Shown piece by piece: positions 1-64,000 of a stretch of DNA of 64,000 nt. The stretch comes from Deltaproteobacteria bacterium. Its GTDB lineage: Bacteria > Desulfobacterota > Desulfobacteria > Desulfobacterales > Desulfosarcinaceae. The notes under the pieces were generated by a model that was given only the letters and a program-made list of their open reading frames with translations, was not told the origin of the DNA and did not search any database. The DNA is taken from assembly GCA_021824175.1 (NCBI GenBank), contig JAKALP010000008.1:124001-188000 (forward strand), read 5' to 3'. The position numbers and the translations under genes are program-made. Numbering within the stretch: the first letter of the stretch is position 1; the number at the start of each line of letters is the position of its first letter.

Positions 1-8
1 GCTCGTAT

Positions 9-47
9 AAAAAATCACCGCCGGCATGCAGTGATGCCGGCGGTGAT
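9..47 (-). terminator. Rho-independent terminator of the flagellin-flbT-flaF operon
   Basis: A perfect 14-bp stem (14-27 with 34-47) encloses a six-base loop. Read on the minus strand it is followed by a run of six T. It lies 16 bases past the flaF stop codon, so it ends the minus-strand transcript. Confidence 0.9.
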
Positions 48-62
48 GTAATTGGGGGGGGC

Positions 63-452
63 TTAATCAACGGGGCCGTTGGGTGAACCGCGCAGTCCAG
101 CCGCCAGGTTTTTATTAATTTTAATGATGATATCCAGCTTCTCGGGCGCGGGAAACGCCATGGTTTCAAATATGCGCCGGTCGATGAATTTGCTTAGCCT
201 CAATATATTCAGTTTGATCTCTTTGGGCAGCGGGTTGTCTTCTTTCGACACCTCCACCTGAAAAATGCTCCACAGACGCTGATTGTATTTAAGCGCCTGA
301 TCCAGAAGCGTATTGCGATTCGGTGAATCCCAATTCTTCTTGCACTCCATGAGTTTTAGAGCCCCTTGGGTTAACACACGCGCTTCAACCTCGCGCCCTG
401 GCATGGTTTCTTTCTGGACTGTCTCATAGGCTTTCACAGCATTGCTTAGCAC
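63..452 (-). CDS. flaF: FlaF, flagellin secretion/assembly regulator
   Basis: FlaF family protein of 129 residues. The sequence shows the family landmarks: an N-terminal AVKAYETVQ helix, an R-E-x-E-A-R stretch, the Y-N-Q-R-L-W-S-I-F core, and N-P-L-P before a final helix. In alphaproteobacteria FlaF helps flagellin export and acts with FlbT to balance flagellin synthesis. The start is set at GTG 452 because an AGGAGG ribosome binding site (462-467) sits nine bases before it; a TTG at 473 is in frame but has no such site. The reading frame overlaps the end of flbT by about 29 bases, so translation is probably coupled. It is the last gene of the flagellin operon and stops just before the terminator. 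Family assignment is firm; the role is taken from alphaproteobacterial relatives. Confidence 0.88.
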   Translation of the reverse strand: MLSNAVKAYETVQKETMPGREVEARVLTQGALKLMECKKNWDSPNRNTLLDQALKYNQRLWSIFQVEVSKEDNPLPKEIKLNILRLSKFIDRRIFETMAFPAPEKLDIIIKINKNLAAGLRGSPNGPVD

Positions 453-831
453 GTTCAAGGACCTCCTCTTCAAAATTGATCAATTTGCGAGCCTCTTTCA
501 GGGCATCGTAGTACCGGTTTTGAGCAATGTGCTCGCTGACGCAGTCTATAATGCCAACGGCTCGCGGGATAGCTGACAAGAAATCGCGCACCAACTCCCA
601 GTAGATCTTATGGTACTGGGCCACTTTCTCCCCATCCACATACATCAATTGGATGGTCATGTAGATACGCTTGGCCGGCGAATCGGCCTCTTGGGGAGAA
701 AGAATGTGTTTGTGACGCAAAATGGGAACCGTGTTCTCCACCAGAAACTCGGATTTGGTTGCTCCATTGGTAATCACTGCGCCGCCGATAATGATGCGTT
801 CATGGGGTTTTAGAGATAGTTTAAGCGCCAT
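424..831 (-). CDS. flbT: FlbT, post-transcriptional regulator of flagellin
   Basis: FlbT family protein, 135 residues, the usual length. It starts MALKLSLKPHERIIIGGAVI, the family's typical opening, and keeps the central acidic and aromatic positions (Q-L-M-Y-V-D around residue 60). In Caulobacter FlbT binds the 5' leader of flagellin mRNA and blocks translation until the hook is complete. Here it lies downstream of flagellin and directly before flaF in the same orientation. The flagellin gene has a leader of roughly 130 bases from its sigma-28 promoter, or about 320 from an upstream sigma-54-like site, which would give FlbT an RNA target. No fliW or csrA, the alternative flagellin control pair, is seen in the window. 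Confidence 0.9.
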   Translation of the reverse strand: MALKLSLKPHERIIIGGAVITNGATKSEFLVENTVPILRHKHILSPQEADSPAKRIYMTIQLMYVDGEKVAQYHKIYWELVRDFLSAIPRAVGIIDCVSEHIAQNRYYDALKEARKLINFEEEVLERAKQCCESL

Positions 832-878
832 AATCTGTTTCCGTTCTTTTTAAAGAAAAAGAAGCAGCTTTTATGCCA

Positions 879-1562
879 CTACTGTAGAGCGGCGATGACG
901 CGGTTGGCATCCGCAACAAACCCCGCGCGTCTATCTGGCAAAATCTTTTGAGCCTGCGCCACACTATCTGCGGCATCATGGAGCATTTGGTCCGGGGCAT
1001 CGGAAGGAAGTTCCGGCAGATCCAATCCGCCCGGACCGGGATGTAGGGGTTGCGGCTGAATGACCAGGTTCGGTTGATTGTTGCCCACCGAAATCTCCCA
1101 TTGGCCGGCCTCGCTGAACCGGCTGGAATCACCTAAAATTTTTTCAGGCGAATCATCCCTTGGCGGGATGGTCAACTGATCGATCATTTTGCGCAACGAT
1201 GAAAATTGTCGCAGGGCTTCCACGCGCTCCTCGCTATCCACGGGGTAGGGCGGATACATCTTGACTACCGGATCAAGAGCGGCCTTCATTTTTTCCACTT
1301 TGTCCTGAATCCGGCTGATGGTGTTATCCACATCGCGGATCTGCTGCGCCACTGTTTGGGCTTGGTCATTGGCCCCTTCCAGCTTGCTGAACAAAATACG
1401 ATCAGAGGAGGACAGGCTGCGGTCCACTTCATAGGCTTTTGCGTTGATCTTTAGCTCTTTGGCCTTTTTTTCAGCTTGCGCCTGGTAGTAGCTCTGACCT
1501 TGGGGATCACTTTGGATGGGAGGCACTGGAGGCACAACTTTCTCATTGTCGGCGATTTTCAT
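879..1562 (-). CDS. Unrecognised coiled-coil protein of the flagellin operon
   Basis: I do not recognise this 227-residue protein. It has no signal peptide or membrane segment. The N-terminus is proline-rich (VVPPVPPIQSD). Residues about 25-110 are charged and heptad-like, suggesting a coiled coil, followed by a proline-rich linker (QPQPLHPGPGG) and a C-terminal helix. The gene lies between flagellin and flbT on the same strand; a strong hairpin (1582-1609) separates it from flagellin, so it is probably made at a lower level. Its position suggests a flagellin chaperone, export partner or filament-related factor, but nothing in the sequence proves this. The gene is a plausible replacement for the fliS/fliD functions that usually follow flagellin and are absent here. 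The ATG at 1562 is the natural start. Confidence 0.7.
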   Translation of the reverse strand: MKIADNEKVVPPVPPIQSDPQGQSYYQAQAEKKAKELKINAKAYEVDRSLSSSDRILFSKLEGANDQAQTVAQQIRDVDNTISRIQDKVEKMKAALDPVVKMYPPYPVDSEERVEALRQFSSLRKMIDQLTIPPRDDSPEKILGDSSRFSEAGQWEISVGNNQPNLVIQPQPLHPGPGGLDLPELPSDAPDQMLHDAADSVAQAQKILPDRRAGFVADANRVIAALQ

Positions 1563-1581
1563 AATGGCCTCGCGAAGTGAC

Positions 1582-1609
1582 CCGGCAGAGGGGCGAACCC
1601 CTCTGCCGG
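1582..1609 (-). other. Intercistronic hairpin after the flagellin gene
   Basis: A perfect 12-bp GC-rich stem with a TTCG loop on the minus strand lies about 40 bases after the flagellin stop and about 20 bases before the next start codon. No T run follows it, so it is not a classical terminator. A weaker hairpin (1622-1639) sits between it and the stop codon. Such structures usually protect an abundant upstream mRNA from 3' decay or partly attenuate transcription into the next genes. Confidence 0.7.
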
Positions 1610-1649
1610 TGAATCAAGTCTAATAGTATTGCTACTATTTTTGGAACGA

Positions 1650-2498
1650 CTAGAACAACCGCATTACTGACTGGGCCGCCTGAGAAGCCAAGCTCAACGA
1701 AGTAGTGCCCAGAGACTGACGTGTTTGCAGCATCAGCATGTTGGCGCCTTCTTCGTTCATGTCGGCGTTGGTCAGGTTGGCAGCGCCATCCTGCAGTGTA
1801 TTGATCATGCCCTGGGTAAAGTCCTGACGAATGGTGATGGTGCTCAGGTTGGTGGACAGTTTCTGGGCTTCGGTACGCAGGTTGCCGCGTGCACTATCCA
1901 GTCTGGCAATAGCGGAGTTGATCTGGGCCTTGTCGGCCGTACCGCCGGCGCTCACCCACGCATTAGTGGCATTGGTCTGCAAGCTCAGCGTTGCGCCCAG
2001 CGAGGCAGCGTCAAAACCGGAAATGGTCAAGCTGGAAGAGCCGTTTTCATTGAACTTTACCGTGTGAGTAATGAAGGTGCTGTCCAGCAGGTTGACGCCT
2101 TTGTAGCTGGAGTCGTTGGCCATAAAGTCGATTTGGCTGAGCACTTCATTGTATTGTCTCATCAAGGTGTTGATTTCACCGGTCGTGGCGCCGGACAGAG
2201 CAGATTGGGCCAGAGATTTCGCGGAAGCGATCAACGAAGTGATCTGGGTCACGCCTTCGTTGGCCGACGAAATCAACTGAACCGATTCTGACATCTCGTC
2301 TTTACGTCCTGACAAGTCATCCGCTCTCTGTTTGTGTGTCAGTGCTGTAAAATAGTTGACCGGATCATCAACGGCGCTGTTTACCCGCTGACCAGTGGCT
2401 AGCCGTTTCTGGGTTCTCTCTAAAAGATTGGAAGTGTTCTGCAAGCTGAACAGGTTCTTGCGCATGCCCGAGGTAAGGGTGATTGTGTTTTCCGCCAT
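1650..2498 (-). CDS. fliC: Flagellin
   Basis: Flagellin of 282 residues, the filament subunit exported by the flagellar type III apparatus. The N-terminal D0/D1 helices are seen at residues 1-130 (ITLTSGMRKNLFSLQ, then R-L-A-T-G-Q-R-V-N-S-A) and the C-terminal ones from about 205 to the end (N-M-L-M-L-Q-T-R-Q-S-L-G). Only a short variable region (about 140-200) lies between, so this is a compact flagellin. The opening ITLTSGMR and the ending are closer to alphaproteobacterial flagellins than to the usual deltaproteobacterial type; this fits the linked flbT and flaF. A ribosome binding site (AAAGGAGAA) precedes ATG 2498. Expression is probably controlled by a sigma-28 promoter at 2637-2663. 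Confidence 0.95.
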   Translation of the reverse strand: MAENTITLTSGMRKNLFSLQNTSNLLERTQKRLATGQRVNSAVDDPVNYFTALTHKQRADDLSGRKDEMSESVQLISSANEGVTQITSLIASAKSLAQSALSGATTGEINTLMRQYNEVLSQIDFMANDSSYKGVNLLDSTFITHTVKFNENGSSSLTISGFDAASLGATLSLQTNATNAWVSAGGTADKAQINSAIARLDSARGNLRTEAQKLSTNLSTITIRQDFTQGMINTLQDGAANLTNADMNEEGANMLMLQTRQSLGTTSLSLASQAAQSVMRLF

Positions 2499-2636
2499 GG
2501 TGATTCTCCTTTTCTAGGTGTTTTTGGCCTTCTGGCCTGATGAACATTATTGTTTGTTATTAATTTCCCACTTATCGGCGCGCGCTCAACTCCAGAATCG
2601 CCTCCTTTCCCGCTCCGATTGCGCCATACGTTTTTA

Positions 2637-2663
2637 ATATCGGGCGTGCTCCGTTAAACTTTA
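2637..2663 (-). promoter_or_regulatory. Sigma-28 (FliA) promoter of flagellin
   Basis: Minus strand: TAAAGTTT (2663-2656), 11-base spacer, CCCGATAT (2644-2637). The -35 matches the FliA consensus at 8/8, the -10 at 6/8, and the spacer is ideal. Start of transcription would be near 2630, giving a leader of about 130 bases. Confidence 0.78.
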
Positions 2664-2827
2664 GAACTTTTTTTATTTTTATATAAAAAAGTTGCTTTGC
2701 ATATTGCAAAGCAAGGCTTAGCTTTTTGCACTGTTTTATAATTGTATTTAAATTAAGTAAGTTAAATATAATTTGGTAATTAGTTGCCGCTAATTCGGGA
2801 TGGAATTGAGGGCCTTTTTTTGGATTT

Positions 2828-2843
2828 TGCAAAGGAATTGCCA
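2828..2843 (-). promoter_or_regulatory. Sigma-54-type promoter upstream of flagellin
   Basis: Minus strand TGGCAATTCCTTTGCA has GG and GC dinucleotides ten bases apart, the -24/-12 signature. It would give a leader of about 320 bases, so it may be a second, earlier promoter, or a chance match. Confidence 0.5.
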
Positions 2844-2847
2844 CGCC

Positions 2848-2875
2848 TAAAGTTTTATCAACAGCAGGACGATAG
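2848..2875 (+). promoter_or_regulatory. Possible sigma-28-like promoter toward the FleQ-like gene
   Basis: TAAAGTTT (2848-2855), 12-base spacer, GACGATAG (2868-2875). The -35 is perfect, the -10 matches 6/8 and the spacer is one base long. It would transcribe the regulator gene with a leader of about 260 bases. Weak support. Confidence 0.35.
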
Positions 2876-3140
2876 ATGAGTAGGGGTGTTTTTCACCACC
2901 AGGTCGATTTCTTTCTTGTCGGATAAAAATCTTGTCCTGTCATGGTGTTACTCAATTCATAACGGCTCGTCTGAAGCGTTTTTTAGATTTGTTCACTCTT
3001 TAAACCCTTTTGGTGGCATATGGCTTGCAGAGACCCTCGTAACCCCGAATCGAAAAAAAATCTTCACCCCAACCAGATGGAGGTCCGACGTGCAACCAAT
3101 CGCGGCGAGTCAACCCCCCAATGCTGAGAATGTACATTGC

Positions 3141-4166
3141 ATGAGCAACCTTTCTGGTCATGAAACTCTATCGCCGCAGATCGGTTTTCAAGGCGTGGTC
3201 GGCAAGAGCCGGCCCATGCGGGAAGTCTTCCGCATGATCGAGCGCGTGGCCGACAGTGACAGTACAGTGCTTATTAATGGAGAAACCGGAACGGGCAAGG
3301 GCCTGGTGGCCAAAGCGATCCATTTGAATTCCTACCGCAAGGACAAACCCTTCGTGGCCATCAATTGCGGCGCCATTCCCGAAAATCTCCTCGAGAGTGA
3401 GCTCTTTGGGCATGTCAAAGGAGCCTTCACCGGCGCTACTGCGGCCAAGGTCGGAAAGTTTGAAGTGGCTGACGGCGGCACTATCTTTCTGGACGAGATC
3501 GGTGACATGAGCCCGGACCTGCAAGTCAAGGTGCTCAAGGTGCTCGAGGAAAGGGAATTCGAACCGGTCGGCGGCTGCAAATCTATTAAAGTGGATGTGC
3601 GCATCATCGCCGCTACACACCGCGATTTGGAAGAAGAAGTCCAGAAAGGCAATTTCCGCGAAGATCTTTTTTATCGACTCTATGTCATTCCCATTCAATT
3701 GCCTTCACTCAGCGAACGGCGCGTGGATATCCCCCTGCTCACCCATTACTTCCTGAACAAACTGAACATGGATAAAAACGCCCGGATCAGCGGTATCAGT
3801 TCAGACGCCATGGAGCTGCTGATGCAGTATGCGTGGCCGGGCAATGTGCGTGAGCTGGCCAATATGCTCGAACGCTTGGTGGTGCTAAAAGCAGACGGCG
3901 AAATTCAGGTCGACGATTTGCCGGCCAAGCTGCGACTTGATTCCATTGATGAATCGGACGATGCCACTTTTGCGGTGTCCTGCCCCGAACTGGGCACGGA
4001 AGGCATTTGTTTGAACACCGCCGTCAGCGAGTTTGAAAAGAATCTTATTTATCAATCTCTTGAAAAGACCGATTGGGTCAAAAACAAGGCCGCCAAATTG
4101 TTGCAGGTCAAGCGTACGACCCTGGTTGAAAAGATCAAACGATACGATTTGCAAAAATGCGCTTAA
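3141..4166 (+). CDS. FleQ/FlrA-like sigma-54 activator lacking the N-terminal domain
   Basis: Bacterial enhancer-binding protein, 341 residues from ATG 3141. It begins almost directly with the AAA+ domain: Walker A GETGTGKG at about 47-54, the sigma-54 contact motif GAFTGA at 94-99, Walker B TIFLDEIGD at about 114-122, and W-P-G-N-V-R-E-L near 235. The C-terminal Fis-type helix-turn-helix contains R-T-T-L-V-E-K-I, closely resembling the FleQ/FlrA ending rather than generic NtrC. It therefore probably works as the flagellar master activator, without a FleQ or receiver domain. An earlier in-frame GTG (2886) would add 85 residues of unusual composition, which I reject; no clear ribosome binding site supports either start. 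It is followed 33 bases later by the FliH-like gene. Confidence 0.82.
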   Translation: MSNLSGHETLSPQIGFQGVVGKSRPMREVFRMIERVADSDSTVLINGETGTGKGLVAKAIHLNSYRKDKPFVAINCGAIPENLLESELFGHVKGAFTGATAAKVGKFEVADGGTIFLDEIGDMSPDLQVKVLKVLEEREFEPVGGCKSIKVDVRIIAATHRDLEEEVQKGNFREDLFYRLYVIPIQLPSLSERRVDIPLLTHYFLNKLNMDKNARISGISSDAMELLMQYAWPGNVRELANMLERLVVLKADGEIQVDDLPAKLRLDSIDESDDATFAVSCPELGTEGICLNTAVSEFEKNLIYQSLEKTDWVKNKAAKLLQVKRTTLVEKIKRYDLQKCA

Positions 4167-4199
4167 TGCGCTGGGTCACCCAAAGGGTATTGTGATTCA

Positions 4200-4910
4200 A
4201 TGATAAAAAGCCAGCCCAGTGCACCCGGTGATAAAGCGCGCGACTTTCGTTGCATGCCGTTTTCGAGCTCCTCGGCAACCCCAGCTGAAAAAGGGGGTGA
4301 TGCCTGTACCTTATTTAAGCCTCTGTTCAGCTGCGCCGGAGAAAGTGGCTCTGCCGCGGCAAAGGCCAAGAAAGATCCCGCGATTCGCATGGCCGAGGCC
4401 CGGGATAATGGATTGGAAAAGGGCTTGAAATGCGGGTGTGAAGAAGCGCTGGCCATGGGACGCGCATCGTTGCGGCCCGGTCTGCGCGCTTTTATTCAAA
4501 CACTCAATTCCCTTGGACATCAAACGGAACAGATCAAAACGCACGTTAGCGCCGGTATCCTGGTGCTGGCCTTGGAGGTCGTCCGGCAGATCCTGGGCGA
4601 GGAGTGTAGCATAGGGTTGGAGGAGCTCTCGGCTCTTAAGGAAAGTCTTGGTGTTGCTCTAACCGATGCCAATCGATTGGGATGTGCCTTGCATCCCGAT
4701 GACCTGACAGAGCTTCAGTCCCTCGTGGCAGCGGATGAGCTATGCTGGCCCTGCCTTTCCGCGGTCGATTTCCTTGCCGATCCTTCCCTGCAGCCAGGCG
4801 AAGTACTGCACCAGGAGCAAGCCCGCCAAAGCGAAGCGCTCGACGCCACTCTAATAGAGGCGTTGACCTCTATCTTCTCAAATCATTTCAGTGATCGCTC
4901 AGCACAGTAA
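4200..4910 (+). CDS. FliH-like protein (second FliH)
   Basis: A 236-residue protein with FliH/YscL features. After a low-complexity N-terminus comes the typical glycine-spaced helix (A-R-D-N-G-L-E-K-G-L-K-C-G) at about 67-80. A helical region follows. The C-terminal FliH module then shows H-P-D-D-L near 167 and V-D-F-L-A-D-P-S-L-Q-P-G-E-V leading into a final helix. FliH forms dimers that bind FliI ATPase and its C-ring docking site. A second FliH module is fused to FliI further on (10958-12931), so this free protein could be the second FliH chain of the complex or serve another export role. It sits between two sigma-54 activator genes rather than with fliI. The assignment to the FliH family is good; its exact role is inferred. 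Confidence 0.75.
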   Translation: MIKSQPSAPGDKARDFRCMPFSSSSATPAEKGGDACTLFKPLFSCAGESGSAAAKAKKDPAIRMAEARDNGLEKGLKCGCEEALAMGRASLRPGLRAFIQTLNSLGHQTEQIKTHVSAGILVLALEVVRQILGEECSIGLEELSALKESLGVALTDANRLGCALHPDDLTELQSLVAADELCWPCLSAVDFLADPSLQPGEVLHQEQARQSEALDATLIEALTSIFSNHFSDRSAQ

Positions 4911-5094
4911 AACATCACGTATAAATCTACTCATCGCGTCAACAAAGTGACGACCTTGCGGCTCGTTGATGTGTTCGATGGATGCCGAATCCCGCCCTTT
5001 TGAATCGCACCATCCGCCTGAAACAGTGGACAGTCGTTCAGTTTGCGGCCCATCCGCGAGTGTTTGCCGTACGCAGCGCACTTCGTAATGCAGC

Positions 5095-5110
5095 TGGCAT
5101 ATTTATTGCC
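5095..5110 (+). promoter_or_regulatory. Sigma-54 promoter of the FlrC-like regulator
   Basis: TGGCATATTTATTGCC carries GG and GC ten bases apart (-24/-12). Transcription would start near 5122, leaving a leader of about 230 bases. It fits activation by the FleQ-like protein encoded just upstream, as FlrA drives flrBC in Vibrio. Confidence 0.72.
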
Positions 5111-5227
5111 AAATTACTGCCATGACAAAGCAATCCCCATCGGTTGGATTTGATCTATAGTTGCCGGGTCGGGGCGTGTGGGAGTCATGATCGTTTTGCA
5201 CAAAGCAAAGACTTAACCTTTTATTAT

Positions 5228-5288
5228 CGTACTCGTACGCGTACTCGTACTCGAATGATTTTCAAATAATTTCCAAGTACGCGTACGA
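5228..5288. repeat. Family A palindromic repeat, copy A1
   Basis: Left arm 5228-5255 is made of GTACTC/GTACGC-type hexamers; a shorter right arm (5275-5288) is its inverse. It lies inside the transcribed leader of the FlrC-like gene. Confidence 0.8.
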
Positions 5289-5350
5289 CCTGCACGAAAG
5301 CCTTCAGGCTGCAACGGTTGTGACTTACACCCAGTCTTTGGGAGCAAACA

Positions 5351-6712
5351 ATGGACAAGGCCGTCATCGGCATATTGGAAAGCGGGACTCAGCTCTACGA
5401 CAAGTATGCGGGAAGTATAATGAAAGGTGGGCTTGGGGTCCAACGGCTGTCTCCTGCCCTGGACTTTTCTTCTGAACTGGCAACGCGCCGCTGTGATGTG
5501 TGGTTGGTCACTGATCCTTTACGTAACGCTCGCGCGATCGATGTGCTGAATAGTCTAAAGAAGAATGGCGTCGATGTGCCCATCGTCTTTGTGGCTGCCG
5601 ACGCCTCGGTCCGCGAAGCGGTGGAAGCGCTTCATGGGGGCGCCAATGATTATCTATTGATCTCCGATGATCCCGATCTGCTGATGAAGCGCATCGAGCA
5701 TATCCTCCGAGTTAATGAAAAACAGCCTCAGGCGACCCAGGACGGCACGGCGTGTCCCCGGATCATCAGTGCTTGCCCGGCCATGGTGCAGTTATTGGAG
5801 ATGTCTCGACGCATCGCCCCCTCGGCCGCAACCGTGCTCATCCAAGGGGAGAGCGGGACCGGCAAGGAGTTGCTGGCGCGCTATATTCACACCCATAGCG
5901 GGCGAGCCAAATATGGGTTCTTGGCCATGAACTGCGCCGCTTTGCCTGACACCCTGGCTGAGAGTGAGCTTTTCGGTTATGAACGCGGCGCATTTACAGG
6001 CGCGGTCCAACGAAAACCTGGTAAATTCGAGCTGGCCCATCAGGGCACGCTTCTGTTGGATGAAATCAGCGAGATGCCGCTGGCGTTGCAGGCCAAGCTG
6101 TTGCGGGTGCTTCAGGAAAAAGAGGTGGACCGGTTAGGCGGCCAAAAAGCCGTGCCCGTAGATGTGCGCGTGGTTGCCACGACCAATCGCGATCTGGGAC
6201 AGATGGTTCAGCAAGGCAAGTTTCGCAAAGATCTTTACTACCGGCTGCGTGTCGTTCCCATCATCATACCGCCGCTCAGGGACCGTCAGCCGGATCTTCC
6301 CCTTCTGATAGAATATTTTTTAAAAAAGCATACCGCCCCTGGAGAGCCGCCCCTTTTCTTTAATCATGCCGCCATGGAAAAGATGCAACAGTGGCCATGG
6401 CCCGGCAATGTGCGCGAATTGGAAAATACCATCGAGCGGGCCGCATTAATCCGAACCGGGTCCCAGATAGGCCCTGAGCTGCTGCTTTTGGATGAAACCC
6501 CACAAAACGAAGATTATGCCAAAACCGCGGAGCTGGTCGGTCTCACCGTCAGAGAACTGGAAGAGCGCCTGATCATACAAACCTTGCGGCATGTAAACCA
6601 CAATCGCACCCACGCCGCCGAGATGCTCGGCATCAGCATCCGCACCTTGCGCAATAAGCTGCGGGAATACCGCGAGGGCGAAGATCTCCTGCCCGAGGCC
6701 GCTGAGGGCTGA
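5351..6712 (+). CDS. FlrC-like sigma-54 activator with degenerate receiver domain
   Basis: A 453-residue enhancer-binding protein: receiver-like domain (1-120), AAA+ domain (140-375) and Fis-type helix-turn-helix (about 405-440). Walker A GESGTGKE (166-173) and GAFTGA (213-218) are canonical, so sigma-54 activation should be intact. The receiver has lost key residues: the acidic pair after strand 1 is E-S (10-11), the phospho-acceptor position is T54 with an Asp only at 55, and the conserved Lys is I104. It is therefore probably not phosphorylated in the normal way, and no FlrB/FleS-type kinase gene is adjacent. It most likely drives the flgB operon that starts just downstream. ATG 5351 is preceded by GGGAG. 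Symbol withheld because FlrC and FlgR types cannot be told apart here. Confidence 0.83.
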   Translation: MDKAVIGILESGTQLYDKYAGSIMKGGLGVQRLSPALDFSSELATRRCDVWLVTDPLRNARAIDVLNSLKKNGVDVPIVFVAADASVREAVEALHGGANDYLLISDDPDLLMKRIEHILRVNEKQPQATQDGTACPRIISACPAMVQLLEMSRRIAPSAATVLIQGESGTGKELLARYIHTHSGRAKYGFLAMNCAALPDTLAESELFGYERGAFTGAVQRKPGKFELAHQGTLLLDEISEMPLALQAKLLRVLQEKEVDRLGGQKAVPVDVRVVATTNRDLGQMVQQGKFRKDLYYRLRVVPIIIPPLRDRQPDLPLLIEYFLKKHTAPGEPPLFFNHAAMEKMQQWPWPGNVRELENTIERAALIRTGSQIGPELLLLDETPQNEDYAKTAELVGLTVRELEERLIIQTLRHVNHNRTHAAEMLGISIRTLRNKLREYREGEDLLPEAAEG

Positions 6713-6819
6713 TTTGTTGATTCGTTGATTAGGAACTTTTAATCCCAACATTTGACGTTTAGCACAACATAAAAAAACTATTTACGAATTGACCAATCAA
6801 CGAATTAACCAATCAACGT
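6712..6819. repeat. Family B palindromic repeat, copy B1
   Basis: Left arm TTGTTGATTCGTTGATT near 6714-6733 and right arm with GACCAATCAACGAATTAACC near 6790-6818. The arms are built from roughly 8-base TTGATTSG units and can pair. It starts at the stop codon of the FlrC-like gene. Confidence 0.75.
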
Positions 6820-6973
6820 GACCTTCCAGGCAAGACCCGCCAACCTCACTAGGCAAGCTTTTCCGCCGCCGTCGATCCAATGACGCTCTCAAACTGATAG
6901 AACGGCTTCCAACCAAAGATTATTTGTTAGCATTACAATGTGTTAGATATGGCCAAGGCAGACCGTGCCACGC

Positions 6974-6989
6974 TGGTACGCTATTTGCT
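6974..6989 (+). promoter_or_regulatory. Sigma-54 promoter of the flgB operon
   Basis: TGGTACGCTATTTGCT is a near-consensus -24/-12 element (GG and GC ten bases apart, TTTGC at -12). Transcription would start near 7001, about 20 bases before flgB. Confidence 0.82.
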
Positions 6990-7021
6990 CAACTCAGATC
7001 GGTCGCGGAAGGAGAGCGTCA

Positions 7022-7447
7022 ATGGAAACAAACACACTTTTTGACAATACCGTCCATGTCGCCGAGCGCGCCTTGAATTTGCGTTCACGGCGCCATGAAC
7101 TGATTCTTTCGAATATTGCCAACGCCGATACGCCGAACTACAAGGCTTTTGATCTCATGGTAGAGGAAGCGCTGGCCAAGCAAGCCCCGCAACAAAACCA
7201 GGTCGAATTGCGCCAAACCGATCCAAATCATATTCCCGCGGGCGGTATCGCCTGGACGGAAAATCCGGTTCCTCAAAAAATCGAAATCTCGCCCCAGGCC
7301 ACCTTAAGAGGCGATGGGAACACCGTGGATATGGATCGCGAGATGTCTTCTTTGGCCGCCAATCAGCTTAAATATAGGGCTTCGTCGCAGATTCTATCAA
7401 AGAAATTTCAATCCATTCACAATGCCATCCAGGGGAGTAGAAGATAA
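7022..7447 (+). CDS. flgB: FlgB, proximal rod protein
   Basis: Rod protein of 141 residues, the usual size. It forms part of the proximal rod with FlgC, FlgF and FliE. The N-terminus carries the rod/hook family motif (ILSNIANADTPNYKAFD, about 30-46), and the C-terminus has the matching helix (D-M-D-R-E-M then L-A-A-N-Q-L-K-Y). ATG 7022 follows GGAAGGAG; an earlier in-frame GTG at 6965 overlaps the sigma-54 promoter and is rejected. First gene of a long operon that continues through flgE. Confidence 0.95.
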   Translation: METNTLFDNTVHVAERALNLRSRRHELILSNIANADTPNYKAFDLMVEEALAKQAPQQNQVELRQTDPNHIPAGGIAWTENPVPQKIEISPQATLRGDGNTVDMDREMSSLAANQLKYRASSQILSKKFQSIHNAIQGSRR

Positions 7448-7449
7448 TT

Positions 7450-7887
7450 ATGAGCTTTCTTGATTCGCTGCAAACCAGCGCCACGGGCCTTAGCGCCCAA
7501 CGATTCCGGATGAATTTGATCTCCAGCAATCTGGCCAACATCAATACCACCCGGACTCAGCAAGGCGGCCCATATAAACGCAAGGATGCGGTCTTTGAGG
7601 CCAAACCCCAGCAGCCATCCTTCCAGGAAGCATTATCGAACCAGGTGGCCCCAGAAAATACCGATGTGGAAGTCACCCAGATTGTAGAAGATGACCGGCC
7701 CCCCATTCTCAAATACGATCCCGGCCACCCGGACGCCGATGCCGATGGGTATATACGTTTGCCCAATATCAATGTGGTCGAAGAGATGGTGAACATGCTG
7801 TCGGCATCCCGCAGCTATGAGGCCAACATCACGGCGTTGCGTTCCACCAAGGATATGGCCTCGGATGCCCTGGATATAGGAAAATAA
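7450..7887 (+). CDS. flgC: FlgC, proximal rod protein
   Basis: Rod protein of 145 residues. The N-terminal family signature (LISSNLANINTTRT, about 20-33) and the C-terminal NVVEEMVNMLSASRSYEANI helix (about 101-120) are both clear. It packs with FlgB in the proximal rod, in the periplasm. The start is two bases after the flgB stop and the stop is two bases before fliE, so the three genes are tightly coupled. Confidence 0.95.
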   Translation: MSFLDSLQTSATGLSAQRFRMNLISSNLANINTTRTQQGGPYKRKDAVFEAKPQQPSFQEALSNQVAPENTDVEVTQIVEDDRPPILKYDPGHPDADADGYIRLPNINVVEEMVNMLSASRSYEANITALRSTKDMASDALDIGK

Positions 7888-7889
7888 TT

Positions 7890-8210
7890 ATGGCGGATAT
7901 TAATTTCTCCCCAATCGGATCTCAGCTTCAGTCGCCGGTGATCAAGACCGTCGGTCCCAAGCCGGAAATGGAAGCGGCCGAAGCCAAAAACGGAACGTTC
8001 GGTCAATGGCTGACCAAATCGCTGGGCGAAGTGGATCGGCTACAGGACGAAGCCGATAGCGCTTCCCAGAAATTGATCACGGGTCAGAGCCAGGACATTC
8101 ACGGCACAATGATCAGCCTTCAGAAAGCCAGTATCGCCTTTGAGCTGGCCATGGAGATTCGCAACAAGGTGGTTGCCGCCTATGAAGAGATCAAACGGAT
8201 GCAGTTTTAG
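7890..8210 (+). CDS. fliE: FliE, MS-ring/rod junction protein
   Basis: Small basal body protein of 106 residues that links the FliF ring to the FlgB rod and is among the first export substrates. The conserved C-terminal half is seen as D-I-H-G-T-M-I-S-L-Q-K-A-S-I-A-F-E-L near 68-85 followed by the E-I-R-N-K-V-V-A-A-Y-E-E-I helix. It follows flgC by two bases. Confidence 0.93.
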   Translation: MADINFSPIGSQLQSPVIKTVGPKPEMEAAEAKNGTFGQWLTKSLGEVDRLQDEADSASQKLITGQSQDIHGTMISLQKASIAFELAMEIRNKVVAAYEEIKRMQF

Positions 8211-8290
8211 TTGGTCAATAGGTTGATTGGTTCGACGGCGGTATTCAGACGGTCGCGGCAGCTCAAATGAATCAACCAGTAAACGAATAA
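8211..8290. repeat. Family B palindromic repeat, copy B2
   Basis: Left arm around 8211-8235 (GGTTGATTGGTTCG) and inverted right arm around 8268-8290 (GAATCAACCAGTAAACGAAT), between the fliE stop and fliF start. Confidence 0.65.
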
Positions 8291-8313
8291 AAAAATAGAC
8301 GAAGCAAAAAGCC

Positions 8314-9924
8314 ATGCCCAATTCGATAGCAGATATCCTGAAGCAACTCAGAGCCATCATTCAGACCATGTCTGCCAGCAAGATGATGGCGCTCTTTATT
8401 CTCGTCGCGGCCACCGTTGCGGGCTTGGTGATGATGATCACCTGGTCCGGCAAACCTGACTTTGTACCTCTCTATGCCCACCTGACCCCCGAAGATGCCG
8501 GAGAAGTGGTGGCCGCCCTGCGCGAAAAGAAGATCGACTACCAGCTCTCCCACGACGGCACCACTGTTCAGGTTCCCCATGAAAAGCTTTATGAGGTGCG
8601 CTTGGATTTAGCTTCCCAAGGTTTGCCGCGCGGAGGACTTGGTTTTGAAGTATTTGACAACACCAAATTGGGCGTTACCGAATTTGTTCAAAATATCAAC
8701 TACCAGAGAGCCTTGCAGGGTGAACTGGCCCGCACCATCAACGGCCTGGAAGAAGTGGAAAGCACCCGCGTTCATATCGTGATGCCCCAACGATCGTTGT
8801 TCGTTGAAGAAGAAGAGCCGGCCACGGCTTCGGTGATCTTAAAACTGCGACATGGACGGTGGCTCAATGACGAACAGGTTCAAGGCATTGTGCATTTGGT
8901 TTCCTCCAGTGTGCCGCGATTGACCCCGGCCAATGTTACGGTGGTGGATAACAACGGCAAGATGCTTACTTCCAACCAGGACGATCAATCCGTATCCAAG
9001 CTGACCGCCGATCACCTTGAGTTCCAGCACCGCAAAGAACGCGAGACCGAAAGACGAATCACCAGCATGCTGGAAAAGGTGTTGGGACCCGATAAAGCGA
9101 TCGTGCGGGCAGCCTGCGATCTCGATTTCATTCAACAGGAAAAAACCGAAGAGATGTATTTGCCTGAGAATCATGTGGTTCGCAGCGAACAGCTCACCAA
9201 CGAATCCTCTTCCCAGGCAGAACCCGGCGCTGGTGGAATTCCGGGATTGGCGGCCAACATCACCCAACCCCAGAGCACCACGACCACCACAACACCCGCG
9301 ACGGCCAAAGGTTTTCAAAAAGCCGATGCCACCCGCAACTATGAAATCGGAAAAACCGTTTCCCGCAAGATCATGCCCGTGGGCAAGCTCCAACGGTTGT
9401 CCGTGGCCGTGGTGGTCGATGGCACTTACAAAACCGTCATGGTGGGGACCGGCAAGAATCAGCGTGAAGAAGTGCAATATGTTCCACGCACCAAGGAAGA
9501 GATCACCACATTTGAAAACATCGTCAAAGGCGCGGTCAATTTTGACGAATCCCGTGGAGATAAAGTGGAAGTGGCCAATATGCCCTTCAATACCGATAAG
9601 CTGATGGCAAGTTCCAATGAAGACGGCGTTCGCTGGATAGATCGGCTGAAAGGATATGGCAGTATTTTTAAATATCTGGCCGTGGCCTTGTTCGTATTTT
9701 CCACCTTTGTTTACGTGATTCGGCCATTGATCAGTTGGTTGACGGACACTTCCTGGGAAGATGTGGACTTGCTGGAACATCTGCCGCGCACCATTTCCGA
9801 GATCGAAAGCCAGTACGCGGCCAAGGGCGCCACCGATAATTATGTCGCCCAGGCCACCCAACTGATTACTACCAACCAGGAGGATTCCACAAGGTTGATG
9901 CAGCAGTGGTTGAAGGAAACATAG
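8314..9924 (+). CDS. fliF: FliF, flagellar MS-ring protein
   Basis: MS-ring protein of 536 residues, normal length. The first membrane helix is at about 24-43 (M-A-L-F-I-L-V-A-A), followed by the periplasmic ring-building motifs with the typical D-L-A-S-Q-G-L-P-R-G-G-L-G-F-E pattern (about 97-111). A second membrane helix lies near 450-468, and the C-terminal tail (about 500-536) would bind FliG. A Thr/Pro-rich segment near 318-332 lies in the variable periplasmic loop. Located between fliE and fliG in the flgB operon. Confidence 0.96.
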   Translation: MPNSIADILKQLRAIIQTMSASKMMALFILVAATVAGLVMMITWSGKPDFVPLYAHLTPEDAGEVVAALREKKIDYQLSHDGTTVQVPHEKLYEVRLDLASQGLPRGGLGFEVFDNTKLGVTEFVQNINYQRALQGELARTINGLEEVESTRVHIVMPQRSLFVEEEEPATASVILKLRHGRWLNDEQVQGIVHLVSSSVPRLTPANVTVVDNNGKMLTSNQDDQSVSKLTADHLEFQHRKERETERRITSMLEKVLGPDKAIVRAACDLDFIQQEKTEEMYLPENHVVRSEQLTNESSSQAEPGAGGIPGLAANITQPQSTTTTTTPATAKGFQKADATRNYEIGKTVSRKIMPVGKLQRLSVAVVVDGTYKTVMVGTGKNQREEVQYVPRTKEEITTFENIVKGAVNFDESRGDKVEVANMPFNTDKLMASSNEDGVRWIDRLKGYGSIFKYLAVALFVFSTFVYVIRPLISWLTDTSWEDVDLLEHLPRTISEIESQYAAKGATDNYVAQATQLITTNQEDSTRLMQQWLKET

Positions 9925-9983
9925 AAGAGAATCGGACTCTGACTCAGGATAAACCGCCAACACTGAAGCGAATGTAAAACGCC

Positions 9984-10958
9984 ATGATGGACACCAAACA
10001 ACTCAAAGGCTCCTTGAAAGTGGCAATCCTGACCAAAGCGGTGGGGGGTGACGCCACGCGGACCATCCTGGATCGCTTCTCTGCCGATGAGCGCCAATTG
10101 ATCGCCAAGCTGCAATCCAAAATCGGTGCGTTGCCGAAAAGTCTCATTGACGGTGTGGCTCAAGATTTCGTGCAGTCCAGCGGAATTCCCATCCAGTTGC
10201 TGCAGCCGGGCGCGACCAAGGAAGAAGGTGAGGCGGCCAAGGAGACTAAAAAGGGGCACCCCAAATCCACCCTGGAGGCCATCCAGGATATCGAGCCCAA
10301 TCAGCTGATACAGCTGATCCGTGACGAACATCCGCAAACCATCGCGTTAATTCTGGTCCATTTGGAGCCGGCTACGGCCAGCGAAATTCTAGCCCGCCTG
10401 CCGGATCAGACCATGACCGATGTCGCGCTGCGCATCGCGAGTCTGAATAAGGTTCAAGCCGGCATGGTCAAAGAGGTGGACAAGGTATTTGAAGAGATCC
10501 TGAAGAACAAGGATGGCATGAACACCCAGGAGGCCGGTGGCGTCGGTCGGCTGGCCGAGCTTCTCAACCATATTGACGGCAGCACGGTGGAACAGATTAT
10601 TGACGAAATTGAAGAAAATAACGCGGACCTGGCTGAAGAGATCAAGCAGATGATGTTTGTCTTCGATGACTTGGTCCTGGTCGATGACAAGGGATTGCAA
10701 AAAGTGTTGCGCAATGTAGAATCTCAAGAATTGGCGGTGGCCTTGAAAGCCGCCACCGAAGAGGTCAAGCAGAAGATCTTCCGGAATATGTCGCAGCGCG
10801 CCGCCGAGATACTCAAGGAAGAAATGGAAGTCTCCGGTGCGGTGCGGATGAAGGATGTCACCAGCGCTCAGCAAAAGATCACCCGTATCGTGCAGGAGCT
10901 GGAGCGCAAGGGCGAAGTCATCATTGCCGGTCGTGGCGGCGAAGAATTTGTGGGCTAA
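9984..10958 (+). CDS. fliG: FliG, rotor/switch protein
   Basis: Rotor protein of 324 residues at the cytoplasmic face of the MS ring; it transmits stator torque and sets rotation direction. The middle domain has the EHPQ motif (D-E-H-P-Q-T-I-A-L-I-L, about 113-123). The C-terminal torque helix has the charged residues F-D-D-L-V-L-V-D-D-K near 227-236. The N-terminal FliF-binding domain is recognisable but divergent. A second Met directly follows the first. The stop overlaps the start of the fliH-fliI gene as TAATG, so translation is coupled. Confidence 0.95.
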   Translation: MMDTKQLKGSLKVAILTKAVGGDATRTILDRFSADERQLIAKLQSKIGALPKSLIDGVAQDFVQSSGIPIQLLQPGATKEEGEAAKETKKGHPKSTLEAIQDIEPNQLIQLIRDEHPQTIALILVHLEPATASEILARLPDQTMTDVALRIASLNKVQAGMVKEVDKVFEEILKNKDGMNTQEAGGVGRLAELLNHIDGSTVEQIIDEIEENNADLAEEIKQMMFVFDDLVLVDDKGLQKVLRNVESQELAVALKAATEEVKQKIFRNMSQRAAEILKEEMEVSGAVRMKDVTSAQQKITRIVQELERKGEVIIAGRGGEEFVG

Positions 10959-12931
10959 TGACCAAACAAGATCAATACAAATCCTACTGTTTTCCCGAAA
11001 TCAAAGGCCATGACCTTGAAGGCGAGGGTGGCGGCGGTCAACGGCCGGAGAATTCGGAAACTTTAGAGCAGAAACTGGCCGCCGCTGAGGCCTGCGCCTA
11101 TGAAGAGGGCCGAGCCCAAGGGCGGGAACAGACGCTGGCAAGTAGCAAAGCCAAAGTAGAACGTCTCAATCGTTTGCTGGGCCAGACTCGTATCGGCCTG
11201 GAAGAACATCAAGCCCGGACCCGGAGCCACTGTGAGGAAGACACGGTGCGACTGGCTCTGGCTTTGGCCAAAGATATCCTTGATTTTGAAATTACGCGCC
11301 ATCCTGAAAAGATTGAACGAATTACCCGCAAGGCGCTGGACATGACCGCCGGCCAGGAAAAAGTAAAGATTAAAGCCCATGCCGCCGAAGCAGAAACCAT
11401 TCGCGCGATTTTGCGGGAAAAAATGCCTGGCAACGATAGTTGGCGCGATTCCTATCAGATCATTTCCGATGCTTCAATGCCCAAGGGCGGATGTGTGATC
11501 GAAACTGACTTTGGTATTATTGACTCCCGCATTGAGCAACAGCTGGCCGCCATCAGCGATAAACTCTTTGTGAAAGTGGCTGAAGCTAAGGCTGCGGTCC
11601 GTGAAGAGCCAGGCAACTTCGCAACGCTGGAACACTATCGACAAAGCGTTACTTCCACGGAACCCATCAAAATATATGGCCATGTGACCAAAGTGGTGGG
11701 CCTGGTCGTCGAAGCCAATGGCCCGGCCACTCAATTGGGCTGCATCTGCGATATCCATGGGACTGAAAAAGAGCGGCCGGTCACGGCCGAAGTGTTGGGG
11801 TTCCGCGACCGTACCGTCCTAATGATGCCTCTGGAAGAGATTCGCACCATCGGGCCCGGCAGCCGGGTGGTGGCCCGCCAGGACAAGGCCTCAATCGCGG
11901 TGGGGCCGGAATTGCTCGGCCGCGTGATCAATGGATTGGGCAATCCCATTGATGGACGAGGGCCATTAAACCTCGAAGGGCAATATCCTATTTATGCCAC
12001 CCCCATCAATCCTTTGCTGCGGCAGCGCATCCGTAATCCTTTGGATCTAGGCATCCGGGCGATCAATGGTTTGCTGACCGTAGGGTGTGGTCAACGCATG
12101 GGGATTTTCGCCGGGTCAGGCGTGGGCAAGAGCGTGCTGATGGGCATGATCGCTCGTAAAAGCAGCGCGGATGTGAATGTCATCGCTCTGATCGGCGAGC
12201 GTGGCCGTGAACTCAACGACTTTATTGAAAAGGACTTGGGAGAAGAAGGGCTGAAGAAATCAGTGGTGGTCGTGGCCACTTCGGATCATCTGCCTCTGGT
12301 GCGGGTGCGCGGCGCATTTGTGGCCACCGCCATTGCCGAGTATTTCCGCGATCAGGGCATGACGGTCAATTTGATGATGGATTCGCTGACCCGTTTTGCC
12401 ATGGCCCAACGTGAAATCGGGTTGGCTCTGGGTGAGCCGCCTACCACCAAAGGGTATACGCCGTCGGTTTTTACTTTACTGCCCAAATTGCTCGAACGCG
12501 CCGGCACTTCCGATCACAATGGGTCCATCACCGGCCTCTATACGGTCCTGGTGGAAGGCGACGACATGAATGAGCCCATTGCCGATGCCGCCCGTTCCAT
12601 CCTTGACGGCCACATTGTGCTCAGTCGGGATCTGGCCCATCACAATCACTACCCGGCCATTGATGTATTGCGCAGTATCAGCAGAGTGATGGAAGATATC
12701 GCCACGCTCCAGCATAAACATAATGCCGGCAGGATGAAGGAACTTTTGGCCGTCTATCGCAAGTCCGAAGATTTAATCAACATCGGCGCTTATGTGCCCG
12801 GCACCAATGCCGGCATTGACCGCGCCATGGCCAAGATCGACGGGATCAATGGTTATCTAAGGCAAGACATTAACGAAAGCGTCAACTTCGAACAGAGTCT
12901 CCAGCAACTGGATCAGGTAATGAATGGGTAG
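10958..12931 (+). CDS. FliH-FliI fusion: export regulator joined to flagellar export ATPase
   Basis: A single uninterrupted reading frame of 657 residues. Residues 1 to about 205 are FliH: Gly-spaced helix (E-E-G-R-A-Q-G-R-E, 49-57), coiled helix, and the C-terminal FliH module ending G-G-C-V-I-E-T-D-F-G-I-I-D near 177-189. From about 222 the FliI sequence begins (L-E-H-Y-R-Q-S) and runs to the end: Walker A GSGVGKS (386-392), LIGERGREL (411-419), Walker B LMMDSLTRFAMAQRE (472-486). The FliI part alone has the normal length of about 435 residues, including its N-terminal FliH-binding helix. FliI hydrolyses ATP to help unfold and deliver export substrates; FliH normally binds it as a separate dimer. 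Here the ratio would be fixed at 1:1. The gene overlaps fliG and is followed by fliJ. A separate FliI start inside the frame cannot be excluded, but I see no strong ribosome binding site near the junction. Confidence 0.93.
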   Translation: MTKQDQYKSYCFPEIKGHDLEGEGGGGQRPENSETLEQKLAAAEACAYEEGRAQGREQTLASSKAKVERLNRLLGQTRIGLEEHQARTRSHCEEDTVRLALALAKDILDFEITRHPEKIERITRKALDMTAGQEKVKIKAHAAEAETIRAILREKMPGNDSWRDSYQIISDASMPKGGCVIETDFGIIDSRIEQQLAAISDKLFVKVAEAKAAVREEPGNFATLEHYRQSVTSTEPIKIYGHVTKVVGLVVEANGPATQLGCICDIHGTEKERPVTAEVLGFRDRTVLMMPLEEIRTIGPGSRVVARQDKASIAVGPELLGRVINGLGNPIDGRGPLNLEGQYPIYATPINPLLRQRIRNPLDLGIRAINGLLTVGCGQRMGIFAGSGVGKSVLMGMIARKSSADVNVIALIGERGRELNDFIEKDLGEEGLKKSVVVVATSDHLPLVRVRGAFVATAIAEYFRDQGMTVNLMMDSLTRFAMAQREIGLALGEPPTTKGYTPSVFTLLPKLLERAGTSDHNGSITGLYTVLVEGDDMNEPIADAARSILDGHIVLSRDLAHHNHYPAIDVLRSISRVMEDIATLQHKHNAGRMKELLAVYRKSEDLINIGAYVPGTNAGIDRAMAKIDGINGYLRQDINESVNFEQSLQQLDQVMNG

Positions 12932-13030
12932 GGGAAATAGAAGGTCTTGTTATTGATTAAGTCGGGGTATTCAACGGGCCAATCCCGCCAAAGATCGGCG
13001 GGATCAAGCATCAATTAGATTAAATCAAGG

Positions 13031-13085
13031 TGTTTGACGGGCCAACGGGTTACGGGCAAACGGGCTAACGGGTAACGGGCAAACG
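13031..13085 (+). repeat. Family C tandem repeat, copy C1
   Basis: About six imperfect ACGGGYMA octamers in tandem, ending right at the fliJ start codon. The block is preceded by AAGGTGTTTGACGG, which also precedes copy C2. Confidence 0.8.
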
Positions 13086-13087
13086 AA

Positions 13088-13531
13088 ATGGCCTTTCAAT
13101 TCAAACTCGAAGCAGTACGGCGCTATCGCCAATTTGAAGAAGATCGTTGCCAGCGGGAGTTTGCCGATGCCCAACGCCAGGTTGAACAGGCCAAAGCCAT
13201 ATTGGCGGCCATGATCGCCCGGCGAACCCAGACCGAAGAAGATTTCAGACAGGGCCAAGCCGATGGTGAAAGCGCGGCCCAGGCCGCCATGTATCGCGGA
13301 TTTCTGGAACGCCTGGGTGACGAAATTGAAACTCAACAAAACCATTTAGCCAGCGCTGAAAAAGCCTGTGAAGAAAAACGCCAAGCGTTATTGGAAGCCA
13401 TGAAGAAGCGCAAAACCATCGACCGTTTGAAAGAGAAAGGCGAGCAGGCCTTTATGGCTGAACTCAATAGTGAAGAGCAGAAGTTTATCAACGAGATTGC
13501 CATTAACCGACATATACTTAAAAACCGATAA
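13088..13531 (+). CDS. fliJ: FliJ, flagellar export chaperone/ATPase stalk
   Basis: A 147-residue, almost wholly helical, charged protein with the FliJ pattern: F-Q-F-K-L-E-A-V-R-R-Y-R near the N-terminus, then two long antiparallel coiled-coil helices. FliJ sits in the centre of the FliI ring like the gamma subunit of F-ATPase and contacts FlhA. Its place directly after the fliH-fliI gene supports this. A run of family C repeats fills the gap before it, ending right at the start codon, so no good ribosome binding site is visible. Confidence 0.85.
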   Translation: MAFQFKLEAVRRYRQFEEDRCQREFADAQRQVEQAKAILAAMIARRTQTEEDFRQGQADGESAAQAAMYRGFLERLGDEIETQQNHLASAEKACEEKRQALLEAMKKRKTIDRLKEKGEQAFMAELNSEEQKFINEIAINRHILKNR

Positions 13532-13542
13532 AGGAATACCTC

Positions 13543-15120
13543 ATGCAGTGCACGGTAATGTATTTCAATGTCCCAACCGCAACGAACATCGCCGGGATAG
13601 GGGCCCAGAAGGTGGCGGTCAAATTATCCAGCAAAACCGCCGCCGCCCTGAAAAACGATTCGGGCCAGTTCGCCGAGATCATGGCTGCTTTGATGTCGTT
13701 GCCAGCCAGTGGTATCAACCCAACGCAGAACAAGCTCCAGTGGGTGTCTGCTGAAGATGGCTCCAAGGAATCTGTTCCTCTGCTTGATTTGAGCGGTGTG
13801 AGCAATCCCGAGAGCGTGGGGCCAAAAATGGTCCAGCTCCTGATGAATTCAACAGGACAAGGCGCGGCCCCTGGCCGCTCTTTCCAGCAATATCGATCGG
13901 GACTGGCCGATGTCGGCAGTGATAAAACCGCCAGCGCATTGACAGTGGCGCCTGATACCGCGAATTCAGCCGAAGTGGATCTGGACCAACTGATCTTGGG
14001 TAAAAAAGTTGACTGGCCGGCTTCCAATAAGAGCAGGGTGGCAACTCAGGCGCAACCGGAGATGCAGATGTCTGAAACGCCAAATGCGGCGCAGCCACTT
14101 TCCGCGGATGCGGCCTCCCCCTTGTTGTTGAAGAAAACTGGCCATATCAAACAAGACCTGCTTTCCAATATGAACGCGGGAGAAGAGCGGGCTGACTTGA
14201 CATCCCTTCCAACAATAGATGATGGGGAGGGGAATTTATCTTCCAATAAACCGATAGCAATATCCACCCAATTGCCACCGGCGACGGAAGAAAAAAAGGC
14301 CTTTGGACCTCTTAACCAAAAAATTCTACCGGACAGTAAAAAGGTCGTGCAATCCCAAGCGGTGGGAAATACTTTGACAACCCAAGAGGGGCAGGAGACC
14401 AATTTGTCCGATACTATCACCAATTCGGAACATCGCTTCAATGACGGGCTCCGCAGGCATGCCTCCGCGCTCAAAAAGGAAGTTGACGGATTCTCCAGAC
14501 CATCCCAGGCATCGGCGTCCGGCAATGGGTCCGGTACCATGCCAGCCGGATCAGTGCCTGACGACATGAGCCCAAGCTTTGAGGCGCATTTGAAAAACAG
14601 TGAACACCTTAAGTCTTCCAACCTCAAAGGGGCAACCGACCCGCAGGCCAATACCAAGGATTTGCAAAGTGATGTGGTGCATCAAATTGTTCAGCGCATG
14701 ACGGTCCGGTCCGACGGCCAATTATCCCAGATGAATATCAAGCTTAAGCCTGAATTTCTCGGCAATATGCACCTGGAAATCACGACCGAAAATCAACAGG
14801 TCGCGATCCGCATGACGGCGGATAACCATCATGTCAAAAATATGATTGAACAAAACATCCAGGTGCTGAAAGCGGAGATGCAGCAACAAGGCCTCCAGGT
14901 GCACAAAATCGATGTTTTTGTCTCCCAGGACCAGGACGCGTGGAAAAATGGTCAACAACAGACCGCTTTTCGCCAGTCCCAGGATCACCCCCGGCAGCAG
15001 GCCGGACAGCGGGAAGGGCGGCAGAAGGAGACCATGAACCCTTCGCTTTCGGCTGTGTCGGAAGTCAATGCCAACGCGGCCCTGCGCGCCAATAACAGTG
15101 AAGTGGATTTCTTTGCCTAA
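13543..15120 (+). CDS. fliK: FliK, hook-length control protein
   Basis: A 525-residue protein with a long, low-complexity Ser/Thr/Pro/Gln-rich N-terminal part (about 1-380), the ruler region, and a conserved C-terminal Flg_hook domain (about 385-480; L-K-P-E-F-L-G-N-M-H-L-E-I near 398-410). It is exported during hook growth and switches FlhB from hook to filament substrates. The C-terminal tail is rich in Gln and Arg. An AAGGA site precedes ATG 13543. It sits between fliJ and flgD, the standard place. Confidence 0.92.
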   Translation: MQCTVMYFNVPTATNIAGIGAQKVAVKLSSKTAAALKNDSGQFAEIMAALMSLPASGINPTQNKLQWVSAEDGSKESVPLLDLSGVSNPESVGPKMVQLLMNSTGQGAAPGRSFQQYRSGLADVGSDKTASALTVAPDTANSAEVDLDQLILGKKVDWPASNKSRVATQAQPEMQMSETPNAAQPLSADAASPLLLKKTGHIKQDLLSNMNAGEERADLTSLPTIDDGEGNLSSNKPIAISTQLPPATEEKKAFGPLNQKILPDSKKVVQSQAVGNTLTTQEGQETNLSDTITNSEHRFNDGLRRHASALKKEVDGFSRPSQASASGNGSGTMPAGSVPDDMSPSFEAHLKNSEHLKSSNLKGATDPQANTKDLQSDVVHQIVQRMTVRSDGQLSQMNIKLKPEFLGNMHLEITTENQQVAIRMTADNHHVKNMIEQNIQVLKAEMQQQGLQVHKIDVFVSQDQDAWKNGQQQTAFRQSQDHPRQQAGQREGRQKETMNPSLSAVSEVNANAALRANNSEVDFFA

Positions 15121-15138
15121 TCGAGAAGGAGAATTTAT

Positions 15139-15819
15139 ATGGCTATATCCGGCGTGAATCAGGTAGCTGCAAATGCTGGTCAGAGTAGCGGCACAACTAC
15201 TTCCAAAAATGGTGTGATGGGCAAAGACGACTTTTTGCATTTGCTGGTGGCGCAGCTACAGGCCCAGGACCCGCTCAACCCCATGGACGGAACTGCTTTT
15301 ACGGCCCAACTGGCGCAATTCAGTTCACTGGAGCAACTCCAGAACATCAACACGGCCTTGGGAACCCTGAGTACTTCCCAATCGGCGCAAACCAACAGTC
15401 AGGCGGTCGGGTACATCGGCAAAACCATTGTGGCCCAAGGCAATTCCTTCCAGCACACCCATGGGCAGAGTGACGATTTGCAGTATACTTTGGCTCAAGA
15501 CGCGGCCGGTGTTTATGCCACGGTTTCCGATTCCCAGGGCAACTTCATCCGCCGGATTCAAGTCGGCGCAAAATCCGCCGGCCAGCAGTCATTTTCATGG
15601 GATGGGCGCGATTATCTCGGCGGGCAAGCGCCCGATGGTGTTTACACTTTCAGCATTTCAGCGGTGGATAAAGCCGGCAACTCGGTAAATGCGACCCAAT
15701 TTGTAAATGGTGAAGTCACTGGGGTGAACTTTAAGAACGGAACGGCCTATCTGGTCTGTGGCAACCGCGAGATCGCGATGAGCGATGTCAGCCAAGTTCG
15801 AACGACACCCACGAACTAA
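15139..15819 (+). CDS. flgD: FlgD, hook cap/scaffold protein
   Basis: Hook-capping protein of 226 residues. The N-terminus has the conserved F-L-H-L-L-V-A-Q-L-Q-A-Q-D-P-L-N-P-M motif (about 32-49) and the adjacent FTAQLAQFSSLEQL. The C-terminal half is the FlgD Ig-like/tudor region with F-S-W-D-G-R-D near 152-158. It caps the growing hook while FlgE is inserted. A strong AGAAGGAGA ribosome site precedes ATG 15139. Confidence 0.95.
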   Translation: MAISGVNQVAANAGQSSGTTTSKNGVMGKDDFLHLLVAQLQAQDPLNPMDGTAFTAQLAQFSSLEQLQNINTALGTLSTSQSAQTNSQAVGYIGKTIVAQGNSFQHTHGQSDDLQYTLAQDAAGVYATVSDSQGNFIRRIQVGAKSAGQQSFSWDGRDYLGGQAPDGVYTFSISAVDKAGNSVNATQFVNGEVTGVNFKNGTAYLVCGNREIAMSDVSQVRTTPTN

Positions 15820-15904
15820 AATAACCATAAGAAACGTAATGGATTGATTAAGATCGGAAGACCATCAGGAAAACAAAAGCGCATAAGACGAAGGGAGTAA
15901 ACAT

Positions 15905-17146
15905 ATGATCGGATCGCTTTATTCTGGTATTTCAGGTTTAAAGGCGCAGACCAGCGCCATGGCGGTGATCGGTGACAACGTGGCCAACGTCAACACCACC
16001 GGGTTCAAATCTTCCACGGTAGAATTTTCTAATGTATTCAACGCTACGTTGGGACAGAGCCGGACACAAATCGGGCGCGGCGTTATGATGAGCGGCCTGA
16101 GCGCCAACTGGAACTCCGGTACCTTGGAGAACACCAACACCGTCACCGACCTGGCCATTAACGGTCAGGGCATGTTTATCGTGCGTGATGCTTCCAATAA
16201 TGGGCAGTATTACACCCGGGCCGGTCAGTTCGAATTCAACGGCGCCAATATGCTGGTCAACACAGACGGCTTGGAAGTACAGGGGTATGCCATCGATCCC
16301 AACACCGGCGCCACTGGTGCCCTGGGGACCATTACACTGCCCAATGGCGTCAGCACGCCCAATGCGACTCAGAATATCACCATGGGACTTAATCTGGATT
16401 CGGGCGCGGCCGTGGGCGACACCTTTGACACCACCGTGTCGGTCTATGATTCATTGGGTGATTCGATAGAAATGAATCTGGTCTTTGAAAACACCGCCGC
16501 AAATACCTGGCGATGGTATGTTTCGCCCTCGATCGGCACCGCAACCCCCGCGGGCCCTGGCGCGACCCCGCAATATAATGTATTAGCCTTTGGTCCCACC
16601 GGCGCCCTGCTGCCCGCTAGCAGTACTCCTGCTTCAGCAAATCCAACGATTACCATTAGCGGGCTTCCCGGCAATAATGTAAGCCTCACGTGGAATATGC
16701 TGGATGGCACGGGCGCAACTGATGGTTCGGTAACCGGCTACGCGGGGCAATCGGTTAAAACTTCCCAGACCCAGGATGGTTATCCCAGCGGCATGCTCCA
16801 GGGCATCTCCATCGATGATTTTGGCATCTTTACGGCTCTTTACTCCAATGGCACCATGGCTCCATTTGCTCAGGTCGCTCTGGCGGATTTTGCCAGCTAT
16901 TCCGGTCTGGCCAAGCAGGGTAGCAATCTGTTTGTTTCCTCTTTAGCCTCTGGGCAACCGGTGGTCGCCACGCCCGGCTCGGCGGGCGTAGGCAAAATTG
17001 CCTCAAGCAGCCTGGAGATGTCCAATGTCGATTTGGCCCAGGAGTTCGTGTCTTTGATTACTACCCAGCGCGCATTTCAGGCCAACTCCAAGGTGATTAC
17101 CACTAGTGATGAAGTGTTGAATGATCTGATCAATATTAAACGGTAA
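15905..17146 (+). CDS. flgE: FlgE, flagellar hook protein
   Basis: Hook subunit of 413 residues. The N-terminus is typical (MIGSLYSGISGLKAQ, then [14 protein letters not shown]), and the C-terminal rod/hook helix is at the end (F-V-S-L-I-T-T-Q-R-A-F-Q-A-N-S-K). The variable central domain is of normal size. GAAGGGAG precedes ATG 15905. It is the last gene of the flgB operon and is followed by a terminator at 17286-17320. Confidence 0.96.
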   Translation: MIGSLYSGISGLKAQTSAMAVIGDNVANVNTTGFKSSTVEFSNVFNATLGQSRTQIGRGVMMSGLSANWNSGTLENTNTVTDLAINGQGMFIVRDASNNGQYYTRAGQFEFNGANMLVNTDGLEVQGYAIDPNTGATGALGTITLPNGVSTPNATQNITMGLNLDSGAAVGDTFDTTVSVYDSLGDSIEMNLVFENTAANTWRWYVSPSIGTATPAGPGATPQYNVLAFGPTGALLPASSTPASANPTITISGLPGNNVSLTWNMLDGTGATDGSVTGYAGQSVKTSQTQDGYPSGMLQGISIDDFGIFTALYSNGTMAPFAQVALADFASYSGLAKQGSNLFVSSLASGQPVVATPGSAGVGKIASSSLEMSNVDLAQEFVSLITTQRAFQANSKVITTSDEVLNDLINIKR

Positions 17147-17263
17147 GGATTCGTTGAGAGGCTGGTTGGTCTATTAGTTGATGCGTAGATCGGCAAGAGT
17201 CACGAAAGATAGTACGGCCGCTCTGCTTGTTGGTGCCCAACGACTCAATCACTTGATAATTCC
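17147..17263. repeat. Family B repeat, degenerate copy B3
   Basis: Left arm units such as GGATTCGTTGAGAGGCTGG (17148 on) and a right arm with CAACGACTCAATCACTTGAT (about 17239-17258). The arms are more diverged than in other copies. Confidence 0.45.
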
Positions 17264-17285
17264 TTTAGATACGTGGCGTTCATCG

Positions 17286-17320
17286 AATACTCCCAGGCAC
17301 GCCTGGGAGTATTTTTTATT
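17286..17320 (+). terminator. Rho-independent terminator after flgE
   Basis: A 13-bp perfect inverted repeat (17286-17298 with 17301-17313) followed by a T-rich tail. It ends the flgB-flgE transcript and isolates motA. Confidence 0.88.
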
Positions 17321-17522
17321 GGGTTCAATGTAAAGGCATTGAGCTGTCAACCCCTTGACTGCCTCCGAGGAAATTGACGGAGTCCGATGTCCGCCTCGCC
17401 TGCGAAACTCCCTCTTCATGGAAAATCAATCACCGCCCATCCGCTGATAAATAGTCATTAAAACAGCTGGTTAATTCTCCGCTGAATCACATCTGGATTG
17501 CGCGTCCATCCCGGCAGATCCA

Positions 17523-17538
17523 TGGCACATTCCATGCT
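17523..17538 (+). promoter_or_regulatory. Sigma-54-type promoter of the motA-fliL-fliA gene run
   Basis: TGGCACATTCCATGCT has GG and GC ten bases apart and a consensus TGGCAC at -24. Transcription would start near 17550, about 115 bases before motA. Confidence 0.62.
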
Positions 17539-17600
17539 ATTTCAATGCAGGGCGGTGGCTTGCGTTGATTTAATCAACACCCATCTCCCTCGGATAAAGG

Positions 17601-17655
17601 TGTTTGACGGCCAACGGGCAACGGGCCAACGGGTAACGGGTCAACGGGTAACGGC
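17601..17655 (+). repeat. Family C tandem repeat, copy C2
   Basis: Imperfect ACGGGYMA octamers in tandem, preceded by the same AAGGTGTTTGACGG start as copy C1, and ending about ten bases before motA. Confidence 0.8.
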
Positions 17656-17665
17656 GGAAAAAACC

Positions 17666-18436
17666 ATGGATTTAGCCACACTACTCGGAATCATGGTGGC
17701 CAGCGGGCTAGTAATTGTTTCCATTATAATGGGCGGTTCCGGTTCCTGGTTTATCAACTATCCTTCGCTCATGATTGTCTTTGGCGGCACCATGGGAGCC
17801 ACCTTGATCAATTACCCGCTCGTTGACGTGATCAGTATGTTCAAGGTTACAAAGAATGCCTTCCGGCATCGAACCCCCAATCCGCTGGCGTTGATCCCGA
17901 TCATGGTGGATTTGGCCAAACGGGCCCGCAAGGAAGGCATCGTGGCTTTTGATAACTACATCAAACAGATTGAAGATCCTTTCATGGCCCGCGGCTTTCG
18001 CATGGCCATGGACGGCATGGAAGGTGATGCCATCGAAGAGGTGCTCAGCACCGAGATCATGTGGATAGAAGAGCGCCATCGTCTGGGCGCCGAGATTTAT
18101 ACCACCATGGGCACCTTTGCGCCGGCGGTGGGCATGCTGGGCACTATCATCGGTCTGGTGCAAATGCTGATGCAAATGCGCGATCCTTCGGCCTTGGGCG
18201 CCCCCATGGCTGTGGCGTTGCTGACCACATTCTACGGTACGGTCCTGTCATATCTGCTTTTTCTCCCCATTGCCGGCAAGCTGCGGGTGCGCAGTAAACA
18301 GGAGATATTGACCAAGCAGATGGTCATGCATGGCATTCTCGCCATTCATTCCGGTGAGAACCATCGCGTGGTGGCCGAAAAACTCAAGGCTTTTCTCTCT
18401 CCGACCGCCCGCTCGGCCAATAAGGATGGGTTCTGA
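17666..18436 (+). CDS. motA: MotA, stator ion-channel subunit (first stator)
   Basis: Stator protein of 256 residues with four membrane helices. The last two (about 150-215) carry the conserved Pro residues in F-A-P-A-V-G-M-L-G-T-I-I-G-L-V and L-F-L-P-I-A-G. The cytoplasmic loop (about 75-145) holds the charged residues that act on FliG. Start at ATG 17666, from which the protein begins with a membrane helix as usual; a longer frame upstream crosses the promoter. It is followed by two motB genes, unlike the usual single partner. The coupled ion (H+ or Na+) cannot be decided from the sequence alone. Confidence 0.93.
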   Translation: MDLATLLGIMVASGLVIVSIIMGGSGSWFINYPSLMIVFGGTMGATLINYPLVDVISMFKVTKNAFRHRTPNPLALIPIMVDLAKRARKEGIVAFDNYIKQIEDPFMARGFRMAMDGMEGDAIEEVLSTEIMWIEERHRLGAEIYTTMGTFAPAVGMLGTIIGLVQMLMQMRDPSALGAPMAVALLTTFYGTVLSYLLFLPIAGKLRVRSKQEILTKQMVMHGILAIHSGENHRVVAEKLKAFLSPTARSANKDGF

Positions 18437-18437
18437 C

Positions 18438-19157
18438 ATGTTGGCCAAGAACAACAAATTGGTGAGTGGCAAACGCAACAATGTGGATAACTTTGCCAAC
18501 GGCTGGCAAGTGGTCTACACCGGCTTTGTCCTGATCATGTTGACATTTTTTGTACTACTGACTTCGTTTGCGACCATGACGCCTTCAAAAATTACTCGAT
18601 TTGTGGGCTCGTTTTCAAAGGCGGTCAATGTGCTCCAGCATGGCAAGAGTATTGAGAGCGGCCACGGCATCAAGGATGTTGAGGTGAGCATAGTTCCGCG
18701 GGAGAATTTGATTGCGGATCTCTTCGAGCAGGTTCGCAATGTGAGCGCCGATGTCCATTTAGATATGGCCGAGTTGCGGCCCACCGCCCAAGGCGTGGAG
18801 ATGACGTTGAAGGATACGCTTTTGTTTGACAGCGGCCAAGCCAACTTCACGGCGGGTGCCTATCCGCGGCTTGAGAAGATCGCCCAGTTGATCCGTCGGC
18901 TGGATGTTCCGGTGGAGATTGAAGGGCATACGGACGACCGGCCCATCCACAATCGTTACTTCTCTTCAAATTGGGAACTTTCAACCACACGGGCCGTCGC
19001 GGTATTGCGCTATTTCATCGAAAAGGAAAAGATTAACCCGCAGCATTTGTCCGCGGCGGGCTTCAGTCAATTTCGTCCCCTGGTGAGCGGCGAGTCTTTG
19101 GGCGATTGGGCCCTCAACCGCAGAGTTAGTTTTGTCTTTAACGTTGACCGGCAGTAA
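18438..19157 (+). CDS. MotB-like stator protein lacking the ion-carrying Asp (motB1)
   Basis: OmpA/MotB family protein of 239 residues with one N-terminal membrane helix (about 23-45) and a C-terminal peptidoglycan-binding domain (V-E-I-E-G-H-T-D-D-R-P near 160, then N-R-R-V-S-F at the end). When its helix is aligned without gaps to the next gene product and to the third MotB of this window, the essential Asp is Gly29 here (W-Q-V-V-Y-T-G against W-M-T-T-F-N-D). Ordinary MotB needs this Asp to carry the ion. The protein may therefore be a structural or regulatory partner, perhaps pairing with motB2 in a mixed dimer. The gene lies one base after motA and overlaps motB2 by one base. Confidence 0.88.
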   Translation: MLAKNNKLVSGKRNNVDNFANGWQVVYTGFVLIMLTFFVLLTSFATMTPSKITRFVGSFSKAVNVLQHGKSIESGHGIKDVEVSIVPRENLIADLFEQVRNVSADVHLDMAELRPTAQGVEMTLKDTLLFDSGQANFTAGAYPRLEKIAQLIRRLDVPVEIEGHTDDRPIHNRYFSSNWELSTTRAVAVLRYFIEKEKINPQHLSAAGFSQFRPLVSGESLGDWALNRRVSFVFNVDRQ

Positions 19158-19891
19158 TGAAAGTCATGAAACTCATCCGACTCCAAAGAAACGCAAACAT
19201 ACAAGCCTCGGAAAATCCCTTGGCGTGGATGACCACCTTCAATGATCTGATGACCAATTTATTGGTCTTTTTCGTGCTTCTGTTTTCAATGGGCAGCCTG
19301 GATGGCTCTCGGTTCAGCCATTTCCAAAAGGGGCTTCAAAGCGCCATGGGCGTATTGAACGAAGGCCGCAATTCAGCGGAAGGCGTGATCAGCGACAAAC
19401 CCTCAAATGCCACCAAACCTGCTGAAGAATCAAAGCCTGAGGCGGCTCCACGGGAGGATTTCCAAACCTTGGCCCAGGCTCAAGGCTTGGAAGCCGTGTA
19501 TACGGCCAAGGGCTTGCACCTGACTTTAAATGACGAGCTGCTATTTTCTTCGGGCAGCGCCAAACTGACCCCACAAGGATTTTCCATGCTGGATAAGATC
19601 GCCGCCGTGATCAAGCCTCTCAATCGCGCCATTCGCGTCGAGGGGCATACCGATGATCGCCCCATTGCGACCGAGCGTTACCCATCCAACTGGGAGTTGT
19701 CCACGGCCCGGGCGATCAGCGTCGTCAATTACTTTATCTCCCGGGGGGGGATTGCGCCGTACACCTTGTCCGCCGTAGGTTATGGCAGCGTCAAACCGCG
19801 GATGCCCAATGACACGGATCAGCATCGGGCCATGAACCGGCGCGTTGAGATCATTTTAGGGCCAACCAATCCCGGCCAAAGCGGGACATGA
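19157..19891 (+). CDS. motB: MotB, stator protein with intact Asp (motB2)
   Basis: MotB of 244 residues. The membrane helix (about 24-46) keeps the essential Asp30 (W-M-T-T-F-N-D). A plug/linker region rich in Lys, Glu and Ala follows (about 75-100), then the OmpA-like peptidoglycan anchor (G-H-T-D-D-R-P, N-R-R-V-E-I). It would form the working ion channel with MotA. Coupled with motB1 through a TAATG overlap; fliL follows 19 bases on. An AGGGxATG-type context is absent, so it probably relies on coupling. Confidence 0.93.
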   Translation: MKVMKLIRLQRNANIQASENPLAWMTTFNDLMTNLLVFFVLLFSMGSLDGSRFSHFQKGLQSAMGVLNEGRNSAEGVISDKPSNATKPAEESKPEAAPREDFQTLAQAQGLEAVYTAKGLHLTLNDELLFSSGSAKLTPQGFSMLDKIAAVIKPLNRAIRVEGHTDDRPIATERYPSNWELSTARAISVVNYFISRGGIAPYTLSAVGYGSVKPRMPNDTDQHRAMNRRVEIILGPTNPGQSGT

Positions 19892-19910
19892 TCGATCGAA
19901 GGAGAATAAA

Positions 19911-20390
19911 ATGTCACAGAAAGTGCTGATAATTGTTCTTGGCGTAGTGGTGTTGATGATGCTCGCCATGGGAGGCGGATTCTTTCTGATGTGGTCCAAG
20001 ATGAACACCACCATCGCGGAGGTCAAAAGCCAGAATGGATCAGGCAAAGATGGCGAAGAAGCCAAGAACGAAGAGGAAGAGGGGAAGATCGGCCCGATCT
20101 TAAAGCTCGATACGATGATCGTCAACCTGGCCGACCAAGGCGGCAAACGCTATCTGCGGGTAACCATGGAGCTGGAACTCAGCGGCAAGGAAGTCGAAGA
20201 AGAGATTAACAAACGCCTGCCCCAGGTGCGCGACGCCATCTTGATGGTTTTGCCTAGTAAAACGTACAACGATATCAGTACGACGGAAGGCAAGGTGGCC
20301 CTGCGGGACGAACTATTGGCGAAAATCAACGCGCTCCTTAAAACGGGTACGGTCAAAGTCATCTACTTCACTGAATTCGTAGTCCAATAG
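19911..20390 (+). CDS. fliL: FliL, stator-associated basal body protein
   Basis: FliL of 159 residues: a membrane helix (about 5-28), an acidic linker (G-E-E-A-K-N-E-E-E-E-G, about 48-58) and a periplasmic FliL domain with I-V-N-L-A-D near 70 and R-Y-L-R-V-T-M-E-L-E-L near 80. FliL forms a ring around the stator and helps torque. GAAGGAGA precedes the ATG. Placed between motB2 and fliM. Confidence 0.94.
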   Translation: MSQKVLIIVLGVVVLMMLAMGGGFFLMWSKMNTTIAEVKSQNGSGKDGEEAKNEEEEGKIGPILKLDTMIVNLADQGGKRYLRVTMELELSGKEVEEEINKRLPQVRDAILMVLPSKTYNDISTTEGKVALRDELLAKINALLKTGTVKVIYFTEFVVQ

Positions 20391-20408
20391 CCAATAGCGG
20401 GGTCGGAT

Positions 20409-21392
20409 ATGGCCGAGCAGATACTATCCCAGGAAGAAATTGATGCCCTCCTCAACGCCATGGACTCTGGCGAGGTTAAGGTCGAGGAAGAACCTCAGCC
20501 TAAAGCCAAGAGTGAGGCTCGTTCCTATGACTTGACGGCCCAGAGCCTCATGCTCAGGGATCAATTCGACGCCCTGGATGAAGTATACGATAAGTTCGTT
20601 AACCTGCTTAACGTTGGCCTCACGAGCGCATTGCAGCGGGCCATCGAGGTCAAGCAGGTATCCAAAGAGATCGTCAAGTTCGGCGAATTTCTACATGCGT
20701 TTTCCAACCCCACCGGTTTCAGCATTTTTACCATGGAACCCTTGATCGGTTCCTCCTTATTGGCCGTGGAGCCCAATCTGGGTTTTGCCTTGATTGACTG
20801 CATGTTCGGCGGCGTCGGCCGCCCGCTGGCCAAGGTCAGGGAGTTCACCCAGATCGAGCAACGGATGCTTTCCCGATTTTATGCTGATGTGCTGACGGAG
20901 CTGGAACGCGCATGGCAGGTGGCCTATAGCATTAAAGTGGTCCAGAAGAAAACAGAGACCAAACCCGAATTTGTCAACTTGGTCAACCCCGGTGATTTGG
21001 TTTTGATATTTGTCTTCTCGGTGGCCGGTGAAGAGTTTACGGGAAACATCCATGTCTGCACCCCGTTTTTGATGCTCGAACCGGTCAAAGACAAACTCTC
21101 CTCGCGCTACTTGCGAGAAAAAGATCGCGCCCATGCTTTCCGGGGGCAGCTGGCCGTTCTGCTCAAGGATACCAAAGTAAATATCGTGGCCGAACTGGGC
21201 AAAACCATCTCCACCATCGGCCGCATACTTCAATTGGATCAAGGCGACATCATCAAAATCAATACCGGCCCTCAAGATCCGGTGATCATAAAGGTGGAAG
21301 GAACGCCCAAATATATGGGAACGCCGGGAATTATCAAAGGCAATCGGGCAGTTCAAATATCAAACCTCATCATCAAAGAGGAAGGAGCATAG
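20409..21392 (+). CDS. fliM: FliM, C-ring switch protein
   Basis: Switch protein of 327 residues. The N-terminal CheY-P-binding peptide (LSQEEIDALLNAM, 5-17) is intact, so the motor can respond to phospho-CheY. A middle CheC-like domain (about 40-240) and a C-terminal FliN-like domain (about 250-325) follow. Together with FliG and FliN it forms the C ring. It is first of the tight fliM-fliN-fliO-fliP set. Confidence 0.95.
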   Translation: MAEQILSQEEIDALLNAMDSGEVKVEEEPQPKAKSEARSYDLTAQSLMLRDQFDALDEVYDKFVNLLNVGLTSALQRAIEVKQVSKEIVKFGEFLHAFSNPTGFSIFTMEPLIGSSLLAVEPNLGFALIDCMFGGVGRPLAKVREFTQIEQRMLSRFYADVLTELERAWQVAYSIKVVQKKTETKPEFVNLVNPGDLVLIFVFSVAGEEFTGNIHVCTPFLMLEPVKDKLSSRYLREKDRAHAFRGQLAVLLKDTKVNIVAELGKTISTIGRILQLDQGDIIKINTGPQDPVIIKVEGTPKYMGTPGIIKGNRAVQISNLIIKEEGA

Positions 21393-21398
21393 CATCCC

Positions 21399-21791
21399 AT
21401 GGCTGACTCAGGAAAACCCCAAAAGCCGAATGCCCCGGATGCCGAAAATAATGCGGCCGAGTATAAGGGATCTCCTCCGGCAGATTCGTTTTACTTCGCT
21501 GATATTAAAAACCAGGGGGATGGACAACGTTCGGCCAACCTGGATTTTATCCTCGACATTCCGCTGGAGATTACCGTGGAACTCGGGCGCACCAAGATGT
21601 TGATCCATGAATTGCTAAAGCTGGGGCAAGGATCCATCATTGAACTCACCAAACCAGCCGGTGATACCCTGGAAATTTTGGCCAATAGTCGTTTGATCGC
21701 CAAAGGCGACGTGGTTGTCATCAACGATAAATATGGCATCCGGCTCACCGAAGTCATCAGTCCCGTTGAGAGATTGGAGAAGTTGAAATGA
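21399..21791 (+). CDS. fliN: FliN, C-ring switch protein
   Basis: FliN of 130 residues with a short disordered N-terminus and the SpoA/FliN domain (about 50-130), showing I-P-L-E-I-T-V-E-L-G near 53-62, L-L-K-L-G-Q-G-S-I-I-E-L and D-K-Y-G-I-R-L-T-E. It is the lower C-ring component and the docking site for FliH. That docking matters here because FliH is fused to FliI. The stop overlaps the fliO start by four bases (ATGA). Confidence 0.94.
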   Translation: MADSGKPQKPNAPDAENNAAEYKGSPPADSFYFADIKNQGDGQRSANLDFILDIPLEITVELGRTKMLIHELLKLGQGSIIELTKPAGDTLEILANSRLIAKGDVVVINDKYGIRLTEVISPVERLEKLK

Positions 21792-22198
21792 GCCCGGCCC
21801 CGGATCTCACTATGGCGACCATCAAAATGGTACTGTCCCTGGCCTTGGTTTTGGCGTTGCTATGGGGTCTGCATCGTTACGTGCGACGCGTTTTGCCAGC
21901 GGGGAGATTCGGCGGTCGTGAGCGACTGATCAAAGTGCTCTGCAATCACTCTTTGGGAATGAAGAAATCAGTTGCCTTGGTGCAAGTACCAGGCAAAGTG
22001 CTGGTTCTGGGGATTGGCACGGATCAAGTAAACCTGTTGACCCTCATCGATGACCCGAGTCTGCTATCCTCTTTGACTACTGAGGCGCCACGGCCGGATT
22101 CAACCAGTTTCACCGACCAGCTTCAACGCCTGACGAATCAGTTTGGACATGCATTTAAAAAGACCAATGCTTCCGGTGATCAGAGGGGCATGGCATGA
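21788..22198 (+). CDS. fliO: FliO, export gate assembly protein
   Basis: A 136-residue protein with one membrane helix near 10-28 and the FliO-type cytoplasmic domain (V-P-G-K-V-L-V-L-G-I, about 66-75, with L-L-T-L-I-D-D-P after it). FliO helps the FliP ring to form. It overlaps both fliN and fliP by four bases, which supports the small, divergent assignment. Confidence 0.85.
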   Translation: MSPAPDLTMATIKMVLSLALVLALLWGLHRYVRRVLPAGRFGGRERLIKVLCNHSLGMKKSVALVQVPGKVLVLGIGTDQVNLLTLIDDPSLLSSLTTEAPRPDSTSFTDQLQRLTNQFGHAFKKTNASGDQRGMA

Positions 22199-22992
22199 AA
22201 AGTACTTCCAAAATCCAAAATTCAAAATTGTGCTGGCTCCGAATTCTCCCACTGCTTGGCTTGCTGCTCCTTCTTATTTTTCCCCATTGGGCCGCGGCCG
22301 CTGACCCTGCTAACAGCAACAACCTGATTCGCATCGAAATGGCGCCAGGTCAGAGTCCGGGCAAGGTCAATGTGGTCATGCAGATCTTTTTGCTGATGAC
22401 CATTCTCTCCCTGGCCCCTTCCATTCTGATCATGGTGACCTGCTTTACCCGTATCGCCATTGTGCTGTCGTTGCTGCGCCAGGCCATAGGCTCCAACCAA
22501 CTGCCACCGACCCAGATTATCATGGGGTTGACGCTTTTTTTAACCATCTTCGTCATGACGCCTGTTTGGCAGGCGGTTCACAAGGATGCACTCAAGCCCT
22601 ATCTGGACAATCAGCTGAGCGGGGCCGATGCCTTGAAAAAAGCCGAGACCCCCATCCGGCAATTCATGATCAAGCAAACCAGGGAAAAGGATCTGGCCCT
22701 GCTGGTGGAAATCGCCAAACTGCCGCGCCCTAAGAACATTGATGAAGTGCCGACCACGGTGTTGATCCCCGCGTTCATGATCAGCGAATTAAAAACCGCT
22801 TTCCAGATCGGATTTATGCTCTATATCCCATTCTTGATTATCGACATGGTGGTGGCCAGCGTGCTGCTCTCCATGGGTATGATGATGTTGCCGCCGGTCA
22901 TGATCTCATTGCCCTTTAAGCTGATGATATTCGTTCTGACTGACGGCTGGTATCTGATCATCGGTTCGCTGGTGAAGAGTTTTGTGGTGTAG
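22195..22992 (+). CDS. fliP: FliP, export gate protein
   Basis: Export gate subunit of 265 residues with a cleavable N-terminal signal sequence (hydrophobic 14-32, then A-A-A-D-P) and four membrane helices. Conserved stretches are seen: L-L-R-Q-A-I-G near 94, P-T-Q-I-I-M-G-L-T-L-F-L-T, and a C-terminal M-M-L-P-P-V-M-I-S-L-P-F-K-L. Five copies with FliQ and FliR make the pore. Confidence 0.96.
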   Translation: MKSTSKIQNSKLCWLRILPLLGLLLLLIFPHWAAAADPANSNNLIRIEMAPGQSPGKVNVVMQIFLLMTILSLAPSILIMVTCFTRIAIVLSLLRQAIGSNQLPPTQIIMGLTLFLTIFVMTPVWQAVHKDALKPYLDNQLSGADALKKAETPIRQFMIKQTREKDLALLVEIAKLPRPKNIDEVPTTVLIPAFMISELKTAFQIGFMLYIPFLIIDMVVASVLLSMGMMMLPPVMISLPFKLMIFVLTDGWYLIIGSLVKSFVV

Positions 22993-23021
22993 GGAAGGTG
23001 GAAGACAATGAAAATAACCAA

Positions 23022-23090
23022 TCGTACTCAGCGAAGCGGTACTCGTACGCGTATTCGGAAGAAATTTTCGAGTACGTGTAGGTGTACGAA
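23022..23090. repeat. Family A palindromic repeat, copy A2
   Basis: An imperfect copy in the 180-base gap between fliP and fliQ. Left arm contains GTACTCGTACGCGTATTCG, right arm CGAGTACGTGTAGGTGTACG. Confidence 0.7.
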
Positions 23091-23172
23091 TTAAAAAGTT
23101 GAGTTCAGGCATGATGAGCACCGCCGGAGTAAGAAGTATTTTATCGAGTGGTCACAAAGGAGAATTTCAACC

Positions 23173-23442
23173 ATGACCCCTGAATACATCACCGGAATGC
23201 TGTTGCACTCCTTGCAGACTTCTATCCTTCTGGCTGCTCCCATGCTAGCCGTTGGGCTCATCGTGGGTATCCTGGTCAGCATGTTTCAAACCGTGACCCA
23301 GATCAATGAAATGACCTTGGTATTCGTGCCCAAAATGATAGGGGTGGCTTTGGCTTTGCTTTTCTTTTTCCCATGGATGCTGCAGATCATCATCGAGTTC
23401 ACGACCAGCGTTTTTGTGAATATGCACATGTATGTACGCTAG
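23173..23442 (+). CDS. fliQ: FliQ, export gate protein
   Basis: An 89-residue protein with two membrane helices (about 15-38 and 52-75) and the FliQ core Q-T-V-T-Q-I-N-E-M-T-L-V-F-V-P-K. Part of the FliPQR export gate. The gap before it contains family A repeat A2. An AAAGGAGAA ribosome site precedes ATG 23173. Confidence 0.95.
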   Translation: MTPEYITGMLLHSLQTSILLAAPMLAVGLIVGILVSMFQTVTQINEMTLVFVPKMIGVALALLFFFPWMLQIIIEFTTSVFVNMHMYVR

Positions 23443-23521
23443 CGTTGAGTGGTTGAGCCGTTCATTCGTTGATTCGGCCACCACGATTAGACCAATCAAC
23501 TAATCAACGATTTAATCAACC
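23443..23521. repeat. Family B palindromic repeat, copy B4
   Basis: Left arm GTTGAGTGGTTGAGCCGTTC and TTCGTTGATTCGG (23445-23478), right arm CCAATCAACTAATCAACGAT and following (about 23491-23521). It fills the fliQ-fliR gap and ends at the fliR start. Confidence 0.75.
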
Positions 23522-23524
23522 ACT

Positions 23525-24304
23525 ATGCTTCTTCTCAACCTCCCCCTCGACCAATTGCAAGCCTTCATCTTTGTGCTGGTGCGTGTCGGCGCCATTCTTT
23601 TCTCCATTCCATTTCTGGAAGCCCGCAACGTGCCCTCGCTGCTGAAGGCCACCTTGGCGTTGGCTGTCAGTTTGATGCTGATGCCGCAGTTGCAATTGCG
23701 GGAGGTTTCCCTGATCGACAGCCCCTGGACCCTGGCTGGGGGACTTGTGGGCGAAGCCCTGGTGGGGATCATGATCGGGTTGGTGGTGCAGTTGTTGTTC
23801 TCGGGTGTTCAATTGGCCGGTCAGCTGGCTGGCTTTCAGATGGGCATTGCCATTGCCAATGTCGTCGATCCATCATCCAGCTTGCAGATCCCGGTGCTGG
23901 CCCAATTTCTGAATTTATTCGCCTTATTGATCTTTTTCGCCATTGATGCCCATTTCTACTTCATCAAGGGTTTGGTCGAATCTTTCAGCCTGATTCCACC
24001 TTTAGGGGTCCATTTCAAGGGGGAAGTACTCGATCTGTTGATCAAGATGATGGCCAATGTCTTTATCTCCTCCTTGCAACTGGGCGCACCGGTAATGGCG
24101 GCTTTGCTTCTGACCAACGTGGCGTTGGGATTCACCGCCCGCACTGTGCCCCAGATGCAGATCTTCGTGGTTGCCATGCCGTTGCAGATCATCCTGGGGC
24201 TGATTTTTCTGGGTCTTTCCCTGCCATTTATAAAAGCGGCCCTGCAAATCAGCTTCAATGCCTTTGACAATTCTCTCATCGACTTAATCAAGTTGTTCAG
24301 GTAG
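23525..24304 (+). CDS. fliR: FliR, export gate protein
   Basis: Export gate subunit of 259 residues with about six membrane helices. Typical segments are the N-terminal F-I-F-V-L-V-R-V-G-A-I-L, the G-E-A-L-V-G-I-M-I-G region near 78-87, and I-A-N-V-V-D-P near 113. Works with FliP and FliQ. A family B repeat fills the gap between fliQ and fliR; flhB follows after 12 bases. Confidence 0.95.
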   Translation: MLLLNLPLDQLQAFIFVLVRVGAILFSIPFLEARNVPSLLKATLALAVSLMLMPQLQLREVSLIDSPWTLAGGLVGEALVGIMIGLVVQLLFSGVQLAGQLAGFQMGIAIANVVDPSSSLQIPVLAQFLNLFALLIFFAIDAHFYFIKGLVESFSLIPPLGVHFKGEVLDLLIKMMANVFISSLQLGAPVMAALLLTNVALGFTARTVPQMQIFVVAMPLQIILGLIFLGLSLPFIKAALQISFNAFDNSLIDLIKLFR

Positions 24305-24316
24305 AGGAGGCCGGCC

Positions 24317-25384
24317 ATGGCCGACAGTACAGATCAAGAGCGCACTGAGCCAGCAACCCCTAAGAAGCGCGAGGACGCCCGCAACAAAGGGCAGGTGGCC
24401 AAAAGCCGGGAGATTCCATCGGTCCTGGTTTTGCTCAGTTCTTTGACCGTTTTTTACTTCGCCGGGACCTGGATGTTCGATCAGCTGAACTTGGTCACCA
24501 AATCGATATTTCTGCAATTGGGTCAGTGGACGCCATCCATCAACAACGCCCACGCCCTGGCCTGGCATTTATTTCTGCGGGTGATCATTATCCTGGCTCC
24601 CTTGCTGCTGGCGGTAGCCGCGGCGGCGATTGCGGGCAATGTGGGCCAGGTGGGGTTCATGGTGGCCAATGAAGCCCTTACCCCCAAGTTCGAAAAACTC
24701 AATCCCATCAGCGGATTCAAGGGGTTGTTTTCTTCGCGCTCGGTGGTCGAACTGCTCAAATCGATCTTCAAAGTGTTGATCATCGGCGGCATGGCTTATT
24801 CGATATTGAAGGGGGAGATGAATCAAATTCCTTCTCTGGTGGATGCTTCCCCTACCTTCACCTTCTCGTTTATCGGCAAGGTTTCCCTCAAGCTCGGCTA
24901 TTATACCTGCTTGATACTGCTCATTCTAGCGGTGGCGGATTATGTGTTCCAGCGCTATAAATTCGAAAAAGATTTGCGCATGACCAAACAAGAAGTAAAA
25001 GATGAGCACAAACAGCGCGAAGGTGATCCCACGATCAAATCCCGCATTCGAGCCGCCCAGCGCGAAATCGCCATGCGCCGCATGATGGAAGCCATCCCCA
25101 AAGCCACCGTGGTGATTACCAACCCCACGCACCTGGCCATAGCGCTCAAATTTGAGCGGGATATGCCCGCGCCCATGGTGGTGGCCAAAGGCGCCGGCCA
25201 CGTGGCCGAGCGTATTCGGGCCATTGCCACGGAAAATGATATTCCCATTATTGAGCAAAAACCCCTGGCCCGTACCATGTTCAAAAATGTGGAGATCGGG
25301 CAGTACATCCCCGTGGAACTCTACCAGGCCGTGGCCGAAGTGCTGGCTTATGTGTATCGGTTGAAGGGGTTGGTGCATGCGTAG
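24317..25384 (+). CDS. flhB: FlhB, export substrate-specificity switch
   Basis: FlhB of 355 residues: four membrane helices (about 35-210) and a cytoplasmic domain with the self-cleavage motif N269-P-T-H. FliK acts on FlhB to switch export from hook to filament proteins. The N-terminus has the usual E-R-T-E-P-A-T-P-K-K-R-E-D-A. AGAGGAGG precedes ATG 24317. Confidence 0.96.
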   Translation: MADSTDQERTEPATPKKREDARNKGQVAKSREIPSVLVLLSSLTVFYFAGTWMFDQLNLVTKSIFLQLGQWTPSINNAHALAWHLFLRVIIILAPLLLAVAAAAIAGNVGQVGFMVANEALTPKFEKLNPISGFKGLFSSRSVVELLKSIFKVLIIGGMAYSILKGEMNQIPSLVDASPTFTFSFIGKVSLKLGYYTCLILLILAVADYVFQRYKFEKDLRMTKQEVKDEHKQREGDPTIKSRIRAAQREIAMRRMMEAIPKATVVITNPTHLAIALKFERDMPAPMVVAKGAGHVAERIRAIATENDIPIIEQKPLARTMFKNVEIGQYIPVELYQAVAEVLAYVYRLKGLVHA

Positions 25385-25615
25385 ATTCGTTGATTGGTTG
25401 ATTGGGCGTTTTCTCAGTTTTTGATATGATAGTGAGTGGTGCGCAAAGCGCACCCTACAGATGCTGAGGAATAATCGTACTCGAAGGTTTTTACTCGTCA
25501 TTTCGAGTACGAGTACGAGTACGCGTACGAGTACGAAGCGCTCCCACCTGCACGGCAATGTGATCAACTGCTCACCGACTCAACGAATCAACGAATCAAC
25601 GAACTCAACGAATCC
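25383..25615. repeat. Family B palindromic repeat, copy B5, enclosing copy A3
   Basis: Left arm GATTCGTTGATTGGTTGATT near 25385; right arm several ACGAATCA units at 25580-25612. The long loop contains a complete family A element, so one repeat is nested in the other. Confidence 0.75.
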
Positions 25616-25823
25616 CCAACCGCCTAATTCTTGACGCGTCCAAAATCTGACCTTTCCTGACTCGGTCTATCAAAATGATATTCCTATTTATTCTTCATGA
25701 TTACAGACAGATTGCGGTGCAATGGAAGAAGCCCGGCATCCCGGAGATGTTCTCCCGCCCCAGGCATGGAAAATGCACCGCTCATGTGCGGCCTAGCGAA
25801 ACCACCATTGAATAGGGGCTTTT
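25385..25823 (+). other. Repeat-filled gap between flhB and flhA
   Basis: This 439-base gap carries a family B palindrome whose arms (about 25383-25408 and 25561-25615) enclose a family A palindrome (25475-25537). A short hairpin GGTGCGCAAAGCGCACC (about 25439-25455) also lies inside. No convincing promoter or gene is seen in the rest. Confidence 0.6.
25475..25537. repeat. Family A palindromic repeat, copy A3
   Basis: Short left arm TCGTACTCGAA (25475-25485) and long right arm TTCGAGTACGAGTACGAGTA and following units (25502-25537), with a loop of about 16 bases. Confidence 0.8.
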
Positions 25824-27935
25824 ATGGATCTTGCGCAACCAAAACCACTGAGCGGACGCCTCGCCTTCTTATCCAACAACACCGATGTGGCGTTGGGAGT
25901 GGCGACCATGTGCATCCTCATGGTCATGATCATCCCCATCCCCACCATGTTCCTGGATCTGTTGCTGACTTTCAATATCACCTTGTCGCTCATGATTCTG
26001 CTGGTGGGTATGTATGTGCTCAAGCCCCTTGAGTTCTCGGCCTTTCCTTCCATTCTACTTCTATCGACGCTCATGCGGCTGTCGCTGAATATTGCTTCCA
26101 CCCGCTTGATTCTGTTGCGCGGCAGTGAAGGCGTGCAGGCGGCAGGCAAGGTCATCATGGCCTTCGGCAGTTTTGTGGTGGGCGGCAACTACATGGTGGG
26201 CGTGATCATCTTCCTGATTTTGGTGGTCATTAATTTTGTCGTTATCACCAAAGGCGCCGGCCGTATCGCTGAAGTGGCGGCCCGCTTTACTTTGGATGCC
26301 ATGCCCGGCAAACAGATGAGCATCGATGCGGATTTAAATGCCGGCATCATCGATGAAAAAGAGGCGCGCGAACGGCGCCAATTGATTTCGCGCGAGTCCG
26401 AATACTACGGCGCCATGGACGGTGCCAACAAGTTCGTGCGCGGTGATGCGGTAGCAGGCATCATCATCACCATGATCAATATTGTGGCCGGTTTTGCCAT
26501 CGGCGTGTTCCAAAACGGCATGTCCTTTTCTGAGGCGGCCCAAACCTATACGCTGCTTACAGTGGGTGATGGTTTGGTCAGTCAAGTGCCGGCGCTGATG
26601 ATTTCAACTGCTGCCGGTATTGTGGTCAGCCGGGCCGGAGCTGAAAGCAATTTGGGTTTTTCCATCGGCTCCCAACTCTTCACCCACCGCCGGGCCATGG
26701 CGGTTGCGTCCGCGATTTTATTCCTCTTTGCCATAGTTCCCGGTCTTCCGACGCTTCCATTCTTCATGCTGGCCCTGGTCACCGGCGCAATTGCCTATCT
26801 GCAATATAAATCCACGCACCGCAAGCCGGTCGCTGAAGCAGCTGAATCAGTAGAAGCAAAGAAAGAAAAAGAGAGCGAAACCGCTGAATCGTTTAAGCCG
26901 CTGCCTCCCGTGGATGTACTGGGACTGGAAATCGGCTATGGCCTGATTCCTCTGGTGGATACCCAGCAAAATGGCGAACTGCTTCAGCGCATTAAATCCA
27001 TTCGCCGGCAAATGGCGGGTGAAATTGGTATCGTGGTGCCCAGCATTCATATCCAAGACAACATGCAGCTCAAGCCGGGCGAATATGTGATCAAGCTCAA
27101 AGGCAATGAATTGGCCCGGGGCGATCTGATGCTCAACTATTACCTGGCCATGAATCCGGGCAATGCCGACGATTCCCTGCGCGGCATCCCCACCAAAGAG
27201 CCGACCTACCAAATCGAAGCGGTCTGGATCAAAGAGCGCCAGCGGGAAGAGGCGATTGCCAAAGGCTTTACGGTGGTGGATCTGCCCACGGTGATGACGA
27301 CCCATCTCTCCGATGTCATTCGCCGTTATGCCCATGAATTGATCGGACGCCAGGAGGTTCAGGCCCTGCTCGACACCCTCAAGGAGACCCATCCCAAGGC
27401 CGTGGATGAGCTGGTTCCCGGCTTGTTATCGTTGGGGGGCGTGGTGCGGGTATTGCAGAATCTGCTCATGGAACAGGTGCCGATCCGGGACTTGCTCACC
27501 ATCGTGGAAGCAATTGCCGACTGGGCGCCCACCATCAAGCAGCTCGACGCCCTGACCGAATATGTGCGTCACGCCTTGGCCCGTACCATAACCCGCCAAT
27601 ACGCGACCGCGGAGGGCGAACTGGTGGTGGTGTCCCTGGGCCAGGTAGCCGAGCGCCGTATCGCGGAATCCATTCAGCGCACCGATCATGGCGATTTTCT
27701 GACCATTGATCCTGGAACCGCCCAGAAACTGATGCGCCGAGTGGCCGAACAACTCGACAAATACGCCCAAAGAGGTCTGCAACCGCTGCTGTTGTGCTCG
27801 GGGCAGATTCGATTCCATGTCAAGAAAATGGTGGATCGATTCATCCCCCAGTTGGTGGTTCTGGCCTACGAAGAAATTTTACCGAATATTAGAATTCAAT
27901 CCGTGGGAGTAGCGGAGCTCAAGGATGAAAATTAA
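25824..27935 (+). CDS. flhA: FlhA, export gate and chaperone-docking protein
   Basis: Export gate protein of 703 residues: eight membrane helices (about 20-330) with the conserved FHIPEP-type cytoplasmic loop between them (about 150-210, containing M-P-G-K-Q-M-S-I-D-A-D-L-N-A-G-I-I-D). A linker rich in Glu/Lys (about 335-360) leads to the cytoplasmic domain (about 365-700). It converts proton-motive force to export together with FliHI/FliJ. The 3' end overlaps flhF by 11 bases. Confidence 0.96.
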   Translation: MDLAQPKPLSGRLAFLSNNTDVALGVATMCILMVMIIPIPTMFLDLLLTFNITLSLMILLVGMYVLKPLEFSAFPSILLLSTLMRLSLNIASTRLILLRGSEGVQAAGKVIMAFGSFVVGGNYMVGVIIFLILVVINFVVITKGAGRIAEVAARFTLDAMPGKQMSIDADLNAGIIDEKEARERRQLISRESEYYGAMDGANKFVRGDAVAGIIITMINIVAGFAIGVFQNGMSFSEAAQTYTLLTVGDGLVSQVPALMISTAAGIVVSRAGAESNLGFSIGSQLFTHRRAMAVASAILFLFAIVPGLPTLPFFMLALVTGAIAYLQYKSTHRKPVAEAAESVEAKKEKESETAESFKPLPPVDVLGLEIGYGLIPLVDTQQNGELLQRIKSIRRQMAGEIGIVVPSIHIQDNMQLKPGEYVIKLKGNELARGDLMLNYYLAMNPGNADDSLRGIPTKEPTYQIEAVWIKERQREEAIAKGFTVVDLPTVMTTHLSDVIRRYAHELIGRQEVQALLDTLKETHPKAVDELVPGLLSLGGVVRVLQNLLMEQVPIRDLLTIVEAIADWAPTIKQLDALTEYVRHALARTITRQYATAEGELVVVSLGQVAERRIAESIQRTDHGDFLTIDPGTAQKLMRRVAEQLDKYAQRGLQPLLLCSGQIRFHVKKMVDRFIPQLVVLAYEEILPNIRIQSVGVAELKDEN

Positions 27936-29382
27936 ACGATTCGAAGCAGAGAATATGGCCGAGGCCCTTCGCTTGATCAAGAAAGAGTTTGGCGAAGAAG
28001 CTGTTATTTTATCGGCCAAGACCATGAAAAAGACTGGACGGCTGCTTGGGCTTGGCGCGGGCTCACAAGTGGTGGTGACCGCGGCGGTGGATGAGTCAGC
28101 GGGCCAGCACGCTAAGGCAGACAACGGTTCGGTAGGCGCCACACCCCGCTTTGAACTTGACGAGGCCGCCAACCAAACCAGCAATCGCCAGGGATCGGGG
28201 ATTGGGCGCATTTTGCAACATTTCAACCCCATCACACTCACCGGCCTAAAGAAATTGCAACCCAAGATCGTCCAGATGATGAATGAATCCCAAGTGGACC
28301 AAGGACGATTGCCGAGCAGCTCACCCCGCCGTTCGTTTTTGGATGAGCTGATGAGGCAGGGGCTTGAGCGGGCCGTGGCCATGGAATTGGCGGATCAAAT
28401 GACGGACTTGACCCCCGATCATGCCAAAGCTGATGACGAGACGGTGGCGGTGTTATCCCAGATCATCGATGCCAAGGGGTGGGTGGCGCCCAGAACCAAA
28501 CCCGGTGAAGCACCGGGCATCATCGTTTTGGTCGGACCTTCGGGAGCTGGCAAAACCACCATGGTGGCCAAAATGGCGGCCCAGGCCCGGATGCAAGCCC
28601 GGCTGAGCGTGGGGATCATCAGCTTAGATGACCAGCGCATCGCTGGAACCGTCGAATTGCAAAAGTATGCCGGGATCATGGAGATCCCGTTTGAATCCGC
28701 CGCGAATGAAATGGCGCTGGAGCAGGCCCTGCAACGACTCGACACCATGGAGCTGATTTTGGTGGATACCCCTGGCCTGGGCCCCCAGGACCGCGTCGGA
28801 CGGGATGCGCTCAAGCCGCTGCTACAGCAACTGAACGCCACCGAGATTCATCTGCTCCTGCCAGCCGGCGCCCGGGCATCGGTCATGACCAGGGCCATTG
28901 ACTTCTTCGCGCCCCTGGGTGTCAACCGCTTATTGCCGACCCACTTGGATTGGAGCCCCCAGCTTGGACCGTTGGTCAATATGGTTGAGTTCAACCGGCT
29001 GCCCATGGGGTACTTGAGCACCGCCCCCCATGTGCCCGAGGGGATGCAGCTCCTCACGGCCCGTTACCTGGCCGCCACGCTCCTGTCCCACGACGGGGCC
29101 AGGGCCGACCAAGGCATGGATGAACCAGTGACCATTGTTCAATCCCGTCAGAGCGAAGTGAACCGCGGCATATATGTGGCCAACCGTAATTCAGACATTT
29201 TCCATCATCACCAATGCAAGGCGGTTCAGCGCATCAGTAACGAGCATATCGTGAACTTCAAAGACTCTCGCCAGGCCATGGATCAGGGCTTCAAACCCTG
29301 CCGCATGTGCTGCATGGCGCTGTTTGCACCTAAACCCATAGATCGTCCGGCTCGCCATCGCGTGGCCGGCCTCAGGAATTGA
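27925..29382 (+). CDS. flhF: FlhF-type GTPase with C-terminal Ada-like Cys-rich domain
   Basis: SRP-family GTPase of 485 residues that sets where the polar flagellum is built. N-terminal basic domain 1-40, variable linker, then the NG domains: Walker A GPSGAGKTT (204-212), DTPG (281-284; DTAG in most relatives), THLD (339-342; usually TKxD), and the closing G-Y-L-S-T-A-P-H-V-P (362-371). Normal FlhF ends near 385-400. Here residues about 416-466 add a domain with the pattern I-Y-V-A-N-R-N-S-D-I-F-H, C431, and C459-x-x-C462 plus C463, resembling the Ada-type zinc-binding fold. The function of this tail is unknown. The gene overlaps flhA and is followed four bases later by flhG. The core identification is firm; the tail assignment is by motif recognition. 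Confidence 0.9.
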   Translation: MKIKRFEAENMAEALRLIKKEFGEEAVILSAKTMKKTGRLLGLGAGSQVVVTAAVDESAGQHAKADNGSVGATPRFELDEAANQTSNRQGSGIGRILQHFNPITLTGLKKLQPKIVQMMNESQVDQGRLPSSSPRRSFLDELMRQGLERAVAMELADQMTDLTPDHAKADDETVAVLSQIIDAKGWVAPRTKPGEAPGIIVLVGPSGAGKTTMVAKMAAQARMQARLSVGIISLDDQRIAGTVELQKYAGIMEIPFESAANEMALEQALQRLDTMELILVDTPGLGPQDRVGRDALKPLLQQLNATEIHLLLPAGARASVMTRAIDFFAPLGVNRLLPTHLDWSPQLGPLVNMVEFNRLPMGYLSTAPHVPEGMQLLTARYLAATLLSHDGARADQGMDEPVTIVQSRQSEVNRGIYVANRNSDIFHHHQCKAVQRISNEHIVNFKDSRQAMDQGFKPCRMCCMALFAPKPIDRPARHRVAGLRN

Positions 29383-29386
29383 CCGC

Positions 29387-30283
29387 ATGAACCCCAACGA
29401 CCAATCCAGCAAAATTATTCATCTCAGTGATCACAAGGCCGCCAATTCCGACCCGGCGCTCAAAGGGATGCGCACCCCTGGCGTCAATGCCCCCAAGATC
29501 ATTTCCATCACCAGCGGCAAGGGCGGCGTGGGCAAAACCAACATCGTGGCCAACCTGGGATTCACTCTGCGCCGGTTCGGCAAAAAGGTCCTCATTTTCG
29601 ATGCGGATCTAGGGCTGGGCAATTTGGACGTGCTGCTGGGGTTGACGCCCCAATTCAACCTTTCCCATGTCATTCGCGGAGAGAAGCAGCTATCCGAAGT
29701 GGTGGTGCCGGGTCCCGGTGGCATGCAAATTCTGCCCGCGGCTTCGGGGATTCAGGATCTCACATCGCTGACCCAGCAGGAACGCTACCTGGTGTTCAGC
29801 CAATTGGATGCCTTTATCAACGATTACGACATCATGCTGATTGACACGGCGGCCGGCATTTCCTCCAATGTTCTCTACTTCAATATCAATTCCGATGAAA
29901 TCCTGCTCGTGGCCACACCGGAGCCCACTTCCATCACTGATGCCTACGCCATGATGAAGGTGTTGTCGGTCAAATACGGCACGGCCCATTTCAAGCTGGT
30001 GGTCAATGCCGCCAATTCAATTCAAGAAGGCGATGAGGTCTATCGTCAACTTGGATTGGTGGCCGACCGTTTCCTCAGCATTTCCCTGGAATACTATGGC
30101 TGCATTTTGCTGGATGAAAACATCAAAAAGGGGGTCCGCCAGCAGCGGGCCGTGACTGAGATGGCCCCCATGTCCAAAGCCAGTCGCAATTTCGTTTCCC
30201 TGGCGCGCAAAGTTGCCAGCGCACCCGTGCCGGAGCGCGGCAGCCGGGTGGGGAATTGGTATTTAACTGAATTGCCTTGTTAG
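29387..30283 (+). CDS. flhG: FlhG (FleN/MinD-like), flagellar number regulator
   Basis: ParA/MinD-type ATPase of 298 residues. The deviant Walker A motif is seen at G-K-G-G-V-G-K-T-N (about 44-52), then F-D-A-D-L-G-L-G-N-L-D-V-L-L-G (about 70-84) and D-T-A-A-G-I near 145. FlhG stimulates FlhF GTPase and limits flagella to one or few. In FleQ-type systems it also restrains FleQ. It has a long N-terminal tail with an FlhF-contacting character. Directly after flhF. Confidence 0.93.
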   Translation: MNPNDQSSKIIHLSDHKAANSDPALKGMRTPGVNAPKIISITSGKGGVGKTNIVANLGFTLRRFGKKVLIFDADLGLGNLDVLLGLTPQFNLSHVIRGEKQLSEVVVPGPGGMQILPAASGIQDLTSLTQQERYLVFSQLDAFINDYDIMLIDTAAGISSNVLYFNINSDEILLVATPEPTSITDAYAMMKVLSVKYGTAHFKLVVNAANSIQEGDEVYRQLGLVADRFLSISLEYYGCILLDENIKKGVRQQRAVTEMAPMSKASRNFVSLARKVASAPVPERGSRVGNWYLTELPC

Positions 30284-30284
30284 G

Positions 30285-30405
30285 TTGGTAGTAGTTGGTT
30301 GATTAGTCGATTGGTTATGGTGGCGAGGGGTTCTCACCTTACCGCGCTCTCCATGGGAATTTGTGCCCATTCAACGAATCAACGAATCAACCAATAAACG
30401 AATTC
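30285..30405. repeat. Family B palindromic repeat, copy B6
   Basis: Left arm TTGGTTGATTAGTCGATTGG (about 30295-30314), right arm CAACGAATCAACGAATCAAC and following (about 30371-30402). It fills the flhG-fliA gap. Confidence 0.75.
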
Positions 30406-30418
30406 ATGGAGAATCCGA

Positions 30419-31177
30419 ATGTCAGCGATGGAATCCCAACTCAAGAAGTTGAAAAAGGATGACCACCTTTTGCGCAATGAGATCATTGCGGAGTACCTTC
30501 CTTATGTGAACCGCATCGTTAACCGCATTGCCACCCATTTGCCGCCCACGGTGGATGTCGATGATCTGGTCAATGTGGGGATCATTGGATTGATCCAGGC
30601 CATCGAGCGATACGATCCAGCCCGCGACAATAAATTCATGACCTACGCCGTGTTCCGCATCAAAGGGGCCGTGCTCAGCGAACTGCGTTCCAGGGATTTC
30701 CTTGGCCGCACCACCCGCAAAAAGATCCGTAACCTGGAAAAGGCTTATTTGAAGCTGGAACAGCAGCTCGGCCGCGATGTGAAGGATGAAGAGGTGGCCC
30801 GGGAAATGGAGATCGACCTGGATCAATTCTATCAGGTCAAACGCATGTCCAGCATCTCCTTCATCAGCTTTGAGGAGATCGGCGTCACCAGCCAGGAAGA
30901 AAAAGAGACCTTGATGGACTTCCTGAGCAACGAAGGGGGCGAGGATGCGTTGTCGCTGACCGCCATCAAAGAGATCAAAGCCACCCTGGCCAAACATATT
31001 GAGAACCTTCCGGAGAAAGAGCGCCTGGTGGTTTCCATGTACTACAGTGATGAAATGACCATGAAAGAGATCGGGCTGGCCCTGGACATCACCGAATCGC
31101 GGGTTTCACAAATCCATTCTCAGGCGGTTTTGCGGCTGCGCAACAAGCTTCGCAAGGACGGTTTCATAGAGGATTAA
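30419..31177 (+). CDS. fliA: FliA, flagellar sigma factor (sigma-28)
   Basis: Sigma factor of 252 residues with region 2 (Y-L-P-Y-V-N-R-I-V, D-L-V-N-V-G-I-I-G-L-I-Q-A-I near 48-61), region 3 and region 4 (M-K-E-I-G-L-A-L-D-I-T-E-S-R-V-S-Q-I near 213-230). It directs late flagellar genes and is held by FlgM (37197-37538). Sites matching its consensus occur before flagellin, flgM, cheX and several signalling genes in this window. The gap before it holds a family B repeat. Confidence 0.95.
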   Translation: MSAMESQLKKLKKDDHLLRNEIIAEYLPYVNRIVNRIATHLPPTVDVDDLVNVGIIGLIQAIERYDPARDNKFMTYAVFRIKGAVLSELRSRDFLGRTTRKKIRNLEKAYLKLEQQLGRDVKDEEVAREMEIDLDQFYQVKRMSSISFISFEEIGVTSQEEKETLMDFLSNEGGEDALSLTAIKEIKATLAKHIENLPEKERLVVSMYYSDEMTMKEIGLALDITESRVSQIHSQAVLRLRNKLRKDGFIED

Positions 31178-31197
31178 CGCTAAAAAAGGAGCGACAA

Positions 31198-31740
31198 ATG
31201 CTGAGTATCACCATTCCCCTCTGGCTGATGTTGACCACCGCTGGTGTGCCGACTCTCTTGCTGGCCCTCCTTGTAATAAGACTGCTGCGGGTGAAGCACA
31301 GAAGAAAACCTCAACGCTCAACTCAACCTGTTCCAAGCCAACAGGATAAATTCATTAACCATTTCAGCGGCCAAATGCACCATGAAATCATGGAGCAGCA
31401 AATCGACGCGGTCTTCAATGCCTTGGCAACCGTTCTGGAGACCGAGCGCATCAAGCTGAAAGCGCTGGTTACCCACGCGTTGCCCGCCATGGCCCTCCCC
31501 ACTAAACCGATAATTACATCAATCCAATCTCCCGCAGTCCGTTTATCCGCTGATTACGAACCTGTACAACCCGCCGAGACCACCATCGCTCAGCAGATCG
31601 CCGGTATGGTCAAAGATGGAATGAGTTCTGAGGAAATCGCCAAACATTTGGGGATTTCCCAGGCGGAAATCACTCTGGCCATGAAGATGAATGCCGGCCG
31701 TGTGGGCGAAACCGGCGGAAAGCTTCGCGCCATTGCATAG
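31198..31740 (+). CDS. Membrane-anchored small protein with C-terminal HTH-like region (SwrB/DUF2802-like)
   Basis: A 180-residue protein with an N-terminal membrane helix (about 5-27), a basic stretch (K-H-R-R-K-P-Q-R), a charged helical middle and a C-terminal helix-turn-helix-like segment (A-G-M-V-K-D-G-M-S-S-E-E-I-A-K-H-L-G-I-S, about 137-156). This layout resembles Bacillus SwrB and the small proteins found after fliA or flhG in many flagellar loci. SwrB helps early basal body assembly. The similarity is in architecture only. AAAAAGGAG precedes the ATG, and it is the last gene of the motA-fliA run. Confidence 0.65.
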   Translation: MLSITIPLWLMLTTAGVPTLLLALLVIRLLRVKHRRKPQRSTQPVPSQQDKFINHFSGQMHHEIMEQQIDAVFNALATVLETERIKLKALVTHALPAMALPTKPIITSIQSPAVRLSADYEPVQPAETTIAQQIAGMVKDGMSSEEIAKHLGISQAEITLAMKMNAGRVGETGGKLRAIA

Positions 31741-31824
31741 GCAACTATTGCCGGGTTATTGACACGGTTCTAGTGTCTTAAATTTAAATAATTGTAATTT
31801 AAAGATTTAATCGCAACGGTCCCA

Positions 31825-31840
31825 TGGCATAAGGGTTGCT
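31825..31840 (+). promoter_or_regulatory. Sigma-54 promoter of the flgF operon
   Basis: TGGCATAAGGGTTGCT has the exact -24/-12 spacing and a TTGC at -12. Transcription would start near 31852, about 27 bases before flgF. Confidence 0.8.
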
Positions 31841-31878
31841 TTATCTTAGATTGACGACTGTAAAATGGAAGGAACAGC

Positions 31879-32616
31879 ATGAGCGGAACAGTGTACCAAG
31901 CAGCGGCGGGGGCCTTATTGCAGCAGATGCGATTGGATATGCTGTCCAACAACCTGGCCAACATCAACAGTTCCGGGTTTAAGGCGGATGTCCCCACCTT
32001 CCGTATCACCCAGGAGACCGCCTCCCCATCATCAGCCAACACCCCGACCGGAATCACTCCCTATGCTCCGCCCATGACTTCCTATATCGACTTCAGTCCT
32101 GGGCCCCTGGCCAAGACCGGAAACGCATTGGATGTGGCCATCGTCGGAAAAGGATTTTTTGAGGTTCAGGCACCGGATGGCCTGCGTTATACCCGCAAGG
32201 GAAATTTTACCGTCAACGATCAAGGGCAACTGAGTACCTCTGAAGGGTGGCCGGTGATGGGGCAGGGGGGCGCCATCGCGGTCGAAGGCAGCCAGGTGCA
32301 GATCAGCGAAAAAGGTGATCTGATAATCGATGGTGATACGGTTAATTCATTGAAAGTAGTTAATTTCGCGAATTCCAATCAGCTCAAAAAAGTGGGCGAT
32401 ACTTTTTTTGTACCGACCAATGGGGCCCAGGCACAAGACCTTGACGACAGCGAACTGCAAGTGGCCCAGGGATTTTTAGAAAAATCCAATGTCGACCCCA
32501 TTCGGGCTATGACGGAATTGATTGAGACCAGTCGAATATTTGAAACCTACCAACGCGCCATGCGCTCGGCGGATGATGCCAATGCCAAGACCGTGAGCGA
32601 CGTGGGGAAAGTATAA
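31879..32616 (+). CDS. flgF: FlgF, proximal rod protein
   Basis: Rod protein of 245 residues with the N-terminal motif L-S-N-N-L-A-N-I-N-S-S-G-F-K-A-D (about 20-35) and C-terminal rod helix (P-I-R-A-M-T-E-L-I-E-T-S-R-I-F-E-T-Y-Q). Starts the flgF-flgG-flgA-flgH-flgI-flgJ operon. GGAAGGAACAGC precedes the ATG. Confidence 0.94.
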   Translation: MSGTVYQAAAGALLQQMRLDMLSNNLANINSSGFKADVPTFRITQETASPSSANTPTGITPYAPPMTSYIDFSPGPLAKTGNALDVAIVGKGFFEVQAPDGLRYTRKGNFTVNDQGQLSTSEGWPVMGQGGAIAVEGSQVQISEKGDLIIDGDTVNSLKVVNFANSNQLKKVGDTFFVPTNGAQAQDLDDSELQVAQGFLEKSNVDPIRAMTELIETSRIFETYQRAMRSADDANAKTVSDVGKV

Positions 32617-32620
32617 TTAT

Positions 32621-32662
32621 GGTTCGCCCGTTAGCCCGTCCGCCCGTCAGCCCGTCGGTTCG
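32621..32662 (-). repeat. Family C tandem repeat, copy C3 (inverted)
   Basis: GTTCGCCCGTTAGCCCGTCC and following units are the reverse complement of the ACGGGYMA octamers in C1 and C2. It lies in the flgF-flgG gap. Confidence 0.7.
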
Positions 32663-32719
32663 TTTTGTTCTTCTGACTCATTTATGGGCGTGCGTGCCAA
32701 CCAATAAAAGGAGAACGCC

Positions 32720-33508
32720 ATGATCCGCAGCCTATGGACCGCAGCCTCGGGAATGCAGGCGCAATCGACCAATATCGATGTGATCGCCAATAACTTGGCT
32801 AACGTGAATACGACCGGTTTTAAGCGAAGTCGGGCCGAATTCCAGGATTTGCTCTATGAAACCATGCGGCCGCCCGGAATTACTTCAGCGGCCGGCAACC
32901 AGGAGCCCTCCGGTATTCAGATCGGGCATGGAACCCGAACGGCTGCCACTCAAAAGCTGTTTGTAGACGGGGACTTCCAGCACACCGAAAATGAGCTGGA
33001 TATGGCCATCGAAGGGGAGGGCTTTTTTCAAATCACCCAACCCAGTGGGACCGTTGCATATACCCGTGCCGGCAACTTCAAGCTGGACAGCGAGGGACGC
33101 ATCGTGACGACTGACGGCATGTTGTTAGAGCCTCAAATCAGCATCCCCACGGATGCCCTTTCCGTAACCATAGCCACGGATGGTACTGTGTCGGTGCTGC
33201 AGCCGGGTCAGACCGCTCCCAGTGATGTCGGCAATATCCAGCTGGCCCGGTTTGTTAACCCGGCCGGACTGGAGGCCATAGGGCGCAACTTGTTTTTGGA
33301 GACTAAGTCCTCCGGCACCGCCACCACGGGCACGCCCGGTCTGGAGGGTTTTGGTACCGTCGCCCAGGGGTATGTGGAGCTGTCGAATGTGAGCGTAGTG
33401 GATGAGATGGTCAATATGATCACAGCCCAAAGAGCTTATGAAATTAACAGCAAGGCGATCCAGTCAGCCGATGAAATGCTTCAAACCGCTAATAATTTGA
33501 AGCGGTAA
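32720..33508 (+). CDS. flgG: FlgG, distal rod protein
   Basis: Distal rod protein of 262 residues, the usual length. N-terminus [15 protein letters not shown] is typical, with [20 protein letters not shown] following and Q-R-A-Y-E-I-N-S-K near the C-terminus. The distal rod spans the periplasm through the L and P rings. AAAGGAGAA precedes the ATG; the gap from flgF contains an inverted family C repeat. Confidence 0.96.
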
Positions 33509-33545
33509 CGATTATAACTTAAAAGTTTAAATAATATTATTTAAC

Positions 33546-34613
33546 ATGTTGTTATTTAATAAACATATAAGCCACTATAACAAAAAAGTCCCAGGCATGG
33601 TTTTTATCCATGTTCCTCATTTTTGGAACACTTCCAGAGAGTTCAAAGGCAAGTTGTTTTTTCTCTTAGTCATATTGTTTGGTTCGCTTGGACTGGGGCC
33701 TGCCTGGGCCGAAGAGGCCATCCAGATCAATTTACTAGACCAGGCTACCGTGAATGGCGATGTGATCCAGCTTTGTCAAGTCGCGCAAATAAGCGCACCC
33801 AATAAAGAAGAAGCCCAGGCTCTGGGAGCGCTTGAAGTCGGCCGAGCCCCGTTGCCAGGACAATCGCTTTACATTCATCCGGCGCGCATCGAAGCCATTT
33901 TGAAGCCACTTATGGAAAATGGCGGGCATTATCAATTGATCGCCACTGCTCCCGTGAAAGTGGTGCGCGGGCACGACACGGTCAGCGCCAGCCAGGTCCG
34001 CGATGCCGTGGCCGGTTATATTACAGCACATGCCCCTTGGGATAAGGCCCAAATGAAAATCAGGCCTATTTCCTACGATCAAGACCTGATCGTTCCCCCG
34101 GGCGATGCTGCCCTCGAAGTTGAAGAGCCCGCTCACAATGACTGGATGGGCGCCGAAACCTTCGCTGTCCGAATTATGGTCAATGGCGAATTGGCCAGGC
34201 GGGCAGTCGTGGGCGTATATATCGAGGTGTGGCAAAACGTCTATGTGGCCGCCAAGCCGTTAGGGAAAAATCAGCCCGTTAACCATGAGGACATTAAGGT
34301 CCAAAGAATGGATCGGGCCGGCCTGCCGGCAAATGCCATCGTGCGAGAAGATCAGGTGGTTGGGCTGCGCGCCAACCGTTCCATCGCCATTAATACCATT
34401 TTGCGTGAAGACCAGCTCGAACGGGAGCCAGCAGTGCGCAAAGGGGACTTGATCCAGGTTTTGGCGGAATCCTCCCTGCTCAAAATAACCACCCAGGCTG
34501 TCGCCCTGGAATCAGGATGCATCGGCGACCGGATTCTTTTGCTCAATGCCAATTCCAAAAAGAATATTTATGGACGGGTGGTGGATTCCCAAACCGTCAA
34601 GGTGGAGTATTAA
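33546..34613 (+). CDS. flgA: FlgA, P-ring chaperone
   Basis: P-ring assembly chaperone with a signal sequence (hydrophobic stretch L-F-F-L-L-V-I-L-F-G-S-L-G-L ending G-P-A-W-A) and a C-terminal SAF-type domain with I-N-T-I-L-R-E-D-Q-L near 280. It works in the periplasm to fold FlgI. The first ATG (33546) gives 355 residues; ATG 33597 (338 residues) is equally possible because neither has a clear ribosome site and both leave a long N-region before the hydrophobic core. Lies between flgG and flgH. Confidence 0.88.
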   Translation: MLLFNKHISHYNKKVPGMVFIHVPHFWNTSREFKGKLFFLLVILFGSLGLGPAWAEEAIQINLLDQATVNGDVIQLCQVAQISAPNKEEAQALGALEVGRAPLPGQSLYIHPARIEAILKPLMENGGHYQLIATAPVKVVRGHDTVSASQVRDAVAGYITAHAPWDKAQMKIRPISYDQDLIVPPGDAALEVEEPAHNDWMGAETFAVRIMVNGELARRAVVGVYIEVWQNVYVAAKPLGKNQPVNHEDIKVQRMDRAGLPANAIVREDQVVGLRANRSIAINTILREDQLEREPAVRKGDLIQVLAESSLLKITTQAVALESGCIGDRILLLNANSKKNIYGRVVDSQTVKVEY

Positions 34614-34663
34614 GATTGGCGCAAGGGTGGCATGGCGGCGGAATTGTGTCTCTTGGTGATGAT

Positions 34664-35416
34664 ATGAGAATTCAAAAAAATAAGGCTAAAGGGAGTTGCT
34701 CCATAGGAGGGTTGGTGGGGTTTGTGGCGGTATGGGTGGTGATGGGGGGCTGTGCCAGTACCCCATCATCCCCTGCCGCCAAGACGCCTCCGGCTGTGGC
34801 AGCTCCACAGTATAAAATGGTGGCATTAGAGCAAAATGAAGATAGCAAGCCTTCGGATGGCTCCCTTTGGGATGATCGCAGTACTTTTGGTCAGATGTAC
34901 ACCAATCCCAAGGCCCATCGGGTCGGCGACATTGTGACCATCAAGATCATGGAAAACGCCAGCGCCACCAATAAGGCCGGAACTACTACCGATCGCAATT
35001 CAACGCTTTCCGCTGGCCTGACCAACTTTTTCAACGCTGAAAAAAATTACCCCAGCGATCAACCCTTTTTCAATCCCTTCAGCAGCGTGGCCGGCAGTAT
35101 CGATAGCAAGTTCAAGGGAACGGGTTCCACTGAACGCAGTGGCGCTTTGACGGCCTACATGACCGCTCGGGTAGTGGAGGTGCTGCCTAACGGGAACCTG
35201 GTTATCGAGGGAAACCGTGAAGTGCGCGTGAACGAAGATAACCAGATGATCACGGTGACGGGCATCGTCCGCCCCAGGGATATTTCAGCGGATAATGTGG
35301 TTCAGTCCACTTATATCGCCGATGCCCGGATTGCATACAGCGGTACCGGAGCGCTCAACGACCGCCAAAAGCCCGGATGGTTTACGCGAATCATGGATAA
35401 GATTTGGCCATTTTAA
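34664..35416 (+). CDS. flgH: FlgH, L-ring lipoprotein
   Basis: L-ring protein, 250 residues from ATG 34664. The N-terminus is a lipoprotein signal with a hydrophobic stretch and Cys at about residue 30 (V-V-M-G-G-C). The L-ring core follows: S-L-W-D-D-R near 69, H-R-V-G-D-I-V-T-I-K-I, and G-N-L-V-I-E-G-N-R-E-V-R-V-N near 178-191. The presence of L- and P-ring genes shows a diderm envelope. A longer frame begins inside flgA but lacks a signal peptide at its start, so the internal ATG is chosen. Confidence 0.9.
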   Translation: MRIQKNKAKGSCSIGGLVGFVAVWVVMGGCASTPSSPAAKTPPAVAAPQYKMVALEQNEDSKPSDGSLWDDRSTFGQMYTNPKAHRVGDIVTIKIMENASATNKAGTTTDRNSTLSAGLTNFFNAEKNYPSDQPFFNPFSSVAGSIDSKFKGTGSTERSGALTAYMTARVVEVLPNGNLVIEGNREVRVNEDNQMITVTGIVRPRDISADNVVQSTYIADARIAYSGTGALNDRQKPGWFTRIMDKIWPF

Positions 35417-35499
35417 TCTTTCACGGTGGGGTGTTGTGAAAAAATCAAAGTATGGTTTGACGGGTGAAAATTAATACCAATTTAGACGAGGTTCATAAA

Positions 35500-36618
35500 A
35501 TGACGGCTCACCGCACCTATCGATGGCTTTGGGTTGCTGCTGTTCTCCTGGCGGTGTGGGGCGGATTTTTATCTACTGCCGGGGCTGTGCGCATCAAGGA
35601 CCTGGCCAATATCAAAGGCGTGCGCCCTAACCAACTGGTGGGCTACGGATTGGTAGTGGGCCTGGATGGTACGGGTGACGGCAAGAAGGCTGTTTTCACG
35701 GTTCAATCCATGGTGAGCATGCTGGAAAAAATGGGGATTACGGTCAGTGCCGACGATATCAAGGTAAAAAATGTCGCTGCCGTCATGGTTACCGCCGAAC
35801 TGCCGCCCTTTGCCAGGTCTGGGACCGCCATCGATGCCCTCGTCAGTTCCATAGGGGATGCCCAAAATCTGCAAGGGGGCAACTTGTTAATGACGCCTCT
35901 TAAAGCAGCCAATGGACAGGTGTATGCCGTGGCCCAAGGGCCGGTCAATACCGGCGGGTTTGCCGCCGGCGGCGCGGGTGCCAGTGTGCGCAAGAACTTC
36001 CCCACCGTGGGACGCTTATTGGGCGGCGCCATTGTCGAGCGTGACACCAACTCCGATTTCAACCAACGTGACGCCTTGACCATTGGCATTGATCAGCCTG
36101 ATTTCACCACCGCCCTGCGCATGACCGAGGCGATTAACACATTGTTTTATGATCCCATCGCCACCGCCGTGGATGCCGCCACTATCCAAGTCAAAGTGCC
36201 GACCCCATACCTTGGCAATCTGGTGGGGTTGATCGCCATGATCGAGAAATTAGAAGTGATGCCGGACGGTATGGCGCGGGTGGTGATCAATGAACGCACG
36301 GGCACGGTGGTCATGGGAGAAAATGTGCGCATCTCCACCATTGCCATCGCCCATGGCAATTTGAGCATCGTGGTCAAAGACAACAGCCGCGTATCCCAAC
36401 CGCTGCCCTTTTCACAGGGGCAGACCGTGGTGACGCCGGACACGGAATTGTCGGTTAAGGAGGGTGAAAACCAGCTGGTGTTGATCCCCGGCAGCGCCAG
36501 CATCGGTGAAGTGGTCAAAGCGCTCAACGCACTTGGCGTTTCACCAAGGGATTTAATCGCCATATTTCAGGCCATTAAAGCTGCCGGTGCTTTGCAGGCC
36601 GATTTGGAGGTGATCTAA
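35500..36618 (+). CDS. flgI: FlgI, P-ring protein
   Basis: P-ring protein of 372 residues with a Sec signal peptide (W-V-A-A-V-L-L-A-V-W, cleavage near A-G-A). The mature part begins V-R-I-K-D-L-A-N-I-K-G-V-R-P-N, the family standard, with V-G-Y-G-L-V-V-G-L-D-G-T-G-D next. ATG 35500 is preceded by GAGG at a good distance; a GTG at 35464 would add 12 residues before the signal. The stop overlaps flgJ as TAATG. Confidence 0.95.
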   Translation: MTAHRTYRWLWVAAVLLAVWGGFLSTAGAVRIKDLANIKGVRPNQLVGYGLVVGLDGTGDGKKAVFTVQSMVSMLEKMGITVSADDIKVKNVAAVMVTAELPPFARSGTAIDALVSSIGDAQNLQGGNLLMTPLKAANGQVYAVAQGPVNTGGFAAGGAGASVRKNFPTVGRLLGGAIVERDTNSDFNQRDALTIGIDQPDFTTALRMTEAINTLFYDPIATAVDAATIQVKVPTPYLGNLVGLIAMIEKLEVMPDGMARVVINERTGTVVMGENVRISTIAIAHGNLSIVVKDNSRVSQPLPFSQGQTVVTPDTELSVKEGENQLVLIPGSASIGEVVKALNALGVSPRDLIAIFQAIKAAGALQADLEVI

Positions 36619-36941
36619 TGGCTGATCCAATCGTGAAAGTTTCGCCTCCAATTGGAGCTATGGGTAAGGCGGCTTTGGGGGCCAAGAAGCCCAACACGGA
36701 GCAACTCCTCAAAGCATGTCAGGATTTCGAAGCGATTTTCGTTCAGCAGATGATGCAGCAAATGCGGCAGACGGTCCCCCAAAACGGATTGTTCAGCGGC
36801 GGCCGTGCTGAAGAGATTTATACCTCAATGATGGACGATGAGCTGTCCAAAACCTTTGCTCAAGGCCGAGGACTGGGGTTGTCCGAGATGCTCTATCGGC
36901 AGTTGTCCTCGCTGCAGGAGAGCAAGAATGAGGAAGAGTAG
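36618..36941 (+). CDS. flgJ: FlgJ, rod-binding protein (no muramidase domain)
   Basis: Rod-binding protein of 107 residues. It contains the N-terminal FlgJ module only (C-Q-D-F-E-A-I-F-V-Q-Q-M-M-Q-Q-M-R then M-M-D-D-E-L). The C-terminal peptidoglycan hydrolase domain found in gammaproteobacterial FlgJ is absent, so another enzyme must open the cell wall. Such short forms are common outside gammaproteobacteria. It overlaps flgI and ends the operon. Confidence 0.92.
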   Translation: MADPIVKVSPPIGAMGKAALGAKKPNTEQLLKACQDFEAIFVQQMMQQMRQTVPQNGLFSGGRAEEIYTSMMDDELSKTFAQGRGLGLSEMLYRQLSSLQESKNEEE

Positions 36942-37025
36942 GTTGATTGGATAGTTCAAGGGCTAAATGGTTGACCACTGTTTACGAATCAACCAAGTAA
37001 ATGATCAACCAATCAACCAAAATCG
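36939..37025. repeat. Family B palindromic repeat, copy B7
   Basis: Left arm GGTTGATTGG and ATGGTTGACC (36941-36976), right arm GAATCAACCAAGTAAATGAT and ATCAACCAATCAACC (36985-37020). It starts at the flgJ stop. Confidence 0.7.
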
Positions 37026-37042
37026 AGGGATTAAAAAAATGC

Positions 37043-37069
37043 TAAAGTTTGCGGTCTATGTGTCGATAG
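37043..37069 (+). promoter_or_regulatory. Sigma-28 (FliA) promoter of flgM-flgN-flgK-flgL
   Basis: TAAAGTTT (37043-37050, 8/8), 11-base spacer, GTCGATAG (37062-37069, 6/8). It lies about 120 bases before flgM. Confidence 0.8.
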
Positions 37070-37196
37070 CAAGATCAAGTGGTATTGCTTTCATGAATTG
37101 AGGCGGTATCGATTGACATGGGTAAGGTCCGATGCGGCTACCAGAAAGGGATGACGGCAACGGCAAGCAGGTATAGACCGCAAAAGGAGGTCCTCG

Positions 37197-37538
37197 ATGA
37201 AAGTGAATTCCAACAATCCGTCCGTCGAACTCAATGCGTATCTGAAGCAGGTTCGACAAACACAAGCCAAAGGCAACGAGTCACCGGCCAAGCCTGCGCC
37301 GGCCGCGAACCAGGAGGGCGGCGATAAGGTCGTCCTGTCGGATAAGGCCCGGCAGCTCCAGCAAGCCTCCCAGGCGGCCAAAAGCGAGCCCGATGTGGAC
37401 ATGAAAAAGGTCCAGCAGGTGAAAATGGAAGTTGAAAAGGGCACATATAACGTGGTCGGCGCCCAGGTGGCCACTGATATGATGCGCGAGTCGTTTGAGA
37501 ACAATTTGATTTTGCAAAAGGTCAATACAAAGGTCTGA
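37197..37538 (+). CDS. flgM: FlgM, anti-sigma-28 factor
   Basis: Anti-sigma factor of 113 residues. The N-terminal half is disordered and polar; the C-terminal part has the FlgM helices (D-K-V-V-L-S-D-K-A-R-Q-L near 43-54 and V-E-K-G-T-Y-N-V near 78-85). FlgM binds FliA until it is exported through the finished hook. An AAAGGAGG ribosome site precedes the ATG. Its own promoter looks FliA-dependent, giving negative feedback. Confidence 0.93.
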   Translation: MKVNSNNPSVELNAYLKQVRQTQAKGNESPAKPAPAANQEGGDKVVLSDKARQLQQASQAAKSEPDVDMKKVQQVKMEVEKGTYNVVGAQVATDMMRESFENNLILQKVNTKV

Positions 37539-37749
37539 CGCCAGACCCAATGACCGGCTACGCCTCCCACGCCTGGTGCTATCATTCTGGCTAGGGAGGC
37601 GGATCCAAAATCCTATCTTGTGACTGTAGATGATGAGCCGGTTCAATGGACCTGATTGATACCGGCACGGTCTTGGCGTTGGACGGATTACGAGTCAGTC
37701 GCAGCCCTTACACGGAGCGGCTGACCCATCCAAAAGAGGTGAATACGCC

Positions 37750-38253
37750 ATGAACCGACCCATCGAACAGCTTCTTCATGCCTTGCAGCAGACCGAAGCG
37801 CTTTATCTTCAACTGTTACTTTATATTGACCAAGAAAAGCGGGCGGCGGCAGGCGCCGAAGTTCAAGATCTCATGGCCGCAAGCAATGAAAAACAAGCGG
37901 TGATCCTCCAGCTTAAATCCCTTGATCAGCAAGTTGTCGGGCTTATGAACCAAATCGCCCGAGAAAAGAAAATTCCCAAAAACCGTATAAGTTTTTCATC
38001 ATTAGCTGAGGACGTGCCCGCCCCCTTTGATGGCCGGATTCGCGATATGAATCTGCGTCTGAAAACCGTGATCAGCAAAGTACAGACCGCCAATGAAGAG
38101 TGCCGCCAATTAATGGTGCACTGTTTGCGGCTGGTCAAGAATAAGCTTGGCTTTCTCGGGCATTGGATGGGCTATTCGGCGGACGTGTATGCCGCCTCCG
38201 GCAATATCCGGGGGGCTGCCAATGGGGGCCGGGTAATTCGTGATTTGGCCTAA
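37750..38253 (+). CDS. flgN: FlgN, chaperone for FlgK and FlgL
   Basis: A 167-residue helical protein with the FlgN pattern: acidic/polar N-terminal helix (L-L-H-A-L-Q-Q-T-E-A-L-Y), a long coiled middle, and N-E-E-C-R-Q-L near 116. It escorts the hook-junction proteins to the export gate. Genes for both clients, flgK and flgL, follow directly. The gap from flgM (211 bases) holds nothing that I recognise. Confidence 0.85.
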   Translation: MNRPIEQLLHALQQTEALYLQLLLYIDQEKRAAAGAEVQDLMAASNEKQAVILQLKSLDQQVVGLMNQIAREKKIPKNRISFSSLAEDVPAPFDGRIRDMNLRLKTVISKVQTANEECRQLMVHCLRLVKNKLGFLGHWMGYSADVYAASGNIRGAANGGRVIRDLA

Positions 38254-38281
38254 CCGCAAGACATCACGGGAAGGGTGACAT

Positions 38282-39670
38282 ATGCCAAATATAAGTGCAT
38301 TGCTATATATCGGCCAAAGCGCGTTGATGACCCAGCAAAAGGCCATCGATATTACCGGTAACAATATCGCCAATGTCAATACGCCCGGATATTCCCGCCA
38401 GCGTTTGAACATGGAACAAAACAACCCCATCCGCGATCAAAACGGCACCATGAGCACCGGCGTGATCGCCAAAAAGAAAATACAGCGCTTTTACGATCAA
38501 TTCATCAATGCCCAACTCAACAGTGAAAACCAGAATCTTGGCAGCTGGGAAGCCCAAAAGACCGCTTTGGAAAAAATCCAGGTGCTTTTTGACGACGCCT
38601 CTGGTTATGGCATCAGTGACGCCATGACCGGTTACTGGAATGCATGGCAAAACCTGTCCAATAACCCGTCCGGCCATGTGGAGCGAACCAGCATGCTGTC
38701 AGCGGGTCAATTTTTGACCGCCACCTTTAATCAGGTGAGAGACAATATCACGAAGGCCCAGGATGACATCGACAACAATGTCACCAATATCGTTGGCGAT
38801 ATCAATCGGACAGCCAGCCAGATCGCGGAATTGAATGTAAAAATTGTCCAGGTGGAAGCCGGCGGTCATAACGCCAACGATTACCGCGATCAGCGTGACC
38901 AGCTGGCCTTTAATTTATCAAAAATGATCGATATCAGCAGTTTCGAGGATGACCATGGCAACCTTGCGGTAATGGTCGGCGGAGGCAAACCTTTGGTGGA
39001 CGCCGCCGCCACCTGGCAGCTGTCTACCGCGGATACCGGCGGTGTGCAGGACGTTTATTGGCAGGACAGCAATGGCAATCTTACCGATATCACTTCGCGA
39101 ATCAACTCCGGAGAACTCAAAGGCTGGATCGATGCCCGTGATGTGGTGATCAATAACTACGCCACCCGCCTGGATGATCTGGCCAATGGGATTATAACCC
39201 AGGTCAACGCGCTTCACAGTGCTGGTTACGCGCTGGATGGCTCCCAAAACGCATTTTTCACCGGCACCAACGCCTCGGATATGGCGGTCAACCCGGCCAT
39301 CGTGGCGGATGTGAACCTCATTGCCACGGCCAGCAGCGCGGCGGCCCTGCCTGGAGACAACAGTACCGCCCTGAGTATTGCTCAATTGCAGAACACCAAT
39401 ACCATGTCCGGCGCAACAGCCACTTTCGACGATTATTACACGTCGCTGGTCGGCGATGTGGGGGCGGACGTGCGCAATGCTGACCTGAACTTTGATCACC
39501 AGACCACCATGGTCAATTACCTGCAAAATTACCGCGAGGAGGTCTCTGGAGTTTCTTTGGATGAGGAGATGATCAACCTCGTGAAATATCAGCATGCGTA
39601 TAGTGCGGCAGCTCGTTTGATCACCACCACCGACCAAATGATGCAAACCATTCTCGGTATGGCGCAGTAA
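38282..39670 (+). CDS. flgK: FlgK, hook-filament junction protein 1
   Basis: Hook-associated protein of 462 residues. N-terminal motif I-T-G-N-N-I-A-N-V-N-T-P-G-Y-S-R-Q and C-terminal V-S-L-D-E-E-M-I-N-L-V-K-Y-Q-H-A-Y-S-A-A-A-R are both present. It joins the hook to the filament with FlgL. GGAAGGGTGACAT precedes the ATG. The protein is shorter than enterobacterial FlgK because the central variable domain is small. Confidence 0.95.
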   Translation: MPNISALLYIGQSALMTQQKAIDITGNNIANVNTPGYSRQRLNMEQNNPIRDQNGTMSTGVIAKKKIQRFYDQFINAQLNSENQNLGSWEAQKTALEKIQVLFDDASGYGISDAMTGYWNAWQNLSNNPSGHVERTSMLSAGQFLTATFNQVRDNITKAQDDIDNNVTNIVGDINRTASQIAELNVKIVQVEAGGHNANDYRDQRDQLAFNLSKMIDISSFEDDHGNLAVMVGGGKPLVDAAATWQLSTADTGGVQDVYWQDSNGNLTDITSRINSGELKGWIDARDVVINNYATRLDDLANGIITQVNALHSAGYALDGSQNAFFTGTNASDMAVNPAIVADVNLIATASSAAALPGDNSTALSIAQLQNTNTMSGATATFDDYYTSLVGDVGADVRNADLNFDHQTTMVNYLQNYREEVSGVSLDEEMINLVKYQHAYSAAARLITTTDQMMQTILGMAQ

Positions 39671-39744
39671 TAGGAAGTTATCTTTAAATCAGTTCGCTCC
39701 GGTCGAGATGGTAGTAAAGAAGAGAAGATACCAGGGAGGTCCCT

Positions 39745-40611
39745 ATGAGAATCAGCAATGCGATGATGGCCAATAACATCCAAGGTTATTTATCAAAACA
39801 TACCGAATCGCTGCTCAATATCCAGGAACGCATCGCCAGCGGCAAACGCATCAACCGCCCATCGGATGATCCCGTCGGGATGCAAAAAGTATTGGATTAC
39901 ACCAAACAGGTCTCAGGTCTGGATCAATACAACAACAACATCACCATCGCCCAAAACCATGTAAACAGCGTGGACGATATTCTCAGCGCCGTCACCGATC
40001 TGTTGTCCCAGGCCAAAAAGATAGCCGCTGATACGGAGCCGGACATGCGCGCCACGTTGGCCGATCAGGTGGACATTCTTCGTGAGCAGGTGGTGCAGCT
40101 GGCCAATTCCAAAGATAATGGTAACTACATCTTCGCCGGTGATTTGACCGATATCCAGCCTTTTGATCCCACGACCGGCGTCTATAGCGGGGACAATGGC
40201 ACGAAAGACTATCTGATCGGCGATGGCTTGCAGATCAATATTCAAGCGGATGGGAGCCAGATTTTTGAAACCGGGGGCACCTCCGTCTTTGATGTTCTCA
40301 CCGATCTCTCCACTCAGCTCAGGGCCAATAACTCAGCCGGCATCACGGCCCAAATGCCTTTGTTGGATGATGCCGTCCAAACCCTAAATTCCACCCGCGC
40401 CGTTAATGCCGGCAAGTATCAGTTGATGGATGCCACCTCAAAACACAACTCCCTGTTCAAGGTCAATGTCCAGGATCTGCTTTCGAAAACCCAGGATACC
40501 GACATCGCCGCGGCCGCCATTGATTTCAGCGTGGAACAGACAGCTTATCAGAGCACCCTGGCCACCGCGGCCAAGATCGTTCAACCGAGCTTGATGGACT
40601 ATCTAAAATGA
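39745..40611 (+). CDS. flgL: FlgL, hook-filament junction protein 3
   Basis: Junction protein of 288 residues, related to flagellin. N-terminal part has Q-E-R-I-A-S-G-K-R-I-N-R-P-S-D-D-P near 28-44; the C-terminal helices end S-V-E-Q-T-A-Y-Q-S-T-L. AGGGAGG precedes the ATG. The usual followers csrA, fliW, fliD and fliS are missing here; a terminator follows instead. Confidence 0.94.
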   Translation: MRISNAMMANNIQGYLSKHTESLLNIQERIASGKRINRPSDDPVGMQKVLDYTKQVSGLDQYNNNITIAQNHVNSVDDILSAVTDLLSQAKKIAADTEPDMRATLADQVDILREQVVQLANSKDNGNYIFAGDLTDIQPFDPTTGVYSGDNGTKDYLIGDGLQINIQADGSQIFETGGTSVFDVLTDLSTQLRANNSAGITAQMPLLDDAVQTLNSTRAVNAGKYQLMDATSKHNSLFKVNVQDLLSKTQDTDIAAAAIDFSVEQTAYQSTLATAAKIVQPSLMDYLK

Positions 40612-40626
40612 ATCATTGCCAGGAGT

Positions 40627-40665
40627 AAAAGGCCATGCCCACCGTGCGGGCGTGGCCTTTTTTTA
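40627..40665 (+). terminator. Rho-independent terminator after flgL
   Basis: Ten-bp stem (GGCCATGCCC, 40631-40640, with 40648-40657; one G-T pair) followed by a run of seven T. It ends the flgM-flgL transcript. Confidence 0.9.
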
Positions 40666-40684
40666 TTGCTCGTATAAAATTAGC

Positions 40685-40712
40685 TATAGTCTTGCGCTCC
40701 GGTGGCCGATAA
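40685..40712 (+). promoter_or_regulatory. Sigma-28 promoter of cheX
   Basis: GCCGATAA (40705-40712) is a perfect -10; TATAGTCT (40685-40692) matches the -35 at 6/8 with a 12-base spacer, one longer than ideal. Confidence 0.55.
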
Positions 40713-40775
40713 CTCAGTTACGCCGGGGAATTATTTCTTGGAATAACCGGTTTATGTCACAGGGAGGTGACCGTA

Positions 40776-41237
40776 ATGGATGTCCGATATATCAATCCGT
40801 TTCTGACCGCGGTTCAGAATGTCTTTGAGACCATGATCAACATCCCTTTTGATCTGGGCAAGCCCAGCGTTAAGAGAGAGGCCGCGGCGCCCTTTGAGGT
40901 CAGCGGCATCATCGGCATCACCGGTGAGGTCATTGGCTCCGTGGTGGTCAGTTTTCCGGAAAATATCGCGCTGCAACTGGCTTCGGCCTTGCTAGGGGAT
41001 CAGCTAACCACGGTCAACGCGGATTGCACGGACGCCATCGGCGAGATCGCCAACATGATCGCCGGCGACGCCAAGAACGGCTTTCCCCAGGGCGACACCT
41101 CCGTGTCCGTACCCACCGTTATCATCGGGAAGCATAAAGTGGCTTACCCCAGCGGCGTTCCCATCATCACCATTCCATGCAAGACCAACGGTGGCTGGTT
41201 TGCCATTGATGTGGCGTTGAAAGTCAAGGAAGGTTGA
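40776..41237 (+). CDS. cheX: CheX-like CheY-P phosphatase (copy 1)
   Basis: CheX/CheC-family protein of 153 residues that would remove phosphate from CheY-P in the cytoplasm. The active helix motif E-I-A-N is seen in G-E-I-A-N-M-I-A-G-D-A-K-N (about 90-102), with Glu and Asn as the catalytic pair. The start ATG 40776 follows GGGAGG. It is strongly similar to the second copy at 54919-55371, both starting M-D-V-x-Y-I-N-P-F. A sigma-28-type promoter precedes it, so it is probably expressed with late flagellar genes. No cheA, cheY or receptor genes lie in the window. Confidence 0.85.
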   Translation: MDVRYINPFLTAVQNVFETMINIPFDLGKPSVKREAAAPFEVSGIIGITGEVIGSVVVSFPENIALQLASALLGDQLTTVNADCTDAIGEIANMIAGDAKNGFPQGDTSVSVPTVIIGKHKVAYPSGVPIITIPCKTNGGWFAIDVALKVKEG

Positions 41238-41354
41238 TTGGTTGATTGGTTGATTGGTTGATTCGTTGATGGCTTACTCGTTCCCAGACGGAGCACTTAG
41301 GAACAAGCAAACGTATCCACCAATCAACGATTTAACGTATCAACGAATCAACGC
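41231..41354. repeat. Family B palindromic repeat, copy B8
   Basis: Clearest copy. The left arm has four TTGATTGG units in a row and one TTGATTCG-like unit (41234-41270). The right arm (41318-41354) carries the inverse units. It lies between the convergent ends of cheX and motB3 and could also act as a two-way terminator. Confidence 0.85.
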
Positions 41355-42079
41355 TTAAAATCCGGCAATCCCCCCAAAATAATTTCTACCCGCCGATTCA
41401 TCTCCCGGCCGCGCTCCGTGCGGTTGCTCCCGATGGGGCGAAATTCGCCGAAGCCCATGGTCGCGATCCGTTTGGGATCAATGGTGGAATTGGCAAGTAA
41501 GAATTCCGCCACCACCGCGGCCCGGGCAATGGATAAGCGCAGATTGCTTCTATACGGCCCGGTGCGCACGGGCACATCATCGGTATGCCCGGCGATAATG
41601 ATATTATTTTTGTCTTGCTCCAAAACCTTGGCCACATTGATCAACAGGGGTTTGAGTTTATCCCGGATCTCCACGCTGCCCGAATCAAAGGTGCTTTCGC
41701 CCATCATCCGGATCACCACCTGGTTTTCCGAAGACTCCATGGTAATCTGGTCCTTAAACTCCTCTAAATTGTTGGCAAGTTGATCGTCGATCTCTTTGCT
41801 CAAATCTTCCCGGATTCGGGCTTCGATGATCTCCTGATCGAAATTCTGGGTGATGATCGTCATCCCCTTGGGGATATCCATGATTTGGGTGGCGCGTTTG
41901 ACGCCAAATGCTTTTTCAAGGGAACCGGCCACCTGCTTGTATTTCTGACGATCCATCTCCGAAAATGAGAGTAGTAAAATAAAGAAGCACAGCAGCAGAC
42001 TCATCATGTCGCCGAAAGTAACCATCCAGGCAGGCGCGCCTGTGCTCGGTTTGGGCGTCTCGTCTTCGATCCATGCCAT
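41348..42079 (-). CDS. motB: MotB, second stator pair (motB3)
   Basis: MotB of 243 residues. The membrane helix keeps the essential Asp24 (W-M-V-T-F-G-D). The periplasmic linker (about 65-110) is acidic, and the peptidoglycan-binding domain carries A-G-H-T-D-D-V-P and ends N-R-R-V-E-I. With the adjacent motA2 it would form a second complete stator. Start taken as ATG 42079, overlapping the motA2 stop (TGATG); a TTG one codon earlier is the alternative. It converges on cheX, with a family B palindrome between. Confidence 0.93.
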   Translation of the reverse strand: MAWIEDETPKPSTGAPAWMVTFGDMMSLLLCFFILLLSFSEMDRQKYKQVAGSLEKAFGVKRATQIMDIPKGMTIITQNFDQEIIEARIREDLSKEIDDQLANNLEEFKDQITMESSENQVVIRMMGESTFDSGSVEIRDKLKPLLINVAKVLEQDKNNIIIAGHTDDVPVRTGPYRSNLRLSIARAAVVAEFLLANSTIDPKRIATMGFGEFRPIGSNRTERGREMNRRVEIILGGLPDFKR

Positions 42080-42885
42080 CAATCGGCCTCTTTGAGATCG
42101 GCGGCGGGCATTTGGGATTGTACTTGCTTCTCTTTTATAGAGATCCGCTGGCGGGGCGCCAGAAAGATCTTCAGCGATTCCTCCAGCACCAAGGAGGACA
42201 TCCCGCGGTTGATGCTGACGGCAGCTTCCAAAACGATATTCCGGTTGAGTTTCTCCTGCTCACTGCGCAGGCTGAGTTTCTCGGCAATGGGTAAAAAGAT
42301 AAAGTGGGCCAGCAATGCACCGTACAAGGTGGTCAACACCGCCACGGCCATGGCTGGTCCGATGGTGGCCGGATCATTCATCGCGCCCAACATTTTCACT
42401 AAACCCACCAGCGTGCCGATCATGCCGAAAGCCGGCGCGCTGTCACCCATGGCCTTAAAGACATTCTGGCCCATGGCGTGGCGCTGTAAGGTCAGCCGGA
42501 TCTCCTTGCCCAGCAATTGTTCGATCAGGGCCCCATCGTAACCGTCCGACAGGTAGCGCAGGGCTTTGGCTGAAAAAGCATCGGGGGCCGGCTCGTTTTC
42601 CAGGGCGATCAGCCCCTCTTTCTTGGCGATGCGGGCATAATTAATCATGGCGTCGATGAGATCTTCCGGGTTGGAGGCTTTGACCAGAAAGGCCTTCATG
42701 GCCACCTGGAACGAGCCGAACACATCACTCATCTTGAACTTGATAAAGGTGGTGGCCAAGGTGCCACCGCCAACCAGCAAAATGCTGGGCAGATCCACAA
42801 AACCGCCGACATGGCCGCCCAATGCCACGGAAACCAATATCAGCACCGCGCCGCCGATGAATCCTATAATTGTCGAAATATCCAT
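42079..42885 (-). CDS. motA: MotA, second stator pair (motA2)
   Basis: Stator subunit of 268 residues with four membrane helices. The Pro-containing third and fourth helices (S-A-P-A-F-G-M-I-G-T-L-V-G-L-V and I-F-L-P-I-A-E-K-L) are present. A-M-A-V-A-V-L-T-T-L-Y-G matches MotA/PomA proteins. ATG 42885 follows GGCAGGGA; a longer frame adds nine residues without support. It differs from the first MotA, so this bacterium may use two stators, possibly with different ions or loads. Confidence 0.93.
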   Translation of the reverse strand: MDISTIIGFIGGAVLILVSVALGGHVGGFVDLPSILLVGGGTLATTFIKFKMSDVFGSFQVAMKAFLVKASNPEDLIDAMINYARIAKKEGLIALENEPAPDAFSAKALRYLSDGYDGALIEQLLGKEIRLTLQRHAMGQNVFKAMGDSAPAFGMIGTLVGLVKMLGAMNDPATIGPAMAVAVLTTLYGALLAHFIFLPIAEKLSLRSEQEKLNRNIVLEAAVSINRGMSSLVLEESLKIFLAPRQRISIKEKQVQSQMPAADLKEAD

Positions 42886-43039
42886 GATTTTCCCTGCCGG
42901 GCGTATAATCATCCAGCGAAAAAGAACAGCCTATCGTGGAGTAAACTCCTTTAAACACCTAGTCATTATATTGCCCGATTTGATGAGGTTCTTTAGGTTT
43001 AACAAGCCAAACGACCTTCTTTGCGGCAAACCCTCGGAT

Positions 43040-43066
43040 TAAAGAAAAGTTTGGGGAGGCCGATAG
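43040..43066 (+). promoter_or_regulatory. Sigma-28 promoter of a sensory kinase gene
   Basis: TAAAGAAA (43040-43047; TAAAG exact), ideal 11-base spacer, GCCGATAG (43059-43066, 7/8). It lies about 30 bases before the ATG of the kinase. Confidence 0.72.
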
Positions 43067-43097
43067 ATATTCCCAAGAGGAGAAAAACAGGAAAACC

Positions 43098-44816
43098 ATG
43101 AAAATTCTCATCGTTGAAGACACTTTTACCTCGCGAGCCATGGTGTCGAAGGTGTTAGCCGATGACGGCCACGAGATCATTGTTTGCGAAAACGGCAACA
43201 AGGCGTGGGAGATCATTCAACAGCAGCCTGTTCAGATGGTCATCACCGATTGGATGATGCCTGAAATGGACGGATTATCTTTGTGTCGAATGATCCGCAA
43301 TGCTTCCTATGACCACTATATTTATATCATTGTGCTGACTTCTCGGGACAGCAAGGGTGATCTGGTTGCTGTATTCCAGGCGGGCGCCGATGATTACATT
43401 AGCAAGCCATTTAATCCAAATGAGCTCAGGGCGCGAGTGGGAACCGGAGCCCGCATGACGGACCTCGAGTACCGCCATAAAAATCTTCAACAAAAATTGC
43501 TTGAAAATCACAATAAGCTGCGAACCGTGCTTGATTCTCTTGAGGAAGAGATTGTCGCGGTCTCACCGGATTACAAGATTGAGTCGGTCAATAAGGCATT
43601 CTCAAATATTGTCAGTGCGAGCGCGGACGACCTGGCGGGAAAATCTTGCCGTGATTTGGGCGATCAAGCAGTCAAAGGGTTTTGCGGGCAATCCATCAAA
43701 TCATTGATTACGCAAGTTTTTGAACAGGGGCGGCCTCAGCGGGCGTTGCAAAGGGTTGAAGGCGAGGACGGTTCGGCTCGAAATAAACGTTTTGCTATCT
43801 TGCCCGTCAAGGATGACGTCGGTAAAGTGGTACAAGTGATTGTGGTTGCTAAGGACGTTACCGAGGAACATCGCCGCATAGAAGAGATTAACGGCCTCAA
43901 TGAGCGTCTTACCGCGGCCAGCGCTCAATTGGAAGAAAAAAATCGAAACCTTGAAACTGCTCTCAAGCAGCTTCAAGCCACCCAGGCCCTAATGCTCCAG
44001 TCGGAGAAAATGGCCTCCATCGGACAATTGGCGGCCGGAGTGGCTCATGAGATTAACAACCCCACCGGGTTTGTCAGTAGCAATTTGAAGACTTTGGACA
44101 ATTACAAAGATGATCTCCATGGCTTGATCACCAAGTACCAGTCATTGGCCGATTTGCTTAAAAAGCCAGACATGGCCGCCGGGCTCAGTCCTGAAGCGCA
44201 AAACGCGCTCCAGACGATCAGCGTGTTTGAGAACAACATCGATATTTCTTACATCATGAATGACATCGGTGACCTGATCAAGGATTGCCGCGAAGGTACC
44301 GAGCGCATTAAGAAGATCGTCCTGGACCTGAAGGACTTCGCCCACCCTGGCGAAGACAAGCCGGTCAGTGTGGATATCAATAAAGGTTTGGAATCCACTT
44401 TGAATGTGGTTCACAATGAGATCAAGTATAAAGCAGTAGTGGAGACGCAGTTCGGGGTAATTCCCACAGTCAGTGGTTATCCCCAGCAGCTCAACCAGGT
44501 ATTTATGAATATCCTGGTCAATGCGGCCCAGGCTATTGAAAGGCAGGGCCGAATCACCGTTAAAACCATCGCCGAAAACGGCTCCGTGGTAGTAACCATC
44601 AGCGACACGGGTTGCGGCATTCCGCCGCAAAACATTCCGAAGATTTTTGATCCTTTCTTTACAACCAAGGAGGTGGGCAAAGGCACGGGGCTGGGCATGA
44701 ATATCGCCTATAACATTGTAAAGAAGCATCACGGCGCCATCGAAGTACAAAGTGAGGTGGGCAAGGGCACCACTTTCACGGTGCGGCTGCCGGTGGAGGC
44801 CGAGGAACCCTCTTAA
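43098..44816 (+). CDS. Receiver-PAS-histidine kinase
   Basis: Hybrid signalling protein of 572 residues with no membrane segment. Receiver domain 1-120 (VEDTFTSR, phospho-acceptor Asp in T-D-W-M-M-P near 53, Lys in S-K-P-F), PAS domain about 140-255, a coiled coil about 265-300, histidine box [12 protein letters not shown] near 315, and ATPase domain about 450-568 (D-T-G-C-G-I, F-T-T-K, G-T-G-L-G-M). It can receive phosphate and also phosphorylate itself; the partner is unknown. The histidine-box region ([14 protein letters not shown]) is nearly the same as in the kinase at 50689-52761, so the two are paralogues. A sigma-28-type promoter links it to motility. Confidence 0.88.
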   Translation: MKILIVEDTFTSRAMVSKVLADDGHEIIVCENGNKAWEIIQQQPVQMVITDWMMPEMDGLSLCRMIRNASYDHYIYIIVLTSRDSKGDLVAVFQAGADDYISKPFNPNELRARVGTGARMTDLEYRHKNLQQKLLENHNKLRTVLDSLEEEIVAVSPDYKIESVNKAFSNIVSASADDLAGKSCRDLGDQAVKGFCGQSIKSLITQVFEQGRPQRALQRVEGEDGSARNKRFAILPVKDDVGKVVQVIVVAKDVTEEHRRIEEINGLNERLTAASAQLEEKNRNLETALKQLQATQALMLQSEKMASIGQLAAGVAHEINNPTGFVSSNLKTLDNYKDDLHGLITKYQSLADLLKKPDMAAGLSPEAQNALQTISVFENNIDISYIMNDIGDLIKDCREGTERIKKIVLDLKDFAHPGEDKPVSVDINKGLESTLNVVHNEIKYKAVVETQFGVIPTVSGYPQQLNQVFMNILVNAAQAIERQGRITVKTIAENGSVVVTISDTGCGIPPQNIPKIFDPFFTTKEVGKGTGLGMNIAYNIVKKHHGAIEVQSEVGKGTTFTVRLPVEAEEPS

Positions 44817-44846
44817 AAGGTTTTCCCGGCAACGAAGATTGAAGCT

Positions 44847-46052
44847 ATGGAGCCAACTACTCAGACCATTTTATTCGTGGATGATGAATCCGAAATTCTT
44901 AAGGCTCTGCAACGGGCTTTGAGAGGGGAGCCATATGAATGTCTTTTTGCGGAAACGGGCCATCAGGCGCTGAAGCATTTACGGGAACTTCCGATCAGTG
45001 TGCTGGTATCCGACTTGAACATGCCCCAAATGGATGGGATGGCGCTGCTCCATCAAACCAAGCAGGAGTATCCGGATGTGGTTCGTTTGGTGCTATCCGG
45101 ACGCTTTGATGGTGATGCGATTGTCCAGGCAGTCAACAGCGGACAGATCCACCGGTACATCATCAAGCCATGGGATGACGGCGAGCTGAAAACGATATTG
45201 CGCAATGCCCTGCAGGTCCACGCCCTGCATGTGGAAAAGCGATTGCTACTGGCCCGGCTTGAGGAGCATAACCGGCAGCTTGAGCAAAAAGTTGAGCAAC
45301 GTACTGAAGAACTGCTCAAGACGCGCAGCCAGGCGGAAATCGGTCGCTATGCGGCCCAGATCGTACATAATCTGAAGAATCCGCTGCATGCCATGGGCGG
45401 GGCTTTGGATTTGGTTGAAATGATGCTCAAGGACGAAACCCATGATGGAAATGAACTGCTTGAGGTAATCTCCTTGGGGCGACGCAGTCTGAATGATTTG
45501 AACAAAATCGTATCCGTCATATTGGACCATGCCCGCGCCCATGGAGAAGCGCATCAAGAAAGGATCGATCTCAATGCCGTGATTCGCCAGGAGGTGATCT
45601 ATTTTGAGCTCGATCCGCTATTCCACCGAAAGATTAAAAAGGAAGTAAATTTAGCCGAAGGAATCCCAACCATTTTGGGAAGTACTACGCAAATCAAACA
45701 GGTGCTCGACAATTTGATTCGCAATGCTATTGACGCCATGGCCCAGTCAACCGAAAAAAAACTCAAAGTCAAGACAGAGAGCGACGGTCGCTGGGTATTT
45801 GTGGAGATCGGTGATACAGGGGAGGGGATCTCATCCGAAGACTTACCACGTATTTTTTCAGGTGAATTCACCACCAAATCCACTGGAGTCGGCACCGGCA
45901 TCGGACTCTCCAGCGTGAAGCGCATCGTTTCTTCTTATGGCGGCCAGATTGCGGTGGATTCCATTCGCGGCAAGGGAGCGACCTTCCGGATATCCTTTCC
46001 CGTCAAGCCGGAAAACCAAAATACGCTCGCAGTTAACGCGATGCGTTCTTAA
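44847..46052 (+). CDS. Receiver-histidine kinase
   Basis: A 401-residue cytoplasmic protein. Receiver 1-125 (V-D-D-E-S-E-I-L-K, S-D-L-N-M-P, and I-I-K-P-W-D-D near 108-114), coiled coil 130-160, histidine box Q-I-V-H-N-L-K-N-P-L near 172, ATPase domain about 265-385 (G-D-T-G-E-G-I, F-T-T-K, G-T-G-I-G-L). The H-N-L-K-N-P form of the histidine box differs from the neighbours. It follows the previous kinase by 30 bases, so the two are probably one operon, and it ends 24 bases from a convergent gene. Confidence 0.87.
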   Translation: MEPTTQTILFVDDESEILKALQRALRGEPYECLFAETGHQALKHLRELPISVLVSDLNMPQMDGMALLHQTKQEYPDVVRLVLSGRFDGDAIVQAVNSGQIHRYIIKPWDDGELKTILRNALQVHALHVEKRLLLARLEEHNRQLEQKVEQRTEELLKTRSQAEIGRYAAQIVHNLKNPLHAMGGALDLVEMMLKDETHDGNELLEVISLGRRSLNDLNKIVSVILDHARAHGEAHQERIDLNAVIRQEVIYFELDPLFHRKIKKEVNLAEGIPTILGSTTQIKQVLDNLIRNAIDAMAQSTEKKLKVKTESDGRWVFVEIGDTGEGISSEDLPRIFSGEFTTKSTGVGTGIGLSSVKRIVSSYGGQIAVDSIRGKGATFRISFPVKPENQNTLAVNAMRS

Positions 46053-46075
46053 CCTATCGGCGGTTTTCTTCGGTT

Positions 46076-46582
46076 TTACTCATCCATCATTACCGATCCA
46101 TCCTCATCGCGCTCCACTTTGGTAATACCAGGAAACTTTTTCTCCAGTTCGCGCAATATGGCATCCCTGCTTTTTACCTTTTGCAGCAGGCGATCTCTTT
46201 CCAAAACCAGATCGAGGGATTCCATGGCGCGGCGCAAGGTGATGATCAGGTCCTGATCATTCCATGGTTTTTGAATGAATTTGTAAATGCCGACTTCATT
46301 GATGGCGTTGACAGCCACCTCCAAATCACCTTGGCCTGTCAACATGATGGTCAGAATGTGGGGGTAATCGGCTCTTACTTGCGTCAGGAATTCCAACCCG
46401 TTCATCTTGGGCATTTGAAAGTCGCTGATGACGATGCTCACTTCACGGGCTGAAAGCAGTTTCAAGCCTTCGTCAGCGCTGCCGGCCGTGAGCAAAGTGA
46501 ACTTCTCTTTGCGCAATGCGCGTTCCAGCGCCTTGAGCACATTGGCTTCGTCATCTACCACGAGCACGGCATGATTGGGCAT
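46076..46582 (-). CDS. Response regulator with short C-terminal helix
   Basis: A 168-residue protein: receiver 1-122 with V-D-D-E-A-N-V, S-D-F-Q-M-P and I-Q-K-P-W-N-D motifs intact, then a charged helical tail. No DNA-binding output domain is present. The K-P-W-N-D sequence is typical of receivers joined to HD-GYP or kinase outputs. Last gene of a four-gene minus-strand run. Confidence 0.87.
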   Translation of the reverse strand: MPNHAVLVVDDEANVLKALERALRKEKFTLLTAGSADEGLKLLSAREVSIVISDFQMPKMNGLEFLTQVRADYPHILTIMLTGQGDLEVAVNAINEVGIYKFIQKPWNDQDLIITLRRAMESLDLVLERDRLLQKVKSRDAILRELEKKFPGITKVERDEDGSVMMDE

Positions 46583-46615
46583 GGATAACTCCTTTTTCCA
46601 TTTTTCTTCTCTTGA

Positions 46616-47446
46616 TCAAGTGGCACATGGCGCCACGGTCATGATGGTGCCTTTGCCATGAAAATGTCCGGTCAACGGCACAAACATCAAATCGTACATC
46701 GTGCCGCTCTTCTTCCCGCGTCCACTGGCGTGATTGATTTGGCGCGCCGTCATCATGAGCGCCAGCTGGTCTTCATTCAATCCCTCGAAATAATCCAGGA
46801 CCGTATTCCCGCATTCGAAGATGCCTTCTTGTGAAAAATGTTCGTTGGCCGCTCGATTGGTAAAAACGATCATCAATTCCGCGCTAACGCCCACAATGGG
46901 CACCGGCAGGTCCTCGAGCATGGCATGGGAAAGCTGCAGAGCCCTGTTCTGCATTTCCAGGGTCTGGGTTCGTTCCGCTACAATTGCTTCAAGGTTCTCA
47001 TTGATGATTCTTAGTTCTTCATTCTGTTTGACGGTCATATCATACAAGCGTCGGTTCTCTTCGATCAGATCATACTGCTCCAGGGCCTGGCGGATTTCCA
47101 AAGTCAGGTGCTGATCGTTCCACGGCTTGAGAAAGAATTTATAGATATGCCCTTCATTAATGGATTGCGTGATGCTGTCCACATCGGTATAGCCCGTCAG
47201 AATAATGCGCATAATTTGCGGATAAGCTTCCTTGACCCGGCTCAGGAACTGTGTGCCGCTCATGATGGGCATGCGCTGGTCGGAGATGACCACCTGCACC
47301 TTTTGTTGGGCGAGAACTTGAAGTCCTTCTTCGCCGCTGCCGCAGGTGATCAAAGAATAAGGTTCTTTCCGCAACAACCTTTTCAATGCATTAAGAATGT
47401 TGGGTTCATCGTCCACGCAAAGAACCGTATGTCTGTTGGGTTCCAT
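46616..47446 (-). CDS. Response regulator with coiled coil and PAS-like domain
   Basis: A 276-residue protein: receiver 1-122 (V-D-D-E-P-N-I-L, S-D-Q-R-M-P, L-K-P-W-N-D), a coiled coil about 125-175, then a PAS-like domain (about 180-265; L-P-V-P-I-V-G-V-S-A-E-L-M-I-V-F-T-N). No enzymatic or DNA-binding output is seen, so it may pass signals by protein contact. In the same run as the HDOD and HD-GYP genes. Confidence 0.82.
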   Translation of the reverse strand: MEPNRHTVLCVDDEPNILNALKRLLRKEPYSLITCGSGEEGLQVLAQQKVQVVISDQRMPIMSGTQFLSRVKEAYPQIMRIILTGYTDVDSITQSINEGHIYKFFLKPWNDQHLTLEIRQALEQYDLIEENRRLYDMTVKQNEELRIINENLEAIVAERTQTLEMQNRALQLSHAMLEDLPVPIVGVSAELMIVFTNRAANEHFSQEGIFECGNTVLDYFEGLNEDQLALMMTARQINHASGRGKKSGTMYDLMFVPLTGHFHGKGTIMTVAPCAT

Positions 47447-47452
47447 CTCTCA

Positions 47453-48313
47453 TTATACCTTGTTGAAAAATTCGCAAGCCTCGTTCATCTCTTTGTGTAT
47501 AACCGGCAGCCAATTTTGCAGGTTGCTCAGGCATTTCATGATGGTTTTGCTATCACCATCGTTTTCCTGATTCTCTTCGGTCTGCAAACTGTAACCGACA
47601 TCACCCGTCATCATGTGCACCAGGCGGTTGCTGATATCGATGATGGCGATCAGTTGCGTTTGTTCGGAGCGATCAGCCTTGCTGTGGTGATATTGAATGG
47701 TCTTGATGAGCGGATCAGGCAATAGCCAGCGCTGAGCCAGGAAACTGCCGACCAGGTTATGGGGACAACTGTTGATCTTCTCCTCGGCATCGAAAAAATT
47801 GATGCGGTCGCTTTCCATGGTCCGCAGAATCTGTATCAGATCTTCCTGAAAAAAGGCGGCCAGGACAACCTTGCCCATATCATGCAGCAAGCCGGCGGTG
47901 AAGGCGTCTTCGCCACTCGCCAGGCGGGTTTTGTTCGCGATATAGCGCCCCATGACCGCGACATGAATGGCGTGCTTCCAAAAAGAGTTAATGTCGAAGT
48001 CCGTGAGTATGTTTTTAAGCGCTAAGGCGTCAATGATGGCAACCGTCACCACCGCGTTGCGCACGGTGTTGAAGCCCAGCAGCGTCACGGCATGCCGAAC
48101 CGAGTTCACTTTACTTCTCAGACCATAGAAAGAGGAGTTGACCAGACGCAAAATCTTCACCACCAGGCTTTGATCTTTTTCCAGAAGAGCCACCAGTTGA
48201 TCGGTAGGGGACTCATAGAGCTGAAGCAATCGGTTGACCTCCAGGGCGATTACCGGCAAAGTGGGCAGGTTGTTGATGGACTTCATCTTTTTGATCAGAA
48301 GATCGCGGTTCAT
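47453..48313 (-). CDS. HDOD-domain signalling protein
   Basis: A 286-residue HDOD protein (about 10-210), starting with the typical I-N-N-L-P-T-L-P-V-I-A pattern. The HD-like part has L-L-H-D-M-G-K-V near 145-152. HDOD proteins are usually non-catalytic partners in signalling, motility and c-di-GMP networks. The start overlaps the HD-GYP gene stop as TAATG, so the two are co-translated. Confidence 0.88.
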   Translation of the reverse strand: MNRDLLIKKMKSINNLPTLPVIALEVNRLLQLYESPTDQLVALLEKDQSLVVKILRLVNSSFYGLRSKVNSVRHAVTLLGFNTVRNAVVTVAIIDALALKNILTDFDINSFWKHAIHVAVMGRYIANKTRLASGEDAFTAGLLHDMGKVVLAAFFQEDLIQILRTMESDRINFFDAEEKINSCPHNLVGSFLAQRWLLPDPLIKTIQYHHSKADRSEQTQLIAIIDISNRLVHMMTGDVGYSLQTEENQENDGDSKTIMKCLSNLQNWLPVIHKEMNEACEFFNKV

Positions 48314-49713
48314 TAGCCCCCCATCCCCTCATCCGTGGCTGGATTGGGTTCAGCCACCTCAAGCGGTTTGTCGATCAAGCCGCGCTCGCCGATGTCCTGG
48401 ATGCTTTGCACGGTTTTGGCGCTGAGCACGGTGCCGCGGTTCAAGAGCAAGCGTCCGTCCTTGAGGCGCAAGTCCTGTCGTAAAATCATGCCTGTTGTCA
48501 GCGCTTGATAGGGGAGTTTCAGATCTTCTTGATAAGGCTTTTGGCGCGCGGATCGCATGAGGAACAGGCGAACGATGCTGATATCATAACGTGTGCCCAT
48601 CCCTCTCTCAATAATTTTTTCGGCAATTTCCTCTCTCACGGTGCTGTCGGTGATATGGGCGGCCGCAACGGTCTGGGCATCGAGGTGGCGCTTGGCATAC
48701 GCCAGCATGCGCTGGATATTCTCTGGCCACAACTGGACAACGGTGTAATAGTCCGCGGCCACCGCCAATATTTTCGCCCCCAATGGGATTTGTTCGGCCG
48801 CCAGCCGCTTGGGAAAGCCGCTGCCATCCACATTCTCATGATGGGCCATCACCAGATCGCCGATCTCCTTGAGGTTTTCCACCGACGACAAGGACATGGC
48901 GGCGATGATCGGGTGTTCCCGGAAACTGCTGAACTCCTCGGGTGTCATCACCTTGACGTCTTTTTCCAGGATCGATTCGGGCATTCCCAGCAACCCGATA
49001 TCGTGAACCAAACCGGCGGTCTCAATCCGGTTCTGCTCAGCTTCATCCAAGCCCGCCGCGGCCGCCAGCTCCTTGGCAAGGCCGGATACTGCCTTCATAT
49101 AGGTGCCCAGCCTGGGGTTGCTGGATTCCACCAGTGACACCAACAGGCGGATGGCGTCCATGAAGCTTTTTTCAAGATTTGCATTGGCCTTTTGCAACTG
49201 CTTGTACTGGTACTGCAAGGCCCAGGTACGCTCCTCGACTTTTTTTTCCAGTACCTTGTTCAGCTCGGAAAGCTCCTGGTTTAGGCGTTCGGTGAGCGCG
49301 CTCAGCCGTAGGTTTTCCAGCCGCAGCTCCACCTGGACCAAGGCGCCGTGCACATGGTTAAGCAACTCCTCATCATCCCAGGGTTTGGTGATGTAGCGAT
49401 GAATTTTGCCCTTGTTGACGGCATCGATGATGGCATCCATGTCCGCGTAGCCGGTCAGGATGAAGCGCACTGCGTCCGGCGCCAAGAATAGGGCTTGCTC
49501 CAGAAACTGCGCGCCGGTCATTACCGGCATACGCTGATCCGAAATGATCAGCGATACGGGCTTGGGCGCCTGGGCAAGCTTCACCAACGCCTGAGCACCG
49601 CTTTCAGCGGTGATGATCTCAAAGCCATCCTTGCGCAACAGCCGCTGCAGCGATTTGAGAATAGCGGCTTCATCATCGACCAGCAGCAGTGTATGGGGAT
49701 ACTTCAATGCCAT
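48313..49713 (-). CDS. Receiver-HD-GYP protein (RpfG-like), altered active site
   Basis: A 466-residue protein: receiver 1-125 (Asp in S-D-Q-R-M-P near 59; T-K-P-W-D-D), coiled coil 130-185, HD-GYP domain about 190-375, and a C-terminal domain with P-Y-Q-A-L-T-T-G-M-I-L. HD-GYP enzymes hydrolyse c-di-GMP. The HD pair (H237 D238) and H-H-E-N-V-D-G-S-G-F-P (291-301) are present. Three features are unusual: Leu241 replaces the Lys of HDIGK, GFP replaces GYP, and the later metal-site Asp falls at A320-D321, shifted by one. Activity is therefore uncertain. First gene of the minus-strand operon; a sigma-28-type site lies upstream. Confidence 0.85.
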   Translation of the reverse strand: MALKYPHTLLLVDDEAAILKSLQRLLRKDGFEIITAESGAQALVKLAQAPKPVSLIISDQRMPVMTGAQFLEQALFLAPDAVRFILTGYADMDAIIDAVNKGKIHRYITKPWDDEELLNHVHGALVQVELRLENLRLSALTERLNQELSELNKVLEKKVEERTWALQYQYKQLQKANANLEKSFMDAIRLLVSLVESSNPRLGTYMKAVSGLAKELAAAAGLDEAEQNRIETAGLVHDIGLLGMPESILEKDVKVMTPEEFSSFREHPIIAAMSLSSVENLKEIGDLVMAHHENVDGSGFPKRLAAEQIPLGAKILAVAADYYTVVQLWPENIQRMLAYAKRHLDAQTVAAAHITDSTVREEIAEKIIERGMGTRYDISIVRLFLMRSARQKPYQEDLKLPYQALTTGMILRQDLRLKDGRLLLNRGTVLSAKTVQSIQDIGERGLIDKPLEVAEPNPATDEGMGG

Positions 49714-49778
49714 GGAGCAATCCTCGGCCGAGCGCGGTATGGCATAAGGGAATGACCGCGCGAACTATTCACATCATT

Positions 49779-49805
49779 ATATCGGCCGGCGCGTGCGGAA
49801 GATTA
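49779..49805 (-). promoter_or_regulatory. Possible sigma-28 promoter of the HD-GYP/HDOD operon
   Basis: Minus strand: TAATCTTC (49805-49798, 5/8), ideal 11-base spacer, GCCGATAT (49786-49779, 7/8). It would start transcription about 60 bases before the HD-GYP gene. Confidence 0.5.
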
Positions 49806-49920
49806 GCAATAATTGGTCAGCTTCATTATTCCTTGGCGCAATGCCTTTGGCTAACAATCTTTTGGCTTTGGTTTTGCGTTGAAAGGCGGGCATATTATCA
49901 GCATTGCGGAATTTATCCCC

Positions 49921-50292
49921 TTATGGTCGAACCAAGGGAAGAATGCGCAGGCGCGTACGTTTGGCATCGATGGAGATCAATGCACCGGCATTTAATTCCG
50001 CCTCCACCTGGCGCAGAGATAAAAGCACTTTTGCTCCGATTACATCTGGACTGATGTCATTGCCCCGGATTTGCACTACACTCGGTTTGGCACCTTGGGT
50101 GGCAGCTAAAATGGCGCTGAAATCTAAATCGTGTGTCATCACGATATAGTCATTTGCGCTTGCCCATGCCATGATTTCCCGGTCGCTGGCGTTAATTGGA
50201 CCAACTTTTGACCAGTGCATGGCGTGCAGCCCGGCGTTGGCAAATAACTCAATCCAACGCGGCGGCAGATTCATATCGATCAGTATTTTCAT
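49921..50292 (-). CDS. DUF5615 PIN-like protein (toxin-like)
   Basis: A 123-residue protein of the DUF5615/Mut7-C-like PIN group. Acidic residues of the nuclease-like fold are seen at D7 (K-I-L-I-D-M-N-L-P-P), D38 region (S-D-R-E-I) and T-H-D-L-D-F. Together with the DUF433 protein before it, it forms a toxin-antitoxin-like pair; the two overlap by four bases (ATGA). Located between signalling operons without an obvious link to them. Confidence 0.85.
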   Translation of the reverse strand: MKILIDMNLPPRWIELFANAGLHAMHWSKVGPINASDREIMAWASANDYIVMTHDLDFSAILAATQGAKPSVVQIRGNDISPDVIGAKVLLSLRQVEAELNAGALISIDAKRTRLRILPLVRP

Positions 50293-50519
50293 GCGTTGGC
50301 GATCAGAACTTCGCGTTCTTCGGCCAGCCAGGCGGCATACCGTGCGGCTTGCAACACGTCTTCACGTTCGAGGTAAGGATAGTCCGCCAAAATTTCCTCA
50401 ATGCTACGGCCTGCGCCAATCTGTCCCATGATCATACCGACCGTGACGCGCATCCCTCGGATGCAGGCCTTGCCGCCCATCACATCGGGTTGTTGGGTGA
50501 TGCGATCAAATGGGGTCAT
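50289..50519 (-). CDS. DUF433 protein (antitoxin-like)
   Basis: A 76-residue DUF433 protein with a small winged helix-turn-helix character: the pattern D-R-I-T-x-x-P-D-V-M-G-G-K-A-C-I-R-G near the N-terminus and a final I-L-A-D-Y-P-Y-L helix. DUF433 proteins usually precede DUF5615 proteins, as here, and act as antitoxin and repressor. AAAGGAG precedes the ATG. Confidence 0.87.
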   Translation of the reverse strand: MTPFDRITQQPDVMGGKACIRGMRVTVGMIMGQIGAGRSIEEILADYPYLEREDVLQAARYAAWLAEEREVLIANA

Positions 50520-50688
50520 AATCCATCCACTCCTTTATTAAAACTAATTAAAATAATAGGTTGCCGCGAACAATATTTCAAGAACTATTTTCGAGAATCC
50601 AAGCGTCGTAATTATAGGGGTTTTTCATTGCGAAAGCTTGTTTCACATAGATACGGCGTACTGGCGTGAACTGGATAACGACGTGCTA

Positions 50689-52761
50689 TTATTCCGCCGC
50701 GTCGGACAAATCTATCGGCAGCTTGATCGTAAAGGTGGTTCCGCGTCCGATTTTGCTTTGCACGTCAATACTGCCGTTATGCTTTTTGATGATATTGTAA
50801 GCGATGTTCATTCCCAGACCCGTGCCCTTGCCTACTTCCTTGGTAGTGAAAAAGGGATCGAAGATCTTGTTCAAATGCTCCGGGGCAATGCCGCAACCCG
50901 TATCGCTGATTTCAACCTGTGCATAGCCATCGTTGAAAAAAGTTTTTACGATGATATCACCCATTTTTTCGATAGCCTGGGCCGCGTTAACCAGAATATT
51001 GATAAAGACCTGATTCAACTGCTGGGGATTGGCCTTGATGATCGGAAGCTCGCCGAACTCCTTGACCACCGTGGCTTTGTATTTAAGTTCGTTGTGCACC
51101 ACGCTTAAGGTGGTTTCCAACTCCTTGTTGAGATCGGTATCCTGAACCTTGTCCTGGCCCGGATGGGCGAAATGTTTCAGGTCTTCGACAATTTTTTTAA
51201 TGCGCTCGGTGCCTGAACGGCAATCGCCAATGAGGGCCGCTAAATCCTGGCGAATGTACTCAACATCTATCTGCGCTTCAATGTCCTCAATCTCTGCCAC
51301 CATCGCCCGGATGTCCGGCGTTACAGCGCAACCGGAATCGGTGGATAGGCTCTGTTTGAGCATGCTATAGGAGCAAAAAAGACGATCCAGCTCTTTGCGA
51401 TAGTCCTCCAACGTGTTGAGATTGCTGCTGACAAAACCGGTGGGATTGTTGATTTCATGAGCCACGCCGGCCGCCAGTTGGCCGATGGAGGCCATTTTCT
51501 GGTTCTGCAGCAGCTCCCTCTCCATGTTCAGCTTCTCCGTGATATCGTCCATCATTTTGACGATAGCCGCGACCGCGCCGTCAGTATCATGGATGGGCGT
51601 TGTGACCATTCGAAAGGTGCGTATCCCTTGAGGTGTCTGTATAGTTTCAATGGCTTCCTGCACTTTGCCGCTGCTCAGAGTGCGCAGAGCCGGACAAATG
51701 TCGCATGGGCCTGGTTTGGCGGGGTGATGTAACGCTGCAAAGCAAACCGGTTGCAGCGCGAGATCGACCCCCGGAAACCACTCCCGCATCTTGCGGTTCA
51801 TTTCCAGAATCTGCATGCGCGGTCCGATCACGGCTACGCCGATGCCGATATTGTTTATAACTTGGCGCAGCTTTTCTTCCGACTGACGCAACGACTGCTC
51901 GGCATTCTTGCGGCCGGTGATATCGGTCATGACCCCTACCAGGCCGTCTATGTGGCCGGCCGAATTTCGGACCACCGATTTATTGATCAGCACATCCCGC
52001 ATGCTGCCGTCGGCGAATCTGACCGGCGCCTCATACACCTGCGTCTCCTGGCCTTGAAGCATTTCTTCATCGACTTTGGCATGAATCAAGGCTCGATCTA
52101 TGGGAGCAATTTCGTGGATGGTTTTGCCGATGATGTCGTTGCGCGAACGCCCTAAAAATTGCTCAAACGCCTTGTTGCACCCCTGATAACGGCCGGAACC
52201 ATCCTTAAAATAAATGGGGCTGGGAATGGCATCGCGCAGGCTTTGCATAAACAGAAGTTGATCCTGAACCTGGCGAGTGGCGGCGGCGGTTTTTGCTTTC
52301 TCATGTTCCAGATCAGATAAAGTTTGTTCAAGCGCGGCTGTTCGTTGACGGACCGTATCTTCAAGATGATTTTTTAAGGCATGCGCTTCAATTTCCAGAT
52401 CGCGGCGGGTCAATGCATTATGGACCGTGATTAATGCCTGCTGCATATCGAAAGGCTTGACGATATAACCGTGGATACCTGCCTTGATCAGGGTTTTAGC
52501 GGTTTGGGGGTCATCGATGACGGAAATAATGACGATGGCGGTTTGGGGGTATTGTGTTTTTACAAAGCGCGCCAGATCCAGGCCCGACTCGCCCGGCATG
52601 TGAATGTCGCTGATCAATAGATCAAAGGCGCGGTCCGCCAGCAGTTTACGGGCCTGGGCGGCATCAGCCGCCAGCTCGCACCTGAAGCCTTCAACGGCGA
52701 GCATTTTATTAAGAAGCGCCGCGATGGGAGTTTCATCATCCACGATTAGGATTTCGGTCAT
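50689..52761 (-). CDS. Receiver-PAS-PAS-histidine kinase
   Basis: A 690-residue cytoplasmic hybrid protein: receiver 1-120 (S-D-I-H-M-P; V-K-P-F), coiled coil, PAS about 175-290, second PAS about 300-415 with C-D-I-C-P near 355, histidine box G-V-A-H-E-I-N-N-P near 440, and ATPase domain about 575-685 ([21 protein letters not shown]). It resembles the kinase at 43098-44816 in the last 280 residues. ATG 52761 is preferred over ATG 52767, because the AAGGGG site fits its spacing. A perfect sigma-28 -10 box lies about 40 bases upstream. Confidence 0.88.
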
Positions 52762-52802
52762 CGCCATCCCCTTGTCCGATCACGATATTCGGGCCGAACT
52801 GT

Positions 52803-52829
52803 TTATCGGCCAAGGTGTGTATTTCCTTA
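52803..52829 (-). promoter_or_regulatory. Sigma-28 promoter of the PAS-PAS kinase gene
   Basis: Minus strand: TAAGGAAA (52829-52822), ideal 11-base spacer, GCCGATAA (52810-52803, 8/8). It is divergent to the promoter at 52875-52901. Confidence 0.65.
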
Positions 52830-52874
52830 AGCAAAGATTTATGATCTTTGAATTCATCAAAATAAAAAAAAGAT

Positions 52875-52901
52875 TAAACTTATTCATCCAAGCGCCGATG
52901 A
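52875..52901 (+). promoter_or_regulatory. Sigma-28 promoter of the HTH-Cys-PAS regulator
   Basis: TAAACTTA (52875-52882, 6/8), ideal 11-base spacer, GCCGATGA (52894-52901, 7/8). It lies about 35 bases before the gene. Confidence 0.65.
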
Positions 52902-52942
52902 TGAGATAAAGTTTAGCCGTTATTTTATCGGAGGCGAAATTC

Positions 52943-53662
52943 ATGCAGGCATTAACAACCAATCAGGTAGCGGATCTATGCGGAGTAAACCGAACCACGG
53001 TAGGCTATTGGGTGCGCACCGGCAAAATTCAGGCCCGGCGTTCGGGCAAACTCTACTTTATCCATGAAAATGATTTGCGTTTGTTCCTTGAATCCTCTGG
53101 ACAAGCCATTCCGCCGGAGTTGGCCCGGCGAAGCCATCAAATCAGCGACTTTCCCACGGTTCAACCCTGTTGGGATTTTTTTAAAACAAATATTGCCGAC
53201 GGCCGGTGCGATGATTGCGCGGCTTCGAAGAATTCCGCGGAGCCTTGTTTTACTTACCGGGAAGGCGGGGTGGATTGCCGCGACGCCAAGTGCCTGGATT
53301 GCGAATACTACCGAAAATACTATTTGCCGCGGATTAAATTTGTTTATCAGATCAACTTGCCGGCCGCCGTCTACAGGGGCACGACGATCTGGGGCGCCAA
53401 CAGTCTTTTTGAAGCGCTGCGCGGCTTTGACCGGGGCGAAGTCATCGGCCTGGGTATCGAGCGCGTCGTGCATCAAGACTCCATGGAGATGGCCATCTCA
53501 AATGCCAAAAGAAGAACCATGGGCGACCGCAGTGTCCCTAAACACTACCAAATGGATATTCGGACGAGGGAGGGCGACAAGACCGCGGTCCATCTATTGG
53601 TGACGCCCTTGAATGAGCCATGGGGAACTTTTTTAGCGATATTTCATCCGATGGTCGGATAA
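52943..53662 (+). CDS. HTH (excisionase/MerR-type) regulator with Cys-rich linker and PAS-like domain
   Basis: A 239-residue protein with three parts. Residues 1-52 form a helix-turn-helix of the excisionase/MerR type (T-N-Q-V-A-D-L-C-G-V-N-R-T-T-V). Residues about 76-120 hold seven Cys (76, 89, 92, 102, 112, 117, 120), likely a metal or iron-sulfur site. Residues about 130-235 look like a PAS-like sensor. A DNA-binding, redox- or metal-responsive regulator is the natural reading, but the ligand is unknown. It starts a run with the GGDEF, cheX2 and zinc-ribbon genes. A sigma-28-type promoter precedes it, and GGAGG before ATG 52943 is a good ribosome site. Confidence 0.72.
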   Translation: MQALTTNQVADLCGVNRTTVGYWVRTGKIQARRSGKLYFIHENDLRLFLESSGQAIPPELARRSHQISDFPTVQPCWDFFKTNIADGRCDDCAASKNSAEPCFTYREGGVDCRDAKCLDCEYYRKYYLPRIKFVYQINLPAAVYRGTTIWGANSLFEALRGFDRGEVIGLGIERVVHQDSMEMAISNAKRRTMGDRSVPKHYQMDIRTREGDKTAVHLLVTPLNEPWGTFLAIFHPMVG

Positions 53663-53716
53663 CGGTGTCGCACGGCAAGATTATTTTGAGATAGCTTGTA
53701 GTCAGCGAGGAGATCT

Positions 53717-54748
53717 ATGAGCGACAACCAGCTTATCGAGCAAACACAGTGCTACCTGAGAATGGCGCTGCCCATGATGTCCAGGCACCGCGTGCCGATC
53801 ACGCCCCGCAATTACGATGTTTGGTATCAATATGTTTCCGGCTGTAACCATGAGCTCAGCGGAGCAATCGATGCCTTCAGGAACAAGGGCGAAGCATTCA
53901 CCGAGGAAGTCAACGAGAATCTCTATCGCAAGTACTGCGCCGAAATCAGTGAAGGAGCCGCGCAAAGGCTGCGTGAGGATCTGAAGAATATGCTGACCAA
54001 TGTCGTGGAAGAATTTGCCGCCATGACCGGCAAGGCTGAAAAATACAATTCCGTGCTAACCGGTTCCATCGCCAAATTATCGGACGATCTCTCCGCGGAG
54101 ACGATCAAGGTCGTGCTGGATGATATTTTGGACGAGACCAAAAAGATCAGCGGCCATGGTCTTGAAATGCAGCGCCGGCTTCAGCAAACCACGGCCGAGC
54201 TGGAGAATATACAAAAAGAGTTCGAACGCGCCAAAATGGAAGCATCCGTCGATTTTTTGACCGGTGCGGCCAACCGCAAGACTTTTAATGAAAACCTGGA
54301 GCGTCTGGCCGGCGAAGCGGTGCGAACCAGCGAGCCGTTGAGCTTGTTGCTGCTGGATATTGATCATTTTAAAAAATTCAATGATGAGCATGGGCACCTG
54401 GTCGGCGACGAGGTGCTCAAATTCGTGGCCAAAATCATTAAGGAGCACGTGCGCGGCCAAGATTTGATCGCGCGTTACGGCGGCGAGGAGTTTGTCGTTC
54501 TGCTGCCGTCCACGCCGCTGGGCGGAGCAAAGATCCTGGCGGAGAAGATTCGCCGCTTTTTCGACCATGCCACATTAAAAACCATGGATCAAAGCAAAAC
54601 GCTGGGCCGGATCACCCTCTGCATCGGTGTGGCCGGCTACCGGCCGGAGGAGAAGTTAAGCGATTTCGTGGGCCGGGCCGACAAAGCCCTTTATCTTGCC
54701 AAGAACAATGGACGCAACAAGGTGGTCGCGGAGGTTGATATCCAATGA
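53717..54748 (+). CDS. Diguanylate cyclase (GGDEF)
   Basis: A 343-residue cytoplasmic protein. The C-terminal GGDEF domain (about 170-340) has D-F-L-T-G-A-A-N-R, L-D-I-D-H-F-K and the active loop G-G-E-E-F (about 255-259). It therefore should make c-di-GMP. The N-terminal 160 residues are helical and resemble the regulatory part of chemotaxis-linked cyclases; no receiver is visible. The stop overlaps a short receiver-fragment frame by four bases. AGCGAGGAG precedes the ATG. Confidence 0.9.
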   Translation: MSDNQLIEQTQCYLRMALPMMSRHRVPITPRNYDVWYQYVSGCNHELSGAIDAFRNKGEAFTEEVNENLYRKYCAEISEGAAQRLREDLKNMLTNVVEEFAAMTGKAEKYNSVLTGSIAKLSDDLSAETIKVVLDDILDETKKISGHGLEMQRRLQQTTAELENIQKEFERAKMEASVDFLTGAANRKTFNENLERLAGEAVRTSEPLSLLLLDIDHFKKFNDEHGHLVGDEVLKFVAKIIKEHVRGQDLIARYGGEEFVVLLPSTPLGGAKILAEKIRRFFDHATLKTMDQSKTLGRITLCIGVAGYRPEEKLSDFVGRADKALYLAKNNGRNKVVAEVDIQ

Positions 54749-54915
54749 ATGTACTGATGACGGATAAGAGCGGAGCAGAGGTCGAGCGCGCCATCCAGAA
54801 GCACGGGGTTGCCCACTATTTGCCCAAGCCCTTTTCCGCCGAACGGCTGAGAAGTATATTGAATCAGTTATCGGAAAAGGCATCAAACAGACCGGCGCTG
54901 CCGGCGGGGAGGTGA
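54745..54915 (+). pseudogene. C-terminal half of a response-regulator receiver domain
   Basis: A 56-residue frame that begins M-N-V-L-M-T-D-K and continues A-H-Y-L-P-K-P-F-S-A-E-R-L. This matches the second half of a CheY-like receiver: strand 4, helix 4, the conserved Lys of strand 5 and helix 5. The N-terminal half with the phospho-acceptor Asp is missing. Its start overlaps the GGDEF stop by four bases and its stop lies inside the ribosome site of cheX2. It may be a relic of a deleted receiver or a short expressed peptide. Confidence 0.6.
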
Positions 54916-54918
54916 CCA

Positions 54919-55371
54919 ATGGATGTCGGCTATATCAATCCTTTTATATCCGCGGTGCGCAATCTCTTCGACACCATGATCCAACTGCCCGTGACGCTCG
55001 GCAAGCCGGAGCTGAAAAGAGGGCAGGCTACTTCCAACGATATCAGCGGAATCATCGGCATATCGGGCGATGTGAGCGGTAGTGTGGTGGTCGGTTTTCC
55101 CGGCGCCATCGCGAAGCGGCTGGCATCAGTCCTGCTTGGCGAAGAAGTCAATGAGATCGATGACTATTGCACCGATGTCATCGGGGAAATTGCCAATATG
55201 GTGGCCGGGGATGCCAAAAATGGTTTTCCCAAAAGCAATACGACGGTTTCGGTGCCCACCGTGGTCATTGGAAAGCATGAGGTGACTTTTCCCAGAGGCG
55301 TTCCGATCATCACGATTCCATGCGCCACTGGAAGCGGAACCTTTACCATTGATGTAGCGCTGAAGACCTGA
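54919..55371 (+). CDS. cheX: CheX-like CheY-P phosphatase (copy 2)
   Basis: CheX-family protein of 150 residues, close to copy 1 at 40776-41237 through the whole length. The phosphatase helix E-I-A-N-M-V-A-G-D-A-K-N is conserved, so activity on a receiver phosphate is likely. The GGGGAGG ribosome site is similar to that of copy 1. Encoded after a GGDEF protein and a receiver fragment, it probably serves this local signalling set or shares the CheY of the motor. Confidence 0.85.
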   Translation: MDVGYINPFISAVRNLFDTMIQLPVTLGKPELKRGQATSNDISGIIGISGDVSGSVVVGFPGAIAKRLASVLLGEEVNEIDDYCTDVIGEIANMVAGDAKNGFPKSNTTVSVPTVVIGKHEVTFPRGVPIITIPCATGSGTFTIDVALKT

Positions 55372-55386
55372 GCAAGGAAACAGACC

Positions 55387-55800
55387 ATGGAGCAAAATGA
55401 TACCCTGTTTGCCGGCCTGCAGGCTCTGGCGGATGCCACTTTTCCCAAGAAGTGCTCGGTGTGCGGGAAGTCCTATGAGAGCGCCGTGCAGTTCATGAAG
55501 GAGACCCAGGGGTTGAACCAGAAAAGCGGCCTGAAAAGCTCACGGGATGATAATGACAAATCCATTGTGGAGATGTTCCGCAACTGCGCCTGCGGCTCAA
55601 CTCTGATGAGCACCTTTGCCGACCGCCGCGACACCAGCACGGCTGGTTTGCGGCGCCGGGAGCTTTTCGGCCAGTTGTTGACAATGCTGACTAGTAAAGG
55701 GGTCAACCCCCAATTGGCCCGCGCCGAGCTGCTCAAATTCATCAACGGCCGGCACAGCCCCTTGCTGGAGAAGATGGGGCTGAAAGCCAAAACATCCTGA
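55387..55800 (+). CDS. Unrecognised zinc-ribbon-like protein
   Basis: I do not recognise this 137-residue protein. It has two Cys pairs, C-S-V-C-G-K (about 23-28) and C-A-C-G (about 68-71), which suggest a zinc ribbon, and a helical C-terminus. No signal peptide or membrane helix. It follows cheX2 by 15 bases on the same strand, so it belongs to that operon and probably to the same signalling set. Confidence 0.65.
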   Translation: MEQNDTLFAGLQALADATFPKKCSVCGKSYESAVQFMKETQGLNQKSGLKSSRDDNDKSIVEMFRNCACGSTLMSTFADRRDTSTAGLRRRELFGQLLTMLTSKGVNPQLARAELLKFINGRHSPLLEKMGLKAKTS

Positions 55801-56031
55801 GACCTTTGCGGCTTGGCGCCTTTGTGAGAAAATACTTTGCAAACTTCCCCACCCTACGGTAACAATATTCGCATGCGCGCAGGCAACCACCCTTGCCGAA
55901 CACACCTTCTTCGCTGATCTACAGCTGATCCGTTCCAGCAACCGCGGCCAATTCATTTCGTCGATGTTTTGACGCGCGCGCCGCGCCGTGATCCACGCCC
56001 GCGGCCAATCTTCCACCGAAGGAGCCGTCCG

Positions 56032-57795
56032 ATGGTTCGCATTTACTCTATCGCGGTCCATAGATCCCTCCATCCATGGCGGATGCTCTGCATCCTCTTG
56101 GCCGCTTGGAGCGTTTCCGCTGGAACGGCCTTGGCCGCCGAACGCATCGTGAAGGTTGGCATCTACGAAAACGCGCCCAAGATCTTCACCGCCGAAGACG
56201 GCCGGCCGGCTGGCATTTTCATCGACATACTGGAGCACATCGCCGCCAAAGAGGGCTGGCGCCTGGAATATCTTCCCGGTAACTGGCCCCAGGGCTTGGA
56301 GCGGTTGGAACAGGGGCGAATCGATCTGATGCCCGATGTGGCCCTGACCTCGGAACGCGAGACGCTCTACGATTTCCACAAAGTGCCGGTCCTCTCCTCC
56401 TGGTTTCAGGTCTATGCCCGCAAGGGCAGCGGCATTCAATCGATCCTGGACCTCCAGGGCAAACGTGTCACGGTATTGGAAAAGTCGGTGCAACAGGAGG
56501 CTTTCAGCCATCTGGCCGGCGGTTTCGGCCTGGAAGTCACCTTGATCGAGCTACCTGATTATCAGTCTCTTTTTGAAAAGGTGGCCCGGGGCGAGGCCGA
56601 CGCGGCGATCACCAACCGCTTTTACGGCGCCATGCATTTTAGAAAGTACGGCTTGGAAGACACGGCCGTGATCTTTCACCCCACCGATCTTTTTTTCGCG
56701 GTATCCAAGGGTGGCAACCAATCCTTGCTCGACGCCATCGACGCCCATTTACAGAGCCTGAAAAAAGACCCCCAATCGGTTTACTACCGGTCGCTGCAAC
56801 GCTGGACCGCCCAGGAGGTCCGGTTTCAGCTTCCGATCTGGCTCAAGGTGGCGGCCTTGACCCTGGCGGCACTGTTGATCCTCAGTCTGATGGGCTCCGT
56901 TTTGCTCAAGCATCAGGTCAACGCGCGCACGCGGCAATTGCGCCAAATCAACACCGAGATGGAGCAGCGCATCGCCCAGCGCACCGAGCAACTGTTTCAT
57001 GCCATGGAAAAGGCCCAGGCCGCCGATCGCATCAAGACCGCCTTTGTGGCCTCCATGTCCCATGAGCTGCGCACGCCGCTTAACTCCATCATCGGATTCA
57101 CCGGCATCCTGCTGCAAGGGCTGGCCGGAGCGCTCAACGACGAGCAGACCAAGCAGATGCGCATGGTTCAAAACAGCGGCCGGCACCTGCTCAGCCTGAT
57201 CAACGACGTGCTGGATATCGCCAAGATCGAGGCTGGGCAACTGGCCGTGGCCAGCGAGCCCTTTGATTTAAGCCAGACGGTGATCAAAGTGGTGGAATCG
57301 CTGAGCCCCCAGGCAGAGAAGAACGGCGCCCGGATCACGCTGCGCATGGAATGCAGATTGGATACCCTGGTGGGCGACCGCCGCCGCACCGAGCAGATTT
57401 TAACCAATCTGATCGGCAATGCGATTAAGTTTTCGCCCCAGGGCGGCGAGGTTACGGTGCAGGTCCAAGGCCCGGCCACGGGCCAAACGGCCGCGCCTGC
57501 CGAGGCTCAAACCTTAGACCCAGCGCCGGACATGGTTCGGGTGTCGGTGCAAGATCAAGGTATCGGTATCAAGGCCGAAGATATCAAAACCCTGTTCCAC
57601 CCCTTCCGGCAGATCGACACCGGCATTACCCGCAAGTTTGAAGGTACGGGCCTCGGCCTTTATATCAGCAAGCGCCTGGTACGGATGCTGGGCGGTGAAA
57701 TTGAGGTGCAAAGCGCCGGTATTGGCCAGGGCAGTTGTTTCAGCTTCACCCTGCCCCTGGCCGGCCCGCCGGCCCCAGTGGAGAAACCGGAATGA
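56032..57795 (+). CDS. Membrane sensor kinase with periplasmic SBP_bac_3-type domain
   Basis: A 587-residue kinase. Signal sequence 1-35, then a periplasmic solute-binding domain (SBP_bac_3 type, about 38-260; V-G-I-Y-E-N-A-P-K-I-F near 41-51), one membrane helix (about 270-292), coiled coil, histidine box S-M-S-H-E-L-R-T-P-L near 343-352, and ATPase domain about 440-580 ([12 protein letters not shown]). Such sensors bind a small molecule such as an amino acid. ATG 56032 follows GAAGGAG. The stop overlaps the next gene, its likely response-regulator partner, by four bases. Confidence 0.88.
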   Translation: MVRIYSIAVHRSLHPWRMLCILLAAWSVSAGTALAAERIVKVGIYENAPKIFTAEDGRPAGIFIDILEHIAAKEGWRLEYLPGNWPQGLERLEQGRIDLMPDVALTSERETLYDFHKVPVLSSWFQVYARKGSGIQSILDLQGKRVTVLEKSVQQEAFSHLAGGFGLEVTLIELPDYQSLFEKVARGEADAAITNRFYGAMHFRKYGLEDTAVIFHPTDLFFAVSKGGNQSLLDAIDAHLQSLKKDPQSVYYRSLQRWTAQEVRFQLPIWLKVAALTLAALLILSLMGSVLLKHQVNARTRQLRQINTEMEQRIAQRTEQLFHAMEKAQAADRIKTAFVASMSHELRTPLNSIIGFTGILLQGLAGALNDEQTKQMRMVQNSGRHLLSLINDVLDIAKIEAGQLAVASEPFDLSQTVIKVVESLSPQAEKNGARITLRMECRLDTLVGDRRRTEQILTNLIGNAIKFSPQGGEVTVQVQGPATGQTAAPAEAQTLDPAPDMVRVSVQDQGIGIKAEDIKTLFHPFRQIDTGITRKFEGTGLGLYISKRLVRMLGGEIEVQSAGIGQGSCFSFTLPLAGPPAPVEKPE

Positions 57796-58154
57796 AAAAA
57801 CGATTGCTGCTCATTGAAGACAATCCCCAAAACCGTTACCTGATCACCTTTTTGCTCGAAAAGCACGGTCACGAGGTCGTCCAGGCTGAAGAGGGGGCCG
57901 CTGGTATCCAACTGGCCGGCCGGATTCAACCGGATCTGATCATGCTCGACATCCAGTTGCCGGGCATGGATGGTTACGAGGTGGCCCGCCGGCTCAAGGC
58001 GGACTCCTCAACGGCCCGCATCCCCATCGTGGCCATTACTTCCTATGCCATGACCGGCGACCGCGAACGGGGTCTGGCGGCCGGCTGTGACGGGTACATC
58101 GAAAAACCCATCGACCCGGAGACGTTCGTGGAAGAGATCGAAAGGTATCTGTAA
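57792..58154 (+). CDS. Single-domain response regulator (DivK/CheY-like)
   Basis: A 120-residue receiver with all key residues: E-D-N (9-11), Asp in M-L-D-I-Q-L-P near 53, Thr near 81 and Lys in E-K-P-I near 103. No output domain. It overlaps the stop of the sensor kinase (ATGA), so it is the likely phosphate acceptor of that kinase or a carrier to the next gene. Confidence 0.88.
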   Translation: MKKRLLLIEDNPQNRYLITFLLEKHGHEVVQAEEGAAGIQLAGRIQPDLIMLDIQLPGMDGYEVARRLKADSSTARIPIVAITSYAMTGDRERGLAAGCDGYIEKPIDPETFVEEIERYL

Positions 58155-58200
58155 AAAATAAACTCCTTGGCGCCTTAGATAGAATAGCTCGGAGAAGATC

Positions 58201-60636
58201 ATGAAAATATTGGTGGTGGACGACAAAGAAGAGGGCCGCCTGTTCATGGAGGCGTTGCTCAAGGGCCACGGCTACGCGGTGACGGTCGCCGCCGACGGCG
58301 CCGAGGCCTTGAAGGCGTTGAAGTCAGGCGCTTACGACCTGGTGGTCAGCGACATTCTCATGCCGGTCATGGATGGGTTTCAACTGTGCCGCGCGGTCCG
58401 GGCCGACGCGGCATTACGCGATATCCGCTTTGCCTTTTACACGGCGACCTACACCGGCCCCCAGGACGAAGAGTTTGCCCTGAAGGTGGGCGCCGATGCC
58501 TTTATCCGCAAACCGTGCGAGCCGGATCAGTTCATGGCGACCGTCACCGCTTTGCTTGCCCAATCGTCGCATCCCGGCCCTGCCGACCACGCCCAACCCG
58601 CGCCCGAGCAAGAGATTTTGAAACTTTACAGCGAGCGGCTGGTGCGCAAGTTGGAGCAGAAGATGCTGGAAGCCGAACGGGAGGTGCTGGCGCGCAAACA
58701 GGCCGAAGAGTCGCTGCGTATCAGCAACCTGCGTTTGCAATTGGCCTTGCAGGCCTCCAGCATCGGGTTGTGGGATTGGAATATCAAAACCAACGAGGCG
58801 TGGTTTTCGCCCGAGTGGAAGCGGCAGATCGGTTACGCGGATCACGAAATAACCCACCGCTACGAGGAGTGGGAGAACCGGCTCCATCCCGAGGAGAAGC
58901 CCCAGATTCTTGCTCGGCTCAACGACTATCTCAACGGGAACAGTTCGGCCTATGATGTGGAATTCCGCTTCCGGCACCGGGATGGTTCCTATCGCTGGAT
59001 CATTGCCCGCGGCGAGAAGACTGCCACGGAAAACGGCCGGCCCAACCGCATGACCGGCTGCCATGTGGATGTTACCCCTTACAAGGAAGCCATCCATTCC
59101 CTGCACGAAGAGAAGCACAAGTTCCAGGTGCTGGTGGATCAATCTCCCTTGGCCATCGCATTGTTGGATGAGCGGGAGTTGTTCCGATACTTCAACCCCC
59201 GCTTCGTGGAGATGTTCGGCTACACGCTGCAAGATATCGAATCGCGCCGGGCGTGGCTCACCCAGGCCTTTCCCGATCCACGCTACCGGCAAGAGGTGGT
59301 CGATTTGTGGCGTCACGCCAAGGCCACCGGCGATGTCGGTATTTTCTCCGGCCGTACCCTCAACGTCCAATGCAAGGATGGAACCGTCAAGAAGGCCGAT
59401 GTCCGGATTACGTTTCTCTCCACGGGCGATCATGTGATCACCTTCGAAGATGTCACCGAGCAGACGCGCCTGGAAGAAAAATTGCGGCAATCCCAAAAAA
59501 TGGAGGCCCTGGCCACCCTGGCCGGCGGCATTGCCCACGACTTCAACAATATCCTTTCATCGGTAATCGGCTATACGGACTTAGCCCTGGCCCATCTTCC
59601 CAAAGAGAACACGGCGTGCGCCTATATCGCCGAGGTCCAGACCGCTGGCCGGCGGGCCAAGGATTTGGTGGCGCATATCTTGGCTTTCAGCCGCCAGACC
59701 CGGCCCGAGCGCATGCCCATTGCGCCGCACCTGGTGATCCGGGAGGTGGTCGGTTTGCTGCGCTCGACGCTGCCTTCCACCATCGAAATCCGCCTCAACG
59801 CGGCGCCGGCCGGAACCATTTTCGGTGATCCCACCGAAATCCACCAGGTGCTGATGAATCTGTGCACCAATGCTTATCATGCCATGCGGGACAAGGGCGG
59901 AGTGCTTGAAATCAGCACCAAAAAAGTAGTGCTGGATGAAACCGCGCGGGAAATCCATCCGGATTTAACACCCGGCGGATATGTGCGGCTTACCGTCAGC
60001 GACACGGGTTGCGGCATCCCCACGCAACTTATTCCCCGGATTTTTGACCCCTATTTCACCACCAAGGCTGAAGGGGAGGGCACCGGGCTGGGCCTGGCCG
60101 TGGTCCATGGCATCGTCAAAAGTCATCAGGGAGCGGTCACCATCTACAGCGAACTTGGCAAGGGTACTCTTTTTCACATCTACTTACCCTTGCTGGAACA
60201 AGCCTCCACCGCTGACCAGGCAACCATGGAAGCGCCGTTGCCCATAGGCTACGAGCGGATTCTTTTTGTCGATGATGAAGTGGCCCTGGCCAATCTGGGT
60301 AAGCAGATGTTGGAAACGTTGGGGTACAACGTGGTTGTGCACACCAGCGCGAGTGACGCCCTGACCCGGTTCAAGAGTGATCCGGCCGCCTTTGACCTGG
60401 TGCTCACCGACATGACCATGCCCGGCATGACCGGCGCGGAGCTGGCCGCGCAAATGCTTCGTCTGCGGCCCGATCTGCCCATACTTCTATGTACCGGCTA
60501 CAGCTACTCCATGACCGAAGTAAAAGCCAAGGCCATGGGTATTCGGGAATTTCTGCTAAAGCCTTTGATGCGGCGGGAGGTGGCGGTCATCATTCGCAAG
60601 GTGTTGGATGGGAAGGGTTTCAGAAGTGTTGCATGA
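58201..60636 (+). CDS. Receiver-PAS-PAS-histidine kinase-receiver hybrid
   Basis: An 811-residue cytoplasmic hybrid protein: receiver 1 (1-120; S-D-I-L-M-P; R-K-P-C), coiled coil, PAS about 170-295 (W-D-W-N-I-K, P-A-S-fold), PAS about 300-425, histidine box [10 protein letters not shown] near 440, ATPase domain about 540-665 ([12 protein letters not shown]), receiver 2 (about 683-800; T-D-M-T-M-P; L-K-P-L). The H-D-F-N-N form is of the NtrB-like class. GGAGAAG precedes the ATG. A family A palindrome follows the stop by 18 bases. Confidence 0.88.
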
Positions 60637-60654
60637 TATGGGCTTTCACGCATG

Positions 60655-60715
60655 TCGTACTCGTACGCGTACTCGAAAAACTCTTTAAATCATTCGAGTA
60701 CGAGTACGTGTACGA
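60655..60715. repeat. Family A palindromic repeat, copy A4
   Basis: Best copy: two 23-base arms (60655-60677 and 60693-60715) pair at 21 positions around a 15-base loop. It lies 18 bases after a kinase gene stop. Confidence 0.88.
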
Positions 60716-60782
60716 TAAGGGAGAGACCCCATGCTTCATGCAACAGTCGTGACTCACACCCGAAGAAAATGAAAGTAGAAGA

Positions 60783-60875
60783 TCATGTCAACTCAGGGTA
60801 GAATTTTTTGGCGCACTCAGGGCAAATGCCGTGGCTGAATTCCGCTTCCGAATGCCGCTGAATGTAGGCTTCAAT
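60783..60875 (-). pseudogene. Relic of the C-terminal tail of a sensory protein
   Basis: On the minus strand a 30-residue stretch reads H-G-I-C-P-E-C-A-K-K-F-Y-P-E, preceded by E-A-Y-I-Q-R-H-S-E-A-E. This is the well-known Cys-containing tail of many PAS kinases and response regulators (S-H-G-I-C-P-x-C). It is bounded by a stop codon on both sides, so only the tail survives. Confidence 0.6.
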
Positions 60876-60915
60876 TTAAGAAGGCGGTTGCCGCATAATT
60901 GATAAGGAGGGCGCT

Positions 60916-61164
60916 ATGGATGAAAATAAGCTTCCAGAACGAATCAGTTTTAATCCAAAGATTTTCGGTGGCAAGCCGATCGCTGGCGGACGGCGTTTGG
61001 CCGTCGAACATATATTGGGCATGATAGGTGCGGGAGACAGCGTCGAAACCATCTTGGAGGGCTACCCCTGGCTTGAGCCGGAAGACATCCAGGCCTGTTT
61101 GGTCTATGCGCGCCGGATTATCAGTCACGAACGTATTGAACCGCTACAAATGGAGTCGGCTTAA
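60916..61164 (+). CDS. DUF433 protein (antitoxin-like, second pair)
   Basis: An 82-residue DUF433 protein: R-I-S-F-N-P-K-I-F-G-G-K-P-I-A-G-G-R-R near the N-terminus and E-T-I-L-E-G-Y-P-W-L-E near 42-52. AAGGAGGG precedes ATG 60916. The stop overlaps the next start as TAATG. It is the second DUF433 gene of the window but belongs to a different subtype from the first one. Confidence 0.85.
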   Translation: MDENKLPERISFNPKIFGGKPIAGGRRLAVEHILGMIGAGDSVETILEGYPWLEPEDIQACLVYARRIISHERIEPLQMESA

Positions 61165-61370
61165 TGAAAGTACTGTTGGATACCTGTGTGTGGGGCGGTG
61201 CATTGAAGCATCTCGAAACCGCAGGCCTCGACGTGGTCTGGACCGGGAGTTGGCCGGAAGATATAGGAGACGAAGAGATGCCGATCAAATCTTTTAAAAA
61301 GATATCCTGTGTGTGCTTGCCGGCGTTATTCATGGGCACCTCAACTGAAATTTGTCTTCGCGCCCTATAA
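61164..61370 (+). pseudogene. Truncated DUF5615 PIN-like protein
   Basis: A 68-residue frame starting M-K-V-L-L-D-T-C-V-W-G-G, as in DUF5615 proteins, up to about residue 38 (P-E-D-I-G-D-E-E). The rest does not match: the family's T-L-D-x-D-F segment and the last 50 residues are missing, and no other frame continues the match. The protein is thus probably a nonfunctional toxin left with an intact antitoxin. It begins with a TAATG overlap with the DUF433 gene. Confidence 0.6.
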
Positions 61371-61385
61371 GCTGGTGCGGATTTT

Positions 61386-64000
61386 CTACCCCGCGATGGA
61401 CTGGCCTTCGTCGTTGTTTGGCTCGTCGTGAAGTGTTCCGGAAGGCCACTCACAACTCGATTCACCGTCGGACTCCAGCGCCTCACGGATTTTGGCGGCC
61501 AGATCCCGCGTGGAGAAGGGTTTCTGGATAAAGATAAATTTTTTGCCCAGGCCGCCGCGCTGGACGATCACATCGGGGGTGTAGCCGGACATGAAGAGGC
61601 ACTTTACGCCGGGATAAATGCCTTTCATTTGCTCGGCCAAGTCCCGGCCGTTCATCTCGGGCATCACCACATCGGTGATCAAAAGCCGGATTTCATCCCG
61701 GTGTTGCTCGGCCAGTTTCAGAGCCTCGGAGGGAGTCTGAGCCTTCAGCGCCCGGTAGTTCAGGGCGGTGAGAATCTTTCCGGTCATCTCCAATATCAAA
61801 GTTTCATCCTCTACTACTAGAATCAATTCGCCTTGGCCCATGGGAATTTTTTCGGATTTTGCTTCTCTTTCCTCGGGCATCTCCCCCGTGTATCTGGGCA
61901 TGTAGATCCGGAAGGTACTGCCCTTGTCCGGTTCACTGTAGACATTGATATACCCATTGTTCTGCTTGACGATGCCGTAGACCATGGCCAAGCCCAGGCC
62001 TGTGCCGATACCCACCTCCTTGGTGGTGAAAAAGGGATCGAAGATCTTCTCCATGGTTTGCCGGTCCATGCCGCAGCCGGTGTCGCTGACGGACAACATC
62101 ACGAAATCGCCGGGCGTTGACCCCGGATGAATGTCACAGTAGTCGGAGTCAAAGTTTTTCATGTCGGTTTCGATGGTGATTTTGCCTACTCCCGCGATGG
62201 CGTCCCTGGCATTGACGCACAAATTGGCCAGGATCTGGTCGATTTGGGTGGGGTCCATCATCACCGGCCACACATTGGTTTTGGGAAGCCAGGCCAGATC
62301 GATATCTTCGCCGATGAGGCGCCGCAGGATCTTGAACATGCTCTCCACGGTGGCGTTGAGATCGAGCACTTCGGGCGCGATGACCTCTTTGCGGGCAAAG
62401 GCCAGCAGTTGCCGGGTGATGTCCCTGGAGCGGCAGGCCGCCATATAGATCTGCCGCAGGTGGTCATGGAGCGGTTCCGAAGGCGCCAACTTAGCCAGGG
62501 CCAGTTCCGTATAACCCAGAATGACACTGAGGATATTATTGTAATCGTGGGCCACGCCGCCGGCCAGTCGGCCCACCGACTCCATCTTCTGGGCCTGGAG
62601 CAACTGGGTCTGAAGCCGTTCGTGCTCTTGTTCGGCCTGTTTGTGTTCGGTGATGTCCTGAATGCTGCCGTACACCTTGACCACCTTGCCCTGCTCGATC
62701 ACCGACCGGCCAGCGGTGCGTATCCACAAGTTACGACCTTTCACCGTGGTGAAGCGGCATTCGAGCTCATACGGCGTGCCGTCGGCGACGCAACGTTCAA
62801 AGGCGGCCTGGATGTTCACCTGGTCTTGCTCCGCGTAGCAGGCCACGCTTTGGTTGATATGGGTCTGGCCGTTCTTGGGATAATCGCCGGGTTCGAAGTC
62901 GTGTATGCGGTAGGTCTCCTCGGTCCAGAACATTTCCCGGCGCGCCACGTCCCACTCCCATCCGCCGATCTTGCCCATATGCTGGGCCGCGTTGAGCAGC
63001 GCCTCGCTGCGGCGCAATGCCTTCTGGGCCTGTTTTTGGTTGCTGATGTCCTCCACCGAGGACATGATGCCCACGATGGCGCCATCATTATTGTGAATGG
63101 GCGCGGCCGAGAGGCTGGCGTGAAACCGGCGGCCGGCCTTGCATTGCAGAACCACTTCCCGTCCTGAAAAGGGTCCTTGTTCCAATAGCTGCTGGCGCAA
63201 GGCGCCCAACTCCTTGCGCCGATCCTCGGGGACCACCGGCAGAAAGCGGCCGATTACTTCAGCTTCGGACCAGCCGAAGATCTTCTCGGCCGCCTTGTTC
63301 CAGGTGAGCACATGGCCGCTCAGATCAATACTGTAGATCGCCAGGGGCGAGCAGGAAATGATGGCGCGCTGAAGCTCCTGGCCGGCGCGCAGGGCCTGCT
63401 CGGCGCTTTTGCGCTCGGTGATATCCACGATTGTGGTCACGAAATGCAACGGCCGGCCCTGGTCGTCGCGGCGCAGTGTGACGCTGACATCGGCCCACAG
63501 GATTTTTCCGCTCTTGTGGATGTAACGCTTTTCAAAACGTTCGCCTTTGCTTTCGCCGGAGATCATCCGGGCAATGACTTTCTCTGAGTCGCCGATATCC
63601 TCGGTTGGGGTGAGGTCGCGCCACGTTCTACCCGTCAGTTCTTCCTGGGTGTAGCCTAGAAAATCGGTCAATGCCTTGTTGGCATTGACTTCTCCGGTTA
63701 GCAGGGTGATGGATTTGCCTACGTTGGCGGCCTCGAAAATAAACTTGAATTGCTCCATGCTTTCCCGCAAGGCTTGCGTCTTGGCCGCCACCTGCCGGCG
63801 CAAGGATCTGGACCAGAGGAAAAAAAACAAAATGATGAGCAGCAGGGGGGCGATGATCATGGCTGAATAACGCAGGGCGCCAAACATCGTGAGGGGCTGC
63901 TCTTGGTAAACCCCCAACCATCGCTCCTTCAAACGGTGCGACTCGCCGCTTTGCTCCACGACTTTCAATTCTTCGTTGATTTGGGCCAGCAGGCGCTGAA
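61386..64000 (-). CDS. Sensor hybrid kinase with solute-binding, triple PAS, kinase and receiver domains (5' end outside window)
   Basis: A hybrid kinase of at least 871 residues; coding continues to the window edge with no start seen. The N-terminal visible part (A-Q-I-N-E-E-L, then R-W-L-G-V) is the end of an SBP_bac_3-type periplasmic domain, followed by a membrane helix (minus-strand 63880-63810), three PAS domains, the histidine box [11 protein letters not shown], an ATPase domain (D-T-G-C-G-M; G-T-G-L-G-L) and a C-terminal receiver (T-D-V-V-M-P; Q-K-P-F). It resembles the protein at 58201 in the kinase core and the one at 56032 in the sensor. Orientation is opposite to both. Confidence 0.88.

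Follow-up and report, generated by a model that had tools for sequence, protein, structure and literature searches.

FliH and FliI, the stalk protein and the ATPase of the flagellar export machinery, are encoded as one protein in ten genomes of a single family, and each of these genomes carries a second, stand-alone FliH gene, here termed FliH2. Together, the fused gene and the free gene likely represent a new version of a known machine, the FliH-FliI complex, whose stalk would be the product of two genes in these few relatives of sulfate reducers. The arrangement is described here from a window (the whole stretch of DNA analysed, 64,000 nucleotides) of a Desulfosarcinaceae genome (GenBank assembly GCA_021824175.1, contig JAKALP010000008.1).

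The fused fliH-fliI gene (10958-12931, + strand) opens with an ATG and runs for 657 codons, stop-free to its end. The 657-aa protein includes: (i) a FliH domain at residues 81-198 (11198-11551, +), which scores 67.7 bits against PF02108 (cut-off 24.1) when the whole protein is searched, (ii) a junction (11606-11656, +) and (iii) a FliI ATPase part at residues 223-655 (11624-12922, +), the span matched by NCBIfam fliI_yscN. The ATPase part is placed in FliI by its complete N-terminal, catalytic and C-terminal domains (ATP-synt_ab_N, PF02874, residues 243-305; ATP-synt_ab, PF00006, residues 365-575; T3SS_ATPase_C, PF18269, residues 585-653) and by its position in a flagellar export locus. It exceeds the FliI_clade2 cut-off (TIGR03497, residues 241-654, 654.2 bits versus 629.8) and is the sole FliI above the family cut-off in a profile search of the whole genome. 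The FliI half includes GSGVGKS, which we take to be the Walker A stretch. The fused FliH retains a GGCxIETxxGxxDxRIxxQL end, and of 9 sequences scanned, 7 have a glycine repeat in the FliH stalk. An FP at residues 12-13 is invariant across nine fused sequences and is at most suggestive of FliN/FlhA binding by the N-terminal end of the fused FliH. The uninterrupted frame with a FliH module and a complete FliI ATPase that an earlier note on this DNA had described is thus borne out by the Pfam and NCBIfam domains and by the 657 codons without a stop.

The AlphaFold2 model of the fusion, computed as a single chain, has a mean pLDDT of 89.1, with blocks of 67-95 across residues 31-210. The modelled parts are a long FliH helix (residues 56-114), a FliH C-domain, a short loop (217-223), the FliI N-terminal helix (224-233) and the FliI core. 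The FliH half includes both the helical stalk and the alpha/beta C-domain, while the loop and the retained FliI N-terminal helix form the junction. The best solved structural matches of the model are FliI of 5b0o and 2dpy. Similarly, the FliI half matches 5b0o FliI at E 2.9e-129, in an alignment that begins in the N-terminal helix of FliI. A single-sequence search of the PDB with the FliH half alone gave no match at E 0.1.

Genome searches for FliH-FliI fusions, a check proposed in the earlier note, find the open frame in ten genomes of the one family. Among the 30 genomes of the family survey, a full-length, stop-free fusion is present in nine, eight from g1, the genus of the window genome (G000, G126, G146, G147, G148, G152, G153 and G154), and one from g3 (G089). 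A further g1 genome, G149, is fused up to the end of its contig. Against the window protein, the remaining eight full-length fusions have 63-72% identity. In 13 genomes (G155-G161, G163, G166-G168, G170 and G171), fliI has a frame of its own, although that frame is itself broken in G156 and lacks its start in G160. The contigs of G151 and G169 end within the FliH part or directly behind it, where the fusion state is not readable, and no flagellar FliI is found in G029, G150, G162, G164 and G165. On a second contig of G089 (L066, G089:C259) lies an additional FliI-like, FliH-like and FliF-like set, which is possibly an injectisome-type system. The g104, g105, g106 and g2 relatives share the locus order flgBC-fliEFG-fliH-fliI-fliJ where it was read; fliH and fliI are two adjacent genes in these relatives, whereas here they are one.

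No fusion is seen outside the family in the order, phylum or other-phylum surveys, among the matches listed. The order survey covers 146 genomes, 77 with a FliH match, and frames of more than 600 codons at the FliH match occur only in G000, G126, G089 and G076. The G076 frame (879 codons) matches neither the FliH nor the FliI profile built for this work and is presumably a type I restriction methylase. The phylum survey took in 395 genomes, of which 239 match; among the matches listed, only G000 has a stop-free span over both parts, and 23 others cover both in frame with one to three stops. The phylum of G550 (labelled Aneurinibacillus) includes 199 genomes, 167 with FliH, and yields one suspect, G741, among about 150 matches listed; however, its 586-codon frame does not join the two genes, fliH being in another frame than fliI. 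The same holds for the 659-codon frame of L168, and fliH and fliI are likewise in separate frames in G222 and G403, which have long FliI frames. Other long FliI frames (e.g., G179, G297 and G342) were set aside, as the FliH frame is of another length. Among 80 named FliI loci from many phyla, two are fused, those of the metagenome-assembled genomes Deltaproteobacteria bacterium WY2.bin100 and Desulfobacteraceae bacterium SURF_4, both already in the family set. Of 450 matching plasmid records, two cover 80% of the query, and both have separately annotated fliH and fliI. Within these surveys, in which Pseudomonadota are hardly covered, and among the matches listed, the fusion is confined to one clade.

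In two unfused genomes of the family, G163 (L067) and G156 (L068), fliH and fliI share one frame and are parted by a single TGA. With the 23 in-frame spans among the phylum matches listed, these near-fusions mean that fusion by loss of a stop is close at hand in many lineages. Near-fusions of this kind could also lend some colour to the idea that two genes were joined by an error of sequencing or assembly, yet the identical open frame recurs in ten separate assemblies, with the divergence among full-length proteins given above, and an error is an extremely remote prospect. A stop or frameshift near 11570-11620, the weak point named in the earlier note, is very unlikely, since this frame is also open in nine further assemblies. 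The fusion is thus no artefact, because ten genomes of one family carry an open frame across the junction, and with both halves intact the view that it is no chance read-through holds as well.

The linker between FliH and FliI differs among genomes in sequence and length, and the frame is open in each. Such variability would suit a cell in which FliH and FliI are made as separate proteins by an internal start, or end as separate proteins by proteolysis of the linker, and which has in effect ordinary FliH and FliI. Several in-frame GTG, TTG or ATG codons near the junction, together with 4-base Shine-Dalgarno-like matches in single genomes (e.g., G152 and G149), point the same way. This outcome is nevertheless improbable: no in-frame start with a Shine-Dalgarno-like sequence at the junction is common to the ten genomes, the window has none there, and the frame stays open despite large divergence. 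The linker also has a dN/dS below 1 in each computable comparison. With dS near saturation in two of the pairs, dN/dS is 0.15-0.28 for the FliH part of the fusion (four pairs), 0.16-0.45 for the linker (three computable pairs of four) and 0.22-0.30 for FliH2 (four pairs). The fusion is therefore real and under selection, as it is kept in one frame in ten genomes with these dN/dS values.

The fused gene lies in an extended flagellar locus. Upstream, fliG (9984-10958, +; Pfam and NCBIfam) overlaps it by one base, the fliG stop and the ATG of the fusion being joined as TAATG, and translational coupling of the fusion to fliG is plausible because of this overlap. Downstream, the next gene is fliJ (13088-13531, +; Pfam and NCBIfam). 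Besides fliG and fliJ, Pfam identifies fliK, motA, two motB-like genes, flhB and flhA in the window, as well as an SRP54-type GTPase (flhF-like), a ParA-type gene, a sigma factor, flgF/G-like rod genes, flgI and flgK. From a reading of the translations, flgB, flgC, fliE, fliF, flgD, flgE and fliL to fliR are presumably also present. The two MotB-like genes are consecutive (18330-19157 and 19157-19891, each with MotB_plug and OmpA domains) and follow a single motA; the motor stator may use two different MotB chains.

A Pfam FliH search of the genome gives two matches, the second of which is the 236-aa FliH2 (4200-4910, +; PF02108, 33.5 bits versus the cut-off of 24.1). FliH2 sits 6 kb upstream of the fusion between two genes for sigma-54 activators assigned by Pfam, NtrC1 (2886-4166, +) just upstream and NtrC2 (5351-6712, +) downstream, and has the same neighbours in relatives. 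A FliH profile whose members are fused and ordinary FliH, with no FliH2 included, detects the window FliH2 among the open reading frames of the stretch at E 1.2e-13 and recovers all 12 FliH2 (ten from fused genomes and two from g2) at E <=1.7e-7 per stretch. The Pfam model is over its cut-off for FliH2 in six of the ten fused genomes (G000, G126, G149, G152, G153 and G154), falls below it in G147 (24.0 versus 24.1) and G148 (18.1), and gives no match in G089 and G146 or for the g2 copies of G169 and G170. A profile of the FliH2 family matches the solved FliH of 5b0o at E 1.3e-5. The FliH2 model is of modest quality (mean pLDDT 72.5), and its best Foldseek match is a 5b0o FliH chain (E 4.7e-4, probability 1.00), with TM-scores of only 0.30/0.46. 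Glycine repeats occur in all eight FliH2 proteins scanned, and the window copy has an AxxxGxxxGxxxGxxxA repeat, a type that excerpts of PMC2674601 associate with FliH. FliH2 is homologous to FliH. It diverges fast, with seven others only 22-34% identical to the window copy, and is without the GGCxIETxxGxxDxRIxxQL end. Matched stalk lengths of FliH and FliH2, as judged by eye from the models, were considered and the idea was dropped.

FliH2 is encoded in all ten fused genomes, directly after NtrC1 in these and in the two g2 genomes read. In G146, FliH2 (L096 5158-5757) adjoins NtrC1 on a contig other than that of the fusion and is truncated by a stop codon at 199 codons, so that the last part of the C-domain is missing; the fusion of this genome is intact. 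The fusion is not a precondition for FliH2: in g2 the gene occupies this slot as well, with separate fliH and fliI in G170 and a contig that ends after fliH in G169. The notion that FliH2 accompanies the fusion only is thereby ruled out. NtrC1 and NtrC2 are 891-1165 nt apart in those fused and g2 genomes that have FliH2 between these genes, and 235-742 nt in the eight unfused g104-g106 genomes with the slot read (G155, G156, G157, G160, G166, G167, G168 and G171). In none of these eight is a second FliH found outside the fliI-adjacent fliH region by either profile, including a widened profile run over all open reading frames of at least 50 codons; G156 gave an additional match, to another frame overlapping its fliH gene. 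Profile searches found no second FliH in G158, G159, G161 and G163, where the slot is partly covered (G159 by the narrower profile), or in G151, a sister of G146 with an assembly of about 600 contigs.

Two trees bear on the order of these events. In a tree of FliF, FliG and FliI (1283 columns), g1 and g3 group together with a support of 100 (11 tips including G151), g2 is their sister (100), and g106 (90), g105 (77) and g104 (82) follow. In a FliH tree, which is a guide only since the proteins are short and divergent, all 12 FliH2 form one clade with the g2 copies at its base (local support 0.936), and nine fused FliH parts group with the ordinary FliH of g2 (0.835). The simplest account is that FliH2 was gained before g2 split off and that a single fusion came later. 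The co-occurrence of FliH2 and the fusion counts as one event because there is only one fused clade. Another family, f51, also has two FliH genes, one of them upstream of NtrC2 (L089 1307-2020 in G100; L088 12803-13231 in G135), with fliI unfused. These proteins occupy the same slot as FliH2 and fall elsewhere in the weakly resolved FliH tree; their identity with FliH2 is not supported, and the second FliH of f51 is perhaps independent.

In Salmonella, according to excerpts of PMC9114704, each FliI carries a FliH homodimer, FliH being one gene and FliI separate. The same excerpts describe two FliH C-domains that differ in 5B0O: one binds the FliI N-terminal helix and the other a patch of arginines that includes Arg30. 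His242 of the fusion (codon 11681-11683, +) aligns with Arg30 of this FliH-binding basic patch. At this position the fused proteins have His in 11 of 12 rows and Leu in one (His in 9 of 10 genomes and Leu in one, two genomes being present twice), while the unfused proteins, a set that includes repeated genomes and from which four gapped rows were dropped, have Lys or Arg in 107 of 122 ungapped rows and His in none. With His or Leu at the Arg30 position, the surface for one FliH chain is altered in the fused clade, and the change represents one lineage.

In the earlier note, FliH and FliI were said to be locked at 1:1 by their fusion. This ratio does not follow, because the locus also encodes a separate FliH2, which is present in ten of ten fused genomes. 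In our reading, a 2:1 ratio of FliH to FliI by way of a mixed pair is possible and more likely than 1:1. A mixed stalk is the most economical interpretation since a ready second FliH is present in the same genomes, and the balance leans slightly towards an asymmetric stalk in which the fused FliH pairs with the free FliH2, with FliH, FliH2 and FliI at roughly 1:1:1. In such a complex, a short linker would join FliH to the FliI N-terminus, and FliI would still form the ATPase ring. The two jobs of FliH would be divided between two genes: the fused FliH, as one stalk chain, would bind in cis the FliI to which it is joined, and the free FliH2 would serve as the second chain and pair with the first along the helical, glycine-repeat stalk. 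With about two FliH chains per FliI, the peripheral stalk of the export ATPase would be asymmetric and in part covalent. FliH2 would have come first, in the ancestor common to g2, and the fusion would have followed once. A stricter form, in which the hetero-dimeric stalk is obligate, has about an even chance; here, duplication would first have split two unequal FliH roles, after which one copy was joined to FliI, the outcome being a fixed FliH-FliI/FliH2 unit with no loose cycling of FliH and FliI.

Several features weigh against the mixed stalk: FliH2 has lost the FliI-binding end, G146 keeps a truncated copy and regulators lie next to the gene, all of which fit another job for FliH2. The fused FliH domains may instead pair with one another, either on adjacent subunits within a FliI ring or across two rings, so that a ring has six FliH and three stalks, while FliH2 forms a separate homodimer with a different task, such as linking the state of export to the adjacent sigma-54 activators. 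The divergence of FliH2 and the glycine repeat that the fused FliH has in its own stalk are also in keeping with this arrangement. It is, however, somewhat unlikely, given that FliH2 is a FliH by profile, with a FliH-like modelled fold and glycine repeats, and that regulation alone leaves the retention of FliH2 in each of the ten fused genomes unexplained.

The fusion and the second FliH gene bear on how the export ATPase is understood. Work on FliH and FliI treats them as two proteins, and in the solved complex two identical FliH chains bind FliI in two ways; a lineage with two FliH genes, one of them joined to FliI, offers a natural way to test the roles of these chains. Models that need free exchange of FliI and FliH are constrained by the fusion because one FliH is unable to come off. 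Searches of the listings of open-licence PMC papers brought up neither a natural FliH-FliI fusion nor a FliH paralogue that pairs with one.

Among the closest known systems is the Salmonella FliH2-FliI complex (PDB 5B0O; there the name denotes two FliH chains), which has the same two components and whose chains are matched by the FliI half of the fusion and by the FliH2 model. In that complex, by the excerpts of PMC9114704, a single gene supplies both FliH chains and FliI is a protein of its own, whereas the present genomes fuse one FliH to FliI and encode another. A further likeness is to ATP synthase, in which, from excerpts of PMC9114704, the b plus delta subunits correspond to FliH. In some Mycobacterium and Gordonia, the excerpts of PMC5709465 describe a delta/b fusion beside a separate b subunit; there, peripheral-stalk subunits of a related rotary ATPase form a single chain, and another stalk gene remains free. 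The parts fused in these actinobacterial enzymes all belong to the stalk, whereas in the flagellar protein the stalk is fused to a subunit of the catalytic ring, and the likeness is one of working, not of membership. The fusion nonetheless parallels the stalk fusions of ATP synthase, consistent with a shared logic of the two machines.
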